Assembly (NCBI GenBank): GCA_963920765.1
Contig: OY987245.1
Location: 10,618,727 to 10,682,726 of the forward strand
From: Ulota crispa
Taxonomy: Eukaryota > Streptophyta > Bryopsida > Orthotrichales > Orthotrichaceae
DNA: 64,000 nucleotides
Direction of reading: 5' to 3'
Shown here: positions 1 to 64,000 of the stretch, piece by piece
Position numbering within the stretch: the stretch's first letter is position 1
Layout of the letters: each line of letters begins with the position of its first letter
Made by a program: the position numbers and the translations under genes
Notes under the pieces: generated by a model
Seen by the model: only the letters and a program-made list of their open reading frames with translations
Told to the model about the DNA's origin: nothing
Databases searched by the model: none

Positions 1-89
1 TATTTTCTCGGGACAAACGAAAAAACCAAGAGGGACTAGTATTGTGGGACGATGCAGTATATACGTACGCTATGTAAAAAATTTCACAG

Positions 90-1522
90 GCTACCTATCA
101 TGTGTTGAGGCATCCCAGGACCTGGGACAAGTAGAGAAGGAGAGGATGGAATCGGAGTTCAAGGCCAAGAGGGAAGCAATTTCTTCGGAGATTGAGAGGA
201 CAGCTCCAAATCTGAAGGCGCTAGATCAATATGAAAGTTTACGTGAAAAGGAGAGGGAATTTAACGAAGAGTTTGATGCTGCACGGAGGGCTGGGAAGGA
301 AGTTGCGGACAAGTATAACGCCGTGAAGCAACAGAGGTGAGGATGGGATGCTATGTGGGGAGAATAAGCAGTATGCGTCGAGAGCTAATATTTGAAATAT
401 CTCGTTTATTTTTTGTACGCTGGCTTCAGGTACTTGAATATCGTGTCATGAATTGGAGCATGTGCATACGGTTATGCTGTTTCTAGCCTTCTCAAATATT
501 ACTCCGAGTCTTCAAACACTATACTTTGATGATCATCTTACTCATTGTAAATAGTGCATCAATTTAGTATGAAGCTGTGAATCTGATGTTGTTGATGGCC
601 TCATTTTAAAATGCACTGTGACGTATCGTAAATGACGATTCGCTCCTGTGTCTATTCTGTGCAGATATGTTAAGTTCATGGATGCTTTTAACCACATTTC
701 GGTGAACATCAATGCAATATACAAACAGCTAACTCAGAGCACCACCCACCCATTGGGAGGCACTGCGTACTTGAGTTTAGAGAGCGAGGATGAACCGTAT
801 CTACACGGCATCAAGTACACAGCCATGCCTCCCACAAAGCGATTTCGGGACATGGAACAACTGTCTGGTGGAGAGAAAACTGTGGCTGCTCTTGCACTTC
901 TCTTCGCTATTCACAGGTACTACAAAAAGCTGGTTCACCTTTTGTTATGCGTGACTGGATCTTACGTACTAAGCTACCTAACATCATCTTTATTTGGCAA
1001 CATTGAACTCTGGAGTTTTAAGAACTGTGCTATCATTTGTGATTTGCTGCTCACGCCAGTGAAGCAGATTCATTAGCAGAAGTTTGAAGGTGGAATTTTT
1101 TTGTGCAGCTTTCGACCATCACCGTTTTTCGTGCTTGACGAGGTGGATGCTGCTTTAGACAATCTGAACGTAGCCAAAGTAGCAGCTTACATCCGTGCAA
1201 AATCGCGTTCAGAAGTCAAAGACGGTGATGGCGGAAAGGGTATTGGATTTCAAAGTGTAGTGATCTCATTGAAGGACACATTCTATGACAAGGCCGATGC
1301 TTTGATCGGGGTGTATCGAGACCAAAGGTAAGTGTTATCTTGTGTATCAGTAATTTTTTATTCACGAATGCTTGAACTTCATATGCACGACTGATTTACT
1401 GGAAACACCTCTCCAGTCCTCGTTCATCTTTGTGCGCTGGCTAACCTTCCCGGCTGTTGTTTCTGTTGTGCAGTTGTTCAAGAACTTTGACCTTTGACCT
1501 AGGAAAGTATGGCGGTCTATGA
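90..1522 (+). CDS. SMC1: SMC1 cohesin subunit, C-terminal exons (5' end outside window)
   Basis: This is the C-terminal part of the SMC1 ATPase of the cohesin ring, which holds sister chromatids together. I read four exons: about 90-336 (or from 119; two possible acceptors), 665-916, 1109-1327 and 1474-1522, all with GT-AG introns that keep frame. The first exon is the end of the second coiled coil (motif [16 protein letters not shown]). The second carries the ABC signature loop LSGGEKT. The third has Walker B and the D-loop ([15 protein letters not shown]). The short last exon gives a Ser-Cys-Ser-rich tail ending FDLGKYGGL before TGA at 1520-1522, as in plant SMC1. All visible ATPase motifs are intact, so the gene looks functional. 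The hinge, N-terminal Walker A and promoter lie upstream of the window. Confidence 0.95.
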
Positions 1523-2940
1523 AAAGGGTAACCCTCAACGGAGGACGATGTCCTTTCCATGCCTTGTAATATGTTCCTGCGCTACGTATCTGCCTTAATG
1601 TACATGATAGGAGGTGTTCTAAAAATCACCTGATTTGCTACTTGTCATTTTTACTACATTTAGAATGTCGAGTTGACGTGTGGTTGCGTACTACCACGTA
1701 CAGTATGCAAGTACTGCAAATTGACTTAAACTAGTGAAACCAACAATATCACTGTTAAATGCTTAGTGAAGTACTTGCATATTCTGATGAAAATTGGCTT
1801 GTTTCAGTTGTCGGCCACATCATGCTAACTGAAACAACAATCCACCACTTCCGATTTGTAAGTACTTCTTTCCCTATACCAGCTATATCTCTTTTGCGTT
1901 ATGCTGCCATTGATTGATTGAGTCATTCCGCGTATCCATTTGTTTTATGGTGATTCTCAGAGAAGTAATTGTCTCCCTATGGCGATGATTGGCTGTTCTT
2001 ATTTGGAGAATTGATATAGCTGAGGATTTTTTCTACTTTAACCCTGTTATCTCTCTCTCTTAGGATGTCGTCCATCCTTCGCTATCATTTGCCGTTGAGC
2101 TTTAGCATGAATGCACAAATGACCTCTTCGTCATAGTTGTTCGTTCTTCTTAAAAATCGTTAAGCCCAAGGCGTGCTAACAAAATGCTGTCGTGCAGTTA
2201 CTACCTGTGCTGGTGGAAATCAGGTGTAGGTATATTTCGTTTCTTTACCGCAAGGGTGTGCTGGAGCTGCATATTATTCGTTAGTGCTTTGAAACTCATG
2301 AGCCCATGCGTCTTGCAATTCTCGCTATTTAGAAATCTTCGGGTGATGGATCTTCCTACCCACTTTTTTTGGTTTAACTATCGATATGGGGAAATCTTCT
2401 TTTAGATCTTGCTAATGCCACTTCCTTCAGCTGCGAAGTGAAAACATGCTTTTTAGTCTAGTAAATTTTAAATCTGGAACTAATGCACAACATTGCTAAT
2501 GTCGGTGCTCTTGGTAATCATACGATATCAGTAATCGAAGTAGATAAGTAAAGTACAAAATGTGAGTCATTTGAATGCTGATAGGGTCTGCCATGAACAG
2601 AGCGTATCCAAGACTACAGGGAGGTGATGGAGATGACTTTTGAACTTAAAGAGGCACAATGTGGAGGAACAGTAAAACATTGAGGCGCAGGCGCATTCTA
2701 AGCTTTGATCATCGTCACTCCCCCTCTTACCATCACAACAGTGCCTCTTCATTCCCTAAGGGTGCAGGGAGGTGGGTAGCATATATATCTAAAGCATTTG
2801 AGGCAAAATGAATCTTGTCCCAAGAAGATTTATAATTTTAATGTTTTTTCTTTCATTCATCCCAAATGAATTGAGTTAAAGGACTGACAAAAATGCTTTC
2901 TAAGCACACTTAAAAATACTTATTTGTTTCAAGCATCTTT
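1523..2940. other. Region downstream of SMC1, no gene seen
   Basis: This holds the 3' UTR and downstream sequence of SMC1. Short open frames here (for example 2184-2405) have no recognisable protein features. I see no complete transposon. Confidence 0.5.
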
Positions 2941-3364
2941 TTAACCCCTAAACGCCAAGCAAAACGTTTTCAAAAAAGCATTCCTTATGACAAGAAAAAG
3001 CTGTTTTTCATCTGATTTTGTTTTTTAAGTGGTCATAAATACATGCTCCATTGTGGAAGGCAATAAACAACCTCACCAAATGCACTTATATTTATTGGTA
3101 ACTCAAATTGTGAAAAAATCCAGTCACAATGTTAGGTCTCAAGTTACCAAATGCACTTATATTTATTGGTAACTCAAATTGTGAAAAAATCCAGTCACAA
3201 TGTTAGGTCTCAAGTTATCCTTATTGCAATTTTCATGAGGTCAGTATTCACCATTTACTTTTGCAACCTTTAGAAACAGTACTACTAGTGGGTTCTTGTC
3301 ATAACACTGTAGAAGATATGGGGCAGGGCAGGCTACGGTTACCGGCCTGACGCTTAAGGGTTAA
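2941..3364. mobile_element. TTAA-family non-autonomous DNA transposon (copy 1)
   Basis: The element is bounded by TTAA on both sides, with imperfect inverted ends: CCCCTAAACGCCA on the left and the complement of CCCTTAAGCGTCA on the right. It has no ORF. The interior matches the element at 39519-39874 along most of its length (shared blocks near a CATTGTGGAAGGCA-type motif, TTGCAATTTTCATGAGG, and ACTACTAGTG) and more weakly the one at 20760. TTAA duplications with C-rich ends are the habit of piggyBac elements; Kolobok elements also use TTAA. The superfamily is inferred, the boundaries are seen. Confidence 0.7.
3075..3216. repeat. 71-bp perfect tandem duplication
   Basis: Two copies of a 71-bp unit (3075-3145 and 3146-3216) lie head to tail inside the TTAA element. 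The sister element at 39519 has this stretch only once, so the duplication is recent and private to this copy. Confidence 0.9.
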
Positions 3365-6300
3365 ATAGTGTTTCAAGTGGTTCATTGTCTACATTTTGGG
3401 CATTGGAAGTATCAAGATCTAACCCCTAAACTGCTGCTTGAAAATGGTATTCATTTTGTTTACATCGTTTTGGTTCAATACAACAAACTTTGGATGTTGT
3501 TGCAAACTTGTTTGTTGCTATTGTAATCTTCAATTCTAAGGCCATTGGATCAGCATGGAAGTTTGCCCTTGGAAAAAGCGCTGTAGGCATAGATAAGAGA
3601 AAATAGAAGTTGTTTGTGAAAAAATTACGATGTGTTTATAAATTGTAACAAAATCATCAAACTAGAAAAAAAATTCCTATTAAGAACATCATTTTGTTTT
3701 ATGGTATGTGAAACAACCTACAATGTATTGTGCACTTAATTGAGTACGTTTGTGTTTGTAACAAATTTTCTTTCATTGGTTGCATATCTCAACGAACATA
3801 ATGCGGTGGTGAGGATTTGTTTCAATTTTGTTTGTAAAATCAATTTGCTAGGATAAATTTTTACCTCTACCTTTCTTCGAGACCAAGGCAGGGGGATTAC
3901 GAAGGAAATATTACCACTGGGTCTCTCACAACACAATTGTACCAATCATGGTTTGATTCAATTGCATATGTGGCTAGTATTTGTGCAAGCGTTTGAAGCA
4001 ATACTTAGAATAATAACACCAACATGCATTGTAAAAGCCCCTATGCCATGACATGGCATTTTGGTGTAAAGTGGAAAAAAACTTGAAAGTTGTAAATAAC
4101 ATGTACTATAAAAATTTAAACTGTAGGGTTGTTTGGTTTTAAGTATGTCTCTTTTGCTTCTGAAGGTTGAAGGGTTTAAAACTAGCTTCAAGAAATAATT
4201 ACAATATTTATGCTAGAAACCAATTTCAACCAAGCGCAGTTTGATTATCCTCTAAAGCTAAGTAATTCTATAAAACGAAAAAGCTCATTTGTAAGCTCAA
4301 TAAGTAATTTATTTATTTATTTTATAAAGGAGCTTTTGATGTATGATTCTTGTGTGTAGTTATTTATTTACAGATATTATCAACATTTCACATAATAAGC
4401 ATGCGGGTTTTGGGGTTTTACTTTTGCAAATTCAGATGGTGGACATGTTCCATACAGATCTATGAATTTGTTGAATTACAATTGTGCACTTATACATATG
4501 CAGTAGGCAATGGGTAATTTGATAAATAACCTTGTATGTGTGTTGTAGCATTCTTGAGATTTTGGAAAATGTGGAAATATTCTTTTAAGATTTTAGAGAG
4601 GGGACCATTACCAATCTAGTACTCATATTTGTCACAATACAAGTTGTTTGCGTGCAAGGAGCACAATGTGGCGGGTATAAGAGCTGCCTAGGTTTTGTCA
4701 TGTGACACAAAACAAGCAATGTTTATGCATGCATGCGCAAAGAGCACAACTTTGACAACATAATGAGCACACGGCAACCTCATTTGATTGACAAACAAAA
4801 ATAATTGGACAACCCTATGGCTCAGGGTGTGACAGCCAACACTGCAAGCATGTCATTCTTGAAATTCTTTGTACCTGAGTATTCTCAAAAGAATCCTTGG
4901 AAAAAATTCCAAAAAATCAAGAATTAACATCCACAAAATATATTGCACAAATACAAAGATGTTCATCAAACCTTCCCTACTCTCAGAAATGTCTATCAAG
5001 GAAGTTAGTGAGAAAGTAAAAATTTTCGTGTTTGATTAGGTTTGAGTGGAAGTAATAGAACGGTAGAATCTATTGACCCGTAAGGCCATTTTCTTGCCTA
5101 CAACGTAGTGACTCGGGGTTTTATAAACAAAATAAGGTAGGAGGTTTGTGAATGGACCATCTAAGGGAAAGTGTGCTTCTATGGAAAAATTAGAGCAGTT
5201 TGGTAAAATGGAAATATTTTTGGTAGAAAATCAAAGAAGAGATAATTTTGTGGTCGTGTAATTTGAAAATTTCTGCGTTAGTATGAATTAATTACAATTT
5301 ATTAAAGGAAAAAGTGCATAAGTAGCTATTCTTGATCATAGGTGATAGCATTCATGATGCAAAGGCGGCTTGCTTTTTGGACTCTTGTGCTCCATTTACA
5401 ACCACTATAAAACTAAGAATGCTCCAATAAGGCCCTCAAAGCATGCAAGCACCCATTCCATATTCTAATACTTAAATTATGATTGAAAACATGCTTTTAT
5501 TTATTTTAGTATGACATATATCAATATTTTACTGAAATATAAATCTCAACACAATAAATTATGACCAATAAGCACACTCAACATTGGCTCATGTCACTCT
5601 TTTAAGTTCCTAAAACCGTGCATGCACAAGTACAACATTTGGACATAGAAAATGTGACCCATTAAGAATCTCTATGCATTGTTTTTGGAGGCTCTACATG
5701 GTCGGTTCAAAACGCCCACTCTAGAATTGAGTCTCCTACCTTACCACTGCCAATTTCCCAATACTTGAAAACTCTAACTTTGTCTCCCATTGATGAGGGC
5801 TCAATGTACTATTCATACATATTTGTGGCCTCAGGGTGGAAAATCTTAGCCTTTTTCTACAAACAAGGGTGAAAGTAAATATTTGCAACATGATATTTGA
5901 TAATTTTTTTAAAAAAAAAAATCCAAAAACTAATTTGAGGGATAATTGATTTTGCATTTGTGAGAATATTTTGATGATTAATAATGATTTTTTTAAAATA
6001 ATTCTTCAAGGTGTTTCATCATCGATGTAAAGTCTTGTAGAAGTCATCATCAAATTCACTCTAAATCACCTAAAAACTCTTAAAAATGAAATATTTAGAA
6101 GTCCCAAAATTGTGATTTTTTTCCCAAATTAACTGATATTACATTCTGCTCCCTATGTTGGTGTTGGATTGTTTGTCACCTTTATCTTCTTCCGTGGTTC
6201 CAAACTCAGTCAGGCTTTTGAATTCAAACATGAGTACAAGAATTCCCAAATTCAATCTTTTAATGATCAGTTTCTTAACTCTCACATTACCCGATAGGTG

Positions 6301-6659
6301 AAAAAATAAAGCTTTTCTACTCTGGTCCCACAAACCCGTATGTGCAGCAAATTAAACCATGAATGAGATGTCATGCCAATTTGTGGGGCCAAGGTTGAAA
6401 ACCTCACCTTTTTCACCGGACAAAAGAAGTAAGAATTTAGATTTTTAACATCCGGAGATAAAATTTGGGAGTTTTGAATTCTCATTTGTGTTTAGAGACC
6501 CTAAATTGGCCTCGCAAAATAAAGGAAGACAAAACTGACAAGTACAGACGGATTATTACTTTTACCCTCATTTACAAATAAAACTGAAATTTTCCACACT
6601 GGTCCCACGAAACGGCATGCCATATTGCCATCTAACCCTAGCCTGGATGAGGGGGTGGC
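3365..6659. other. Gene-free AT-rich DNA with repeat fragments
   Basis: No gene is recognised. The stretch holds the dispersed repeat at about 5120-5710 and, near 6100-6145, a right end of the 4-bp-TSD MITE family (TTTTTTTCCCAAATTAACTG...). ORFs up to 77 codons (for example 3958-4191, minus) have no recognisable features. Confidence 0.5.
5120..5710. repeat. Dispersed direct repeat, copy A (copy B at 62670-63260)
   Basis: About 590 bp align in the same orientation with 62670-63260, with many substitutions and small indels but long shared blocks (for example GTAGCTATTCTTGATCATAGG and ATTCATGATGCAAAGG). Neither copy has an ORF or visible terminal repeats, so it may be a fragment of a larger, unidentified transposon. 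Confidence 0.75.
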
Positions 6660-6662
6660 TAA

Positions 6663-7165
6663 GAGCATTTTCATTGGTTGGTTCTGGCATGTGATTTACT
6701 GGGGCCTTACGGTCGTTTTTGATTTTAGAGTGTCCAACGTTGACACGGTGATGGCAAATTTTTGCCTGACCGTGCCAAAGAAGGCTTTAGGTACTCTCAA
6801 CTACAGTGGTAGTTTTCATTTGTAGCATGCTTGAATCTTGGCTTTGACACTTTTATTTATTACCTTGATGGTTGGTGAGGCCCCAATTTATTTGCCATCA
6901 TTTCTCTAAAGTCTAAACTGCTCACTTGTCCATGATGTTGTGGCAAAAATGTCTAAAGCATCCCATGCTGCCATGGCAATAATGCTTGGAGCATTCAAAA
7001 ATTGCAGCTATTTTTAACATAGTTTTTAATTCCAAACCTTATAACGCATCCTCTTAAACTCAATCCAGATGGACACAAAAATTGTATAATGAGCTGAATC
7101 TCCATGAGGGGGCCGAGCTGAACCATATGGCATGTCATTCCACTGGCTAGCTGGTGGAGATGCTC
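6663..7165. mobile_element. PIF/Harbinger-like MITE with TAA target duplication
   Basis: Ends are GAGCATTTTC on the left and GGAGATGCTC on the right, which are inverted. A TAA trinucleotide flanks both sides (6660-6662 and 7166-7168). The interior matches 34491-34994 in opposite orientation. The 3-bp TTA/TAA duplication and GAGCATCTCC-type ends fit Tourist/PIF-Harbinger MITEs of plants. ORFs inside are not recognised as transposase. Confidence 0.75.
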
Positions 7166-8178
7166 TAACATGATAAACAACACTGCCCATCTTGGCATGC
7201 AATTCAATGTATGCTTGTACACGTGTCCAACTGTCCATGTTGGTCCGTGTTATGATAAGTTTGTAATTAACACATTGGGCGTTAGGTGGTTGGAGTTTTA
7301 CTTGCTTGTTACTGTTTTAGTGTCCATGAGATAAGCCATCTCTAACTAATTTTCGAATATCCAAAGTTCCAAAGTAGATGTCATGGCAATCCAAGGGAGA
7401 ATGGATTTTCTTTGTTTCAAACTATGCATATCCCTATAAATTGAATAGAGATCCCTCAATAAAGGAGGAATAATCCATGCACAAGGAGTTCAATTCTAGA
7501 CAAAGACAATGTATGACACATGCATTTAAATACTCACTGACTATTCATATAATTATAACCTTTTTATGTTTCTAAACATTAAATTTTTTTAATGTTTTGT
7601 ATATGTTTTTCCCAAAATTTTGCAAATTTTATGATTTAAAATATTAAACATATCTCTTCATGTTTCAATTGCAAGTATCTCCTAATGTTTTACAAGTACC
7701 TTCAAATGTTTTACAAATCAAAACAAATTCAAGAGTATTACCTACAAACTTAGGAGAATGTATATTTATTTCAATTTGACATACCATCTAAATAGTGAAG
7801 ATAGAGTTGGGGGAGCAAATAAATTGACAAAGAAAAGCAGCTACCAACAAAAACTTCCAAGCACCTCTAACTATCCACTCATAAAGGCCAACCACCTGAA
7901 TTAAAAAAAGGGCAACGGAGATGCATACCACCCTGCCAAATCACCGCCCCCCCCAAATTATTTCCCACCCCTCTCAAATGCCATTTCAAGTATCGATATC
8001 CCATACTGTTTGTAAGCGAAACTAATGTCACAAAAATTCAAATATGGGGTGGGTGGCTATAAATCCCGAACAGTTGCCTCATTTTTTGAGCCAATAACAC
8101 AATGACACATGTACCACTTACGGCGTGCGGACCACTTTGGGATATGAAAAATACCTTGTAATCTACTTTTAAGCTTCG

Positions 8179-9214
8179 AACACATATTCATTAAATTGGG
8201 AATTTTGTGACATTTTGGGATTAAGTTGACCCACTTAATCCCTAAAGGTCCATGGCCTTTATTCTATCAAAAGACACTCAAAATTGCCACTTTTATGGCA
8301 AAGAGTAAAAAAGTCAGGTGTTTTGCATATCTAACCGTAGGATCTTGTACTAGATTACTATAAGAATGTGTTGTACAAAACTCAATAACTTTAACCACAC
8401 AGATTGGAAGATAAGTGCATTTAAAGTGTAAAAAAGAACTTTTTTTGCACCTTACTTGATTAGATTTTTTAACTTTGAACATTTTTAACTTAAAATTTTT
8501 GCACCACAGAGTTTGGAATTCTATTTTTGCATGGTGGGAAGTTGAGTTGGGAATCTTGGGAAAATTTTTTTTAAAAGAAAAACTTAATTTTCATTCTTTA
8601 AAAAAACATTAGGTAGAAGAAGGTATGAGATTGAACAAAAACTTAAATTGTTAACAACGATAGACTGGAATTGAAATGCAATAATTCCAATGGTAGTATT
8701 GTTCTAGAAAGCAAACTTCACCCTCTCCAATAGATTTTTTTGAAAAAATGTTAAACTTGCATTCAAAAATGAAGTTTGCAAGTTATTTTTTCAAGAAGAT
8801 GCTTGAGTTGCCTACAAAACAAGATTGTCCATAACTTTCTCATAACTAGTCCAAATGGAATGAATCAAAGCTTCAGATGTAGACAAAGATAGAATCTAAA
8901 AGAAAAAAAATTCATTTTTTTTTCAAGTTTTTATAAGAATTTTTTTTGCTGCCCCTAGTCCTCAAATTTGTGCTTATTTGGGCATAACTTTTGCTCCTTG
9001 GCATCAATTGGAATAAAACTTATATTCCCCAAAAGCTAATGTATTTCTCTATTTTCAAAAAATGTTTCAAAAAATTAAGACAAAAATTGAAGCCATAGGT
9101 ACCTGCCCAAAATCCCATTTGTCTCCCAAAAGGACAATGGTCCTTTAGGGGTTAAACCGACCATCACATTACAACTTGGGAATCTGGTTTTCCTAGTTTA
9201 ATGAATATGATGTT
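8179..9214. mobile_element. 4-bp-TSD MITE interrupted by a TTAA element
   Basis: The left end AACACATATTCATTAAATT starts at 8179 and the matching inverted right end finishes ATGATGTT at 9214. Flanking tetranucleotides are TTCG (8175-8178) and TTTG (9215-9218), one transition apart. The two halves are split by the TTAA element at 8235-9155; without it the MITE would be about 115 bp. Confidence 0.65.
8235..9155. mobile_element. TTAA-family element nested in a MITE
   Basis: TTAA at 8235-8238 and 9152-9155 bounds inverted ends TCCCTAAAGGTCCATGG and the complement of CCCCTAAAGGACCATTG. Near the right end it shares a block with the elements at 17018 and 21829 (a GGTACCTGCCCAAAATCC-type stretch and CATTTGTC(C)CCCAA). 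No transposase ORF is visible. Confidence 0.75.
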
Positions 9215-9593
9215 TTTGACTACAACATTGGGTGAGACTCTCATCAGTCTTGTGTTCCAATAGAAACAAGGCAACCATTTAGTTAGGATCATGATGGTGC
9301 ACAACACCCCTAAATCATAATTTTTTTGGCATGGTACGTGATCATGTCAACTCAAGTTTGGAATATCAAATTGAACACATACCTTTTGTTGCTCTTAGTT
9401 CTTGTACAACAAGAAAGTTATACAAGGTAGTCACTGTGACACTTCACAGTGCACACACACTTCTAAATTAATGTACTTGGCTTGAGCTCAATACATTTTA
9501 ATTTTTTATAGAGTCAAAAATTAAGGGGCTCTTGGAGAGCTCATTATTTTGCTAAAAAAAGCTTCAATTGTAACACAAAAGCTAGAAGAAGAA

Positions 9594-9866
9594 AACACCA
9601 TGTTTGTTAAATTGGGAAAATGGAGCCATGGAGGTACCATTTTATACTCCACCTTAAACCCAAAAAATTATCTTAAAATAGATTTGAAGAAATCAAATTT
9701 AGTTTGAGCCACTAAGATTTTTTCCCTTGCAAATTCCTCCTCTTAGGTGAGGGCACGTGTAGTTGTGTACCAAAGAAAATGTTGCAACCTAAGGATTTAG
9801 GTAATCACCTAAAACCTTAGAAGTCCCAAAATGTATTGTTTTTCCCAATTTAACAAATATGGTGTT
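9594..9866. mobile_element. 4-bp-TSD MITE, complete, TSD AGAA
   Basis: The inverted ends (AACACCATGTTTGTTAAATTGGGAAAA-type, over 25 bp) are flanked by a perfect AGAA duplication at 9590-9593 and 9867-9870. It is 273 bp long. The interior shares the stretch containing CTCCTCTTAGGTGAGG with the copies at 10807, 11183, 19229 and 25075. Confidence 0.85.
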
Positions 9867-10253
9867 AGAAAGAAAAAGAGAAAATTAAGAACAAAAAAAT
9901 TGTTGCATTTAAGGTAGGAACACCCCTAAGTGTTAGTTTAAGGGTTTTGAACATGATGATTATTAATAAACATCTAGCAAATTATAAGATCCTCTTAGCA
10001 ATAGATAAATAGTGAGTTTGAACTTTCAAATGTATTGTTTGGATACTATGAGAATAAGTTGTGAATTTTTAAAGAGAAAATTGCCCTTGTACCCATAACC
10101 AACACTAAGGTTTCATGTTCACATGTTGTACATCATTGTAATTACATCTATTTACTTCTACAGATTTTCCAAAATTTTAGAGGTGATGATTATGAGGACA
10201 CCAATGCTTATGAGTGTTCCTACCTTTTAGGGTTGGACATCTTTAGAGCAATA

Positions 10254-10400
10254 AACACAATATTCATTAATTTGAAGATAACACAATTTTGGGACTTTGG
10301 GTTTTCTACCCTTGAAAAGAGTATTTAATAAATAATCATTCAAGAACACAAAATCCAAAAATACCAAAATCACTTTTTTCCCAATTTAATGAATATTGTA
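10254..10400. mobile_element. Short variant of the 4-bp-TSD MITE family
   Basis: This copy of about 147 bp has ends AACACAATATTCATTAA and CCAATTTAATGAATATTGT. It shares its size class and interior (GGGTTTT...AAGAGTATTTAATAAATAA) with the copy near 16636-16782. I could not read a clean target duplication. Confidence 0.6.
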
Positions 10401-10806
10401 TGGCCCAATTAGGCAATTGCACGTCCAATTTTTAGGTCAATCACGTGGAGACTCATACGTATCCTTTCTTCCCATGAATCCTTCTCACTGATTAACCCCA
10501 GGCCCCAGCTCACCACAATGTGATTTTCAACCCCACCAGGTGATTTTGGGCCCAAATTATGTAGCATGTTCACCAAAAAAACATTCGAGTAATATGTTCC
10601 AAACCTTCCTCGCAGTGTGCCATTGCCAAATGCACATTTATGCGCGTTCACACTACTCAACACAAATGCGGATATTATTCAATGTCTTGTTACTCTAGTA
10701 ATCTACACCGGACGCCTTGGACACCTTGGACACCTTTGGTGTATTTTTGGACTTTCGTAGTTTGTAATGATCCCCTACGCATGAGTGACTTCTTACAGGC
10801 CCATTT

Positions 10807-11065
10807 AACACCATATTAGGTAAATTGGGAAAAAGGATATAATTTGGGACTTTCATATTTGCTTTCAAAAGTTTGAGGTGATCTTCTCAAACCGAGCTCA
10901 ACATTTTTTTTTTGTACACGTGTCCTCACTTGAGAGGAGGAATTAGTGAGGGAAATTTTTTTAGTGGCTCAAACTAAATCTAATACTTTTAAATCTAGCT
11001 TTCTGGGTTTGAGGGGGAGTACAAGTTGGGATACCTCTTTTTCCCAATTTAACTAATATGGTGTT
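10807..11065. mobile_element. 4-bp-TSD MITE, TSD ATTT, empty site in other arm
   Basis: This 259-bp copy has ends AACACCATATT and AATATGGTGTT, flanked by ATTT at 10803-10806 and 11066-11069. The other duplication arm (near 33120, minus) has the same flanks joined with a single ATTT, so the insertion and its 4-bp duplication are directly demonstrated. Confidence 0.92.
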
Positions 11066-11182
11066 ATTTTAAGTTTTGCAACGTTCTCAAGGGACATTTC
11101 TCAAAACGGCTTCTAAATTTGTGTCACAAAAGCAAATTATATAGCCCTTGAAAGGAGACACTTAGACAAGGCATTTGATAGA

Positions 11183-11437
11183 AACACAATATTCATTAAA
11201 TTGGGAAAAACATTACATTTTGGGACTTCCGAAGGTTTAAGGTGATCACCTTAAACCAAGCTCCAGCATTTTTTTGGTACACATGCCCTCACTTGAGAGG
11301 AAAAATTTGGGAGGAAAAAAATCTTAGTGGCTCATACTGAATTTGATACCTTCAAATCTGGTTTAAAGTAACTTTTTTGGTTTTAGGTGAAGTACAACTT
11401 GGGAATTGCGTTTTCCCAATTTAATGAATATCGTGTT
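11183..11437. mobile_element. 4-bp-TSD MITE, TSD TAGA, empty site in other arm
   Basis: This 255-bp copy has ends AACACAATATTCATT and AATGAATATCGTGTT, flanked by TAGA at 11179-11182 and 11438-11441. The other arm near 32998-33010 shows the uninterrupted site with one TAGA. The interior has the palindrome GGTTTAAGGTGATCACCTTAAACC, which recurs as a tandem array at 36.1-37.1 kb. Confidence 0.92.
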
Positions 11438-12248
11438 TAGACAACGAAGAGGTCCTTGCAAACTTTCCAGCCCTCAACAAGAATATCACTAGAGCAACAT
11501 TTCTACTGAAGGGCGGTGAGGCCATGAAATGCAAAGGTAAAACACATGGACACTTGGATAAAACGAAGGTCCTCAAACAGATTACCCACCAAGTGACCGT
11601 CAATGCGTCAATGATTTCCATAATCTCTAAATGTGACCTTCAGCCCTATCTCATTCTCAAATGACGTACATGTACGATATAGCACCAGTGCTCGACACGT
11701 CACCTTCCAGAACCAGGAGGGGCCGTCGAGAACCAACGACTGCCAAACCAAGTTTTCAAGCCACGAACCGAGATATGGGCTGATCCTGCAAGTATAAAAC
11801 ACCGTCCAGAAAGCCCCAAAGTTAACCATTTGCACTTCGAAGGGTCTTAGACGGCGCAACGCAGGTCTGAGCAAGAGAGGGCGGCTCTGCAGTTCTGCAC
11901 GGAGGTAGTGCACCACACCCTCGGTGCATTTGGATTTCTCATCACAGCTCCATTGCAGTTCTTTATCGTCTTCCCATGATTGGCCATTGCAGTTCTTTTT
12001 CTTCTTTTCATGATCGGTGTAGTTGTAGTACTCCTCCTCCATCACGAAACGTTCTGGGCTGTAGTGCGTCCTTGTAAGTTCATGAAGTACTCACTGTGTT
12101 CTTGCTGGGTCATCTCTGGTGTCGTCTTTCTTCGTAGCTAATCTATGGTGTTAGTAGTGCGTTTTGCTAGTTGTGTGGTATGTCAGTAAAACCATCCATA
12201 ATCGAACAAACTGCACGCAACACACTCTCTTCCTCTTTCCCTTCAAGC

Positions 12249-12259
12249 TTATATTATTT
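12249..12259 (+). promoter_or_regulatory. Candidate TATA element of the left S1 gene
   Basis: An AT-only stretch (TTATATTATTT) lies about 120 bp before the start codon of the S1 gene. The aligned bases in the other arm (about 32200-32212, minus) read CACGTTGTTT, so the element is not conserved there. Its role is inferred from position only. Confidence 0.35.
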
Positions 12260-12377
12260 GCTTTATACTCTCCGTTGTGTACTCTCGTGTGTTCCTGCAA
12301 GTTTGCGGAGCTCTAAGGTCGAGTAAGGGGTTACTCATACGGTTCGGTGTTTTGTTGCCTGTTGTTGCAGATACTGA

Positions 12378-12782
12378 ATGATGGCGAAGTCCACGATGGC
12401 ACCGATGTGGCTGGCGGCGCTGCTGCTGGTGACTGTATCTGCTAGCATGGCGTACGCCAGCAAAGCGGACGTGAACATCTTCAACGAGGTTGGCGACACC
12501 ATCTTTTTGCATTGCAAGTCCGGCGACAATGACCTGGGACAGCACTACGTGGCGGCAGGAGGGAAGTACGGGTGGGGGTTCTCGCCCAACTATTTGCGCA
12601 ACACGCTGTTCTGGTGCGGTTTTGGGTGGAGAAACCAGACGCCGGTGTTCGACGTGTGGATTGACGAGGGCGCTCTGCAGCAGAAAAGTCGGCCTTGCAC
12701 ACATTGCGAGTGGCACGTGCGGGCGGATGGGTTCTACCGCAACGAAGCAGGGAAGCCTCCCGTTAAAGTCCATGACTGGTAA
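12378..12782 (+). CDS. Secreted S1-family protein (S-protein homologue), left copy
   Basis: The 134-residue product belongs to the plant self-incompatibility S1 family (Papaver PrsS and S-protein homologues), small secreted proteins thought to act as extracellular ligands. Residues 1-27 form a signal peptide (hydrophobic run after WLAALLL, cleavage after AYA). The mature part has the family signature: HCKSGDNDLG (45-54, Cys46), TLFWC (Cys80), CTHCEW (Cys107, Cys110) and DGFYR near the end; the four cysteines fit the two conserved disulphides. The first of two tandem ATGs is used as start. A pyrimidine-rich stretch ending GTTGCAG seven bases upstream suggests a 5' UTR intron. AATAAA lies at 12910. 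Compared with the copy at 31702-32091 it has five extra residues just before Cys107. The biological role here is unknown. Confidence 0.9.
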   Translation: MMAKSTMAPMWLAALLLVTVSASMAYASKADVNIFNEVGDTIFLHCKSGDNDLGQHYVAAGGKYGWGFSPNYLRNTLFWCGFGWRNQTPVFDVWIDEGALQQKSRPCTHCEWHVRADGFYRNEAGKPPVKVHDW

Positions 12783-12909
12783 TGCTTAGGGTGTCTGATG
12801 TGGTCCCTCTGGGTCCAGCACGCGAGTGACTCGGGAGAGAGAAATGCAGGCACGGCAGGGAAAAGCTGGTGTTGCTCTGTCTCTGTTTGCCTGATGTATA
12901 GAACGCTGA

Positions 12910-12915
12910 AATAAA
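12910..12915 (+). terminator. Poly(A) signal AATAAA of the left S1 gene
   Basis: A canonical hexamer sits 128 bp after the stop codon. In the other arm the aligned site (near 31582, minus) reads GATATAAAGC, so the hexamer is not conserved. Confidence 0.5.
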
Positions 12916-13923
12916 GCATGTCACACCCTTGCAAGAGGGCTAACCTTTCTGTATATTGTGGCCATCGGGTTCCCACGGTTGCTATCGTGTTTAGAAAAAG
13001 AATGGAAATCTTGGATGCCGAAGATTTTTTCCAGTTTTTTGTGTATGTATGCGTTGTGTGGCACTTGTCGATTGAGGAAGGTGGTCCTTTAGTTGAGGCT
13101 ACTAGTTTCTTTGCATCGGATGCGATGATCTTACGAGGAGCTGGGTCCAGCCTTCACTTTATGTTCAATTGAAACCCTTTGTTTTCTGAGTGTATGGATC
13201 CCGTCGATGTTTTTTACGTACAGTAATTATAGCCGTGACCTTGTGCCTCAGTTATTCGCAAGAAACCGCATCGACGATAGTTCTGTTTTCAAACAGCTGT
13301 AGTTCGTTCCAGTGCCCAAGTGCTGGAATGACGCGCAAGAGCTGGAATGTCGATGGATGAAAAAGGCATTGTGTGATTGAAAATGGTCTGGTTTTGTATG
13401 TCTCAAAAAGGTTTGAATTCTGGTTGGCGGGAAGCGAAACATGCTCAACTGGGTCAGAAAGCTGTTGCTTCGCTGATTGTTTCTGTTGTGGATGTAACAA
13501 GGAGTTGCTTTTTGGCCCGTTTTTTGGTTTCTTATGGGCCAGCAATCGGGCCAGCAATACGTACGCAGCATAGAAGGCGTGCGATTAAAGCAAGAGTAGA
13601 CAGAATTATCCATGTATGTACGTTCATCCATGATATTAACCAATACTAGTATCTTTTAGTCGTATTCTGACGTGCCTAATGTTTCTCCGACGGGATTAGG
13701 CGATTTCATCCATTTTTCCATCCTGGATCTCGGAGCATGCTCCTCACAAACGCAGCTGTGGTATAACAGAGTCTCTTTCATCCAGTTGGATTGATCTTGA
13801 GCTCCGCTTGATTGATTTATACTATGGTCCTTGTTGTATAGGTGCTCGTACAGGTGAGCCCTGTCCGTGCTGCAATTCCACATGTCCTCTTTGTTAGCCC
13901 GGGTCTAGAGTGAGTGGCCGTAA

Positions 13924-14151
13924 TTTAAATTAAGAAGGTCACTTGAAACGTAGTTAATGAACTTTTGTCCAAAATTTCAGAAGTTAATGAACTTTCTATC
14001 AAAAAGGAGCGTATTTCTAGAAGATGTATATCTTACTTCATGGGAAAACAATCAACAGATTCCCAATTCAATGAACATGGCGTTCTCTCTCAAAAAACGC
14101 TAGATGTCCCACTTTGTACGCTTTTTCCAAATTAACAAATAACGCGTTATG
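13924..14151. mobile_element. Rearranged 4-bp-TSD MITE fragments
   Basis: From 13924 to about 14083 the sequence matches, in reverse, the left half of the MITE at 24722-24959 (block TTAATGAACTTTTGTCCAAAATTTC and end ...TTCAATGAACATGGCGTTC). It is followed directly by another end of the same family (14084-14151). No clean target duplication is seen. Confidence 0.5.
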
Positions 14152-14693
14152 TCCAAAGATTCCAAAGTATCACATTATTTAGTAAAGATTGTGAATTACT
14201 TGCCACTATTTTGGAAACCAAGATGATTCCCCCCCTGGCCCAGTTTGACAACAACCTACAAAGCAATGACTGTCCCCTAGAGACACACAGCACCTTGGAT
14301 ACTCTCTACAATCTGGTTCAGGCAAAAGACTTGGCATAAAATAAACCTACTTGCAAAAAGGAGAAACGTTAAGCAAGGAGCTAATCTACAGGGTGGTGAA
14401 GCTTGACAGAAGTTGGTCATTTTAATGAAATACAGAAACTTTTAGTCAGGAATACATGATGGAATTTGAAATGTAACAAACAACACGACAAAGTTACAAA
14501 CAGCTGGGTCAATTTGACTTTATTAAAAGATTCAACCAGTCAATCGTCCCTGCAGATTATTCTGGAGTTGCCTCCACAGGAGACAAGGTTTACAAAGCAG
14601 CACCGCTCATGCAAGCCCTGCTTAAATATGGCCTAATGATCATGTACAGAGCTTCAATCACTGAAATGTGCTGCATGTATGTGGGATATGGAA

Positions 14694-15134
14694 CTACAAT
14701 GCTAGTTTTCTATGACCAGGGTTACGCCAGAAATATTGGTACTGCCACTGGTTGTCGACGTAAATCGAAATCCCAAACTGGTCGACGTTCCACTTACAAT
14801 TAACACAACTAAACAGCTGTGGTCCGCCATGGCTATCATCTCCCCAAAAGCGGAACGTCCCGGACTTGGCATAATTGTTGTTCTGCACCTGGCAATCCCA
14901 GAACTGGTGCTTTGTAGTGTCAAATACGAAGTAATAAATCTCGTTCGAAATGGCCGTGTACGTTTGACGTTTCATCACGTTGGAGTTGCACGTAAACTGA
15001 GTAGGACTTTGGAAAGCGTTGCCTACACTCACAGCACCAGTTTCAGCTTGAGCAGTGTACGCAAGCATGAACAAAAGTAGGAGGGTAACTGTACAGCCAG
15101 TGGCTGGACCGGTACTGGAACAAACTGTAGCCAT
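14694..15134 (-). CDS. Divergent S1-like secreted protein
   Basis: The product has 146 residues from the ATG at 15134, preferred over an upstream in-frame ATG at 15179 because it gives a proper signal peptide (1-30, TLLLLFMLAYTAQA, cut before Glu31) and because the sequence just upstream looks like a splice acceptor (TTGTGCAG). The mature protein keeps the S1-family cysteine pattern (Cys49 in FTCNS, Cys81 in FWDC, Cys110 and Cys113 in CVNCKW) but differs strongly from the two duplicated copies and lacks HCKS and DLG. It points towards the left copy, about 1.9 kb away, tail to tail. The family call rests on the cysteine/tryptophan pattern and size, so it is less sure than for the other two. 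Confidence 0.7.
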   Translation of the reverse strand: MATVCSSTGPATGCTVTLLLLFMLAYTAQAETGAVSVGNAFQSPTQFTCNSNVMKRQTYTAISNEIYYFVFDTTKHQFWDCQVQNNNYAKSGTFRFWGDDSHGGPQLFSCVNCKWNVDQFGISIYVDNQWQYQYFWRNPGHRKLAL

Positions 15135-15401
15135 GATCTCCGAAACCTGCACAATCGAATCGAATATGAGGCAGATCAACTACAATACTACATGAGCGAA
15201 GAAAAGCAAACCTTTTTAAATTTCCCTTATGTCATTTCAGAAATTCTTCACATTTTCCCTGTGAGTTGTTAAACATTTCTATCTATTTCTTCTCTGATTT
15301 TTCTCTGTCCCACATTTCCCAGTTAAGACACAAGGAATTCATATGCAAACCCCTTGACGAGAGTTTGCTGTGCTACGTACTGCAGAAGATTCGAAAAGTA
15401 A

Positions 15402-15646
15402 ACTACCAAAGCTAGTGAGCAAAGAAATTGTAGAGCATTTCCAAAGCACACTACCAAAGTTCAAAGCTAGTGAGCGAAGAAACTGCAAAGCATTTGAATT
15501 GCCAACTGCAAATTAAAGCTAGTGAGGGAAAAAACTACAGATCATCGAAAAGCAGACTGCAAATGCTCGGGCTCGAAGAAACTGCTGAGCATACTTCGAA
15601 AAGCATACTTCGAAAAGCAGACTGCAAAATAATGCTCGAGCAAAAG
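15402..15646. repeat. About 50-bp degenerate tandem repeat upstream of the S1-like gene
   Basis: Four to five units share GCTAGTGAGC(G)AAGAAACTGC, AGCAT and CGAAAAGCAGACTGCAAA motifs. The array lies 270-510 bp upstream of the start of the minus-strand S1-like gene, hence probably in or near its promoter. The regulatory role is a guess. Confidence 0.6.
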
Positions 15647-15699
15647 AGAAAGCGATCATTTCTGAACTTACTGGGAATCACGAGAGCATGCTCCAGCCA

Positions 15700-17017
15700 G
15701 GAGCAATGAAGTTGGCGATGGTGATCCCTGGTGCAAGTCGCTCACAAGGCAATTGAAATGATCGGGTGTGTGTCGTAGGCGATGTATAAATACCAGAGCC
15801 GAGCCTACGTAGTTGGTCCCCTACAGCTGAGGCAGTAGATTGACGTCTTGACCTCATGTTAGAATATGCTGCTTTGATTCCACATCGATAAACCATTGTG
15901 ACTGGAAATGATGTTTGCCAGTACTTGCTTTGAAAATATGGTGGCTTTGGTAATTTTAGTAGGCTCCTGAAAGGGTATACTTTCCGAGAGATGCTTGTTG
16001 CAAAGTTCATCTGGCACGAGTTGTGAGTTATCTATATCACTTTGGATAGCAGTTTTCGTGAACGTCCTTTTCCTTAGGTTTGTTTCTGTCTGGCAGAGCA
16101 GGCGATGTCCTCGACATGAATGCGGCGACAAGCTAAATAGTATATAGTACATTTAAGATGCCTTAACCATACACTAGTTTCTTGACATTTTGCACTAAGT
16201 ATATGAATCTTACTGATAAACACAGTAATTTTCATGAACAGCTAATGCAATAAACAAATATTTAAAGGATTGGCAACAACAACTATGTTGTGGAAAAACA
16301 AACTAGAGACGTTTTGATTGTAAAGCATGTGAAATTTTAGTATTTAAAGAGTTGTATTTGCCTTCAAACGGTCAAGTGATGAATCAAGAAGTAACTTTTC
16401 AAGGCAAGACAACCTAATTGTTAAAGCAACCTAAATGCAATATTTAATGTAGATATTTAAAGAAAAGTTGACCTTAGAGGTGAATCATGTTCAAGTATTA
16501 TTTCATGCATAATCTATGTTTGTTAAATTACAAGATGTTCATAAAGTGTCATTCTAAATGCAAAGGTATTGTTTCCTTTGAACACTTTTAGTCATGCTTT
16601 ATTGTTGCAACAAATAGAAGCCACTAACAATCAAGCATAATATTTTTTAATTTGGGAAAATGCGTTTTGGGATGTTTGGGTTTTATATTTTTAAAAGAGT
16701 ATTTTAATAAATAATAAATCAAGTACTTAAAACCCAAAAGTCCCAAAAACGCAAGTTTTTCCCGATTTAATGAATACTGTATTCATACTTCATAGCTAAC
16801 CTATTTCTATTTGTTTTTACTTTTGGACTCTAATTTGCGAGAGATATAAAGATATTCTAGTAGAAATTGGGAATGTTCTATTGTTCTCCAACTCTCTAAG
16901 TAATCCTATCATACGAGGTTAATTGTTGGTACAGTACAAAACCTGGTATGTAACTATGTATTAATATGCCTTTGGGTCACAGATACTTGATTTTTAAATT
17001 ATATCTAGTTTAAATGT
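15700..17017. other. Gene-free stretch with a short MITE
   Basis: No gene is recognised. A short member of the 4-bp-TSD MITE family lies at about 16636-16782 (ends ATAATATTTTTTAATTTGGG and CCGATTTAATGAATACTGT). ORFs on the minus strand near 15678-16152 have no recognisable features. Confidence 0.5.
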
Positions 17018-18008
17018 TTAACCCAAAAGGACCAAGCCTTTTTTGCAATGAAATTCACTGAAAACTACCACACTTTTGGGAGAAGTAGTAGAAAGGTAGA
17101 AAAAATGTATTCTTTGAAAATCCAACTATAATATCTTGCCCTAAAATATGGAGGTTATTTGTGGGAAAAAGTTAGCTCAATCTAGTAGAGGAGTGAGATA
17201 TTGACAATTGAAGTGACAAAATAGATTTGTTTCCCTGTTACCCAAATTTTTAGAAGCCTTTGACCACTCTTATAGCAAAACAATTGCTCTACATAAAGTT
17301 CTAGTTTAATTCCCCCATGCACAAGACCAAGTTAGGTATATGTTGGAGAATTTTCAAATCAATTGGAGGTGTACAACATACTTCAAAAAATCTTTGTATG
17401 TTGGAAGGTCATGAAATTTGCAAATACATTAGGCAACAAAATTGGAAGATCTATGTAAAATTCAAAAATCTGACTTGCTTTTATTCAAATAGTGAAAACC
17501 AAGGAATCTTAATCTACTACAACTTGGAAAACAAAATGATTAGTCAAAAAACAAACACACAAACCATTCAAAAAATTAAAATACCAAATTTTACAAAGGG
17601 CAAAAAGAATGGAGGGTTGAGATTTTCCCAAGAAGGGCACCTTTCACTCACCAATCCCATTTGCCCAATGTGTCCCCACCTTATGCCCATAAGATCTGAC
17701 CGTCTTTGGAGCTAACACCACTTACAAAGGAGAGGCCTTGCGCAAACCACCCTTTCTCCCCTAGTTTTGAAAAACTCTTGATAACTTTTTTGTCAAATGT
17801 TGGAATGATGAAAAAATTAGATGCTTACAACTTACTTCACAATTCACATACATATTTGAATTCCCCACTTTTGATAAAAGTTTTAAAAAATCACAAAAAC
17901 TAGTTTGGCTATAGCAATATAGCATATACTCTATAGATACATGCCTAAAATCCATTTTTTTCTCCTAAAAAGACGGTTGGTCCTTTAGAGGGTGTCCTTT
18001 AGAGGGTA
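17018..18008. mobile_element. TTAA-family element, decayed
   Basis: It starts TTAACCCAAAAGGACCAAGCC and ends with GGTCCTTTAGAGGG given twice in a row, the final TTAA being eroded to GTAAG. The right end matches the elements at 8235 and 21829. An open frame of 132 codons inside (17317-17715) resembles no known transposase and is probably chance. Confidence 0.6.
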
Positions 18009-18639
18009 AGTATACCCACTTTTTGCCAAATGTGTAATTTTAACATTAGGCTTGTTTTTATTTTTTCTTTGTAATATCAATTTGATTATGCAAGAATTGG
18101 ACCATTTGATAAGTACTAAATACTAATGTACATTTTGGTTGACACTATGAGAGGGTATTTGTAGGAAGGGGTATGCATGTTGAAGTTCTAGGACAATATA
18201 GGCATTAATTTGAGGTTGGATTGTAATGATTGATTTATTACTAGTAAATAAAAAATTCCTACTTCCAAAATATTAAATATTAATATAAGGAGCTATGAAT
18301 GGGATTCAATATAAAATAAGCTTGTGTAATTGTGGGATGTGGCAATTCACATTTGCCACTAATCATAGTTTGATAAGATTATATATTTGTAACCAGCAAA
18401 ACAAAAATGGTTTGATACTTTAATCCCCAAAGGACCAAACAATATTTTTTTTTAGCAAAATAGCAATATAAAGCAGGCTAGTACTTATAGAATAATGAAT
18501 AAAATTTCACAAAAAATTTAATGGATGTGTGTTCAAGGACTAGCTTTGTAGTGCAATCAATTTTCAAACCATTTCAATATGTAGGAAAAAAGTTATGATG
18601 GAATATGTAGTTTTGCTTGCTTGTTGGGCAAAAAAGTTT

Positions 18640-19082
18640 GGGGAATTTATAAATAAGGGCATGAAAACATAAAATATTACCAATAGGGGCGCAGTTTCAA
18701 AATAATTACAAAAAGGGGCACAGTTTCAAAAAAAAAATGTAATTTTTTGTGAATTTTTTTGGTTTGGACTTTAGTCAATTAAGACACATCAAATTGTTTG
18801 TTCGCTAATTTTCAAAAAACTTAAAGGTCTCTCCAAATCAAGCCTAAATGAAGAAGTTTTAGTAAAGGAAATGGCAATTCTTGTCTTCTTGAAGATTTTT
18901 AATGTTTTTTGGAAGTTAGCTAACATTTAATGTGATGTATCTAAATTGACCAATGTCCAAACCAAAAATATTTTACAAAAAATCACGTTTAAAAAAAATT
19001 GTGCCCCTATTTGTAATTATTTTAAAATTACGCCCCTATTTGTAATATTTTATGTTTTCATGCCCCTATTTGTAATTTCCCC
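18640..19082. mobile_element. Mutator-like non-autonomous element with 9-bp target duplication
   Basis: The 443-bp element runs from GGGGAATTTATAAATA to TTTGTAATTTCCCC. A perfect 9-bp duplication AAAAAGTTT flanks it (18631-18639, 19083-19091). Each inverted end is built of three roughly 30-bp steps, each carrying an AGGGGC core (plus strand GGGGCGCAG, GGGGCACAG; right side GCCCCTATTTGTAAT three times). The 9-bp duplication and GGGGAAATT-type ends fit plant Mutator-like elements. It lies just inside what may be a one-ended TTAA element starting at 18420 (TTAATCCCCAAAGGACC). Confidence 0.85.
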
Positions 19083-19228
19083 AAAAAGTTTACATAGCAA
19101 TTGAAATTTTAGAATCTTGCCCAAAGGTTGAGGGGGAATAGCTATTTCCTTGTCAAACCTTGACCCAACTTTATTCCATGAAAGCAACATTTTTTTCTTA
19201 TTGCCCTTTACTTCACCTTAGCCCTTAG

Positions 19229-19497
19229 AACACCATATTTGTTAATTTGGGAAAAACCGTACATTTTGGGACTTTCAAATTTTGAGGTGAAAGTTTGAGG
19301 AGGTCTCCTCAAACCAAGCTCAGAGCTTTTTTTTTGGACATGTGTTCTTACCTAAGAGGAGGCATTTGCAAGGGAAAAATTATTAGTGGCTTAGACTGAA
19401 TATGATACCTTTGAATTTAGTTTAAGGTAACTTTTTGGATTTGAAGTGGAGTACAAAATGGGACACTTGTTTTTCCCAAATTAACAAATATGGTGTT
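19229..19497. mobile_element. 4-bp-TSD MITE, TSD TTAG
   Basis: This 269-bp copy has near-perfect long inverted ends (AACACCATATTTGTTAATTTGGGAAAA), flanked by TTAG at 19225-19228 and 19498-19501. The interior resembles the copy at 10807. Confidence 0.88.
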
Positions 19498-19501
19498 TTA
19501 G

Positions 19502-20759
19502 GTAGTTAGGTAGTTAGGTATGTGTATGTGGGCTGTGGCCCTATGTTGATCAAACTTGTCAAAGTGACAATTTTTGGCCATTTTTTATTTTTTATTTTTT
19601 CTTCCTTTGAAGCTAGCTAAATTTGAAACCTTCATTGATTAAATTTTGAAAAGGTTATTGCATGTGGAAGCTAATAACTATTGAAAAAACAACATTATAA
19701 GAGAATTTTCTTAAAGCTAGTTTCCTATTCAAATTTTTTAGTATGTGTTCCCTAATTCAAAATGTTATAAATTTTTATAAACATGACTAGTTCTATTAAC
19801 AAAGTCAGTGTAAAAAATGACAAGCTAAAAAGTGAAAACAATTGGTGCTAAAGCCTCCACAAACTAGAGCTGCTCTCCTTGCTCATAATTTAAATGCCCC
19901 CTAAAAAAATTATTTCTCACTTCCAACCCTAAATTCCACAATTTGTGCTGCTAATTTATTCATCTTTTCATTGAGCATGATGAAGTAGTCTTATCATAGA
20001 TCTTGTATAGTCAATTGCCCCAAGCTTTCATTCCAATTTCTTTTTTCTTTTTTCCTTTGCTATCAAAACAACTCATTTTAATTTTTTTTGGGTGAAACAT
20101 AGTCAAAGAACTTCAGGGGTTAATCTCCAGGAAATACAATCTGTTACAAAACACTACAAAACATAAGAAATTATGTAGCCAAAAAAGAAGATTCATATCT
20201 AATCAATCACTACAATTTTCTCAAATATGAAATATATACTTCAAATTATTCAATATATATTAAATTATGTTTGGTTTTGGTTCTTTCGGTTTGTTTTTAA
20301 TTTTTGATTCGAAAAATTGGTAGGCTTCCTTCAAACTACGAAAGTTCTCTTTAAAAATGCAAATTTTATTCATACACAAAGTGAAATTGAATTTTAATGA
20401 GAGACCGGACTTAAAAACTTTGGAATTTTGAAATGTTGCTAAGGAATAGGATATGATGTAGATTACGTTATAGTGGGGATGGAACTATTAAAGAGTAAAA
20501 ACAGTGACCATCAAATTGGATATTTCTGCAATTAAGCTTTTACTTACAAACTTGGCCTCTATAGTCCATAAAGTTGAAAAAGACAAAAAAAAATAAAAAT
20601 AACATTCTCATGAATTTTTTTAAATGTTTATTATGGGCCGCAATGGAAAAAGCAGTGTAAATGGAGACTGGAGAGTGAGAAAATGCTAAATTTTTTCATT
20701 AAAGTTTCCAAAAATCGACTTTGTTTTGTAAATAACTAGAAATAGACTTATTTAGGTGC
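19502..20759. other. Gene-free AT-rich stretch
   Basis: I see no gene, no complete mobile element and no strong repeat here. Confidence 0.4.
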
Positions 20760-21466
20760 TTAACCCTTAAACTCCAATAAGGACGTTTTATTCAGGTGTA
20801 TAGTGCATGACACTTATAATCAACAATTATTGGCCAAACAAGAAATACTAAGGCACAACACGTATATTCATTAGCTCAAAAGTAATTCCATCACCATTCA
20901 TCAAGTGGAAAAAATCCTAAGCTTCATCTTGATGGACTCAAATTTTCAATAACTTTTTTTTTGACAAAGCCTTAGGCTAACCACTTGAATTGGGACTTGG
21001 GAGTTGCTGGTTATAAGTGTCATGCACTATATGACAAAAGGACAATTTGTTAGATGTAAGAAAGTCAAATTTCATTCATTAAAAAAAAGTGATGATAAAA
21101 ACAGGGTCAGCCATGGAAGGAAAACATTAACCTTGTTGAATGCACTTGGATTTTAAGTATCCATTGTTAAATCCCATGGTGTCCCTTTTGCAATTTCCAG
21201 GAGAATAACATTCTATACTAACTTACTATGTAATTTTGGGAGTAGTATTAAATTTTATGGACACTTTGTCACACCAGCCACAAATCATTGTAATGAGCAG
21301 CCACAATGACCAACTTGTTGTTTAACTCATCATTGCCTAAGGAGACGTTTTTATCCTCATTGCTTGTTTATTTTGAAAACCGCTGACAATGAGAGGTTCA
21401 CGGTTAACGGTTAACCCTTATGCCCAGGGCACCATATTTTGGTGGATTTCACACCAAAGGGGTTAA
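20760..21466. mobile_element. TTAA-family element(s), limits uncertain
   Basis: The left end is TTAACCCTTAAACTCC. An internal inverted repeat pairs 20797-20832 with 21005-21040 (TATAGTGCATGACACTTATAA). The part around 21100-21200 resembles the elements at 2941 and 39519. Possible right ends are TTAA at 21404, 21411 or 21463 (AAAGGGGTTAA). It may be two elements abutting. Confidence 0.45.
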
Positions 21467-21828
21467 GTAGGTATTCTTGTGATACCAAATTACCAACACC
21501 ACCAGAGTTGTAATTCCCCAACACAATCTGGCAAATGATTTTTGCAAACCCCATAAACAAACCAGAAACAAGGTTTTCTGTATAATTATATGAAAGCGGA
21601 ATTGCGGATATGGGATGACTGCGTATTCGTGGAGAGATGAACCTTGATGTAAAATCTGTGTAATGGAAAATCGGTAATCATGCTGAACTTTGATGTTTTG
21701 TTCCTAAGAAGTGTAGCCAAGGCCACTTTTTATATAACTTTGCAATTGTCATTCACACTAATTTTGGTAAAATGACTTGTTCCATTGTAGTACTGGTGCA
21801 GGTAACCCACAAGTGAGGAAAACTAACC

Positions 21829-22296
21829 TTAACCCCTAAAGGACCAAGCCCCCTTTTGGAGGACAAATGGAATTTTGGGCATGTACCTATGGTTAAATTA
21901 CTTTGCATGATTTTTTGAAAATTTAATAAATGATGTGAAATTCAAAGATTTGCATGGGCATTTAATTTTTTCTTCATTATGACGTTTATTGAAGAAGTTA
22001 AAAATGAATTTTTGGAAAACAGGCAAGATCGGGCAGCCCAAAAACTTCTTTAAAATTTACATTTAAAAAAACTAAAAATATGAAATAGGTTCTTTAGACT
22101 TATATATAGGTGGGGAGTTTTGAATCATTCAATTTTGATTGATGAGATGAAAGTTATGAGAAGTTTTTGTTTGCAGGTAGGTGTGGTTTCTCTCAAAACC
22201 ACACCTTCCCGCAAACAAAAACTTCTCATAATTTTCATCTCATCAATCAAAATTGAATGATTCAAAGCTCCCTATATATATATAAATAAATAAATA

Positions 22297-22327
<31 letters not shown>

Positions 22328-22614
22328 AAAAAGTCTAAAGAACCTAATTCATATATATCTATATATATTTTTTAAATTCCATTTTTAAAGAAGTTTTTGG
22401 GCTACCCAATCTCGCCCATTTTTGGAAATTCATTTTTAACTTCTTCAATAAATGACAAAATGAAGAAAAAATTAGATACCCATGTAGATATTTGAATTCC
22501 ACACCTTTAATAAAAGTTTCAAAAAATCACAAAAAGTAGATTAGCAGTAGGTACATGAACAAAATCCATTTGTCCCCCAAGGCCCAAGGAGACAGTCAGT
22601 CCTTTAGGGGTTAA
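21829..22614. mobile_element. TTAA-family element that is one long foldback
   Basis: TTAA at 21829 and 22611 bounds ends CCCCTAAAGGACCAAG and the complement of CCCCTAAAGGACTGACTG. Almost the whole 786 bp is palindromic around position 22195, where AGGTGTGGTTT and AAACCACACC meet with a five-base loop. AT-rich simple repeats at 22275-22330 interrupt the right arm. There is no ORF of note. If transcribed it would form a very long hairpin. Confidence 0.85.
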
Positions 22615-22637
22615 GATGTTGGACGTTGAGAGGATTG

Positions 22638-23278
22638 TTAACCCCTAAATGCCTTAGGCTTTTTTTGGGCTTTTAGGAATTTGCTTCAAATTGAACAAAA
22701 AGGCAACATTTTAATAAGATGTACCAAGTTCTTTTGAATTGTAACTGTACAAATTCAAAATAGATATGTTAGAGGTCACATAAGAAAAGAAAACACAACA
22801 ATATCATTAACAAATTGAAAGATTATAATGTTTGATCACAAGGGTGTTAAAACTAAAAAAATGACTTGAAGCCTTTGAATCCTTTTTTCACATGTTGGAT
22901 CTAAAAAAATGACCATCAAAAAAATACGAGGTTAAAGAAAATAGCATACATAACTCCAATCATTTTATAGCTTTTTAAAATCTCTTCTACAATTTTTTCA
23001 AATGAATTTTTGTGTAATTTTTTCTCCTAAATCCAGTGTATTTGAGGCTCATTTTCAAGAGCTCTCAACACTAGAGAAAGTCAAGACCCTTGCACAAAAG
23101 CATGAATAAAAAACTTGTAATTAATTGTTTTCAAAATCAGATTGTTGATCCTAATATTAGAATTCACAGAGAATAAATCCAAAATGTGAACTACAAAAAA
23201 TTGTAACTTAGTTAGGTTTATTGAACTTCAGATTATTGTTAACACCAAAATTTGGTGCCACAGGCATTTAGGGGTTAA
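22638..23278. mobile_element. TTAA-family element
   Basis: TTAA at 22638-22641 and 23275-23278 flanks inverted ends CCCCTAAATGCCTTAGGC and the complement of CCCCTAAATGCCTGTGGC. The 641-bp interior is unrelated to the neighbouring element, from which it is separated by 23 bp. No transposase frame is seen. Confidence 0.75.
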
Positions 23279-23514
23279 AGCGGATATATTCACAACGGTG
23301 CATGTATTAGAAGTTTCGACTTTCGACCCACCGAGTTTCTGATTTTTGGGTTTCTGTTCATATCATCTACTCTTCTACTTGCCTCATTTTTTTGAAATGT
23401 TTTGAAAACATAGAATATAATAAACCGCCTTTGAAGTCATCGTGACAGATTTTATTTGTTATGGATTATTCATGTAAATATGGACATTCAATGTCTTTGA
23501 ACATCAAAGATTTC

Positions 23515-23748
23515 TTAACCCTTAAAGGATCATAGGACATAGTATATACGCTGACATATAATTGTCATTTGCTACCAATAAGAAATTTTAATTTGGGATT
23601 TCAAGTATCTCACTAGAACTACATTGACCTATTCTCTAACTTCTTTATTGGTTTCAAATGTAGTAGAGGGGTGAATCTAGTCCAAATACAAGAAAAACAC
23701 CTTGTATTCTACTGGGCACAGTGGCACGCTGTGTCTTTTAGAGGTTAA
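23515..23748. mobile_element. TTAA-family element, sister of the one at 36516
   Basis: TTAA at 23515 and 23745 bounds 234 bp with ends CCCTTAAAGGATCATAGG and GTCTTTTAGAGG. It aligns with the reverse of the element at 36516-36965 and shows the empty site for the CACTA-like insertion in that copy. Confidence 0.75.
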
Positions 23749-23790
23749 ATGCTTGTATAGTTTTCCTCAAAATCTTGCACAACTTTTAAC

Positions 23791-24040
23791 TTGGACATAA
23801 GGTAGAGGGCTCTAAAATGGTGCTGGTCCTAAAATAGTGCACTTTTAGGAATGGTTGACATGTTCCCCTCAAATATATATTACTGTCATTGATGAGTTAG
23901 GTGATCTTAGCTTTATAGCTAAGCTCACCTAACTCATCAATGATAGTAATAGATATTTGAGGGGAACATGTTAGCCATTCCTAGAAGTGCACCATTTTAG
24001 AACCCGTTCCATTTTAGAGCCCTCTACCCTATGTCCCAAT
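23791..24040. repeat. 250-bp foldback element
   Basis: The two arms are nearly perfect (TAGAGGGCTCTAAAATGG, TTGAGGGGAACATGTTAGCC, CACCTAACTCATCAATGA and complements) and meet near 23920 with a short loop. The end TTGGACATARGGTAGAGGG is seen on both sides. I could not read a target duplication, so the class is unassigned. Confidence 0.8.
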
Positions 24041-24721
24041 ATTTTGCAAAAACCTTCAGATACTTTGTAAACCAAAGCATTTTTTAGGTTATTACATATG
24101 AAATTTTGATAGTTCAAATTTAGTTAAATGTGGCACCAACTCATCAAGGAACTATAAAAGTTGACATGTTTATTAGGTGGACAAAGCATATAATCATGTA
24201 AATTTCTAGTTCTTCTAATAAATCACTTGTAAACATGGTTGTCACATTGAAATGGCTGTCTATTTGAGTGCTTGTACATTTGAAGTGTTTGATTGAGATC
24301 ATGGTTTGTCTAATGCTGTCAACTCATAGTTGATTTCAAAAAATGATAAAAATGATAAAAAAAACTTACTATGAAAATGTTGGTGACACTCATTGTTCCA
24401 ACATGAAGTCAAAACAAGAATTTAAAACCATATCAAGTACTAGTAGAGATGAAAAATAATAACTTGATTCTGCCTATTTTAAGTCAAAACCCTAAAAATG
24501 TTTGAAAAAACAAGAGTGTTGTTTGACAACGAAATCTCACTTAAGTAACAACCCTTATATGAACTATGGAGTATGGACTTCTAAATTCTAATGACAAACG
24601 GTGAATTGGGCCTAAAATGCAAAAAAATCAAAAGAAGTCATCAATTTGTGACTTTAACGCATTATTTGTTGATTTGAGAAAAAGTGTACAAAGTGGGATT
24701 TCTGGCTTTTTTTTTCTAAAG

Positions 24722-24959
24722 AACGCCATATTCATTGAATTGGGAATTTGTTGATTGTTTTCCAATGAAATGAGATATATATCATCAAGAATTATGCTCT
24801 TTTTGGATAGAAAGTTCATTAACTTCTGAAATTTTGGACAAAAGTTCATTAACTAGGTTTTAGGCAACCTCCTTAATTTGAATTAAGGTGGCAATTTTGG
24901 ATTAAGGTGAGGTTCAAAATGGTACCCATTGTTTTCCCAAATTAATGAATAACACATTC
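24722..24959. mobile_element. 4-bp-TSD MITE, AACGCC variant
   Basis: The left end is AACGCCATATTCATTGAATTGGG, the right end CCCAAATTAATGAATAACAC. The interior, with GTTTTCCAATGAAATGAGATATATATCATC, is shared with the copy at 26285 and the fragment at 13924. No clean target duplication. Confidence 0.6.
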
Positions 24960-25074
24960 TTTGTGATTATGAAGAAAATATCAAGATTCATTACAAAATC
25001 CAAAATTGCTTCCATTTTATTATCATACCTAAGTCTTTAACTAAATATGACCTATCCAAAGTCCATAAACATTA

Positions 25075-25324
25075 AACCCCATATTTGTTAATTTGGGAAA
25101 AATAGGTGTCCCACTTTGTATTCCACCTAAAACCCAAAAAGTTACTTTATACCATATCCAAAGGTATCAGATTCAATCTGAGCCAGTAAGATTTTTTCCC
25201 TTGCAAATTCCTCCTCTCAAGTGAGGACACGTGTAGATTTTAGGAGGCCACCTAAAACCTTCATATCAAAAATTTTGAGAGTCCCAAAATGTACAATTTT
25301 TCCCAAATTAACGAATATGGTGTT
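25075..25324. mobile_element. 4-bp-TSD MITE
   Basis: Ends AACCCCATATTTGTTAATTTGGG and CCCAAATTAACGAATATGGTGTT are inverted over more than 25 bp. Flanks are ATTA and AATA, three of four matching. The interior is homologous to 9594-9866. Confidence 0.75.
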
Positions 25325-25524
25325 AATAATCTTGAAAGTTGAAACTACCATGGTTTCCAAAACAACGATGGCAAGTAATGCAGAATATAAAGTAAGAGGT
25401 ACTTTGGACACTTGTTCAACTCCAGTGACATGCAAAACTTAAGAAAAACATATGCAAATCTTTAGATGTTTAGGCACCTGCGCCACTAACATAAAAAGTC
25501 CCTAATTATAAATAGTCCATTTAA

Positions 25525-25793
25525 AACGTTATTCATTAAATTGAGAAAAAGCACTTTCCCAAAACGTATTATTTTTGGGAATACAAAATTTTGCATTTGT
25601 GAGAATATTTTGGTGACTTTACTGACTTGAAGTGAGTCTTTTTAATAATTCCTATAAGGTGTTTCATCATTGACATAAGATCTTGAAGAATTCATCATAA
25701 TATTCACTCTAATCACCTAAAAACTTTTAAAAAAGTGAAAATTTCAAAAGTCCCAACACGGAAGCTTTTTCCCAATTTAATGAATGACGAGTT
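25525..25793. mobile_element. 4-bp-TSD MITE, divergent copy
   Basis: Ends are AACGTTATTCATTAAATTGAG and CCCAATTTAATGAATGACGAGTT. The interior block AAGGTGTTTCATCAT(T/C)GA is shared with sequence near 6010. The flanking bases do not match, so the target duplication has decayed. Confidence 0.6.
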
Positions 25794-26284
25794 TACTAGA
25801 TAAACCTGTCATTCAGGTAGACCGTGGACTCTCAAGGCCTACAGCATTTCTAATTCTTAGTGCTCCTTGCACTTGAATGTCACTAGGTTTCAGGCTTTCA
25901 GCCACTCCACTAATAAGGATTTGACCATATTAACAATTTTCATCACACCTCCAGCGGTCCAGCGGTCCAGCTTTGCAGACCTGCACAAAAAAAAAAAAAA
26001 ACAAACAAACAAACTCTCCCTTTCTGTGATATCCTGCCTTTCAAACGAATGTACGATAGTCGCAACTGGTCACTATTCTTACCAAAGGATTTCTGAATTC
26101 TTCTGTAGTAGTAGTGCAATTCCCCACACGGCTACCCAAAAGCTGATTCTTGTAGGTTTTTAGTGGCAAAACACGGGTTTGGGGTCTGCTGGCATTACTA
26201 GTAAGCGGCTACTAGCCGCTTTCTTTAAAAGGGTACCATTCTTACAAATATTGGAACTTCTGGGTTTTTTTTTTTTTTTCTGAG

Positions 26285-26530
26285 AACGCCATGATCATTG
26301 AATTGGGAATGCATTGACTGTTTTCCAATGAAATGAGATATATATCATCCAAAAATACCATCTTTTTGAATAAAAAGTTTAGATTTTGGACATAAAGTTT
26401 AAAATTTTGGACAGAAGTTCCATTAAACAGGTTTCAGTTGACCTCCTTAATAAAATTAAGGGGAACTTTCTGGATTCAGGTGCAAAACAAATGGGACCTA
26501 TGGTTTTCCCCTTTTAACGAATATGGTGTT
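26285..26530. mobile_element. 4-bp-TSD MITE, AACGCC variant
   Basis: It has ends AACGCCATGATCATTGAATTGGG and CCTTTTAACGAATATGGTGTT and an interior like 24722-24959. It lies about 290 bp before the tandem repeat in the IPT9 promoter region. Confidence 0.65.
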
Positions 26531-26815
26531 CTAGTAAGTTAAGAGTAAACCAGGAAGTTAGCAGTTAACGACGCTTTGCCTCTGACTGGCACCAAGTTAC
26601 ATCAAGCCAAAAAAAAATTACCTGCTTTATAATGAATGACGACAAAGGTGATTAGGTGAATTTCAAACTCAACAACGTCACAGTCCACCCAATGCTCCAC
26701 GCTCCCGATGGGATGCCAAGCTGCACGATCACTGACTCGTCCTTCAACACGCCATGGCCAGGCAAGCTGCTGCACACCAGTGGACGGCCCTCATGACGAG
26801 ACTCCAACCTTCACA

Positions 26816-26887
26816 ACATCGAGAATTCACTCGACACAGAAAATTCACACAACACCGAGAATTCACGTGACACCGCGAATTCATTCA
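26816..26887 (+). promoter_or_regulatory. Four 18-bp direct repeats with a G-box, IPT9 promoter region
   Basis: Four head-to-tail 18-bp units (26816, 26834, 26852, 26870) share ACACCGAGAATTCAC. The third unit contains a G-box core CACGTG at 26864-26869. The array ends 45 bp before a TATATAAA box. That it controls the IPT9-like gene is inferred from position. Confidence 0.6.
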
Positions 26888-26932
26888 AGCTCTATTTAAT
26901 CTCGTTTGGTGGCTGCTGCTTCAAATGCAACG

Positions 26933-26940
26933 TATATAAA
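26933..26940 (+). promoter_or_regulatory. Candidate TATA box of the IPT9-like gene
   Basis: TATATAAA lies about 525 bp upstream of the ATG. A start near 26965 would give a long leader, probably with a 5' UTR intron: the ATG follows an acceptor-like TTTTGTGTGTGCAG (27443-27456) by eight bases. Confidence 0.45.
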
Positions 26941-27464
26941 CACGGAGGAGCACCTGCTGCGGCTCATTTTCATTCCTTGTGACTCAGTTTCTGCAAGTTC
27001 TGTTGCGCTTGTTGTGCCCTGTGGTGGTTGCTTTCGGCTTCAATTCTTCATGCACCAGGGAGATCGTCGTCTGCTTGTAGCGTTCACGGAGGCTTTCACA
27101 TCTTCGTCTTCGTTTCCATGGGTACTGCTTTCTCTCAATTCTGCTCTTTGTTGCAGTTTCAAAACAATATTAGCGAAAAGCATGACATTTGGTCGTCGCA
27201 AAAACCTTCGTACCCTTCCCTCGTCTTCTTTTCGACGGCTTGAATTTTTCGTGACGTTAGCTGTAGGTTGTCCATGCGATGCTGCTGAGGGTACCTTGCT
27301 TCAGTTATGGAGAGACAATGTGAGGTTCCTCCGCTTTTCTTTACCTGACATGCTTATGTTTTCCGATCCCAAATCTTTGCACATTTCCTGGTTTTTGGGT
27401 CGCATTTCTAACGTAAGCAAGTAAATTGCAACTGAATTCGTGTTTTGTGTGTGCAGCTTCTACC

Positions 27465-29272
27465 ATGTCGACCTCTCTTGCTTTTTCAAGGAGCTTCGTA
27501 AACCAGCGTCCTCTAGAGGGGGCATACCCCCTCAGAGGTGCCACATTTCCCAGGTGGGCTTCATGTCACGTTCCCAAGTATGCTAGAGGGGGCGCAGGAG
27601 GCCGACTGGTGGTCATCGTCGCAGAGAATGTGCAGACCAGGGAACCCCCTTCCCGGACCAAGCGGGTGATGGTGGACGTGCCCTGGAGATTGACCAAGCC
27701 TAGAGTGATACTGATTTCAGGCCCTACTGCGTAAGTGACGTTAATTCCATCTCTGCTGAACATGTTACACCGTGAAAACTAGATTCAAATGTTAACTTTG
27801 TAATTTTAGGCTTTCATTTTTACTGCGTCTAACAGCTCAGTATCCGGAGGTCCCAGCTCCCTCGGATAATGTCCAAAAAAGCCATGTCTGAAGCAACTCC
27901 TATAACACCTCTGGAAAGCAGAGAACACAAAAAGACTCTCGACACCAACCCCTCTTCCTGTCTCATTGTGATCAGAGAGGTTCCTTACCCGACAGTTGTG
28001 GTGTATTAGTATACTAATTAAACTTGCATGAAGAGAGTACTTACATACTAAGCACGTCAAGCTAACATGATATGCTTGTGTGAGGGGCGATGGGGAAATT
28101 CGGTATTCTAAGCTGCTTCTTCCCTGGAATAACAACTCCCAAAGTTTATTCCATCTCTTATTCAGAACCTGCCGCCTTGTTATCGATTGGCTGACAATGC
28201 TCAACAAACTTTTCTTTTCTCGAGAAGTAATGCAAAGTTACGTGGTTTTTCAACATGAAAATCAGCCTTTGCTTGAACTAATCATGATGCAATCATTGCT
28301 TCTAAATCTTCTTTCAGAGTGGGAAAGACCCGCCTTTCCATCGAGCTTGCCAAGTCCTTGGGAGGCGAGATCGTCAATGCCGACTCAGTGCAAGTCTACC
28401 AAGGCCTTGACATCGGAGCCGCCAAGGCAACGCTTGAGGAGCGCCGAGGCGTGCCTCACCACGTCATGGACTTGGTGCTGCCCACCGTGGACTACACCAC
28501 TGATAACTTTGTCGCCGACGCCAGAGCCGCCACCGAGCACATCCTCTCTAGGGGGCTGGTCCCTATCGTCATCGGTGGTACGGGCATCTACATGCGCTCC
28601 TTCATGCAAAACAGAGCCAAGATCACATCTCACACCTTTGATGGCGAATGCGCCATCGATGATCACCAGTGCAATGCAGATTGGGACTGGGACTACGACT
28701 TCCAGGCCTACTTTCTGTACCAGCACCGCGCAGACCTCTTTCCACGTGTTGACATCCGATGCGAGCAGATGATACCAGCTTTGCTGGAAGAGACCTCGTG
28801 GCTGCTAGACCTGGGTGTGAGACCTCGCACCAACACTGCTTCTGCTGCGATTGGATACGAAGAGGCCATGGATCTGTTGCTAGAAGCGCGCCAGGCCGAG
28901 GGGGTCATCACGGAGGAGAGGTTCTTGGAGTTCATCAGGCTGTTCATGCACAACTCCAAGGGCTTGGTGAAGAAGCAAATCGCGTGGTTTCGCAAGGATG
29001 TCAGGAGCGACGTTCGCAAGTTCAGGTGGATCCGGGCGGACCAGCCGGTGCATCTGATGGTTGACGGCTTGATCCGGGAGTACCGGAGACCTGTGGAAGA
29101 GGTGAGCAAGTTGTCAATGGGGGAGGACCTGAAGGCTGCTAGTTGGAAGGAACAGAAGCGAATGAAGCAGTACAGGCCTACAATCAAGATTTACTCGGAT
29201 GCCATGCTGGTTGCAAGTGCACTTGAGTGGATCAAGTCCACCCAAGGTGGTCGTCGATCGAAGTGCCTTTAG
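27465..29272 (+). CDS. IPT9: tRNA dimethylallyltransferase, IPT9-like, internally shortened
   Basis: This enzyme family moves an isopentenyl group from DMAPP to A37 of tRNA, a source of cis-zeatin-type cytokinin. Exons 27465-27730 and 28318-29272 join in frame to 406 residues. Residues 1 to about 75 are Arg/Ser-rich and look like an organelle transit peptide. The P-loop GPTAVGKT (86-93) is split by the intron. NADSVQVY (109-116), PHHVMDL and IGGTGIY (174-180) are intact. The C-terminal half (YDF at 215, DLFPRVDIRCEQM, AIGYEEAM, KKQIAWFRKD) resembles plant IPT9. Between IGGTGIYM and YDF only about 34 residues remain; IPT9/MiaA proteins have roughly 80 more there, including the conserved DP...ND..R..RALE block. 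The frame is open, so the gene may be expressed, but normal activity is doubtful. The assignment to IPT9 rather than other IPTs rests on the C-terminal half. Confidence 0.85.
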
Positions 29273-30006
29273 TTTTTCTGATTTTTCAGCAGGTCCTGGA
29301 TGCTGCAAGAGTCGGGAGTTCATCCCTCATGGATGGTAGGTAGGTCGGCGTATAGGCGAGAAGCAGAGATGGAAAATGCACGACTGGAACTGTGACCAAG
29401 TAGTCCAGGGAACCAGCGATTCTTAAGATCTTCAACTACAAGACTTCGCTTTCTCTGAGCAACACCACTGACGTTGCTCTCAATTTTAAGAGTTCGTTTA
29501 AAGTTAGATTTTCAAGGACTTGTCTGTTTTGAAAGTGATTTCACACTTTTGTTTCTGACATGAAGACGACTGCCGATATCAATGTATATCACGTGCTGAC
29601 GTGCTTAGTGTGAAAGGTATCCTATAATTTTCTCCAAACCGTAAGGGGATGGAAGTGTTTACTTACTAATTTACATGTTCCTAAATGTTATTCTCACACG
29701 TTGCGTTGCCCCCAGTCTTGCTGCCTGTAAGAAAAATGCGACCAAGCATGCACAGTGCTCGTATGGCAGTATAAGCCAGAGGTGGAGTGTCCTCTGTAGG
29801 TTAGGCATTTAAGTTCCACAAAATGGAAGTTGGACAGTGCAGCACACCGGATTTAGTGCAGTATTAATACTAGGGACCGTCGTGAACCATTTCTCTGAAG
29901 GAGAAGCTAAGAGATACCATACCAGAGCCTGATTTGTGAGGAGCACGTCAAAATATAAATGCAAGATACTAGTAGTGGTTGACATCATGGATGAACGCCC
30001 ACACAT

Positions 30007-30865
30007 GTACAGTCAGATACAACAAACATACGAACTGCCATTTTTGAGGCTGTTTGTTTTTTGGTGGAATGCCAAGTATAATGGATACATTTTTTTCAAG
30101 AAAAATTACCATGGCATCCTTACATAGTCTCAATCCAGCATGTCAAATAAGTTTCAGAAAAGAAAAACTGAATTTTTTAAGTGATTTTCTTTGGTTTTAC
30201 ATGATATTTTATAAAAAACAAGTAGTGATGAGTTTTTGAGATTTGATTTCATGGGTACAAAGAAAACGTCCATATGCACATCTTCCATGCTAAAAAAATA
30301 CCCCCTTAAGTAACAAAAATTTGATTAATAAAAGATTCTATGAAACTTGAGATATGCCCAATTTTGTAATATATATAGATTTTTTATGAAAATCAAATTT
30401 TGTTGTTTGACTCAAATATTGTGACTAAGTTTGTATCTTCAATCATGATATCTTGTTTACTTGATGAAAAACTAGTTAAAAATGAAAGATATGTATTTTA
30501 CAAAATTTGGGCCTATCACAAGTTTCATTGAATCTTTTATTGATCAAATTTTTATTACTTAAGGGGGTGTTTTTAGCATGGAAGATGCTCATGTGGATGT
30601 TTCCTTTGTACCCATGAAATCAAATCTCAAAAACTCATCACCACTTGTTTTTTATAAAATATCATGTAAAACCAAAGAAAATCACTTAAAAAATTCAGTT
30701 TTTCTTTTGATATTTGGCATGCTGGATTGAGACTATGGATTGAGACTATGTAAGGATGCTATGAGAATTTTTCTGAAAAAAATGTATCCATTATACTTGG
30801 CATTTCACCAAAAAAACAAACGGCCTCAAAAAGGCAGTTCGTATGTTTGTTGTACCCGACTGTAC
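30007..30865. mobile_element. 859-bp foldback transposon, TSD CAT
   Basis: The arms start GTACAGTC(A/G)G and run inward for over 300 bp with few mismatches (for example AACAAACATACGAACTGCC and ACATGATATTTTATAAAAAAC with their complements). CAT flanks both ends. In the left duplication arm (13600-13650) the flanking sequences are contiguous, so the element entered after the duplication. No transposase ORF; superfamily not identified. Confidence 0.85.
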
Positions 30866-31701
30866 CATTCTATCCACACTTGCCTTGATCGCACGTCTTC
30901 AATTCTAGGCTGCGTGTTGTTGGACCCATAAGGTAAACAAAAAGTACCTCCTTGCGACATCCACGATCATAAGAATAGCCAGCCAAACAATTTCCAGACT
31001 CGGTTGAGCATGTTTCGTTCCCCACCAACCAGAATTCAAACGTCCTCCACTTATACAAAACCAAACATTTTCAATAACATCATTCTTTTTTCATCCATCT
31101 TCATTACGGCACTTGCGCACTCGATCGAACTACAGCCGTTTGAAAACAGAACAATCGTCGATGCGGCTTCTTGCGACTAAGAGTGGGGTTTCAGATATTG
31201 TGCGGTAACAACTTCTACCAGATCCACAAGCTCAGACAACCAAGGGTTTTAACAGAACCTGGAACAGAATGTGAAGGCTGGACCAATAAGCACCTCAGAT
31301 CGCCAAGCGCATCGGAACCTCTGATGCTTGAGGACTAGCACCTATCAAAGGACCTCCTTACTTCATCCACAAGTGCCACACACACACAAAACCATTCCAA
31401 CTTCTCTTCACCTTATTTTCTTCAAGGGGATGCTTTGATCTCTCCAATCTGGAGTTTGCATTGTCCAGAGCTACTCTACATACGGCATCCCGATATTTCC
31501 ATTCATTTTCAAGCAAGACTACAGCTATGAGAACCCGATGGCCACAATATATACAAAACCCTTTTGCAAGGGTGTAACATGCTTTATATCAACGTTTAAT
31601 CATCAATACACATCAGGCAGACGCCTGCGTTTCTCTCCGCGGCTACGCCGGAGTCATGCATATGCTGGATCCCAAGGGACCATCTTCATACAAGCTGAGC
31701 A

Positions 31702-32091
31702 TTACCAGTCATGGAATTTAACGGGAGGCTTCCCTGCTTCGTTGCGGTAGAACCCATCCGCCCGCACGTGCCACTCGCAATGCGTGCAAGGCCGACTCAC
31801 CTCGTCAATCCACACGTCGAACACAGGCGTCTGGTTTCTCCACCCAAAACCGCACCAGAACAGCGTGTTGCGCAAATAGTTGGGCGAGAACCCCCACCCG
31901 TACTTCCCTCCTGCCGCCACGTAGTGCTGTCCCAGGTCATTGTCGCCGGACTTGCAATGCAAAAAGATGGTGTCGCCAACTTCGTTGAAGATGTTCACGT
32001 CCGCTTTGCTGGCGTACGCCATGCTAGCAGATACAGTCACCAGCAGCAGCGCCGCCAGCCACATCGGTGCCATCGTGGACTTCGCCATCAT
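31702..32091 (-). CDS. Secreted S1-family protein, right copy
   Basis: The 129-residue product is nearly identical to the one at 12378-12782: same signal peptide, HCKSGDNDLG, TLFWC, CTHCEW and DGFYR motifs and all four cysteines. It lacks five residues (15 nt in all) between Asp-Glu and the CTHC motif, where it reads DEVSRPC. The ORF is intact, but the aligned TATA-like stretch and the AATAAA hexamer of the left copy are both changed here, so expression may differ. Start at the first of two ATGs; an acceptor-like sequence just upstream is conserved between copies, as expected for a 5' UTR intron. Confidence 0.88.
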   Translation of the reverse strand: MMAKSTMAPMWLAALLLVTVSASMAYASKADVNIFNEVGDTIFLHCKSGDNDLGQHYVAAGGKYGWGFSPNYLRNTLFWCGFGWRNQTPVFDVWIDEVSRPCTHCEWHVRADGFYRNEAGKPPVKFHDW

Positions 32092-34210
32092 TCAGTATCT
32101 GCAACAACAGGCAACAAAACACCGAACCGTATGAGTAACCCCTTACTCGACCTTAGAGCTCCGCAAACTTGCAGGAACACACAACGGAGAGTGTAAAGCA
32201 AACAACGTGAGCTTGAAGGAAGAGAGGAAGAGAGTGTGTTGCGGTCAGTTTGTTCGGTTGAGGGCGGTTCTATTGACATCCCTTACAACTAGCAAAACGC
32301 CCTACTAACACCATAGATTAGCTACAAAGACGACGACACCAGAGATGACTCAGCAAGAACACAGTATGATACATCATGAACTTGCAAGGACGCTCTACAG
32401 CGCAGAACGGTTCGTGATGGAGGAGGAGTCCTGCAACTACACCGATCATGAAAAGAAGAAAAAGAACTGCAAGGGAGCTGTGATGAAAAATCCACGAGCA
32501 CCGAGGGTGTGGTGTATGTACTACCTCCGTGCAGAACTGCAGAGCCGCTCTCTCTCCTGCTGCGTTGCGACGTCCTAGACCCTTCGAAATGCAAATGGTT
32601 AGCTTTGGGGCTTCTAGGACGGTGTTTTCTAGTTGCAGGATCTGCCCATATCTCGGTTAGAGGCTTGAAATTTTGGTTTGGAGTCGTTCGTTCTCGACGA
32701 GCCTACTTGGTTCTAGAAGGTGACGTGTCGAGCACTAGTTGGCTTCTTGTGTCATTTGAGACTTGAGATAGGGATGAAGGTCACATTTACAGATTATGGA
32801 AATCATTGACGCGTTGACGGTCACTTGGTGGGTAATCTGTTTGAGGACCTTTGTTTTATCCAAGTCTCCAAATGTTTTACCGTCTTCGCATTTCACGGCT
32901 TCACCGCCCTTCAGACTTCAGTACTTCAGTAGGAATGCTGCTCCAGTGACATTCATGTTGAGAGCTGGAAAGTTTGCAAGGACCTCTGCATTCATTTGTC
33001 TATCAAATGCCTTGTCTGAGCTGTTTCCTTTCAAAGTCTTAATTTTTAATTTGTTTTTGTGACAAAAATTCCGAAGCCGTTTTGAGAAACGTCTCCTAAG
33101 AGTTGAGAATGTTGCAAAACTGAAAATGGGCTTGTAAGAAATCACGTGCGTTGGGGATCATTCCAAACTATGAAGGTCCAAATGTACACCAAAGGTATCC
33201 AAGGTGTTCAAGGTGTCCAGTGTAGTATACTAGAGTAAACAAGACATTAAAAAATCTCCATATTTGTGATGAGTAGTGTGAACGCACATAAATGTGTATT
33301 TGGCACTGGCACACTGCAAGGAAGGTTTGGAACACATCACTTGAATGAATGATTTTTTGGTGAATGTGCTGCTACATAATTAGGGCCCAAAATCACCTAG
33401 TGAGATTAAAAATCACATGTCGATGATAAATTGGGATTAATTGAGAAGGATTCAATGTGACATTTGTTAATTAGGGAAAAAAACATAAACTTGGGACTTC
33501 TGAATCTTATGTTTTTAAGAGATTTCCGGGAGAGTGAGTCATGTAATCAGATTTAAGGTGATCACCTTAATTTGCTGCAAATCGGTTTAAGGTAATCACT
33601 TTGAACCTAATTACATCTTATGTTTGCAGCATAAGTTTAAGGCGATCACCTCAAACTTGATTTCATTTACTTTAAAAATTAAATTTCATTAATAACAAAT
33701 CAATGAGATCGGTATTGGGAGTGCTTACCTTCCAATTATCCCGCTTATTAACAATATCCATGGTGGCTTTGGGAGAAGTGTTGGTGCAAGCCCTTTTTAG
33801 TATGCCCATGTCCTTGTAAATTTGACGCACATGTACCACGTTCTTTGCCCACGTAGATTTGAGTGGGTTCATGAAGTTGAACGTGTTGTAGTATTCTGAA
33901 ATTGGTTGGATTTTCCATGCTTCTCGATTCCAAACAATTTGCGTGGTTCACATTCGCAACAAGGCATTCTGTTCCTCAGGCACGCCGATTTTCTTCGTGT
34001 AGGGTTAGCTTTAAGCTTATATTACCTAGGAAAAATCGTGGAGTCATTATGTTATTCACTTCATAATATTGTCATACTGGATGCTTACTGTTGATTAGGC
34101 GCCTTTATTTTTCAATTCTATTTGGTTGATCTGCGTGTAAATTTGTGGTCATTTCGTCATTCAACTTTCATTAGTCAAATATGCTGAGGGCAACTCGATT
34201 ATTTACCATA

Positions 34211-34383
34211 CACTAGTAGAAAACCACGTTGGAACACACTAAAAAATGTCTAGTGGTTTATGTTGCGTTCCATGTTTTTAATGCAAAATTTTGTTGGATA
34301 GCGCAAGATTTTGCTGTGTTTAGCAAAATTTTGCGTTAGAAACATGGAATTCAACATAAACCACTGGACATTTTTGCCTGGTG
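34211..34383. mobile_element. CACTA-like MITE or foldback
   Basis: It starts CACTAGTAGAAAA, typical of plant CACTA ends, and finishes GCCTGGTG. An inner inverted repeat pairs 34234-34280 with 34335-34383 (AATGTC(T/C)AGTGGTTTATGTTG). The 3-bp flanks (ATA/ATT) do not match exactly. Confidence 0.5.
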
Positions 34384-34389
34384 ATTGCA

Positions 34390-34475
34390 GAACTTGAAAC
34401 TTTGACTTGTACGGATAGAGGGACTCGAACCCCCACAAACACCATAGTCGCCAAAACAAGAGCTTTTGCATCGCA
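34390..34475 (-). repeat. Candidate tRNA-derived SINE, copy 1
   Basis: On the minus strand GGGGGTTCGAGTCCCTC resembles a T-arm/B box, preceded by GCGATGCAAAAGCTCTTGTTTTGGC. The copy at 40205-40310 has the same arrangement (GTGATGGCATAAAGGCCTGGG then TTTTGGC, GTGTTCGATTCTC). It cannot fold as a normal tRNA. Ends are not defined. Confidence 0.4.
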
Positions 34476-34490
34476 TTTACAGTATGCTTA

Positions 34491-34994
34491 GAGCGTCTCC
34501 ACTGGTTGGCCAAGGGAATGATACGCCATATGGTTTAGCATGGCCCCTTCATGGAGAATCAACTTGTTATATAATTCCCATGTCCACTGGATTGAGTTTA
34601 AGAGGACGCGTTACAAGGTTTGGAATTAAAAGCTATGCCAAAAATATATAGCTGCAATTTTTGGATGCTCCAGGCATCTTTGCCATAGCAGCATGGGATG
34701 CTTTAGGCATCTTTGCCACAACACCACGGGCAGATCACTAGTTTAGACTTTAGAGAACTGAAGGCAAATAAATTGGGGCCTCACCAACCATCAAGGCAAT
34801 AAATAAAAGTGTCAGAGCCACAATTCAAGCACGCTACAAATAAAAACTACCATGACAGCTGAGAGTTCCTAGAGCTTTTTTGGCACAGTTGGGCAAAATT
34901 TGCCATCACCGTGTCAATGCTAGACACTCTAAAATCAGAAACGACCCTAAGGCCACGGGAAATCACAAGCTGGAGCCAACCGGTGGAAATGCTC
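34491..34994. mobile_element. PIF/Harbinger-like MITE, TSD TTA
   Basis: Ends GAGCGTCTCCACTGG and CCGGTGGAAATGCTC are inverted and flanked by TTA at 34488-34490 and 34995-34997. It is the opposite-orientation relative of 6663-7165. Confidence 0.78.
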
Positions 34995-35127
34995 TTATCA
35001 TTGATGTCATAGAAACAACAGCTCTCTATTTCTTCCCGTGATCTTGGCATGGCAAAGAGGCCCTGCAATTACAGGCAAAGGCTTTGCTTGTTGAAAATAT
35101 GTCAGGTTGAGAGTATGTTGTAAGCCA

Positions 35128-36062
35128 TCATAATTCCTCCTCCAGTACTTTGATGATGAAGTTGGGTGACGCAACGTCGATTTTAGTGACGTCCACATTA
35201 ATCAAGGTATGGTATTCTAGAGGATAAAACTTCCCGAATTCCTTTTCAAAGTTTTTAAGCCTCCTTGTGCATTTTTCTACAACAAAAAATGCTATCAACA
35301 TTGCATGCCGCGGGGATGTCGCGGTCTCTGGAGGCGTCCTCCTCTTTGCTAAGGTTATCTTTAAATTATGTATCATTCTACAACAATACTTGTCTTTGTT
35401 GGCGTTCGTGCTTAGACCTTTGTTCAATTCTTAGGGCATTTTCTTGGACGGACCATGAGCACATTTTCTTTGAGTTTGGGTGGAGTTAACAAATATAGTA
35501 ATTCCCAAGAAGTTGCAGATTTGTTTGCTTGGGCGCTTACTTTTTTTTATTGTTAGCGTCGTTACCATCACTTTTTGTACAATTGTCTTCAAAGTGTGTA
35601 TAATTGAGGGTCGCCTTGTTTGTCTGCTTCTCAAATGCTTCTGCTACAAATATGGCCAGCTTGATATTCTTCCAAGTACTGTGCAACTCTATGTAGCTGA
35701 AATTGAATTCAATTATATTGAAGAACAAATCATTCTGAGCACTTTTTTTATTGTACTGCATTGTGGGTTGCAAGAAGGGCCCCATGTCTTCTAAGGCAAC
35801 AATGCTGTGATCCAACACGGCTGGTGGATTTTGTTGCCTACAAAAAAATGGACAAACAAAATATCTCAACTTTGGCGGATTCCATTGTAATACCCCAACC
35901 AATGGTCATGTCAATATTGTCCTTACCAATGCAAAACTTTAAGTGGTTAATTTGCTCAAACATCTCTAAATCATAACCATCAAAGTAATCATTTTGTCTC
36001 ACTGCAATGCGGTATAGGAATAGTACGCTTAGTGACATCCTACATGATAAAAATGCAAGCAC
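35128..36062 (-). pseudogene. Unidentified coding remnant
   Basis: Consecutive minus-strand frames (36062-35838, 35902-35537, 35427-35128) look like exons or frameshifted pieces of one protein: longer than chance for this AT-rich DNA, with ordinary amino-acid composition (for example YDLEMFEQINHLKFCIGKDNI). I recognise no domain. Their position inside a transposon nest suggests a captured or transposon gene, but this is only inference. Confidence 0.25.
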
Positions 36063-36515
36063 ATTAGATTAAGGTGATCAACTTAAACTTTTGTTGCATC
36101 CACTTTATTTTATTTTCAGCTTTCAACATATAAAAACACTCTACAAATAATTCAGAAGGTCAAAAAATGAAGGTGATTCCATTCAACCTAAGGTGCAATG
36201 TAGGTTTGAGGTGATCACTTCAAACCTAGAGTGCACTACAAGTTTTTGATGATCACCTTAAACCCACAGTGTAGCATAGGTTTGAGGAGATTGCCTTAAA
36301 CCCACAGTTTAAGGTATGTATAAGGTGATCAATTGATAACCTCAACCTAGAATGCACTATAGGTATAAGATGATCATCTTAAACTTAGAGTGCACTAAAA
36401 GTTTAAGGTGATCACCTTATCCCACAGTGTAACAAAAATTTGAGGTGATCACTTGTAACCCATAGTGTAGCTCAAGTTTAAGGTGATTACGTGAAATCCA
36501 CAGTGCAACACAAGT

Positions 36516-36965
36516 TTAACCCTTGAACAACCAAAAGGTTCTTTGCAACCAGTATAATATGGGGTATTTTTCTTGTATTTGGAATGAATCCACACACTAG
36601 AAGAAAAACAAGGATAAACGACTGCCACAAATCACAATGACTAGGTCACGAGAACTGCTTTGCAACTACACAAACAACTACACAACATTTGCACAACTAC
36701 AATCTAGTTGTGCAGTTGTTTGTGCAGTTGTTTGTGCAGTTGCAAGGCAGTTCTGGTGACTTAGTCATTGTGATTTGTGGCAATCGTTTATCCTTGTTTT
36801 TCTTCTAGTGACACCTCTACTACATTTGAGACCAACAAAAAAGTTGGAGAATAGATCAATGCAGTTCTAGTGAACTACATGATATCCAAATTAAAAAAAA
36901 ATATTGGTAGAAAATGACAATTATACATCAGCATATACTATGCCCTATAGTTGTTTAAGGGTTAA
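36516..36965. mobile_element. TTAA-family element inserted in the tandem array
   Basis: TTAA at 36516-36519 and 36962-36965; ends CCCTTGAACAACC and GTTGTTTAAGGG. The left flank CAAGT+TTAA and right flank TTAA+GGTGATC rejoin to the ordinary array unit (CAAGTTTAAGGTGAT), so TTAA is a true target duplication. It is a sister of 23515-23748. Confidence 0.92.
36595..36810. mobile_element. CACTA-like MITE nested in the TTAA element, TSD ACA
   Basis: It is a 216-bp foldback with ends CACTAGAAGAAAAACAAGG and the exact complement. ACA flanks both sides (36592-36594, 36811-36813). The sister TTAA element at 23515 has the uninterrupted sequence (near 23655-23690), confirming insertion. CACTA ends and a 3-bp duplication fit the CACTA superfamily. 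Confidence 0.9.
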
Positions 36966-37931
36966 GGTGATCATCTCAAACCTAGAATGAACTGCAAGTT
37001 TAGGATGATCAATCTAAACCTAAATCGTAGCTTAGATTTAAGGTGATCACTTCAAACCTAGAGTAGACTCCGGGTTTAGAGTTATCATTTCAAACCTAGA
37101 ATGCACCCCATGTTTTAGGTATTCACCTTAAATTAATAACTTTATTCATCTTACTATTTATAAAGGGCAATTAGTTACAAAGTTCACTTTGAATATCCAC
37201 TTACCTTAAGGTGGATTTTAATTTTAAGCAACATATACTTAGCAAGCATTGAGCAAGGCATATTGCTAATGTCAAAACTAATCACCCTAAGACTAGATCT
37301 ATGATAGCCACTAACCAAGTGGAAGTGTGATTGTATAATTATACCAGAGGGAGTGTTTTGCATGGTAGAGGTTGATTCTTTCACTGCAACTTTGCTAACT
37401 TCCAAGGATGATGAAATGGTTGTGCCCCTTCACTCTACAAAAAAAATCACAAAGCCCCCTAATCAACACAACACAAATTCCACCAGCTCTTAGTTCATTC
37501 AAAGCAAACTAAACTTTTACGAATTACTATATAAGTGTAGTACATAAGCCTAAAGTTTAAAACCAAACCCCTAAACCATGAATGAACCACATAATTGTGC
37601 ATCTTCAAACCCTATACCTACATCTAAAGCTCAAAATTCTAATTCTGCCAAAACAGTCTCGTCAAAGGTGGCGGAACCCTCATATCCCAACCATCCTTGG
37701 TAACTCTGACACACTGTTGCCACACTCAACAACGCATGTACATATCATGTCCAAATGTTCCAATTAGTCACAACACAACAATGTAATCAGCTCTTGCTTG
37801 GTATTATGAGCTTTCTATTGCACCTTTTTGCAAACCAGAATAATCCTTCTAATTGCATTGAAAACCTACATAAACCCTAAAAAGGCAACAACAACTAATT
37901 GGAAAAATACCTCGCAAGAGCTGTTTATGCA

Positions 37932-38066
37932 ATGGAACGTCCATTAGAAGGAGCGTTGTTGAATATAACCTATCGATCCCAAGTCCTGCCACTCAATGGG
38001 ATTGGCAGATTATATTCAACAACATTCAACAACACTCCTCCCAACATCCATTCCATATTACAAAAC
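37932..38066. mobile_element. Small foldback element, GGAACGT ends, copy 1
   Basis: Arms GGAACGTCCATTAGAAGGAG and its imperfect complement enclose TTGTTGAATATAA motifs. A relative lies at 38300-38420. Class unknown. Confidence 0.6.
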
Positions 38067-38299
38067 CTACCAATTCAAAACAACAAAAACTCACCAATTA
38101 ACGCCAACATGCAACCACACTTGCGAGTGCTGATGTGGCAATTCTCATCCCCTTAAAGACTCCAGTACTTTAAAAACATTACGCCGGGAATGGAGAAAGC
38201 CCTTCCACGATGCTGTGTAGCTTTCCACCCATGCCTAGGCATGGTCTATTGAGGATGAAAACACCTTACAGCAACAAAGGCAAGACTGAAACATATTAT

Positions 38300-38420
38300 G
38301 GAATGGACGTTGGGAGGAGCGTTGCAAGATATAATCTGCCAATCCCTAGCAAGCAGCAGGAGCGGCAAATGGGAACGGCACATTATATCCAGCAAGGCTC
38401 TAACCAACGAACGTTCCATA
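38300..38420. mobile_element. Small foldback element, GGAACGT ends, copy 2
   Basis: It runs from GGAATGGACGTTGG to CCAACGAACGTTCC with inverted arms; the inverted match continues outward through TTAT/ATAA. It shares TATAATCTGCCAATCCC with copy 1. Confidence 0.6.
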
Positions 38421-38820
38421 ACATATTTAGGTTTTGCTAGTTATTCTTTGACCAGTGGTCACTGCCTTGTTTCTCCCCCATCATGCTTGCTCCGCTTCTC
38501 CAATCCCTGTCTTGACAAAGCGGGAAGATTATTGTGGACTGTGAAAAAGCTCCCTAAAAATCTCGTAATACCGAGCAAGAGCTGATTACTAAAACGAAAA
38601 GACAGAGCAAGAAGCACTGGGTCCTTTTATGAAAGCCTTCTTTACAGGTGCAGGTAGGTTAGGTAGGTATGTGTAACAGAGCCGCACTAAAAAAAATTCC
38701 GTAATTGCAACATTCAATGACTCACCATCCTCAATACTCTCTAACTAGCTCAGATTGAGCATATGATACACAAGTATTTGTCACATCACCTGTTGTGCTG
38801 CTGCAAAGCAGTATAATAAA

Positions 38821-39518
38821 GGGGAAATTTCTTGGATAGCCCTGAAGTTTACAATATTTTCATAGATACTCCTGCTTTTTCAGAAATGTCACAAGTACTC
38901 TTGAACCAAAATTTGCAGGTGTTTGTTTATTTGTGTATGTCACTTTCCTTCTTCTTTTATGCACACATATAACAAGAAAGAAGTAAGGTATTGGCACCTA
39001 AAAGTAACACTAGTTGTTTAATGACATCTAAAAAAACCTAGAGCTACACACTCCCGCACCCAAACAAGGTACACAGGCACTCCAAACAAGACACGCAAGA
39101 TAACGTAAGGGAACAGAAATTGCACAGGTGGTAGTTTAGGATTGCATGTGACATGATCTTTTTGTTGTCGCTTTTTTGGGGGTCTAGTGTTCACAATAGG
39201 TCAATCTAGGGAGTTACCTCCAACAATTTGTAATTTATTCATACAATCTCAAAACACTCCAAAAACAATTTTGCTTGCATCTATGTCCATTTCCTAACAA
39301 ACGCATGCCATTAGATTCTCAAAAGAACCTCAAAATCACCACATCTGAAGTAATTGTCAATTTTAGATGTACTGTGCGCACAAAGGGAGAAGGAAGTGAC
39401 ATGCACAACAAAACAAAAGCCTAAATTGTTGGGTCCAAGGGTACTTATGAAATATCTGAAAAAGCAAGGGTATCTATGACAATATTGCAAACCTCAGGGG
39501 TAACCATGAAATTTCCCC
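38821..39518. mobile_element. Mutator-like element with stepped inverted ends
   Basis: It starts GGGGAAATTTCTTGG and ends GAAATTTCCCC. As in 18640-19082, each end is a ladder of three roughly 28-bp steps (ATAGCCCT, ATAGATACTCCT, ACAAGTACTCTT and their complements). No matching flanks are seen; a TTAA element starts directly at its right end. Confidence 0.65.
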
Positions 39519-39874
39519 TTAACCCCTAAACATCAGCACGGACAAAAAACGTCCGTTGCCTCCAAAGAAAAACTGTATATCCCACAAAAATACCAATTTT
39601 GATCTGATTTTTTTTCAAAAGTGATCATAAAAGCGTAGTGCATCATGGAAGGCAAAAAAAATCTTCTTGAGATACATTCATTTTATTTTGTAGCCCAAAT
39701 TGTGATACATGGTGTTAGCTCCCGAGTTGCCCTTCTTGCAATTTTCATGAGGGCACCATACATTGTTGACTTTTCCAACTTTTTGAAACAATACTACTAG
39801 TGCCCATGTGCAAAACACTGTAGAATGCTATAGGCAGGGCAAGCCACGGTGATTCATCCGTCTTTAAGGGTTAA
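39519..39874. mobile_element. TTAA-family element, sister of 2941-3364
   Basis: TTAA at 39519-39522 and 39871-39874; ends CCCCTAAACATCAGC and GTCTTTAAGGG. It is 356 bp long, homologous in the same orientation to copy 1 but without its 71-bp duplication. Confidence 0.78.
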
Positions 39875-40204
39875 ATCGTCTCTTTGATTCTACTGCTGCA
39901 ACGAGCTCTATAACCGTTCCGCACAAAGAGCATTACCCTATGTCGATTTCTTCAAGGAAGTACTAATAGCCTACGGCACTCCAGCTCAAAATCTCATTGA
40001 TTTCAATAAGAGAAAAAACACCATCAAAGCCTCCAAAATTCGACTCAATTGGCATGTTTGAATTGCACTGCACAGCAAGAAAGGAAATACCCTTTCTATG
40101 CCGTTATTGATACAAAGATCGAGGTGTGCCTTGGACAACAAGTGTCCAAGCATGAACAAGGTAACTCCGTAACAGCTCTTCTACAATATGAACACATATG
40201 ATTA

Positions 40205-40310
40205 CTACACTGCGGACACCTTGACCCCCAGACAGCTACGAGAATCGAACACCCACAAGGCCAAAACCCAGGCCTTTATGCCATCACCTGTTTGCACGCG
40301 TCCGACGGGA
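40205..40310 (-). repeat. Candidate tRNA-derived SINE, copy 2
   Basis: On the minus strand an A-box-like TGGCATAAAGG is followed by a B-box-like GTGTTCGATTC, with the spacing of a tRNA-derived pol III promoter. It is similar to copy 1 at 34390-34475. It sits just past the 3' end of HEMA. Ends are not defined. Confidence 0.45.
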
Positions 40311-40446
40311 TTAAACGGATGAGCACGGATGAGCACCGTCGCTTCTCTTCTTAGCCAGCAATTGGAAATTGAAAATTGTAGTTTTGCTATGTTGATTTCT
40401 TTCGGTGTCAGTCTCCCTAGTGTACAAAACTGTAGAGTGCATCTGT

Positions 40447-43400
40447 TCACTTCTTCAACTTGGCTTTTGTCTCCACAACCAGCACCTCAGAACCCAAGTC
40501 AAACATCCGCTCCAACGCTTGCATGTTCTCGATGGTCTCACCCACGGTCTTAGAGTCCGTTCCGTCCGACCTCAGGTGCTGCATGGGTCCATGCAGCAAC
40601 TTGTTCACGATGCCTCTACTTAAATCCTCAAGAGCACGTTTCTGTTTCGTTGTCAAGTCCTCGGGCATTTTGCTCAAACACTTCTCCAGCTCCGATTGCC
40701 GCACACGCTCCGCGTACGACCGCAGTTTCTTGATGGTGGGCACGGTCTCTAACGAATCCCGCCAGGCTTCGAAGTTTTTGATTTCGTCGTCGATGATGAC
40801 TTGTGCGTCAGCAGCCTTTCGTCGCCGGTCTTCCTTGTTCGCTGCTACCACCTCTTTCAAATCGTCCACGTTGTACACACGCGTGCTTGGCAAATCTGAC
40901 AGGCACGCTGCCACATTCCTCGGTACTGCAATGTCTATGAAGTGCCTCACTCCTCCGCTTGTCTGTCATCCATTCCAGGTAAAGAGTCAGACTCCAAAAT
41001 CACAAACATCTGCACAAACCCTATAAGAAAAACGCAATATTCGTTAGTTTAAGAAAAATCCTGATTTTTGGACTTTTAAAGTTTTAAGAGATTTTAGGTG
41101 ATTTAGAATGAATAGTATGATGGTTTTTTTCAAGACCTTACATCAATGATAAAATATCTTGAAGGGGTTATCAAAAAACTCACTTCAAATCACCGAAATA
41201 TTCTCACAAATGCAAATTCTAATATCTTCAAAATCCGTTTTGGGAGAGTTTTTTCCAGTTTAAAAGAAATATCGTGTTTAATATTACTGTTTGAAGAAAA
41301 GTAGGCATGGCTCCACATAGTCCAACTTCTATTGACAAGAGCCTCACCTGAGAGGCAGGGGAGAGGTTCTCCACATTCTCCTTCATGAACAAAGGAATCT
41401 CGGAGGATGTACTGGTAAACACGAGATCTGCTTCGCCGACGCACCGCAGCATTTCGGACAAAGGCTCATAAACCAGCTTGGCATCCATGAACTCATTCTG
41501 CAGATCCAAGACTCGGGGTTCCGACCTGTTCACAATTATCATGCGCGTGCACCCTTTGGAAATCAAGTGCTTCACCAGCAGCTTGGACATTTTTCCAGCG
41601 CCCACGATCAACACGTTCACGCGGGACACACCTCCAACTGGGAGCTTCATGACGGCCAACTCCACTGCGGCCGAGCTCACCGAGACGGCTCCGGCGGAGA
41701 TGTTGGTCTCTGTTCTTACTCGCTTCCCTGCCGTAATGGCTTGCTTGTACAGACCCGTGAGGTTGCGTCCAAATCCGGACACTTCTTGCCCCACCTTCAG
41801 CACTTGCTTCACCTGCACATCGTGAACGCACAGCCCTGTAAATTGCTGCTAAAACCTGGATAGTAAATTACTCCTATGCCAGCTATTGAGTAGGGCACAT
41901 GACAAGCTTCATTTTCTTCAATTTTTTCTCATGTATTGTTCAGCACATATTATGTTTCTCACTGCTTCTGTTGATATAAAACTCCTCCCTTATCTCTCTA
42001 CTTTTCACAGTACACACTAGAAGAGCGATCAAAAAGCATGGTTCAATTATCAGATTATCCTTTCCATGAAATCCTGGATAAAGAGGCACTTCGAGAACAC
42101 GGGAAAGGAATTACGTGAATCCTTCTCTTTCTCAATCGCAAAAATGCGTCATGTAGTAGTGAAAGTTGCACTTGAAGGCTATGAGTAATTGGATCAACTT
42201 TTTTTAAACCGGGAAATTTTGGTCTCTTAGGGTCGAACTAACAAGGCAAGGGAAGTCAAGTCATGCGATTCAACTTGCTATGATAATAACACAAGTGATT
42301 ATCAACTCATTGCTGTTATTAGGATAATACAGATTCCATGGCAGAGTGCTGCTTAGAAAGTCCCACCTGCGCAAGAATCTGGCCTTCACCAAGAACCAAG
42401 GAGTCCAATCCTGAAGCCACTCTGAACAAATGCTGTGTCGCATCTTGATCACGCAAGATAAATAGATGCTCCATCAAGTCCTCCACTGATATACCACTCG
42501 TCTGCAACCCGCAAATCCAAAATTCAGCAATCAGAGTCAAAACATAAAAATAACATCAGAAAAAATCGCATTAAGCATATATAAGTAGAGACGATGTCAG
42601 AGCTTCCAGTAACATAAAACTGGGAGAAAGTCCAAAATTTTGCAAAGTAAACAAAGAGAAAATAGTCACCTTCGACATCCATTCAGTGACTTCTTTGACA
42701 CCTCTGTTCCACGACACAGCCACCACGTAAATCTCGAACCGATTACACGTACTAAGAACACCAGCTTCCTCAATGTGATTCTGACCGGTGAGCTCATCAA
42801 TAGCGCGAGGCCACTCTGCTTCAGGTACAGCCAGTTTCTCTCGCATCTCCACAGGTGTAGTGTGGATACTTAATCCCAGTACCATGATGCTGCTCTTCAC
42901 TTTAGTGTAACCTGCTCACAAATCCTCTCAACTGGTCAAAAACACACTCGTCATCATTATCTACCCTAGCCTTATACTTCACTAAAAAGCTCCAAACTTA
43001 AATTTTCAAATTCACTGTGATCACATATGCAATCTCATCCACAAGCTATACCACGTCAGTTCCAGCGCCTTCAACACTATTTCTAACAAAATCCTGAAAT
43101 GCTTCCAACTAAAGACTTCCAAACCGCCATCCATGAAGCCGAGCACCACAATGGAGGTAACCTTTGACTAGTTAGTGTTCACCAGGGTAAGCGAACGGCA
43201 ATACTAGAAGCCTATTAACTCCAATTGGCATCAAGTACGGAAGTGATTCATTTATCTACCAGGCTAAAACTATATCAAGCCAAGCACGCAGCTCTACTTT
43301 ATCATTGTCAGGATTCCACTCAACAACATCACTAAAATATCTCAAGCGTGCCAAAAATTCTATCAGCCAAAACTTCCAACTGATTAAGAATCATAAACTT

Positions 43401-44223
43401 CGACAATGAGAGGACAAGCAGGCAATGGCAAATGGCCACTACTTAAAAATGTCGTCTCTTTAGTGAAAGACTGATGCTACAATGACATATCAAGCCAAGC
43501 AGGCAGCTCTTCTGAATCAGTGTCACAATTCCACTCAACAAGAACACTAAAAATTTCAAAAATGCCACAAATTCTATCAGCCAAAAATTTCCTCCAACTG
43601 ATTAAGAATCATAAACTTCGACAATGAGAGAGCATGCAGGCACTGGCAAATGGCCACTACTCTAAACTGTCATCTCTTTAGTGAAAAACTGATGCTACAA
43701 TGACATATCAAGCCAAGCAGGCAGCTCTTCTCATTACTGTCAGGATTCCACTCAACAATAACACTAAAAATCTCAAGAGTACCAAAAATTCTATCAATCA
43801 AAAACTTCCTCCAATCAAAATTTTCAACAATGAGAGGGCAAGCAGGCACTGGCAAATAGCCACTACTCAAGCCTGTCATCTCTTCAGTTGAAAATTGCTG
43901 CTACAAAGGAAGAAAGAGAACTCACGATTGGCGCGAGCATTCTGGAAGTCCTGGAACGCGGAGAAACTGGCCGCCTTGATGCGATGACTCGGAGGCATAA
44001 TTGGCATCGACGACGACGACGCTTCAGGACCGGACATGTCCGCGCGGGGGTGCGTCCTCGTGGCCGGGTGCACAACCCGCACAGACGTCGACGCACCTAA
44101 TCCTCTTGTCGATCCCCATACGCTCGACCTACCAATCCTCACCGACGGCGAGGCAGTCGACGACACTTTCACTCCGCCGTCCACGAATGCAGCTGCCCGC
44201 ATCGTCGTGGTCGCCATGGCCAC
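40447..44223 (-). CDS. HEMA: Glutamyl-tRNA reductase, plastid precursor
   Basis: GluTR reduces glutamyl-tRNA(Glu) to glutamate-1-semialdehyde with NADPH, the committed, regulated step of chlorophyll and haem synthesis in plastids. Five exons (44223-43926, 42911-42670, 42501-42367, 41812-41348, 40962-40447) join in frame to 551 residues, normal for plants. Residues 1 to about 95 are a Ser/Thr/Arg-rich transit peptide. The catalytic domain has [13 protein letters not shown] (111-123) and the nucleophile Cys155 in [21 protein letters not shown] lies at the exon 3 end. The NADPH site is GAGKM (296-300). The C-terminal dimerisation domain includes [10 protein letters not shown] and HGPMQHLR. All key residues are present. 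Intron 1 (1 kb) has a tandem repeat, intron 4 a MITE. The divergent region upstream is GC-rich. Confidence 0.97.
41031..41278. mobile_element. 4-bp-TSD MITE in HEMA intron 4
   Basis: Ends AACGCAATATTCGTTAG and AAAGAAATATCGTGTT are inverted, and the interior resembles 25525-25793. The flanking tetranucleotides differ, so it is old. It lies wholly within the intron between HEMA exons 4 and 5. Confidence 0.65.
43273..43880. repeat. Three roughly 216-bp tandem repeats in HEMA intron 1
   Basis: Units start at 43273, 43488 and 43706 with TATCAAGCCAAGCA and share CATCTCTTTAGTGAAA, TTCCACTCAACAA and GACAATGAGAG blocks. Units two and three are most alike. The array ends about 40 bp from exon 1. Confidence 0.85.
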
Positions 44224-44742
44224 AAGAACGGCACTCCCTCCTCTGGCTCAATTCCAAGAACCAGGGGTTTTAAAATGGGACTATGAATGGCGCAGGTACG
44301 AGGCGATGGTTTTCGGGATGAGTTTGCAGCATTGAAGAGACTGTGGTGCAATGCAAGGGGAGATTTGCAGAGACTTGCAGCCACAAGGGCGCCACGAGTG
44401 AGCGGCGACAAGCAAAGGAAGTTTGGGACGAGGCTTGAAGGAGGCTGCCGAGAGAGAGGGAAGATTGCGCTCCTGCATTGGTGGCACATCCGAGGGCATC
44501 CGGGCGGGATGAGAGACTGGGGATTGGCTAAAGCGCGGATTGCTCCCTTCGATCAGGATTGCGGTGCGGGAGGCAGCCGTCCGATGCTCTGCCGCTGGTC
44601 ATCCTCTGCCGCTGGCCATGCTCTGCCGCCGCTGGCCGCAGGCGACGCTGGGGCCGTCAATCGCGACTGTGGCTGTGGCTGATCCGCATGGTGGGTCCGG
44701 CACTCCGGCCGGGCTCGCTCCAGGTTTCGATCTTTCTGTTTC
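44224..44742. other. HEMA upstream region, GC-rich
   Basis: This is the likely HEMA promoter and leader (minus direction). A TTTTAAAA stretch at about 44267 is a weak TATA candidate. Several overlapping frames (for example 44287-44682 plus) are open only because of high GC; I recognise no protein. Confidence 0.4.
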
Positions 44743-44745
44743 TTA

Positions 44746-45116
44746 GGGCATCTCCTGCAGCAAGCTTTCCAGCCCTGGAAAAATGAGGTTCACGGGGTGC
44801 ATGACGCAAACCTTCATGGCAAGGTTTGAAGTTCTCCTGTAGCTCTCAAATCTATTGTACCTATACCTACGTTGTAGCTAATCGCACGGGTACACCTGGA
44901 TATGGAATGGGGTCTTGTGTGAACAGTGCGTCAATAGTGTTTGGGAGGGACCTTGAAGGGCGCTTGGAGAAAGCTTGAATTTGACGAGAACGAGGTTGAA
45001 TTTGAACGCCCAGCAACTTGCACAGGGATGCATCGAGTGCTATGGGAGATTTGAAACGCGAAAGCCGTTACGGCTAGGGAGCATGGGGCTGTTTTGACTT
45101 GTTGCTAGAGATGCTC
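44746..45116. mobile_element. PIF/Harbinger-like MITE, TSD TTA
   Basis: Ends GGGCATCTCCTGCAGC and GCTAGAGATGCTC; TTA at 44743-44745 and 45117-45119. It has about 370 bp homologous to the next element at 45174-45535. Confidence 0.8.
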
Positions 45117-45173
45117 TTACCCGACTCGCTGTTTCTGAGATTTTCCTCCTCAATTTTTTTGAAACAATGCTAA

Positions 45174-45535
45174 GGGCATCTCCTGCAGCACGCTTTCCAA
45201 GCTTTGGAAAAATGAGGTTTCACAAGGAGAATGAAGCAAACCTTCACGGCGAGGCTTGAAGTTCTCCTACAGCCTTGAAACCTTCCAAACCTCCACCTGC
45301 ATTACAACAAATTGCACAGGTACACATGGCTATGGAGTGGAGTCGTGCGTGAACACTGCTTGGCAGGGCTCGTGAAGGAGGCTTGGAGAAAGCTTGAATT
45401 TGACGAGAACAAGGCTCAATCTGAAGGCCTTGTGACCTGCACATGGACACATCAAGTGTTGTTGGGGATTTGAAATGCAAAAGCCGTTATGGCTAGGGAG
45501 CTCATGGATGTTTCGACGTGCTACAGGAGTTGCTC
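45174..45535. mobile_element. PIF/Harbinger-like MITE, TSD TAA
   Basis: Ends GGGCATCTCCTGCAGC and GCTACAGGAGTTGCTC; TAA at 45171-45173 and 45536-45538. It has the same orientation as the copy 57 bp to the left, but each has its own target duplication, so they are separate insertions rather than a tandem duplication. Confidence 0.8.
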
Positions 45536-45639
45536 TAAGGTAGCATGCTCATAAACCGTCTATCTAAAGCCTAAAACTGGATTTTGGGGAGGCAAAACTT
45601 CTTGAACTATTTTTTAGTAAATTTTCCTTGAAAGACAAG

Positions 45640-46280
45640 AAGAATTGACATCTAATCCATGTTATTTTGTAATTTTTGAGCTTTGTGGAATTAGTTATGA
45701 AATTTTGTATTGGAAAGGTCATAGGTATGTAAAATTGCCCACCTCCTCAAATGTGCACTCCTTGTACATTTTGAAACCTATGAAAAAAAGCATGCACAAC
45801 AAGGGTACATTTGAGAAGGTGGGCAGTTTTAATGCATGGACGGTTAATGAGCAAACTACCTTTGTAATAAGGTGGGAGCAGCATTTTTTTCTTGGCAAAA
45901 ATTTGCCAGTTGCGATTGATTTTTGAGAATGAGTTTTTGTCCCTCCAGATATTTTCTAATGGAGCAGCAACGGCATAGCACTCATTTACCAAGAAAAAAA
46001 ACATTGGGTGGGAGCACCCATTGCCAACAACGCCCCATTTCCAACTAGTAGGGTGTGCTATTTCCACCATGAGCAAGGATAGGTGCTTTGGATTGCATTT
46101 TTCTATTTTAAGGTGTGGGCTATTTAAGTCATGCCACATGTTCCAAAGTGAGGTAGGAAGTAATGAGCTCAAAGTAGTTTGGCTAGTATCAGAATTGCAT
46201 ACATCTAAAACATTGGCAATGGGTGTGGAACACTTTTTGACTCCCAAAATGCACAATAATTTTAGTTTTGCAAAATAAAA
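45640..46280 (-). other. Possible coding remnant of a retroelement
   Basis: A 169-codon minus-strand frame (46256-45747) has Trp/Cys-rich composition (SLWNMWHDL, SWKWGV, NIWRDK) that faintly recalls the C-terminal region of plant LINE reverse transcriptases. No catalytic motif is present, so I leave it unassigned. Confidence 0.2.
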
Positions 46281-46417
46281 TTATAAAAAAATTGCAATCC
46301 CAATATTTCTTATCTTCCTACACGGGAAAAATATTTTTTGCTCAGACTCTTTGTAGTTTTCTGCACAATCGCTTAAGTTACTGGATATGGGTGCTTCCAC
46401 CTTTCAAGTGACTTTTA

Positions 46418-46784
46418 GAGCATCTCCACTAGGGGCTTCCCTATCTCCATGAAGGGGAGCAAAGAAGAGGATAGGAATAGGCAATCCCCACCAGTTCTTT
46501 CCATCAAGAAGCTTTTTTGCTCCACAGGTACTATGATGGGTAAGGAGAGATGAGCGGGGAGAGGAGTTGAAAGGGGTAATAAATTGCACTTTTTTGGGAA
46601 AACAAGGATACATTTCATTACATTTGAGTTCCCTATATGGCCTCATGTATAGGGAATTTGGGCTCCCTCTCATCTAGATTCTCTAATTATTTGAGGATAT
46701 AGGCTCCTGGTAGAAGAGGGTTCTTCCCTATTCGAATGAATTTCATCTAGATAAAAATAGGGGAGTCCCCTTGTGGAGATGCTC
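46418..46784. mobile_element. PIF/Harbinger-like MITE, TSD TTA
   Basis: Ends GAGCATCTCCACTAGGGG and CCCCTTGTGGAGATGCTC are near-perfect inverted repeats, flanked by TTA at 46415-46417 and 46785-46787. Confidence 0.85.
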
Positions 46785-48049
46785 TTAGCCCTTGAAAGCT
46801 TGGCCAATGTGCTCATTTTCAGGTGGGAAATAAAAATAGCTTTTTTAAAAATAAAAACCAATTGATAATTCGGTTTGTTTATCACACAATAAACTTGCAA
46901 GGCAATTTTTTTGGCAATAAGAAGGCAAATTTTACTAGTTCTAACATATTTAAACCAATTTAGGCTAGTTCCTCCATTTATTATCCAATAAAATGTGAAC
47001 AGCAAAGAGCTGACAATTCCAAAAAATGCCAAATAATCTTGTTGTGGTTTAAATGTTTTGATGAGGATGGTGGTATATAGTGTTCATGTTTAACAAGAAT
47101 TTTAGGAGATTACTAGTTTTTTACAATGAAAGAATTTCCACTCTTTATGATTATAAATTAACTATGAATAGGAGTCCATTCAAATGTTACAAGAGTAGTC
47201 AAAGAAACTTAGAAATAATGAGTTGATGAAAGCAAATATACTAAAAGGGTATTCTAGTGTGGAACAAAAGATTGAGCAATCCAAAATGGGGTGTTTGGAA
47301 GTTTTACAATTATTACCATGAAGATTCATCCAAATGATGAATATACACTAATTCACAATGAACCAAATATGCATAATACCATATTTAAATATATTAACAA
47401 TTCAATGGAAAATTTTGAAAGTTGTTGTTTGTCTTAACTTCAAAGTATACGTTTAATTATGTTTCCACAAATTTTCAAACTCTAGATTTATACTTTTGTA
47501 AACGTAGTTTAAGTGGCAGCACAGCTAAAATGTGAGCGGGGAGCAGTGAGCATTGAGCGGTAAACAATGAGCATTGAGCGGTGAGCAGTGAGCAGTTAGA
47601 TTTTAGCAGTGAGTGTTTACATTTTACTAAAAAATATTCATTTTTGAATAATAAAAAATGAAGTTAGGCCATAAAATAGTAATAGAACAACTTTTAAAAA
47701 TGAAAAGATCATCAAATAACTTGGAGGAAGAGAGCTCTTATAAATTCACGCATTGTCCAAATAAGGGTTGTAAAAGCAAAATTGTAGAAATTCTATTTTA
47801 CGCACGTGAAAGGAAATTTGAAATGGATGAAGAATGAACATCATTCATCCATGATCAAAAACATTCATCCAATCATTCATCCATCATCCATCCAATTATC
47901 ATCCAATGAATGAGATCATGATATGACTTTGGAATATTTAATGAATAGACGTACATAAATAGGACGTTAAAAAAAACCTCACATTTCAAAGAAGCTTCAA
48001 ACTATGATATACTAACATTTACAAGTTCACTTACACATTACAAACCCCC

Positions 48050-48590
48050 TCTTTGGAACAAATAGCGGGGGCTTAGGACCCTCCTTGGAACCAAGGAGGT
48101 CATCTTGGGCCCATTGTGGGTTTTGCAAAGTGCTCCTCGGAATCCGATGAGCCCTCCTACAAACTATTATTATTATTTTTATTATTTTCAAATTTATTTT
48201 TTTCTCAATTTTTTTTTTGGTTTTGCAAAGGGCCCATTTTTGCTCCTTGGAATCCAAGGTGCCCTCCTACAATTTTTTTTTTTTTTTTTTTTTTTCAAAT
48301 TTTTTTCAAATTTTTTTAAAAAGTTTCTACAAGTTACCTCTTCTTGTCTTAGGGCCCTCCTTGGAACCAAAGAGGTCATCTTGGGTACATTGTGGGTTTT
48401 GCAAAGTGCTCCTTGGGATTCAAGGAGCCCTCCTACATTTTTTTTTTTGTTTTCAAAACCCTCCTCAAAATCCAAGATGCCCTCTTACAGTTTTTTTTTT
48501 TTTTTTTTTTTCAAAACCCTCATTGGAATCCGATGTACCCTCTTACAATTTTTTTTTTTTTTTTTTTCCAAATTTCTATGCAAGTATAGC
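48050..48590. repeat. Degenerate tandem array with long poly(T) tracts
   Basis: Units carry CCTCCTTGGAACCAA(G)GAGGTCATCTTGGG, TGTGGGTTTTGCAAAG and GGAATCC...GCCCTCCTACA, then T-runs of 10-22. A further unit occurs near 50281-50350. The Phe-rich frames here are low-complexity artefacts. Confidence 0.75.
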
Positions 48591-50585
48591 TTTTGATACT
48601 TTGACTTTAGAATCTTGGTTGCAAATATTACTAATGTAGTTGAACCAAGTTACTTCTCTATAAGGCTTGATAACAATTAAATGAGTGCATGCTAGTAAAA
48701 CTTTCTTGAACCACCTTGTTGGTACTTGATTGAGACTTTTAATAATAATACACCGTAAACTCCACTATATATGGCAAGATACTATATGACACACATAGTG
48801 GTTCCTATATCCTATATAAGTAAGTCAAAAAGTATCACATAAGTTGAAACGTAGATTACACAATCTACTTTAAAAAGGTCATGAGGTATTCTTACATACT
48901 TTTCTAATACAATTATGGCAACTTTCCCACAATAGCTTGACTATGCATTATATTTTTTAGGTATATGTGCATAAGGGCTTGAAAGTTTTTTTTTGGTACT
49001 CTTATATATATCTCCTATATATGTTCTACTCTTCCAAAAAATATGCTTTCTTTAAATAAATACTTGAAATGGGAATGAATTAAGCTGAGTATATTTGCAA
49101 ATCTTGGACTAATTGCAACAATTACAGTAAGATTGGGATCATACAGTCTAACAAGCTGATTTACTACATGTACCTCTAACTTCCTCTTAAAGGATGACGT
49201 GGCACTCTAATACTAGCTACTTTGAGTTATGAAGCAAGAGCTCTTTTACGATTGGTAAGCTGGCAGGATAATCCAATCGCTTTTTTTAAAAAATTAGCGG
49301 GACACGGCACTTGATCTAGCTCCGATTGTCACTCTTCTCTCTCATGCTAGTTCTCATTCTGCTTGCTTGCTTGCTCAGATCTCATGTTCAATCTTAGACT
49401 TGATCCACGTTGCTTATTACCAACATACTTGAATACAACCTTTCCGTATACACTATTGCTCCAGTATTACTAGCAGCATTGCACAAGAGCGCAGGGTCAT
49501 TGTTCACGCAAGCATGGCCTCATCACAGAATACTACACAAGTTTAGTATTTTCTAGGGTTTGAGTTACTGTATTTTTTGTTGCATTGTTTCCATGTGAAG
49601 GCTATAACATGTGTCAAGGGTTGAAGACACCTTGTGCTTCCTCACTCAACTAACATTGGATTGTTGGGTTGTTTGGAATGGGTACAAGTGAGGCCCTTGA
49701 CCTCTTAGTGATCATGCCAACTACAAATACTTTCAACTCTACCTCATTCAACTCTTTTTTGCAACAAAAACAAGTTCTCTAATCTTAGTAAAATCTCTTA
49801 GTACCATTGCTTTGTTTTGTTTTGACTGGCCAAAAAAATAGCCTGCTTATAAACAACTAAGGCAGGTATATGAACGGATATGAGTAGCTTTCTTACATGC
49901 ATATAATACAAGAGTGGATGCTTGCTCAAAACAAGCCTATTAGCTGGCTGATACTACTGTTGCTACTATTTTATTATATGTAAACTTTATTATGCTTAAA
50001 AGCAATAAGACAAATCTAGGCTTTTGTTTTCTACACTACATGCTTAATGCATGAAACACTGGCTATTTCGGAGTAAAATCTGACTATTGCTGTATTGCTT
50101 TTTTTATATTGAAATACTAGCACAACTCTGAATAAAGCTCGTTGCATGGCTCTAATACTTGATCTGTATGCTTCAAGTACCAGCATGTTTTGGAAAGAAA
50201 AGTCATGGTCAGAATATGAAAAAGTTTAGACAAGCGCCCAAAAATGGGCTTTACCAAAAAATGCCTTTATTCTTTTGCAAGTTACCTCTTTTTGTCTTAG
50301 AACCTTCCTCGGAACCTAGGAGGCACTGTTGTACTCTTAGTGTGTCTTGTAAAAGAGACATAAAATTTGTTAAAATTGCAATATAAGAAATTTCAACAAA
50401 ATTTAAGGTTTGAAATTAAAAACTTAGTTTTTTTTGCTAAAAATCAATTAAAATGACCTTTGATAGAAAAAAATTTCAAATTTATCATTTTGCTATTAAG
50501 TTGATTTGAGAATAATGTTGGATTAAGCAATTCAAATCTAATGAACAAAAATTTGCCTTAAATAATTTGTTGTATTTATGTTACT

Positions 50586-51190
50586 TTATTTGGAAACTGA
50601 AAAGGTAGCCCTTGCACATGTTAAAATATGTAAATCTTATTTGAAAATACTTGACAGCTATTTGCAATATTACAAGTTGCAATGTGAGCTTGAGCTACTC
50701 TACTCAAAACTTAGAATGGTAGAGCATTCACAATTGAAGAAATGTAAATTTTATTTTAAAGCATTTGACAATGTTCTTCAAGATACCACAAATTAAGATG
50801 TGGGTTTTAGCTACTCTATTTGGAACATGGGAAGATAGAACATGCACAATTAAAGAAATGTAAATCTTATTTTAAAGCATTTGGCAATGCCCTTTGCAAT
50901 ATTACAAGTTGCAATGTGAGCTTGAGTTGTCTTATTTGGAACTTGGAAAGGTAGAACATGCACTATAGAAGAAATGTAAACTCTATTTTAAAGCATTTGA
51001 CAATGACTTTTTTAATATTACAAATTGCAATGTGGGCTTTAGTTGTTTTATTTAGAAGCTGGGAATGTAAAAAATGCACATGTAAAAATATTCAAATTCA
51101 ATATTAAAGCATTTGATGCAATCTTTTGAAATATTATAAATTGCAATGTGGATTGTGTTGCCCTATTTAGAACATGAGAAGGTGGAACAT
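50586..51190. repeat. Five tandem units of 115-116 bp
   Basis: Units start with (T/C)TATTTGGAAC at 50586, 50701, 50816, 50932 and 51048, a sixth beginning at 51163. Shared blocks are TAGAACATGCACAAT, AAAGCATTTGACAATG and AATATTACAAGTTGCAATGTG. Confidence 0.85.
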
Positions 51191-52257
51191 TCTTGTATTT
51201 GATCTTCTTTCTTTGAAAAAGTGGAAATCTATGAAATTTTATATCCTCTAGTTTTCAAGTACTTTGCCTTGATTATTTATTATAACGTATCATTATAAAC
51301 ATATCAGCATCATATTTATTGTCCTCCTTTCATCTACATTCATCCATATAATTTTTCATTCATTCAATATGATTCTTCATTTGTTTTTTTCAATGGATGA
51401 TTTTCATACAACGTCAAAATAATAATTCATGTAATGACTATTTTTGCATATTTACAATTGTATGAAGTCCATTAAATTATCATTTTCAACTTCCAAATTC
51501 TCAAGAATTTTTGCTCACCGCTCAACGCTCACACTTTAGCACCCCTGGTCTAGGTAGATACATTAAACTCCAAAAAAATTGTACTTTTTCAAATCATAAA
51601 AATGTCTTACAAGCAAAAGCTAGAATAGCAAAAGCTAAGGTAATAGTCTCGATATGATTCTCAAAACAACTAAATTGTAAAACATGACATATATATCAAA
51701 TCCATAAAGTTCAATCCTTGACAATACTTCTCAATGTTTGTTGTTCAATTCAAAAATATTTGGGATTTGCTATTTGGATGGGATAATAGCTACTCTACAG
51801 TTTGTTGTGTAAATAGATATCGCTAAACACAACACATTGTGTATTATCACTAATAGCAGATAAAAACAAAAATGTAACCTAAAAACATATATACAAATAT
51901 GCTCTCAATTGCCCCCCTAGTTGGCTAATAGAGACCTGCGAGTCAATTAGGACTATATAAAAGTATAGCTAGATCTAAATGCGAAGATGAATATAAGTCC
52001 TCAACATTTATCCACACCAAAGGTGATGTCATTGGTGGCCGATAATGACAAGTAATATGATGAAATGAACGTATAAAAAATTGTAGACCGGGTGTAATGA
52101 TGAGCTCCATCGTTAATCGCCTTTGGCAGTTTTTTAGTGCCAATCTCTTATTCAATCTTCTATTAATCCAATCTTGTGCACTGTTTATTTGACGTCTAGT
52201 CAACAAAGGCGGCAATGCTGTCATCTTGAACATAAGAGGTTTGACCTCAAGAGATTA

Positions 52258-52461
52258 TTAGCGCTTGTTTGGAAACGTAGCATGGCATGAAGATCTCCTA
52301 CAACAAGAACAAATCCAAGCTCCTAGAGGCAGAGTTAACAAAGGCGGAATTAAGCATGCCATATGCCAACCACGTTGGCACTGGTTACACAAAAGCATAG
52401 TAGCCGCGCATTTCTTCTCTCCACAAACATAACAAGGTAAACCCTTTGGCACCACTGCCAA
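52258..52461 (-). pseudogene. PHD finger at the C-terminus of gypsy pol
   Basis: The Cys4-His-Cys3 pattern of a PHD finger is readable: CYVC, MLLCNQCQRGWHMACL and WICSCC, all eight zinc ligands in place. PHD fingers bind histone H3 tails. The same frame upstream carries a NCAPC motif, but one TAG stop separates the two, so the finger is no longer joined to pol unless read through. In chromoviruses a chromodomain takes this place after integrase. Confidence 0.8.
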
Positions 52462-52728
52462 CTCCGGCTACACAATACCATCAATGGGCAAGTGACAAGG
52501 GGCACAATTTCTGGAATGCTCTCTGCACTCTCGCCCATCTTTGCCTTCCAACAATATAATGCCACTAGGCAAGATGTTCTTCACGCAAAGAATGATACAT
52601 CTTGCTCTGACATCCAATGTGGTAGGCGCCTCACGCTACAAATACACATAATCTCTTTGAGAGAACCTTCGCAGCTGAGGTCAGTAAGCGCCGCTACGAA
52701 TGCAGGCATAAAGCAAAGAATTTTGATG

Positions 52729-53607
52729 CTAGGCTATGTGTAAGTTCTCCAAAACCATAGGCATGGCCTTCCTGAAGAATTCAGCTCGATCATGTAAATA
52801 TGAAGCCCAAACATCTGGACTATCCAAGTCTACAACTGAAGCCAGCTTCTCTTGCATGGAGCTAGATAAAATAGGCTCCCTTTCATAGAGCAACTGGTAA
52901 GGGCTGTAAAAGACCAAAAAAGCCTGCCTACTAAAACGAAAACCCATGGTAATCCATGGTAATGTCAAGTCTCAATCTTGATGGTTTCTACGAAGCAATC
53001 CATACTTGCATAAGCCACGTTTGATTGTTTGAACAACATGTTTAGCCAAACCATCCGCCTCTAGGTGATTTCTAGAGTTGGTGCAATGATCAATCAAAAC
53101 CTTGGTGCATAGAGTCTCAAAAGCCCCTAGAAACTCTCGGCCTTGATCTGTCAAGACTTCAGCCAGTGTTCTAAAGCATGCCAATATTTGGTTAAAAAAT
53201 TCCATAGCTGCCAACTCTGAACAGTTCTGAGGCAAAGCAACCAGCTCAATCCATTTGCTGAAATGTTCTACCATCACCAATACGTATTTGGCTCTACGTG
53301 GGATGATAACAAGTGGCCTGACAAAGTCCAAAGACCAACAATAATCTAAGCCCATGATAGGTAAATGTCTTAACTATAGCAATAAGGTGTTAAGATTTGA
53401 TCTCACTTGATTACACACTTTACACCGTGAAACATAGGTGGAAACTTGTTGATACATGCCAGTCCACCAATACTGATTGCGCAACATAGAATGCGTCCTA
53501 CGCACTCTAACATAACCAAGCTCTTCATGCACTTGTTGTATCAAAGAAGTTTTTTGGTCCAACCGAAAAACTATGCGCCTAGCTCCATCTGGCCAAATTT
53601 GAATCAA
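52729..53607 (-). pseudogene. Gypsy integrase, broken
   Basis: The HHCC zinc domain is seen in 53607-53374 (HEELGYVRVRRTH, then CKVC). The core lies in 53355-52972: first Asp in WSLDFV, second in LTDQGREF. The position of the catalytic Glu (ADGLAK...) carries Lys, so the DDE triad is lost. The C-terminal part (52968-52729, YSPYQLLYEREP) follows after a break. Stops separate the three pieces. Confidence 0.85.
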
Positions 53608-53939
53608 TAAGCCATTATCCCAAAGGAACTTTACTATTCAATGGTAAACTTTGTCTTGCTCTATGATAGAAATATCCATAAAAAATGATCCATGCTAAAG
53701 TTTGTGCAACACCACTGTGTTTTTCTATACATTTTCAATATCCTGAGACTTATCAAGCTTATCATCCAAACTTAGATTAGACGCCTCAGTAGCAGAGCTT
53801 GACATCAAAGTCAAATAAGCAATTGCATGCTAGCCTAGAACTGCTTCCTTGTGGCAATCTCCATGCCATCTAGTACCAGTCAAATCCTCATCAGATGGAC
53901 TTGGATTGCAAAAAAACCCATCCACATCCAAGTTAGTGA

Positions 53940-54250
53940 TACCAGCTCGATGAACAACCTCAAAGTCATACTTTTGAAGCAATAAAGCTCATCTAGCAAG
54001 CTTGCTGGTGAGTTTATTTGACTCTATAAGCCACTTCAAAGGTTGATAATCTATCACCAATGTGAACCGCTACCCATAGAAGTAAAGCCACAAATATAAA
54101 ATGGCCACACCGCAGCTAAAGTTTTTCCCTCATAAAACAAGTAGTCGGACTCTACCAAGTTGTTACTCCTTGAAGCAAAAGCAATAACATACTCCCGTCT
54201 TGCATCATTTTTTTGAGTCAAATTGCATCTAACCCCACTGCATTCCAATT
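53940..54250 (-). pseudogene. Gypsy RNase H, broken
   Basis: Recognisable parts are FASRSNN, YEGKTLAAVW (catalytic Glu) and, in another frame, DYQPLKWLIESNKLT, where the usual TDHQPL reads IDYQPL. Frameshifts and stops break the domain. It links reverse transcriptase to integrase. Confidence 0.75.
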
Positions 54251-54658
54251 CGTGTGCAGTTGGAAAAGCCTAATAACATCAGAACGTCAAAGTACAAGTG
54301 CTGAGCCCAACTTTTACTTCAACATATCAAAAGCCAACTGCTGCTTACGGCTCTATGTCAAAATCTAGTCTTTGCCAGTCAGCATAGTAAAAGGCTTGGC
54401 AATTAAGCTGAAGTTCTTGACAAAGCGGCGATAATAATTTGCTAAGCCAAGAAATACACGCAACCTTGGAACATCACAAGATGTTGGAAGCTTCTAAAGA
54501 GCATCCACCTATGCCTGCTGTACGCCAAGTCCGCCTAAAACTATCATGTGTCATAAATACAACAACCGGTTATGGAAGAATTTGCACTTACCATGACGCA
54601 AGCGCAATCCTCACTCACGCAATCGCTCAAAAACGGCTTGCAAACGCTTCACATACTC

Positions 54659-55093
54659 TTAATATGAATTACTAAAGACAATAACATCATCAATAAAGCA
54701 CAGAGCAAAAAGCAATCCAGTCAAAATACGGTCCATCACCTTTTGAAACTCAACAGGTGCGCTTTTAAAACCAAATGGAAGAAACTTCCAATGATAGAGT
54801 AGATCTCTGCCATCATGATCCACTCCCCAAAATGTAGTCTTTACACGGTCTTCCAACTGTAGTGGCAACTAGTAATATCCAGATCTCAAATCTAATGTGC
54901 TAAAAATTCAAGCCGATCCCACTGCATCAAATAACTCTTCTGGTGTCGGCATATGATAACGATCTGTTTTAATCTTTTTATTGATCAGACGGTAATCTCT
55001 ACACATCCTCTTCTCAGTCCAATTTCCAAAGATATTCTTTTTAAAAGGCATCATCGTAGCACAAGCATACTCGCCATTCAATAACTGAATCAA
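54659..55093 (-). pseudogene. Gypsy reverse transcriptase, broken
   Basis: Visible motifs in order: CRDYRLINKK, FSTLDLRSGYY (motif A with its Asp), FGFKSAPVEFQKVMDRI (motif B) and FIDDVIVFS (motif C, first position Phe instead of Tyr). In-frame stops lie between the first block and motif A and right after GYY. The finger and palm order is as in Ty3/gypsy enzymes. Confidence 0.88.
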
Positions 55094-55649
55094 ACCTATA
55101 GCTAAAAGCTCCTGACATCGGACTTGAACACTTGTACTCTTAGAACTATTCAGCTTGTAAAGACGTTTGAAGATTGGGTGATCATCCTCAAGTTAAATGT
55201 AAATAGGTTTGCCTTTATAACACTCCAAATCATGAAGGTTAAAAGCAAATCAACTCCGGTACAAGTGAATGAATGCTTGCACCCCATGTGCCTCAACATC
55301 TATGAGATAATAACCTAAATTTAAAAGCCAATCATCAAACTCCGTGGTAGTCTTCTCTATCAAATAACCACCACTAGATATGAAAACAATCTATAATTGC
55401 TAATCAGAAGATGGATGGACAATATCATTGTCCCTAGCATCACCATATAAGGCTAAAGTAGTAAAGGTTTTTTAAACTTGAAGCTCATCTACAGCTTGCC
55501 ACTGAAAATGAAAATGATGCTCAGAATCCTCTCCAACTGTAGCAATTGGCATTTTTGTTGCTTGCTATTTATTGTCTTTTGTTCCCAGAGTGAATAAATT
55601 GTCATTTTGCTGCTAAATAGCAAGGCAAATGCCAACAATCCAAACCATA

Positions 55650-56600
55650 TTTAGAAGATTCATAGCTTAACCCAATACAAAGCGTTGTTGACCTTCATTG
55701 AGATCATGAGTTGCTGTAGTGCCGATAGAAAAATCCATGGCACGCTCTTGCTCATCCGCATTGGATTTCTCATAAGTGCAACTGTAAAAATTCCATACCA
55801 TGCCAGGTCCACGTGCTCGAAATGCAAAGGACTTAGGATATGTAAAAAATGTCGGTAATGCTTCACAAAGCTTTCCAACATTGTTAACCAATACAAAAGA
55901 AAGTGAATCATCTTCAGTCACAGCCAAAGGTTCTATGTGGTCATCTAAAATGACCTTTACCACACGTCTTAGAGGTATAATAACTTGTAAAAATGCCTTG
56001 GCCAACATGGAATATGACATCATGTTGATTCAAAGCCAACGTGGTCGATGGGCAAATGACTCTAATGCAGCGGCATCCACAAATGTTGGAAGGCCAAAAA
56101 TTTGGCAAATATAATGGTCATCTTCCATCATTTTTGGCCGATCATCGTCCAATGAAGATACATTCTCTAAAATATACCCAAGTGAAGTGGTTTGATAATT
56201 ATACCACCACTGTATAATTCTCACCAATTCCATAAAAATGTTAGATCTTGGGTCATCTAATCCTTAACTTGTACCTGCTTATAAGTGACCTTAACAATGC
56301 CATCTTGCCAAAAGCAAATCAACGTGGCTTAATTTCTTCAAATCTTAATTACTGATAAGGGTAACATTTCTAGGAAGGTGACCAAAATATCCATGAATGG
56401 ATGATAGAGGCAACTGCTCAGAAAACTGAACCATCAACTTCTATAGATGTAGTCGGGCTGCTCTGGTAAGCACATAACTATCATCAATATGAATATACCG
56501 CTGAACCATAAGTCCAACCTCTAAAATGGCTACCAATCCGTTACCAATATTTCCAAAAAACTCTAGAAACGTAATCTTGTCTAGGAACGGACGCCAATGA
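55650..56600 (-). pseudogene. C5-cytosine DNA methyltransferase domain inside gypsy pol
   Basis: Between protease and reverse transcriptase lies a domain with C5-methyltransferase motifs in order. Motif I is LEFFGNIGNGL at 56566-56537, followed by an acidic stretch (HIDDS) as for motif II. The motif IV catalytic Cys codon is at 56296-56294, but the preceding Pro is His and the next codon is a stop. Motif VI ENV is at 56167-56159. A motif VIII-like R-x-R (HRPRW) lies near 56045. The C-terminal block has RAMDFSIGTT and a QRFVLG motif X just before a stop at 55660. One reading frame with about seven stops covers the whole domain. The enzyme would have transferred methyl groups to cytosine C5; this copy cannot. 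It resembles DNMT3/DRM-type order by feel, but the subtype is not resolved. Confidence 0.75.
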
Positions 56601-57049
56601 ATAGATTATCCAAATATAGAGCTAATGGAGATAGAAGCCAAAGTTTCAAAACGTACAGCAGCTGCAATGTCCTTACATTGTCGAGATAACTCCTGACAGC
56701 TAGTCCAATATTGCAAAGTATCCTTGGAATGCTGAGGTGTAGCTACCAAAATTGGTGACTCTTGTTGGTCCTCTAAGAATGTGGCAGCAAATGCCAAAGT
56801 CTCCTTTAAAAGTAAAAGACTAAATGGAAGGCCATTCAAAGATACCAAGCATCTAAACATAGCATCAGCAGTCATAGACATAGTCAATGCTGCAAATGTC
56901 ATTGAAATCAGCTCTTTCCGGCCGTTACCAGAAGACCAACCTAGTCTAATTCGCGTCTCTTCAGTCCAATTATTCATACTGAAACCAAGAGGATAAAGCG
57001 CCTGCTGACCAACTAAAATATCATAGTTAATAGCATTAGTGATAGTGCA

Positions 57050-57472
57050 CCTCAAAAAAAACTGAGAATATATTGATCTTCCAGTTATTCAAAAAATCAG
57101 CTGTAGATGCTATTTGGTGTAACATGTAGCACGCTCCGTGCCTCCAAATGAAGTAACAATAGTAAATAGATATGATACCAACTCCTTAATAGTCAAAACA
57201 AGTTCTGCCGCCAAATGTTTGCCAATCATAACTGGCTGGATAACTGAGTTTATTATCACTCTAAGTGGAGTAGTTCAAAGACCATGCTCTCCACCACGTG
57301 AAACCACAAACACTCCATTATTGTTTACTATATAAACAATGCCTGGGTATATTGCATATTGCTCTCTAGCGGATCTTGCTAAAACATTTGCAAGATAAGC
57401 TGTTTTTGCCACTGTCGGATTGAAAAAAGCGCACCTTAGAAACACGCAAGGTGTCTTGTTGCGATCAAGCAT
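57050..57472 (-). pseudogene. Gypsy protease region, broken
   Basis: The blocks INSVIQPVMIGK, FTIVTSFGGTERATCYT and, after a break, ITNAINYDILVGQQALYPLGF (continuing at 57055-56606) form a retropepsin-like region typical of this lineage. The active-site Asp of the D-S/T-G triplet is Asn and its Gly is Val, so it is inactive. A stop (TGA near 57273) lies just before it. Confidence 0.7.
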
Positions 57473-57479
57473 TGCTGAC

Positions 57480-59100
57480 TAAAATTGTCTTTGTTTTTGA
57501 TCTTCACTCTTCAGATCTTCAGTCTTCATGTTTTAATAAAAACAATGGGAAAATCACAAATAACAAATCCTAAAAAAACTGCGACCTTCTATCAAGTGCT
57601 ACAAATGTTTGAAAGATCCAAATGCTAAGTGTAATAGCAATTTGAAAAGCTCTTCTAACCTTCTAACATTTTTTCAGATTTTAACTTAATCTAAGCTATC
57701 ATGCAAAAGTTATATGGGTTCAAAGTAGAAGCTCTTCTTCCTCCTTGCAAACAAAACACTGCCTCTATAAACCTCTATACTTTTTGTTCTACGCATCACT
57801 CATAGAAACGTGATATCAATTTAAAAACATGATACCACTGGCTACAACCCGTAAAATTTTCACTTCAAAATAAAACTTTGTCTGTAAATTCTAATCATTC
57901 AAAGTTTGGGCTTCAATTTTTTAGAAAGCACCCAAACCTCTAACTTCTACACAGTATAATTTCTTCAACAAGACTTCAAATGGAATAATAAAAAACAATT
58001 TGAAAAGCTATGACAACAAACTATCATTTCTAAAACTTTGAAAAGAAAATTTCATATTTTTCAAAAGTTGTAGCTCTTCAAAGTTTTGGCCCTCTCATAA
58101 CAAAGGGCAGTCACCTCCAATTCTTCACACATCCATAACTTTCTCTTCCAAGCTCCAAATCTCAAGTTTAAGGACTTTCTAGAGAGCTAGGTCTAAGATG
58201 AACACTGTTTTTAAATCTTGTTGCAAAATAATATAGAGATTATAAGCTACTATTTGTCAAAGTCTCACCCCTTCTTCATACTTTGGCCTTTTGACTCTAA
58301 ATTCAAACACTCATAACTTTTGCATCACAATTCTAAATCAAATTTGCAAATTCATTTTGGAAAGGTGATCACATAAAAAACTACTGTTTCAAATTTCAAT
58401 TCAAAATTATATATACACAAAAAATTCTCTCACCTCAAAGTTTTGGAATTTCTCCCCTCTTCTCACCAACATTCAAACACTAACTTTTAACAACTAAGGA
58501 ATCTTTCCTCCATAATTTTGACCCTATCTAAGCTATAGAGATGCGGCACATCAATCCATGTCCCTCTTTATCTTAACCCCACCATAGATGCTAACACCCT
58601 TTTCTTTTCACACATATTTCATTCACTTCTAAATCCTTAATATTTTTTATTTAAACAAAGGCAAAATATATGAGTCTTCCAAAACATCTAGATAAACATA
58701 CAAAAAGGATTAAATTACAAAATAAACACCACCATAAAGTGGCCACGTGCTCTTGCGAGCATATAATAGCATCAAACGCTTGTCTTCAGTCGCCAAGTCG
58801 TGGACTTGGTTGACTGGAGAAGCAGTCGTCTTTGGTCGCCCGCCGGTCCTGATTTAAATTCCATTAAACTCGTCGAGCGGTGATGACGGCTCACGGCTTG
58901 GCAACTAGTGAGGCAAGAAATTGACACAGTCAACCGGCTACCTATCCCCTGAGCTGTGCATGTGGCAAGACGGCGCAGTACACTGGACTATGGCTGCTGC
59001 GCTGTCACCAAACCATAATCCTCACCACGACCATCCCTTTTGCTGCAATTGTTGATTTATTGAAATCAACACAAATATAAATAAATAACAAGTATCTACA
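57480..59100. other. Non-coding AT-rich DNA between gag and pol
   Basis: About 1.6 kb without frames. It repeats short phrases such as CTCATAACTTT and TTCAAAGTTTTGG. The part 58740-59040 is GC-richer and different in character. It may be an insertion into the retrotransposon or an internal spacer; I cannot tell. Confidence 0.4.
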
Positions 59101-59117
59101 TGATGGAGCGATTTTCA

Positions 59118-60954
59118 TCAGAGCACCATTAGCGACGCATCTATAGAAGGATGATGCAATGTGTGACTATCCACATGCTCGCCAAATGCTACAATGGCTT
59201 TAATTGCAAACTTAGCACGTAGCTTTGCTTGAGCCTCTGAATCATGAGCTGAAGAGGTCTTGGCAATAGTTTCAAAAACTTGAAGAGATGGCATGTCCGC
59301 CTTCATTTTTAAAACACATCCCACCATGTGAAAGTTCTCAGAAGCCTAGAATCAGGTGCTATCAACTCTGAGCCAGAAAATATTGACATCTGCACATCTT
59401 TGAAACCCATGGTTTGCAAAAAATTAAGTGAGATAGAACTTCCAAGATGTGGAAGTGCAACAACTAGGCGTTTGTCCGTGGCAACAGCATCAGCCAAACC
59501 AAAAGATAATGCTAAGCGTGTCTGGCCAATGGAATCAGCTAGACCACTATGAAGTGCGCGTGAGTTAGTCATGACATCTGACACTAATGAATCAACTGAT
59601 CTTCTAATGGTCTAAAACTGGGTAGCAGCTGAAACTCCCAACTCTCCAGATGCACCAAAAATGTAATGCTGAGAGCTAAAATAATCAGCTATCTTCTTTA
59701 GAGATGTCCTATAGTTAGAAGCTTGAGCCAATGATACAGAAGTTTTGAGCTTTTGCTCCAACTCTGCTACCTTGGCCTCAAGGATTTTCTTCTTTTGTAT
59801 CTTAGCAACCACAAAACTGACTGGCTTTATCTCATGATGAAGTTGAAAGCAGTGGTCCTCATCAAGGTTAGTATCACCACAATAGTTACACTTTAAAACT
59901 TTTTTCTTGGCGTTAGCTTCACCCTTCACCTCTTCATTCTTACTAGCCTTGGATGGCTAAGAAGGAGTCTTGGGTTTCTTTGGACCATCCTCATGGCATG
60001 TCCATCTTGCCCACATTTTCAATAATGCAAGGTTCTCTCTGACTTAGTGTCCGCCAGACTGCTAGTGACAACAAAGATCTTCCTGGATTTAGAAGAATCA
60101 GTTATAGAAGTGACCATGCCCGTGGCGTCATGATGACAAAGTGTCTAGTTATATCTTTCAAAGACAGCAAAAATTTAGATTAAAGCAGTTATACCTTCAT
60201 AATCAAAGATAATACGAGAGGATACTAAATCCAGCTGTTATTTGTTGATTTTTGATAAAAAAATCTTTACAAACTGACTCTCAGTGAAAATTCCACCAGA
60301 CTTGACAGCAAACCGTGCCAAACGAGTGTACATGATACGTAGCATATTATTCTTCTTTTTCCAAAAGTCTTAAATATGCTGCATCTGATCACAACGAAAT
60401 ATAACATATTTCACCTCCAAATGCTCAATAAATTGCGCTAGTGAAACAAACTGAGGTGGGAGACGAACTGTGGCCAGTGTTGTCTGATTAGCTTGAGTCA
60501 TGCGCGACATGATGGGTGAAATGGCACTCTCTGTCCTTAATCTCAGAGCCATCGCTTTGCCCTTAGGATCCTCAAAGGCCGATCCATCACCCTCGCTAGG
60601 TTTCTCCTCTACCTTCACAGATGAGGAGGCAAAAGCAGATACCGCGCCATCTTTGAGAGCTTAAACAAGCTCTACTTGTGTCTCTCAGTAAAGCTGCATC
60701 TCAAGAAGCTCAAGCTGATGAGCATAAGTCCAGTGCTCATAGGTTTGAAGTGCCTCATACTCCAAATCTTGAGGCAAAAGCTTAAAGGCAAACCAATCGT
60801 TGAAATTAGGCGACCTCTGGCGCTTCTCCTTCACCCATATCTGGAAGCAAAGCTTCCAATCAGGAAGGGAAATCTCCCTTACTGATTTTGAAAAACGATT
60901 ACGCACTAATTCGCAATGATTGTCGTCTATATTGTCAAACGTACCTACACTCAA
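59118..60954 (-). pseudogene. Gypsy gag with zinc-knuckle remnant, broken
   Basis: Pieces at 60954-60685, 60618-60370, then a middle part reading RLARFAVKSGGIFTESQFVK near 60300, then 59929-59118. CNYCGDTNLDEDHC is a 14-residue zinc knuckle in which the usual His is Leu. A coiled-coil-like stretch (KIQKKKILEAKVAELEQKL) follows. Stops and frameshifts separate the parts. The gag call rests on the knuckle and its position before pol. Confidence 0.65.
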
Positions 60955-60960
60955 GACTCA

Positions 60961-62300
60961 AAGCCTACTAGTATTATGCAACACCAAATCAGATTGAAAA
61001 ACTTCATTGTTATCTACCGCTGGATCAAAGTCCTTGGTGTGGTCACCCTTCAAGTAGTCTAGTGAAGGAGACTGACAATATCAACTCCTGGTTTGCACCA
61101 TAAACGGACTATCTAGATACATGTAACTATCTATAAGCTTAGGACAACCTGACTTGCAATCACCACCAAACTGTATGGTTCACCAATAATGACATCCGGT
61201 GAGCATAGGTCCAACACGTACAGAAAGGTCTCACTAGCAATCAACTCGAACTCACCCCTACAGTACGTCCATCCCCAACAAAACACATAATGAGACAATA
61301 TTTCCAAATAGGGAAGGTACCAAAAGACAAAATTCAAAATACAAATCTTGGATCCTCTTCTCCAAACAACAGATAAGTAGAAAATAAATAAAACCAACAC
61401 AATCAACACCCTCTTGCGTTTGGTGGCAAGTGGCAAAAATGAAGTGCAACACCTGCAATCCAAAGCCACTTCTCTCCAAATGCTCTTCCTGCTCTAAAGA
61501 ACCTATAGAGTTGAAGAGAAGAGTTTAGAAGAGAGAAAAGAGAAAAGAAAGAAATTAGATAGAAATGTAAGAAACTACCTAACTCAATTGCCAATTGAAT
61601 AACCTAAATCTCACCAAATCCCAAAATAAAATACACCAATGTGTTCCTTGGTTTCTTTTATCCTATTTTGGTATAAACTATGTGGGAATTGGAGTCCAAA
61701 TACCCCCACAATCAAAGCTCAAAGTTTGCACAAAAATATTGGCAATTCTCTGAAAATCCCGCATTAATGAAGATTTCAAAAATGTCCCTAGTGCCGGATT
61801 TCGGATTTCCAAATGTAGCTAAAAGGTAGATTTAGAAATTTATCATCCAAGGAGATTTAATTTAATTCCTCAACTGTGAGGGAACCCCTTTTCCACTCAA
61901 AATTTGCTTTGGCTTTGTAAATCAGAGCTCCCCATGAGAAAAAGCACAAAATGAAAAACCTCAAGTAGATGAACAATTGGGATGAAACCCTAGAGCTCTC
62001 CTGTTGCTTTGGCTTCGGGCGTCTGGCCCCGTCACTATGGGGAATTGAGACTCCTTTAACCCAGCTCCGGGCAGGAAAGAGCTCGACCCTTGAATCCAAA
62101 CGCCACACATCAGTCATTGATCCACATTGGGAGCTTTAGAAGGGAACTTGAGCTCATATCTAAGCCCAAGCACAGAAGCAACCCCCCATCAAACCCGGGT
62201 CAGATGCTAGGCCAGGTCAAAAGCCAGGTCAAAGGCCAGGTAAGATCAAAGGCCAGCCCCCGGTCCAAGGTCCCACTTTAACTCAATCCAGGCAGTGAAA
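60961..62300. other. Region upstream of gag (possible LTR/leader)
   Basis: By position this should hold the 5' LTR and leader of the minus-strand element, but I found no terminal TG...CA pair or tRNA-complementary site. A short array of GCCAGGTCAAA units lies at about 62210-62263. Frames such as 61857-62117 (minus) are not recognised. Confidence 0.35.
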
Positions 62301-62669
62301 ATGTTTTGGGTGAAGTGGCCTTAGCTTTTTTTCTAACCAAAAAATGGTTGAGTAGCAAAGATGGCTACATCTTTTTTACTGATGTAAATTTGGATGCTTA
62401 CACCTTTTATCAAAGTTAAATCTCATGATGGGTTTGTGAGAAATTAGAATATTGCTCTAGTAGAGTGAGGTGACATCAAGTGGAACTTTGAAATCCGAGC
62501 TCCTACTCCCAAACCTGTGTATAAAAGTTGGCTAAATATTTTGCATTTTTTCAAAAAATACTATAGAACAATCAACTATACCAACTTTGTTGTAGCAAAA
62601 AAACAATGATTAGCACAAAATGTTTTTCCTGGACTCTAGATTTCCAACTCCAGGGTTCTAATTCCAGCT

Positions 62670-63260
62670 TGGGTTGCAATAGGGTAAGGTAGTTTGCTCG
62701 TGAATGGACCATCTAAGCAAAAGTGTGTTTTTGTGAAAAAAACAGGGCAACTTGGTAAAATGGAAATATTTTTGGTAGAAAGTGAAAGAAGAGATAATTG
62801 TATGGCCATTTATTTTGAAATTTTTGAATTTGTATGAATTAACTACAATTTATCAAAACAAAAGTGCATAGGGTAGCTATTCTTGATCATAGGTGGTAGC
62901 ATTCATGATGCAAAGGTGGCTTGTAAATGGAGCACATGCGTCCTAAAAGCAACCATTATAAAGCCAAGAATGCTCTAATAAGGCCTTTAAAGCGTGCAAG
63001 CACCCATTCCATATTCTAATACTTAAATCATAATTGAGAACAAGTTTTCATATATTCTAATATGACATATATCTATATTTTATTGAAAGACAAATCTGAA
63101 CACAATTATGACCAATAAGCACACACAACAATGGCTCATGTCACTCTCTTAATTTCCTAAAATGGTCAGTGCACAAGTACAACTTCTGTACTTAAAAAAT
63201 GTGATCCATTTATGAACATCTATGCACTAGTTTTGTGACTACATGGTCCGTTCCAAATGG
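62670..63260. repeat. Dispersed direct repeat, copy B
   Basis: Partner of 5120-5710 in the same orientation. The rest of the window (63261-64000) holds no gene or recognisable element. Confidence 0.75.
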
Positions 63261-64000
63261 ATGGACCAAATTTGAGCATACTACATTAGCTCAAGGGCCC
63301 AATTAGGAGGTTTAGAGTTGTGTCTAAGGGTTTAGAAACATCAATACACAATCATTTAATGATTTGAGTTACCCCAAGGTCTAGGAAAATTTATGATTTT
63401 TTTAAATTTAGGGTTAGTCTTTCAACAAGCTATTATGGATCGTCATTTATGTGGAAAAAAGTACTATAGTTTACTTTATATGAAAGGGAAAAGTTACAGT
63501 TTATACGATCTCTAAATTAACCTTGAAAATGCTTGGATGTGTTCCTAGAATGGCACTTGACGGTTCCAATCCTAACCCTCCCAAAGTAGCTTGCAACTAA
63601 TATGTGGCAAAATTTGCTTGTGCAAGTAACGTTCACTACTCCACTTTGGGTTCATTAGTGTGCTGTGAAACCCCCAAATCTAGAGTGCGGATTTGAGTGA
63701 CACTTGGGAATGGGCATGTTCACCTTACCATATGTTTAGAATGCGTTCAAAATGGAGAATGCTAAATATTGAACGGGGATCCCAGAGCCATGACTCATGA
63801 GCCAAGAAATTTGTCAAAATATTAAATTTCACCTACAAATGTGTACATAGGGCCTTGTAATTGTGCATTAAATATATTCACCTCTTGAAAAACTTGATGT
63901 TTTTGAAGTTTTTTCATTGATTTTGAACTGAAAATTGGTTCTTAACCCCTAATATTCTTTTGTGTTTAGAGGCCCAAAATTGCTTCAAAATACTAGTCCC

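What the first reader, a model, noticed from the sequence alone, without database searches (positions are those of the whole stretch)
51940..60960. Ty3/gypsy retrotransposon carrying its own C5-cytosine methyltransferase domain
Pol of this element places a domain with motif I (LEFFGNIGNGL), a motif IV Cys, ENV motif VI, an R-x-R motif VIII and a motif X-like end between protease and reverse transcriptase. A transposon with a DNA methyltransferase could mark its own copies or the host genome. Established knowledge: capture of cytosine methyltransferases by LTR elements has been reported from some algae and dinoflagellates; I am not aware how widely it is known in land plants. The copy here is dead, but living relatives may exist elsewhere in this genome.
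Basis: partly seen in the sequence, partly recalled or inferred. Interest (0 to 1): 0.88.

Follow-up and report, generated by a model that had tools for sequence, protein, structure and literature searches.

The report
Moss retrotransposon carrying DNA methyltransferase
This stretch of a moss chromosome holds a dead retrotransposon (a copy-and-paste genomic parasite) of a large old family that carried its own DNA-methylating enzyme and a histone-reading domain; such enzyme-carrying elements were known from algae and dinoflagellates, and one printed paper says land plants have none.

Summary
Confirmed and extended. The minus strand of about 51,801-61,841 is a decayed Ty3/gypsy element in a moss genome. 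A C5-cytosine methyltransferase (MTase) domain lies in frame between protease and reverse transcriptase. The window's own MTase pieces are too decayed for Pfam, but relatives are not: in the same genome 84 of 95 scored RT places of this family have the MTase at fixed spacing, and open relatives occur in metagenomes, Marchantia and Calypogeia. The domain is DNMT3-type and unrearranged, with signs of purifying selection. All 16 copies dissected are broken. Closest known: KnitGypsy-Dnmt3 of the alga Klebsormidium (PMC5890265), with gypsy domains, a Dnmt3 and DIRS-like repeats. New here, as far as searched: (1) land plants, against a printed statement that they have none; (2) a conserved in-frame UAG-CAA-YYA stop, a plant-virus readthrough signal, between MTase and RT, placing the MTase on the Gag side; (3) a PHD finger behind the integrase; (4) split repeats A1...B1-A2-B2 bounded by 4-bp target duplications, so probably made by a DDE integrase. 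Self-methylation of cDNA is inferred, not shown.

The parts
51801..61841 (-). decayed Ty3/gypsy element, alignable extent (5' terminal repeat A1 not found; foreign insert at about 57.5-59.1 kb)
   Evidence: blastn against L005, L007, L012, L015
59121..60618 (-). gag remnants in several pieces
   Evidence: pieces gagA, gagZn, gagC, gagD find collinear matches in most of the 15 copies; no Pfam match over cut-off
57479..59120 (.). foreign repeat inserted between gag and protease; about 40 scored similar places elsewhere, edges approximate
   Evidence: gagD and PRn adjacent in other copies; genome search
56609..57478 (-). protease region and spacer, same frame as the MTase, catalytic motif lost
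   Evidence: homologous to P0023, which matches Asp_protease_2 over cut-off; frame
55670..56605 (-). C5-cytosine methyltransferase domain of DNMT3 type, motifs I to IX/X, with six stops
   Evidence: tblastn to 15 of 15 copies; relatives match PF00145 and DNMT3 structures by sequence; frame
56534..56566 (-). motif I-like LEFFGNIGNGL (relatives: LVELFAGIGTGL)
56294..56296 (-). motif IV catalytic Cys codon (relatives GWPCQ; here WHC-stop)
56159..56167 (-). motif VI ENV
56039..56047 (-). motif VIII-like R-P-R
55394..55402 (-). conserved in-frame stop with plant-virus type I readthrough context, TAG CAA TTA
   Evidence: control; motif definition in passages of PMC3542737
54662..55093 (-). reverse transcriptase
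   Evidence: RVT_1 5.6e-9 at 54662-54868; 54911-55093 by homology to other copies
54054..54248 (-). RNase H remnant (inferred by position; RT_RNaseH is found in copy L003)
52975..53607 (-). integrase zinc-binding and rve core
   Evidence: Integrase_H2C2 3.4e-15, rve 3.9e-11
52261..52461 (-). PHD finger C-terminal to the integrase
   Evidence: PF00628 4.8e-8; copies L009 7e-11, L002 1.3e-8
51946..52233 (-). conserved C-terminal tail without a Pfam match (no chromodomain found)
   Evidence: tblastn in other copies
51910..51924 (-). purine-rich run directly upstream of repeat B (polypurine-tract-like)
51803..51909 (-). terminal repeat B (B1); A2-B2 not found in this copy

Best explanation
A dead member of an old Ty3/gypsy family of bryophytes that carries a DNMT3-type cytosine methyltransferase. 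Shown: one frame gag-PR-MTase, a conserved stop, then RT-RNase H-IN-PHD; split terminal repeats; 4-bp target duplications; low dN/dS in the MTase. Inferred: ribosomes stop at UAG-CAA-YYA most of the time, making Gag-PR-MTase in bulk, and read through at times to make the Pol-PHD extension; the protease frees the parts; the MTase is carried with Gag and methylates the element's own cDNA (probably CG) before or at integration, which may let it pass as host DNA or settle its chromatin state; the PHD finger on the integrase side steers insertion by reading histone tails.
For: PR-MTase-RT order in 15 of 15 fetched copies. From RT hits, 84 of 95 family RT places have an MTase 0.9-2.6 kb upstream, 80 a PHD downstream, 72 both; 0 of 13 weaker, other gypsy RT places have either within 12 kb. 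PF00145 over cut-off in open relatives. Across 40 relatives picked from the lists, motif IV P-C-Q, motif VI E-N and the motif VIII R are conserved in 90% or more of rows. Profile closest to DNMT3A 1.8e-14, then HaeIII 6.5e-7, HhaI 1.5e-5, DRM 2e-5. Between the two subgroups median dN/dS is 0.22 for the MTase, 0.16 RT, 0.12 IN. Stop at one codon in 14 of 16 copies, CAA-YYA behind it in 16 of 16, against at most 7 of 15 sharing a stop at any of 811 other columns; 10 of 15 relatives' C-termini printed end at the matching residue. 4-bp duplications: 8 exact and 8 with one mismatch of 20. Land-plant relatives P0048 and P0032; the host is a moss.
Against: No activity shown by any search. The window's MTase pieces score no MTase profile alone. 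dS between subgroups is saturated (median 2.1) and 14 of 44 MTase pairs were unusable; within the main subgroup the MTase ratio is 0.56, RT and IN 0.62, and the PHD is the least constrained at 0.73 (34 of 66 pairs, 64 codons) with no usable between-group value. Of 95 RT places 11 lack the MTase at the expected distance, and 8 of these have none within 12 kb. P0062 has MTase and RT in one open frame without the stop, and 5 of the 15 C-termini do not end at the stop site, so the stop is not universal in the wider family. No consistent RNA structure near the stop in 3 copies (type I signals need only the local sequence per PMC3542737). The predicted MTase structure was of low confidence (mean pLDDT 43.7) and adds nothing.
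Confidence: 0.7

Rival explanations
1. The MTase was a passive passenger: captured once and carried along without a use for the element.
For: All 16 copies dissected in this genome are broken; 8 of 95 RT places show no MTase within 12 kb.
Against: dN/dS 0.22 between subgroups, near RT 0.16 and below the protease region 0.35, though dS is saturated; catalytic motif residues kept in 90% or more of 40 relatives; one clade of 27 element MTases in mosses, liverworts and unnamed metagenome hosts, which implies long retention.
Confidence: 0.1
2. The MTase works in trans on the host: it methylates host or competing elements, or dampens its own family so that the host survives, rather than its own cDNA.
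For: De Mendoza et al. discuss host-directed and self-dampening roles (discussion section read); a Gag-side position could yield much enzyme.
Against: No methylation data here; CpG observed/expected is low in the 16 copies (0.34-0.53) and also in the window flank (0.58), so no clear signature.
Confidence: 0.2
3. The conserved stop simply ends a first ORF and the RT ORF is made by re-initiation or from another transcript, so that CAA-YYA is a coincidence of descent.
For: The 16 copies share ancestry; P0062 lacks the stop; 2 of 16 copies have AAG in its place.
Against: The codon after CAA changes between Ser, Pro and Leu but always fits YYA (5 TCA, 9 CCA, 2 TTA); the coding frame continues across the stop (L005 has protease to PHD in one frame); UAG-CAR-YYA is the type I signal (passage).
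Confidence: 0.2
4. The MTase is a bacterial gene or an assembly or annotation accident inserted in one copy.
For: Distant bacterial-type hits exist (P0014-P0021, E 6e-4 to 9e-4); P0003 is filed under a bacterial MAG.
Against: It is at the same place in 84 of 95 RT places and in frame with the protease in open relatives; it groups with host DNMT3/DRM and not with the bacterial rows (long-branch warning).
Confidence: 0.02

Closest known systems
KnitGypsy-Dnmt3 (Klebsormidium nitens; de Mendoza et al. 2018, PMC5890265; sections 9 and 11 and passages read)
   Same: Gypsy domains; unrearranged intronless Dnmt3-type MTase in the polyprotein; terminal repeats described as those of a DIRS element; purifying selection on the MTase.
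   Different: Host is an alga; the main text has no word beginning with PHD, and the sections read mention no readthrough stop or target duplication for it; the exact place of the DNMT in its figure was not visible. Its sequence is not held, so direct homology is untested.
SymbioDIRS-Dnmt3 (Symbiodinium; same paper, passages)
   Same: Dnmt3-type MTase in a retrotransposon polyprotein, split repeats A and B; two domain orders coexist, as in this wider family.
   Different: It uses a tyrosine recombinase; the moss element has an rve integrase and 4-bp target duplications.
Chromoviruses (Ty3/gypsy with a chromodomain; recalled)
   Same: A chromatin-reading domain C-terminal to the integrase.
   Different: A PHD finger instead of a chromodomain; plus an MTase and split repeats.
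Moss and animal DNMT3 / plant DRM
   Same: Motif order I-IV-VI-VIII-X as DNMT3; best sequence match to solved structures is DNMT3A/3B.
   Different: Separate supported clade (97/94); low profile scores to this moss's own DNMT3 and DRM exons (best 11.8 and 15.7 bits).

Membership tests
Ty3/gypsy (Metaviridae) | order PR-RT-RNase H-IN with RVT_1 and rve | tested here: met
Ty3/gypsy (Metaviridae) | same full LTR at both ends | tested here: not met
   5' end has A only, 3' end B1-A2-B2 (8 copies) or B1 (4 copies)
Ty3/gypsy (Metaviridae) | short target duplication, as made by a DDE integrase | tested here: met
   4 bp; 8 exact and 8 one-mismatch of 20
DIRS/PAT elements | split direct repeats | tested here: met
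   8 of 12 copies with a visible B; 27 of 40 scored A-B units have B directly upstream
DIRS/PAT elements | tyrosine recombinase and no target duplication (recalled as defining) | tested here: not met
   rve integrase; 4-bp duplication
C5-cytosine MTases (PF00145) | profile match with motifs I, IV PCQ, VI ENV, VIII, IX/X | tested here: met
   met by relatives; not by the window's own pieces
DNMT3 class | closest to DNMT3 in unpermuted order | tested here: met
   tree has long branches
KnitGypsy-Dnmt3 | gypsy pol with Dnmt3 and DIRS-like repeats | tested here: met
   against the text read
KnitGypsy-Dnmt3 | common descent with the Klebsormidium element | not testable with these tools
   its sequence is not held here
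DNMT-encoding retrotransposons | active MTase | not testable with these tools
   no assay possible
Type I (tobamovirus-like) stop readthrough | UAG-CAR-YYA at an in-frame stop with conserved coding downstream | tested here: met
   12 of 16 copies TAG, 2 TAA, 2 AAG; CAA-YYA 16 of 16; efficiency not tested
Chromoviruses | chromodomain behind the integrase | tested here: not met
   PHD found; C-terminal tail without Pfam match

The most novel reading that the evidence does not exclude
A land-plant retroelement lineage built as a write-and-read chromatin parasite: it makes a DNMT3-like methyltransferase at Gag-like abundance through a plant-virus-type leaky stop, methylates its own DNA, chooses insertion sites with a PHD reader on the integrase, and inserts from a circle cut at the internal B|A junction (TGACA-nn-TGTCA) with 4-bp duplications, so that its terminal repeats look permuted (A1...B1-A2-B2) although a DDE integrase does the joining.
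Probability: 0.3. Interest if true: 0.85.

Novelty: new variant of a known kind. Interest (0 to 1): 0.66.

Why it matters
Host DNA methylation is a main means by which plants silence transposons, so an element family that kept its own de novo type methyltransferase calls for an explanation. Such elements were printed for dinoflagellates and a charophyte; [quoted passage not shown] Mosses and liverworts have them, and Marchantia, a genetic model, holds an annotated relative (MARPO_0008s0049, P0048), so function can be tested in a land plant. The leaky stop and the PHD finger give specific testable predictions on dosage and targeting, and the split repeats with 4-bp duplications question the link between such repeats and tyrosine recombinases.

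Tried and rejected
Led nowhere: no match in phage records; no related loci by P0001 in viral contigs or by P0003 in GTDB genome contigs; no Rfam match over gathering score in 51,500-62,500; no LTR pair in 50,500-62,500 of the window, explained later by the missing A1 and A2-B2; no solved-structure match at E up to 0.01 for the L001 frame, though P0001 and profiles match DNMT3; no consistent RNA structure at the stop. The predicted structure of the MTase (P0003 with 11 relatives) came out poor, mean pLDDT 43.7, pTM 0.41; a fold search with it and a second prediction from 40 relatives were not accepted, so no fold comparison was made. Rejected: bacterial gene or contamination as source of the domain; DRM (permuted order not seen); DNMT1/CMT (no such entry among the 57 solved sequences at E up to 1); chromodomain. 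A crude pattern count for five motifs over 121 listed relatives, many of them fragments, found all five in only 13. Not resolved: the tRNA primer site after A1, the exact edges of the 57.5-59.1 kb insert, the species of moss.

Rows dropped before counts: 96 of the 109 PHD rows were typed in (the 13 weakest left out), and all rows (94, 46, 116); itself scored 150 of 295 candidates; RT places under 44% identity (13 of 108 merged) were counted apart. In one search, pairs with saturated or zero dS or under 60 codons were dropped. In the tree 26 relatives plus L001 were used, and 3 of 4 host DNMT3 loci (L018 left out). In one search, 40 of 222 first-look candidates were scored. The 4-bp flanks of the 8 long copies were read off by eye and typed in.
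Full report
Where it is. The window lies in an unnamed 275-Mb genome (G000). Its tRNA isopentenyltransferase ORF at 28,319-29,269 is closest, among named proteins, to Physcomitrium patens (71%) and Ceratodon purpureus (70%), with Sphagnum at 39%, so the host is a moss, a land plant.

Anatomy of the window copy. On the minus strand Pfam finds reverse transcriptase, integrase zinc-binding and rve core, and a PHD finger behind the integrase. Reading 57478 down to 55670 in one frame gives protease region and MTase with ten stops. The three MTase pieces match no MTase profile by themselves, so the claim had to be tested on relatives. Alignment to other copies gives 51,801-61,841, with the 5' terminal repeat not found and a foreign repeat at about 57.5-59.1 kb.

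Other copies in the same genome. The 77-aa piece with motifs VI-VIII has 94 matches. PF00145 matches 46 places, 33 of them within 1.5 kb of those. Twenty 10-kb loci were fetched, 15 of them element copies chosen by their MTase hits. In 15 of 15 the order PR-MTase-RT is kept with nearly fixed spacing; in the fetched stretches integrase pieces follow in 14 and the PHD in 13. The unbiased count starts from RT: of 95 RT places of this family (from 150 of 295 candidates scored) 84 have an MTase 0.9-2.6 kb upstream, 80 a PHD downstream, 72 both; of the 11 without MTase at that distance 3 have one further off or nearer and 8 none within 12 kb. The 13 weaker RT places of other gypsy elements have neither within 12 kb. 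No intact copy was seen: the longest sense open frame is 384 aa in L001 and 137-263 aa in the other 14 loci and the window. The L001 frame matches PF00145 at 1.7e-8.

Relatives elsewhere. A first search gave metagenome proteins 46-70% identical (P0001-P0013) and weak bacterial hits (P0014-P0021); one of the former, P0003, is filed under a bacterial MAG. A profile search gave 168 proteins (120 listed), including Marchantia polymorpha MARPO_0008s0049 (P0048: Gag zinc knuckle by eye, protease region by homology, MTase) and Calypogeia fissa (P0032). P0023, P0024 and P0129 join aspartyl protease and MTase, P0062 joins MTase and RT, while P0121 (RNase H-MTase) and P0094 (MTase-integrase) show a second place for the domain, between RNase H and integrase. 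Across 40 relatives, P-C-Q of motif IV, E-N of motif VI and the arginine of motif VIII are kept in 90% or more of the rows.

What kind of MTase. Against solved structures the profile is closest to DNMT3A (1.8e-14) and DNMT3B, then M.HaeIII (6.5e-7), M.HhaI (1.5e-5) and DRM (2e-5); no DNMT1 or CMT at E up to 1. In a tree of 39 rows the 27 element MTases are one clade (97/94), next to this moss's DNMT3 and DRM (96/91) and away from bacterial rows; the program warns of long branches, so the sister position is unsure. The host has four unpermuted DNMT3-like loci and two DRM loci (by eye and profile); the element MTase is far from all of them, so the capture looks old and not from this host's present genes. 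A structure prediction was too poor to use.

Selection. Reading codons as they stand and skipping stops, median dN/dS between the two subgroups is 0.22 for the MTase (30 of 44 pairs), 0.16 RT (44 of 44), 0.12 IN (29 of 44), 0.35 protease region (38 of 44); within the main subgroup 0.56 for the MTase, 0.62 for RT, IN and protease region, 0.73 for the PHD (34 of 66 pairs). dS between subgroups is saturated, so the ratio is rough, but the MTase behaves like the core enzymes, not like a neutral passenger. For the PHD this test gives little support.

The stop. Between MTase and RT 14 of 16 copies have a stop at the same codon (12 TAG, 2 TAA; L003 and L014 have AAG), and 16 of 16 continue CAA-YYA (9 CCA, 5 TCA, 2 TTA), changing the amino acid but not the YYA pattern. 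As control, 211 of 11,076 other codons are stops (1.9%), and no other of 811 columns has a stop in more than 7 of 15 copies. Of 15 relatives' C-termini printed, P0001, P0002, P0004, P0006, P0007 and P0011 end at that residue (ATK), P0012 with one letter changed (ATQ), and P0003, P0005 and P0022 at the matching D of the window's subgroup; P0013, P0023, P0024, P0025 and P0042 end otherwise. UAG-CAR-YYA is the type I readthrough signal of tobamoviruses (PMC3542737, passages). The downstream frame continues (in L005 protease to PHD in one frame). I infer that the MTase belongs to the abundant Gag-side product. Against: P0062 lacks the stop.

The ends. Terminal repeats are split: A (about 300-352 bp) at the 5' end; B1, two variable bases, A2, B2 at the 3' end in L002, L003, L004, L009, L011, L012, L013 and L014; only B in L005, L007, L015 and the window; no B seen in the fetched stretches of L001, L006, L008 and L010. 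Genome-wide 40 A-B units were scored, 27 with another B directly upstream. A begins TGTCA and B ends GACA or ACA. Flanking 4-bp duplications: among 8 long copies 4 exact, 3 with one mismatch, 1 none; among 12 A-B units 4 exact, 5 with one mismatch, 3 fewer. A purine-rich run lies at or within a few bases before B in 12 of 12 copies. I read this as retroviral-type reverse transcription making B-A repeats, followed by insertion of a circle cut at the B|A junction by the DDE integrase; the variable two bases are unexplained.

The PHD finger. It is a C4HC3 finger closest to PHF12, CHD4 and KDM5 fingers. By analogy with chromodomains in chromoviruses (recalled) it may steer integration; not tested.

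Comparison and novelty. [quoted passage not shown] The moss family works like it and meets its described features; descent could not be tested. [quoted passage not shown] PMC12344493 (passages) repeats occurrence in streptophytes and dinoflagellates. Searches for moss, liverwort or land-plant cases, for PHD fingers in LTR elements and for readthrough in such elements showed none in the listings, abstracts' starts or passages that I saw; only open-licence papers were searched, and the listed papers were mostly not opened. Hence a new variant of a known kind.

Noticed in passing
window 57479-59120: A repeat of about 1.6 kb, with about 40 scored places elsewhere in the genome at 82-85% identity, sits inside the element between gag and protease.
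   Followed up: partly
L004, L012, L013, L009, L014, L011, L002, L003 at the B1-A2 junction: Two bases between B1 and A2 differ between copies (at, at, gc, gc, gg, ac, tt, aa) although the flanking repeats are about 80-90% alike.
   Followed up: partly
P0094, P0121: In some unnamed relatives the MTase lies between RNase H and integrase instead of between protease and RT, yet all 27 element MTases in the tree form one clade.
   Followed up: partly
P0003: A retrotransposon MTase is filed in a public database as DNA cytosine methyltransferase of Candidatus Obscuribacterales; by its close relatives it is probably eukaryotic contamination of that MAG.
   Followed up: no
L018, L027, L028, L029: Four DNMT3-like host loci with their motifs on separate exons in this moss, plus two DRM-like loci (L016, L017).
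   Followed up: partly
window 50575-51118: Tandem array of five diverged copies of a 114-116-bp unit just beyond the 3' end of the element.
   Followed up: no
window 28319-29269 and 41231-41818: Host genes or exons: tRNA isopentenyltransferase and a Shikimate_DH/GlutR-like (probably glutamyl-tRNA reductase) exon.
   Followed up: partly
G000 C3:26965442, C9:18719381, C5:22168839, C2:3241170, C5:2214934: A more divergent subfamily (RT 47-55% identical) with the same MTase and PHD layout by coordinates (MTase pieces in L030 and L031).
   Followed up: partly
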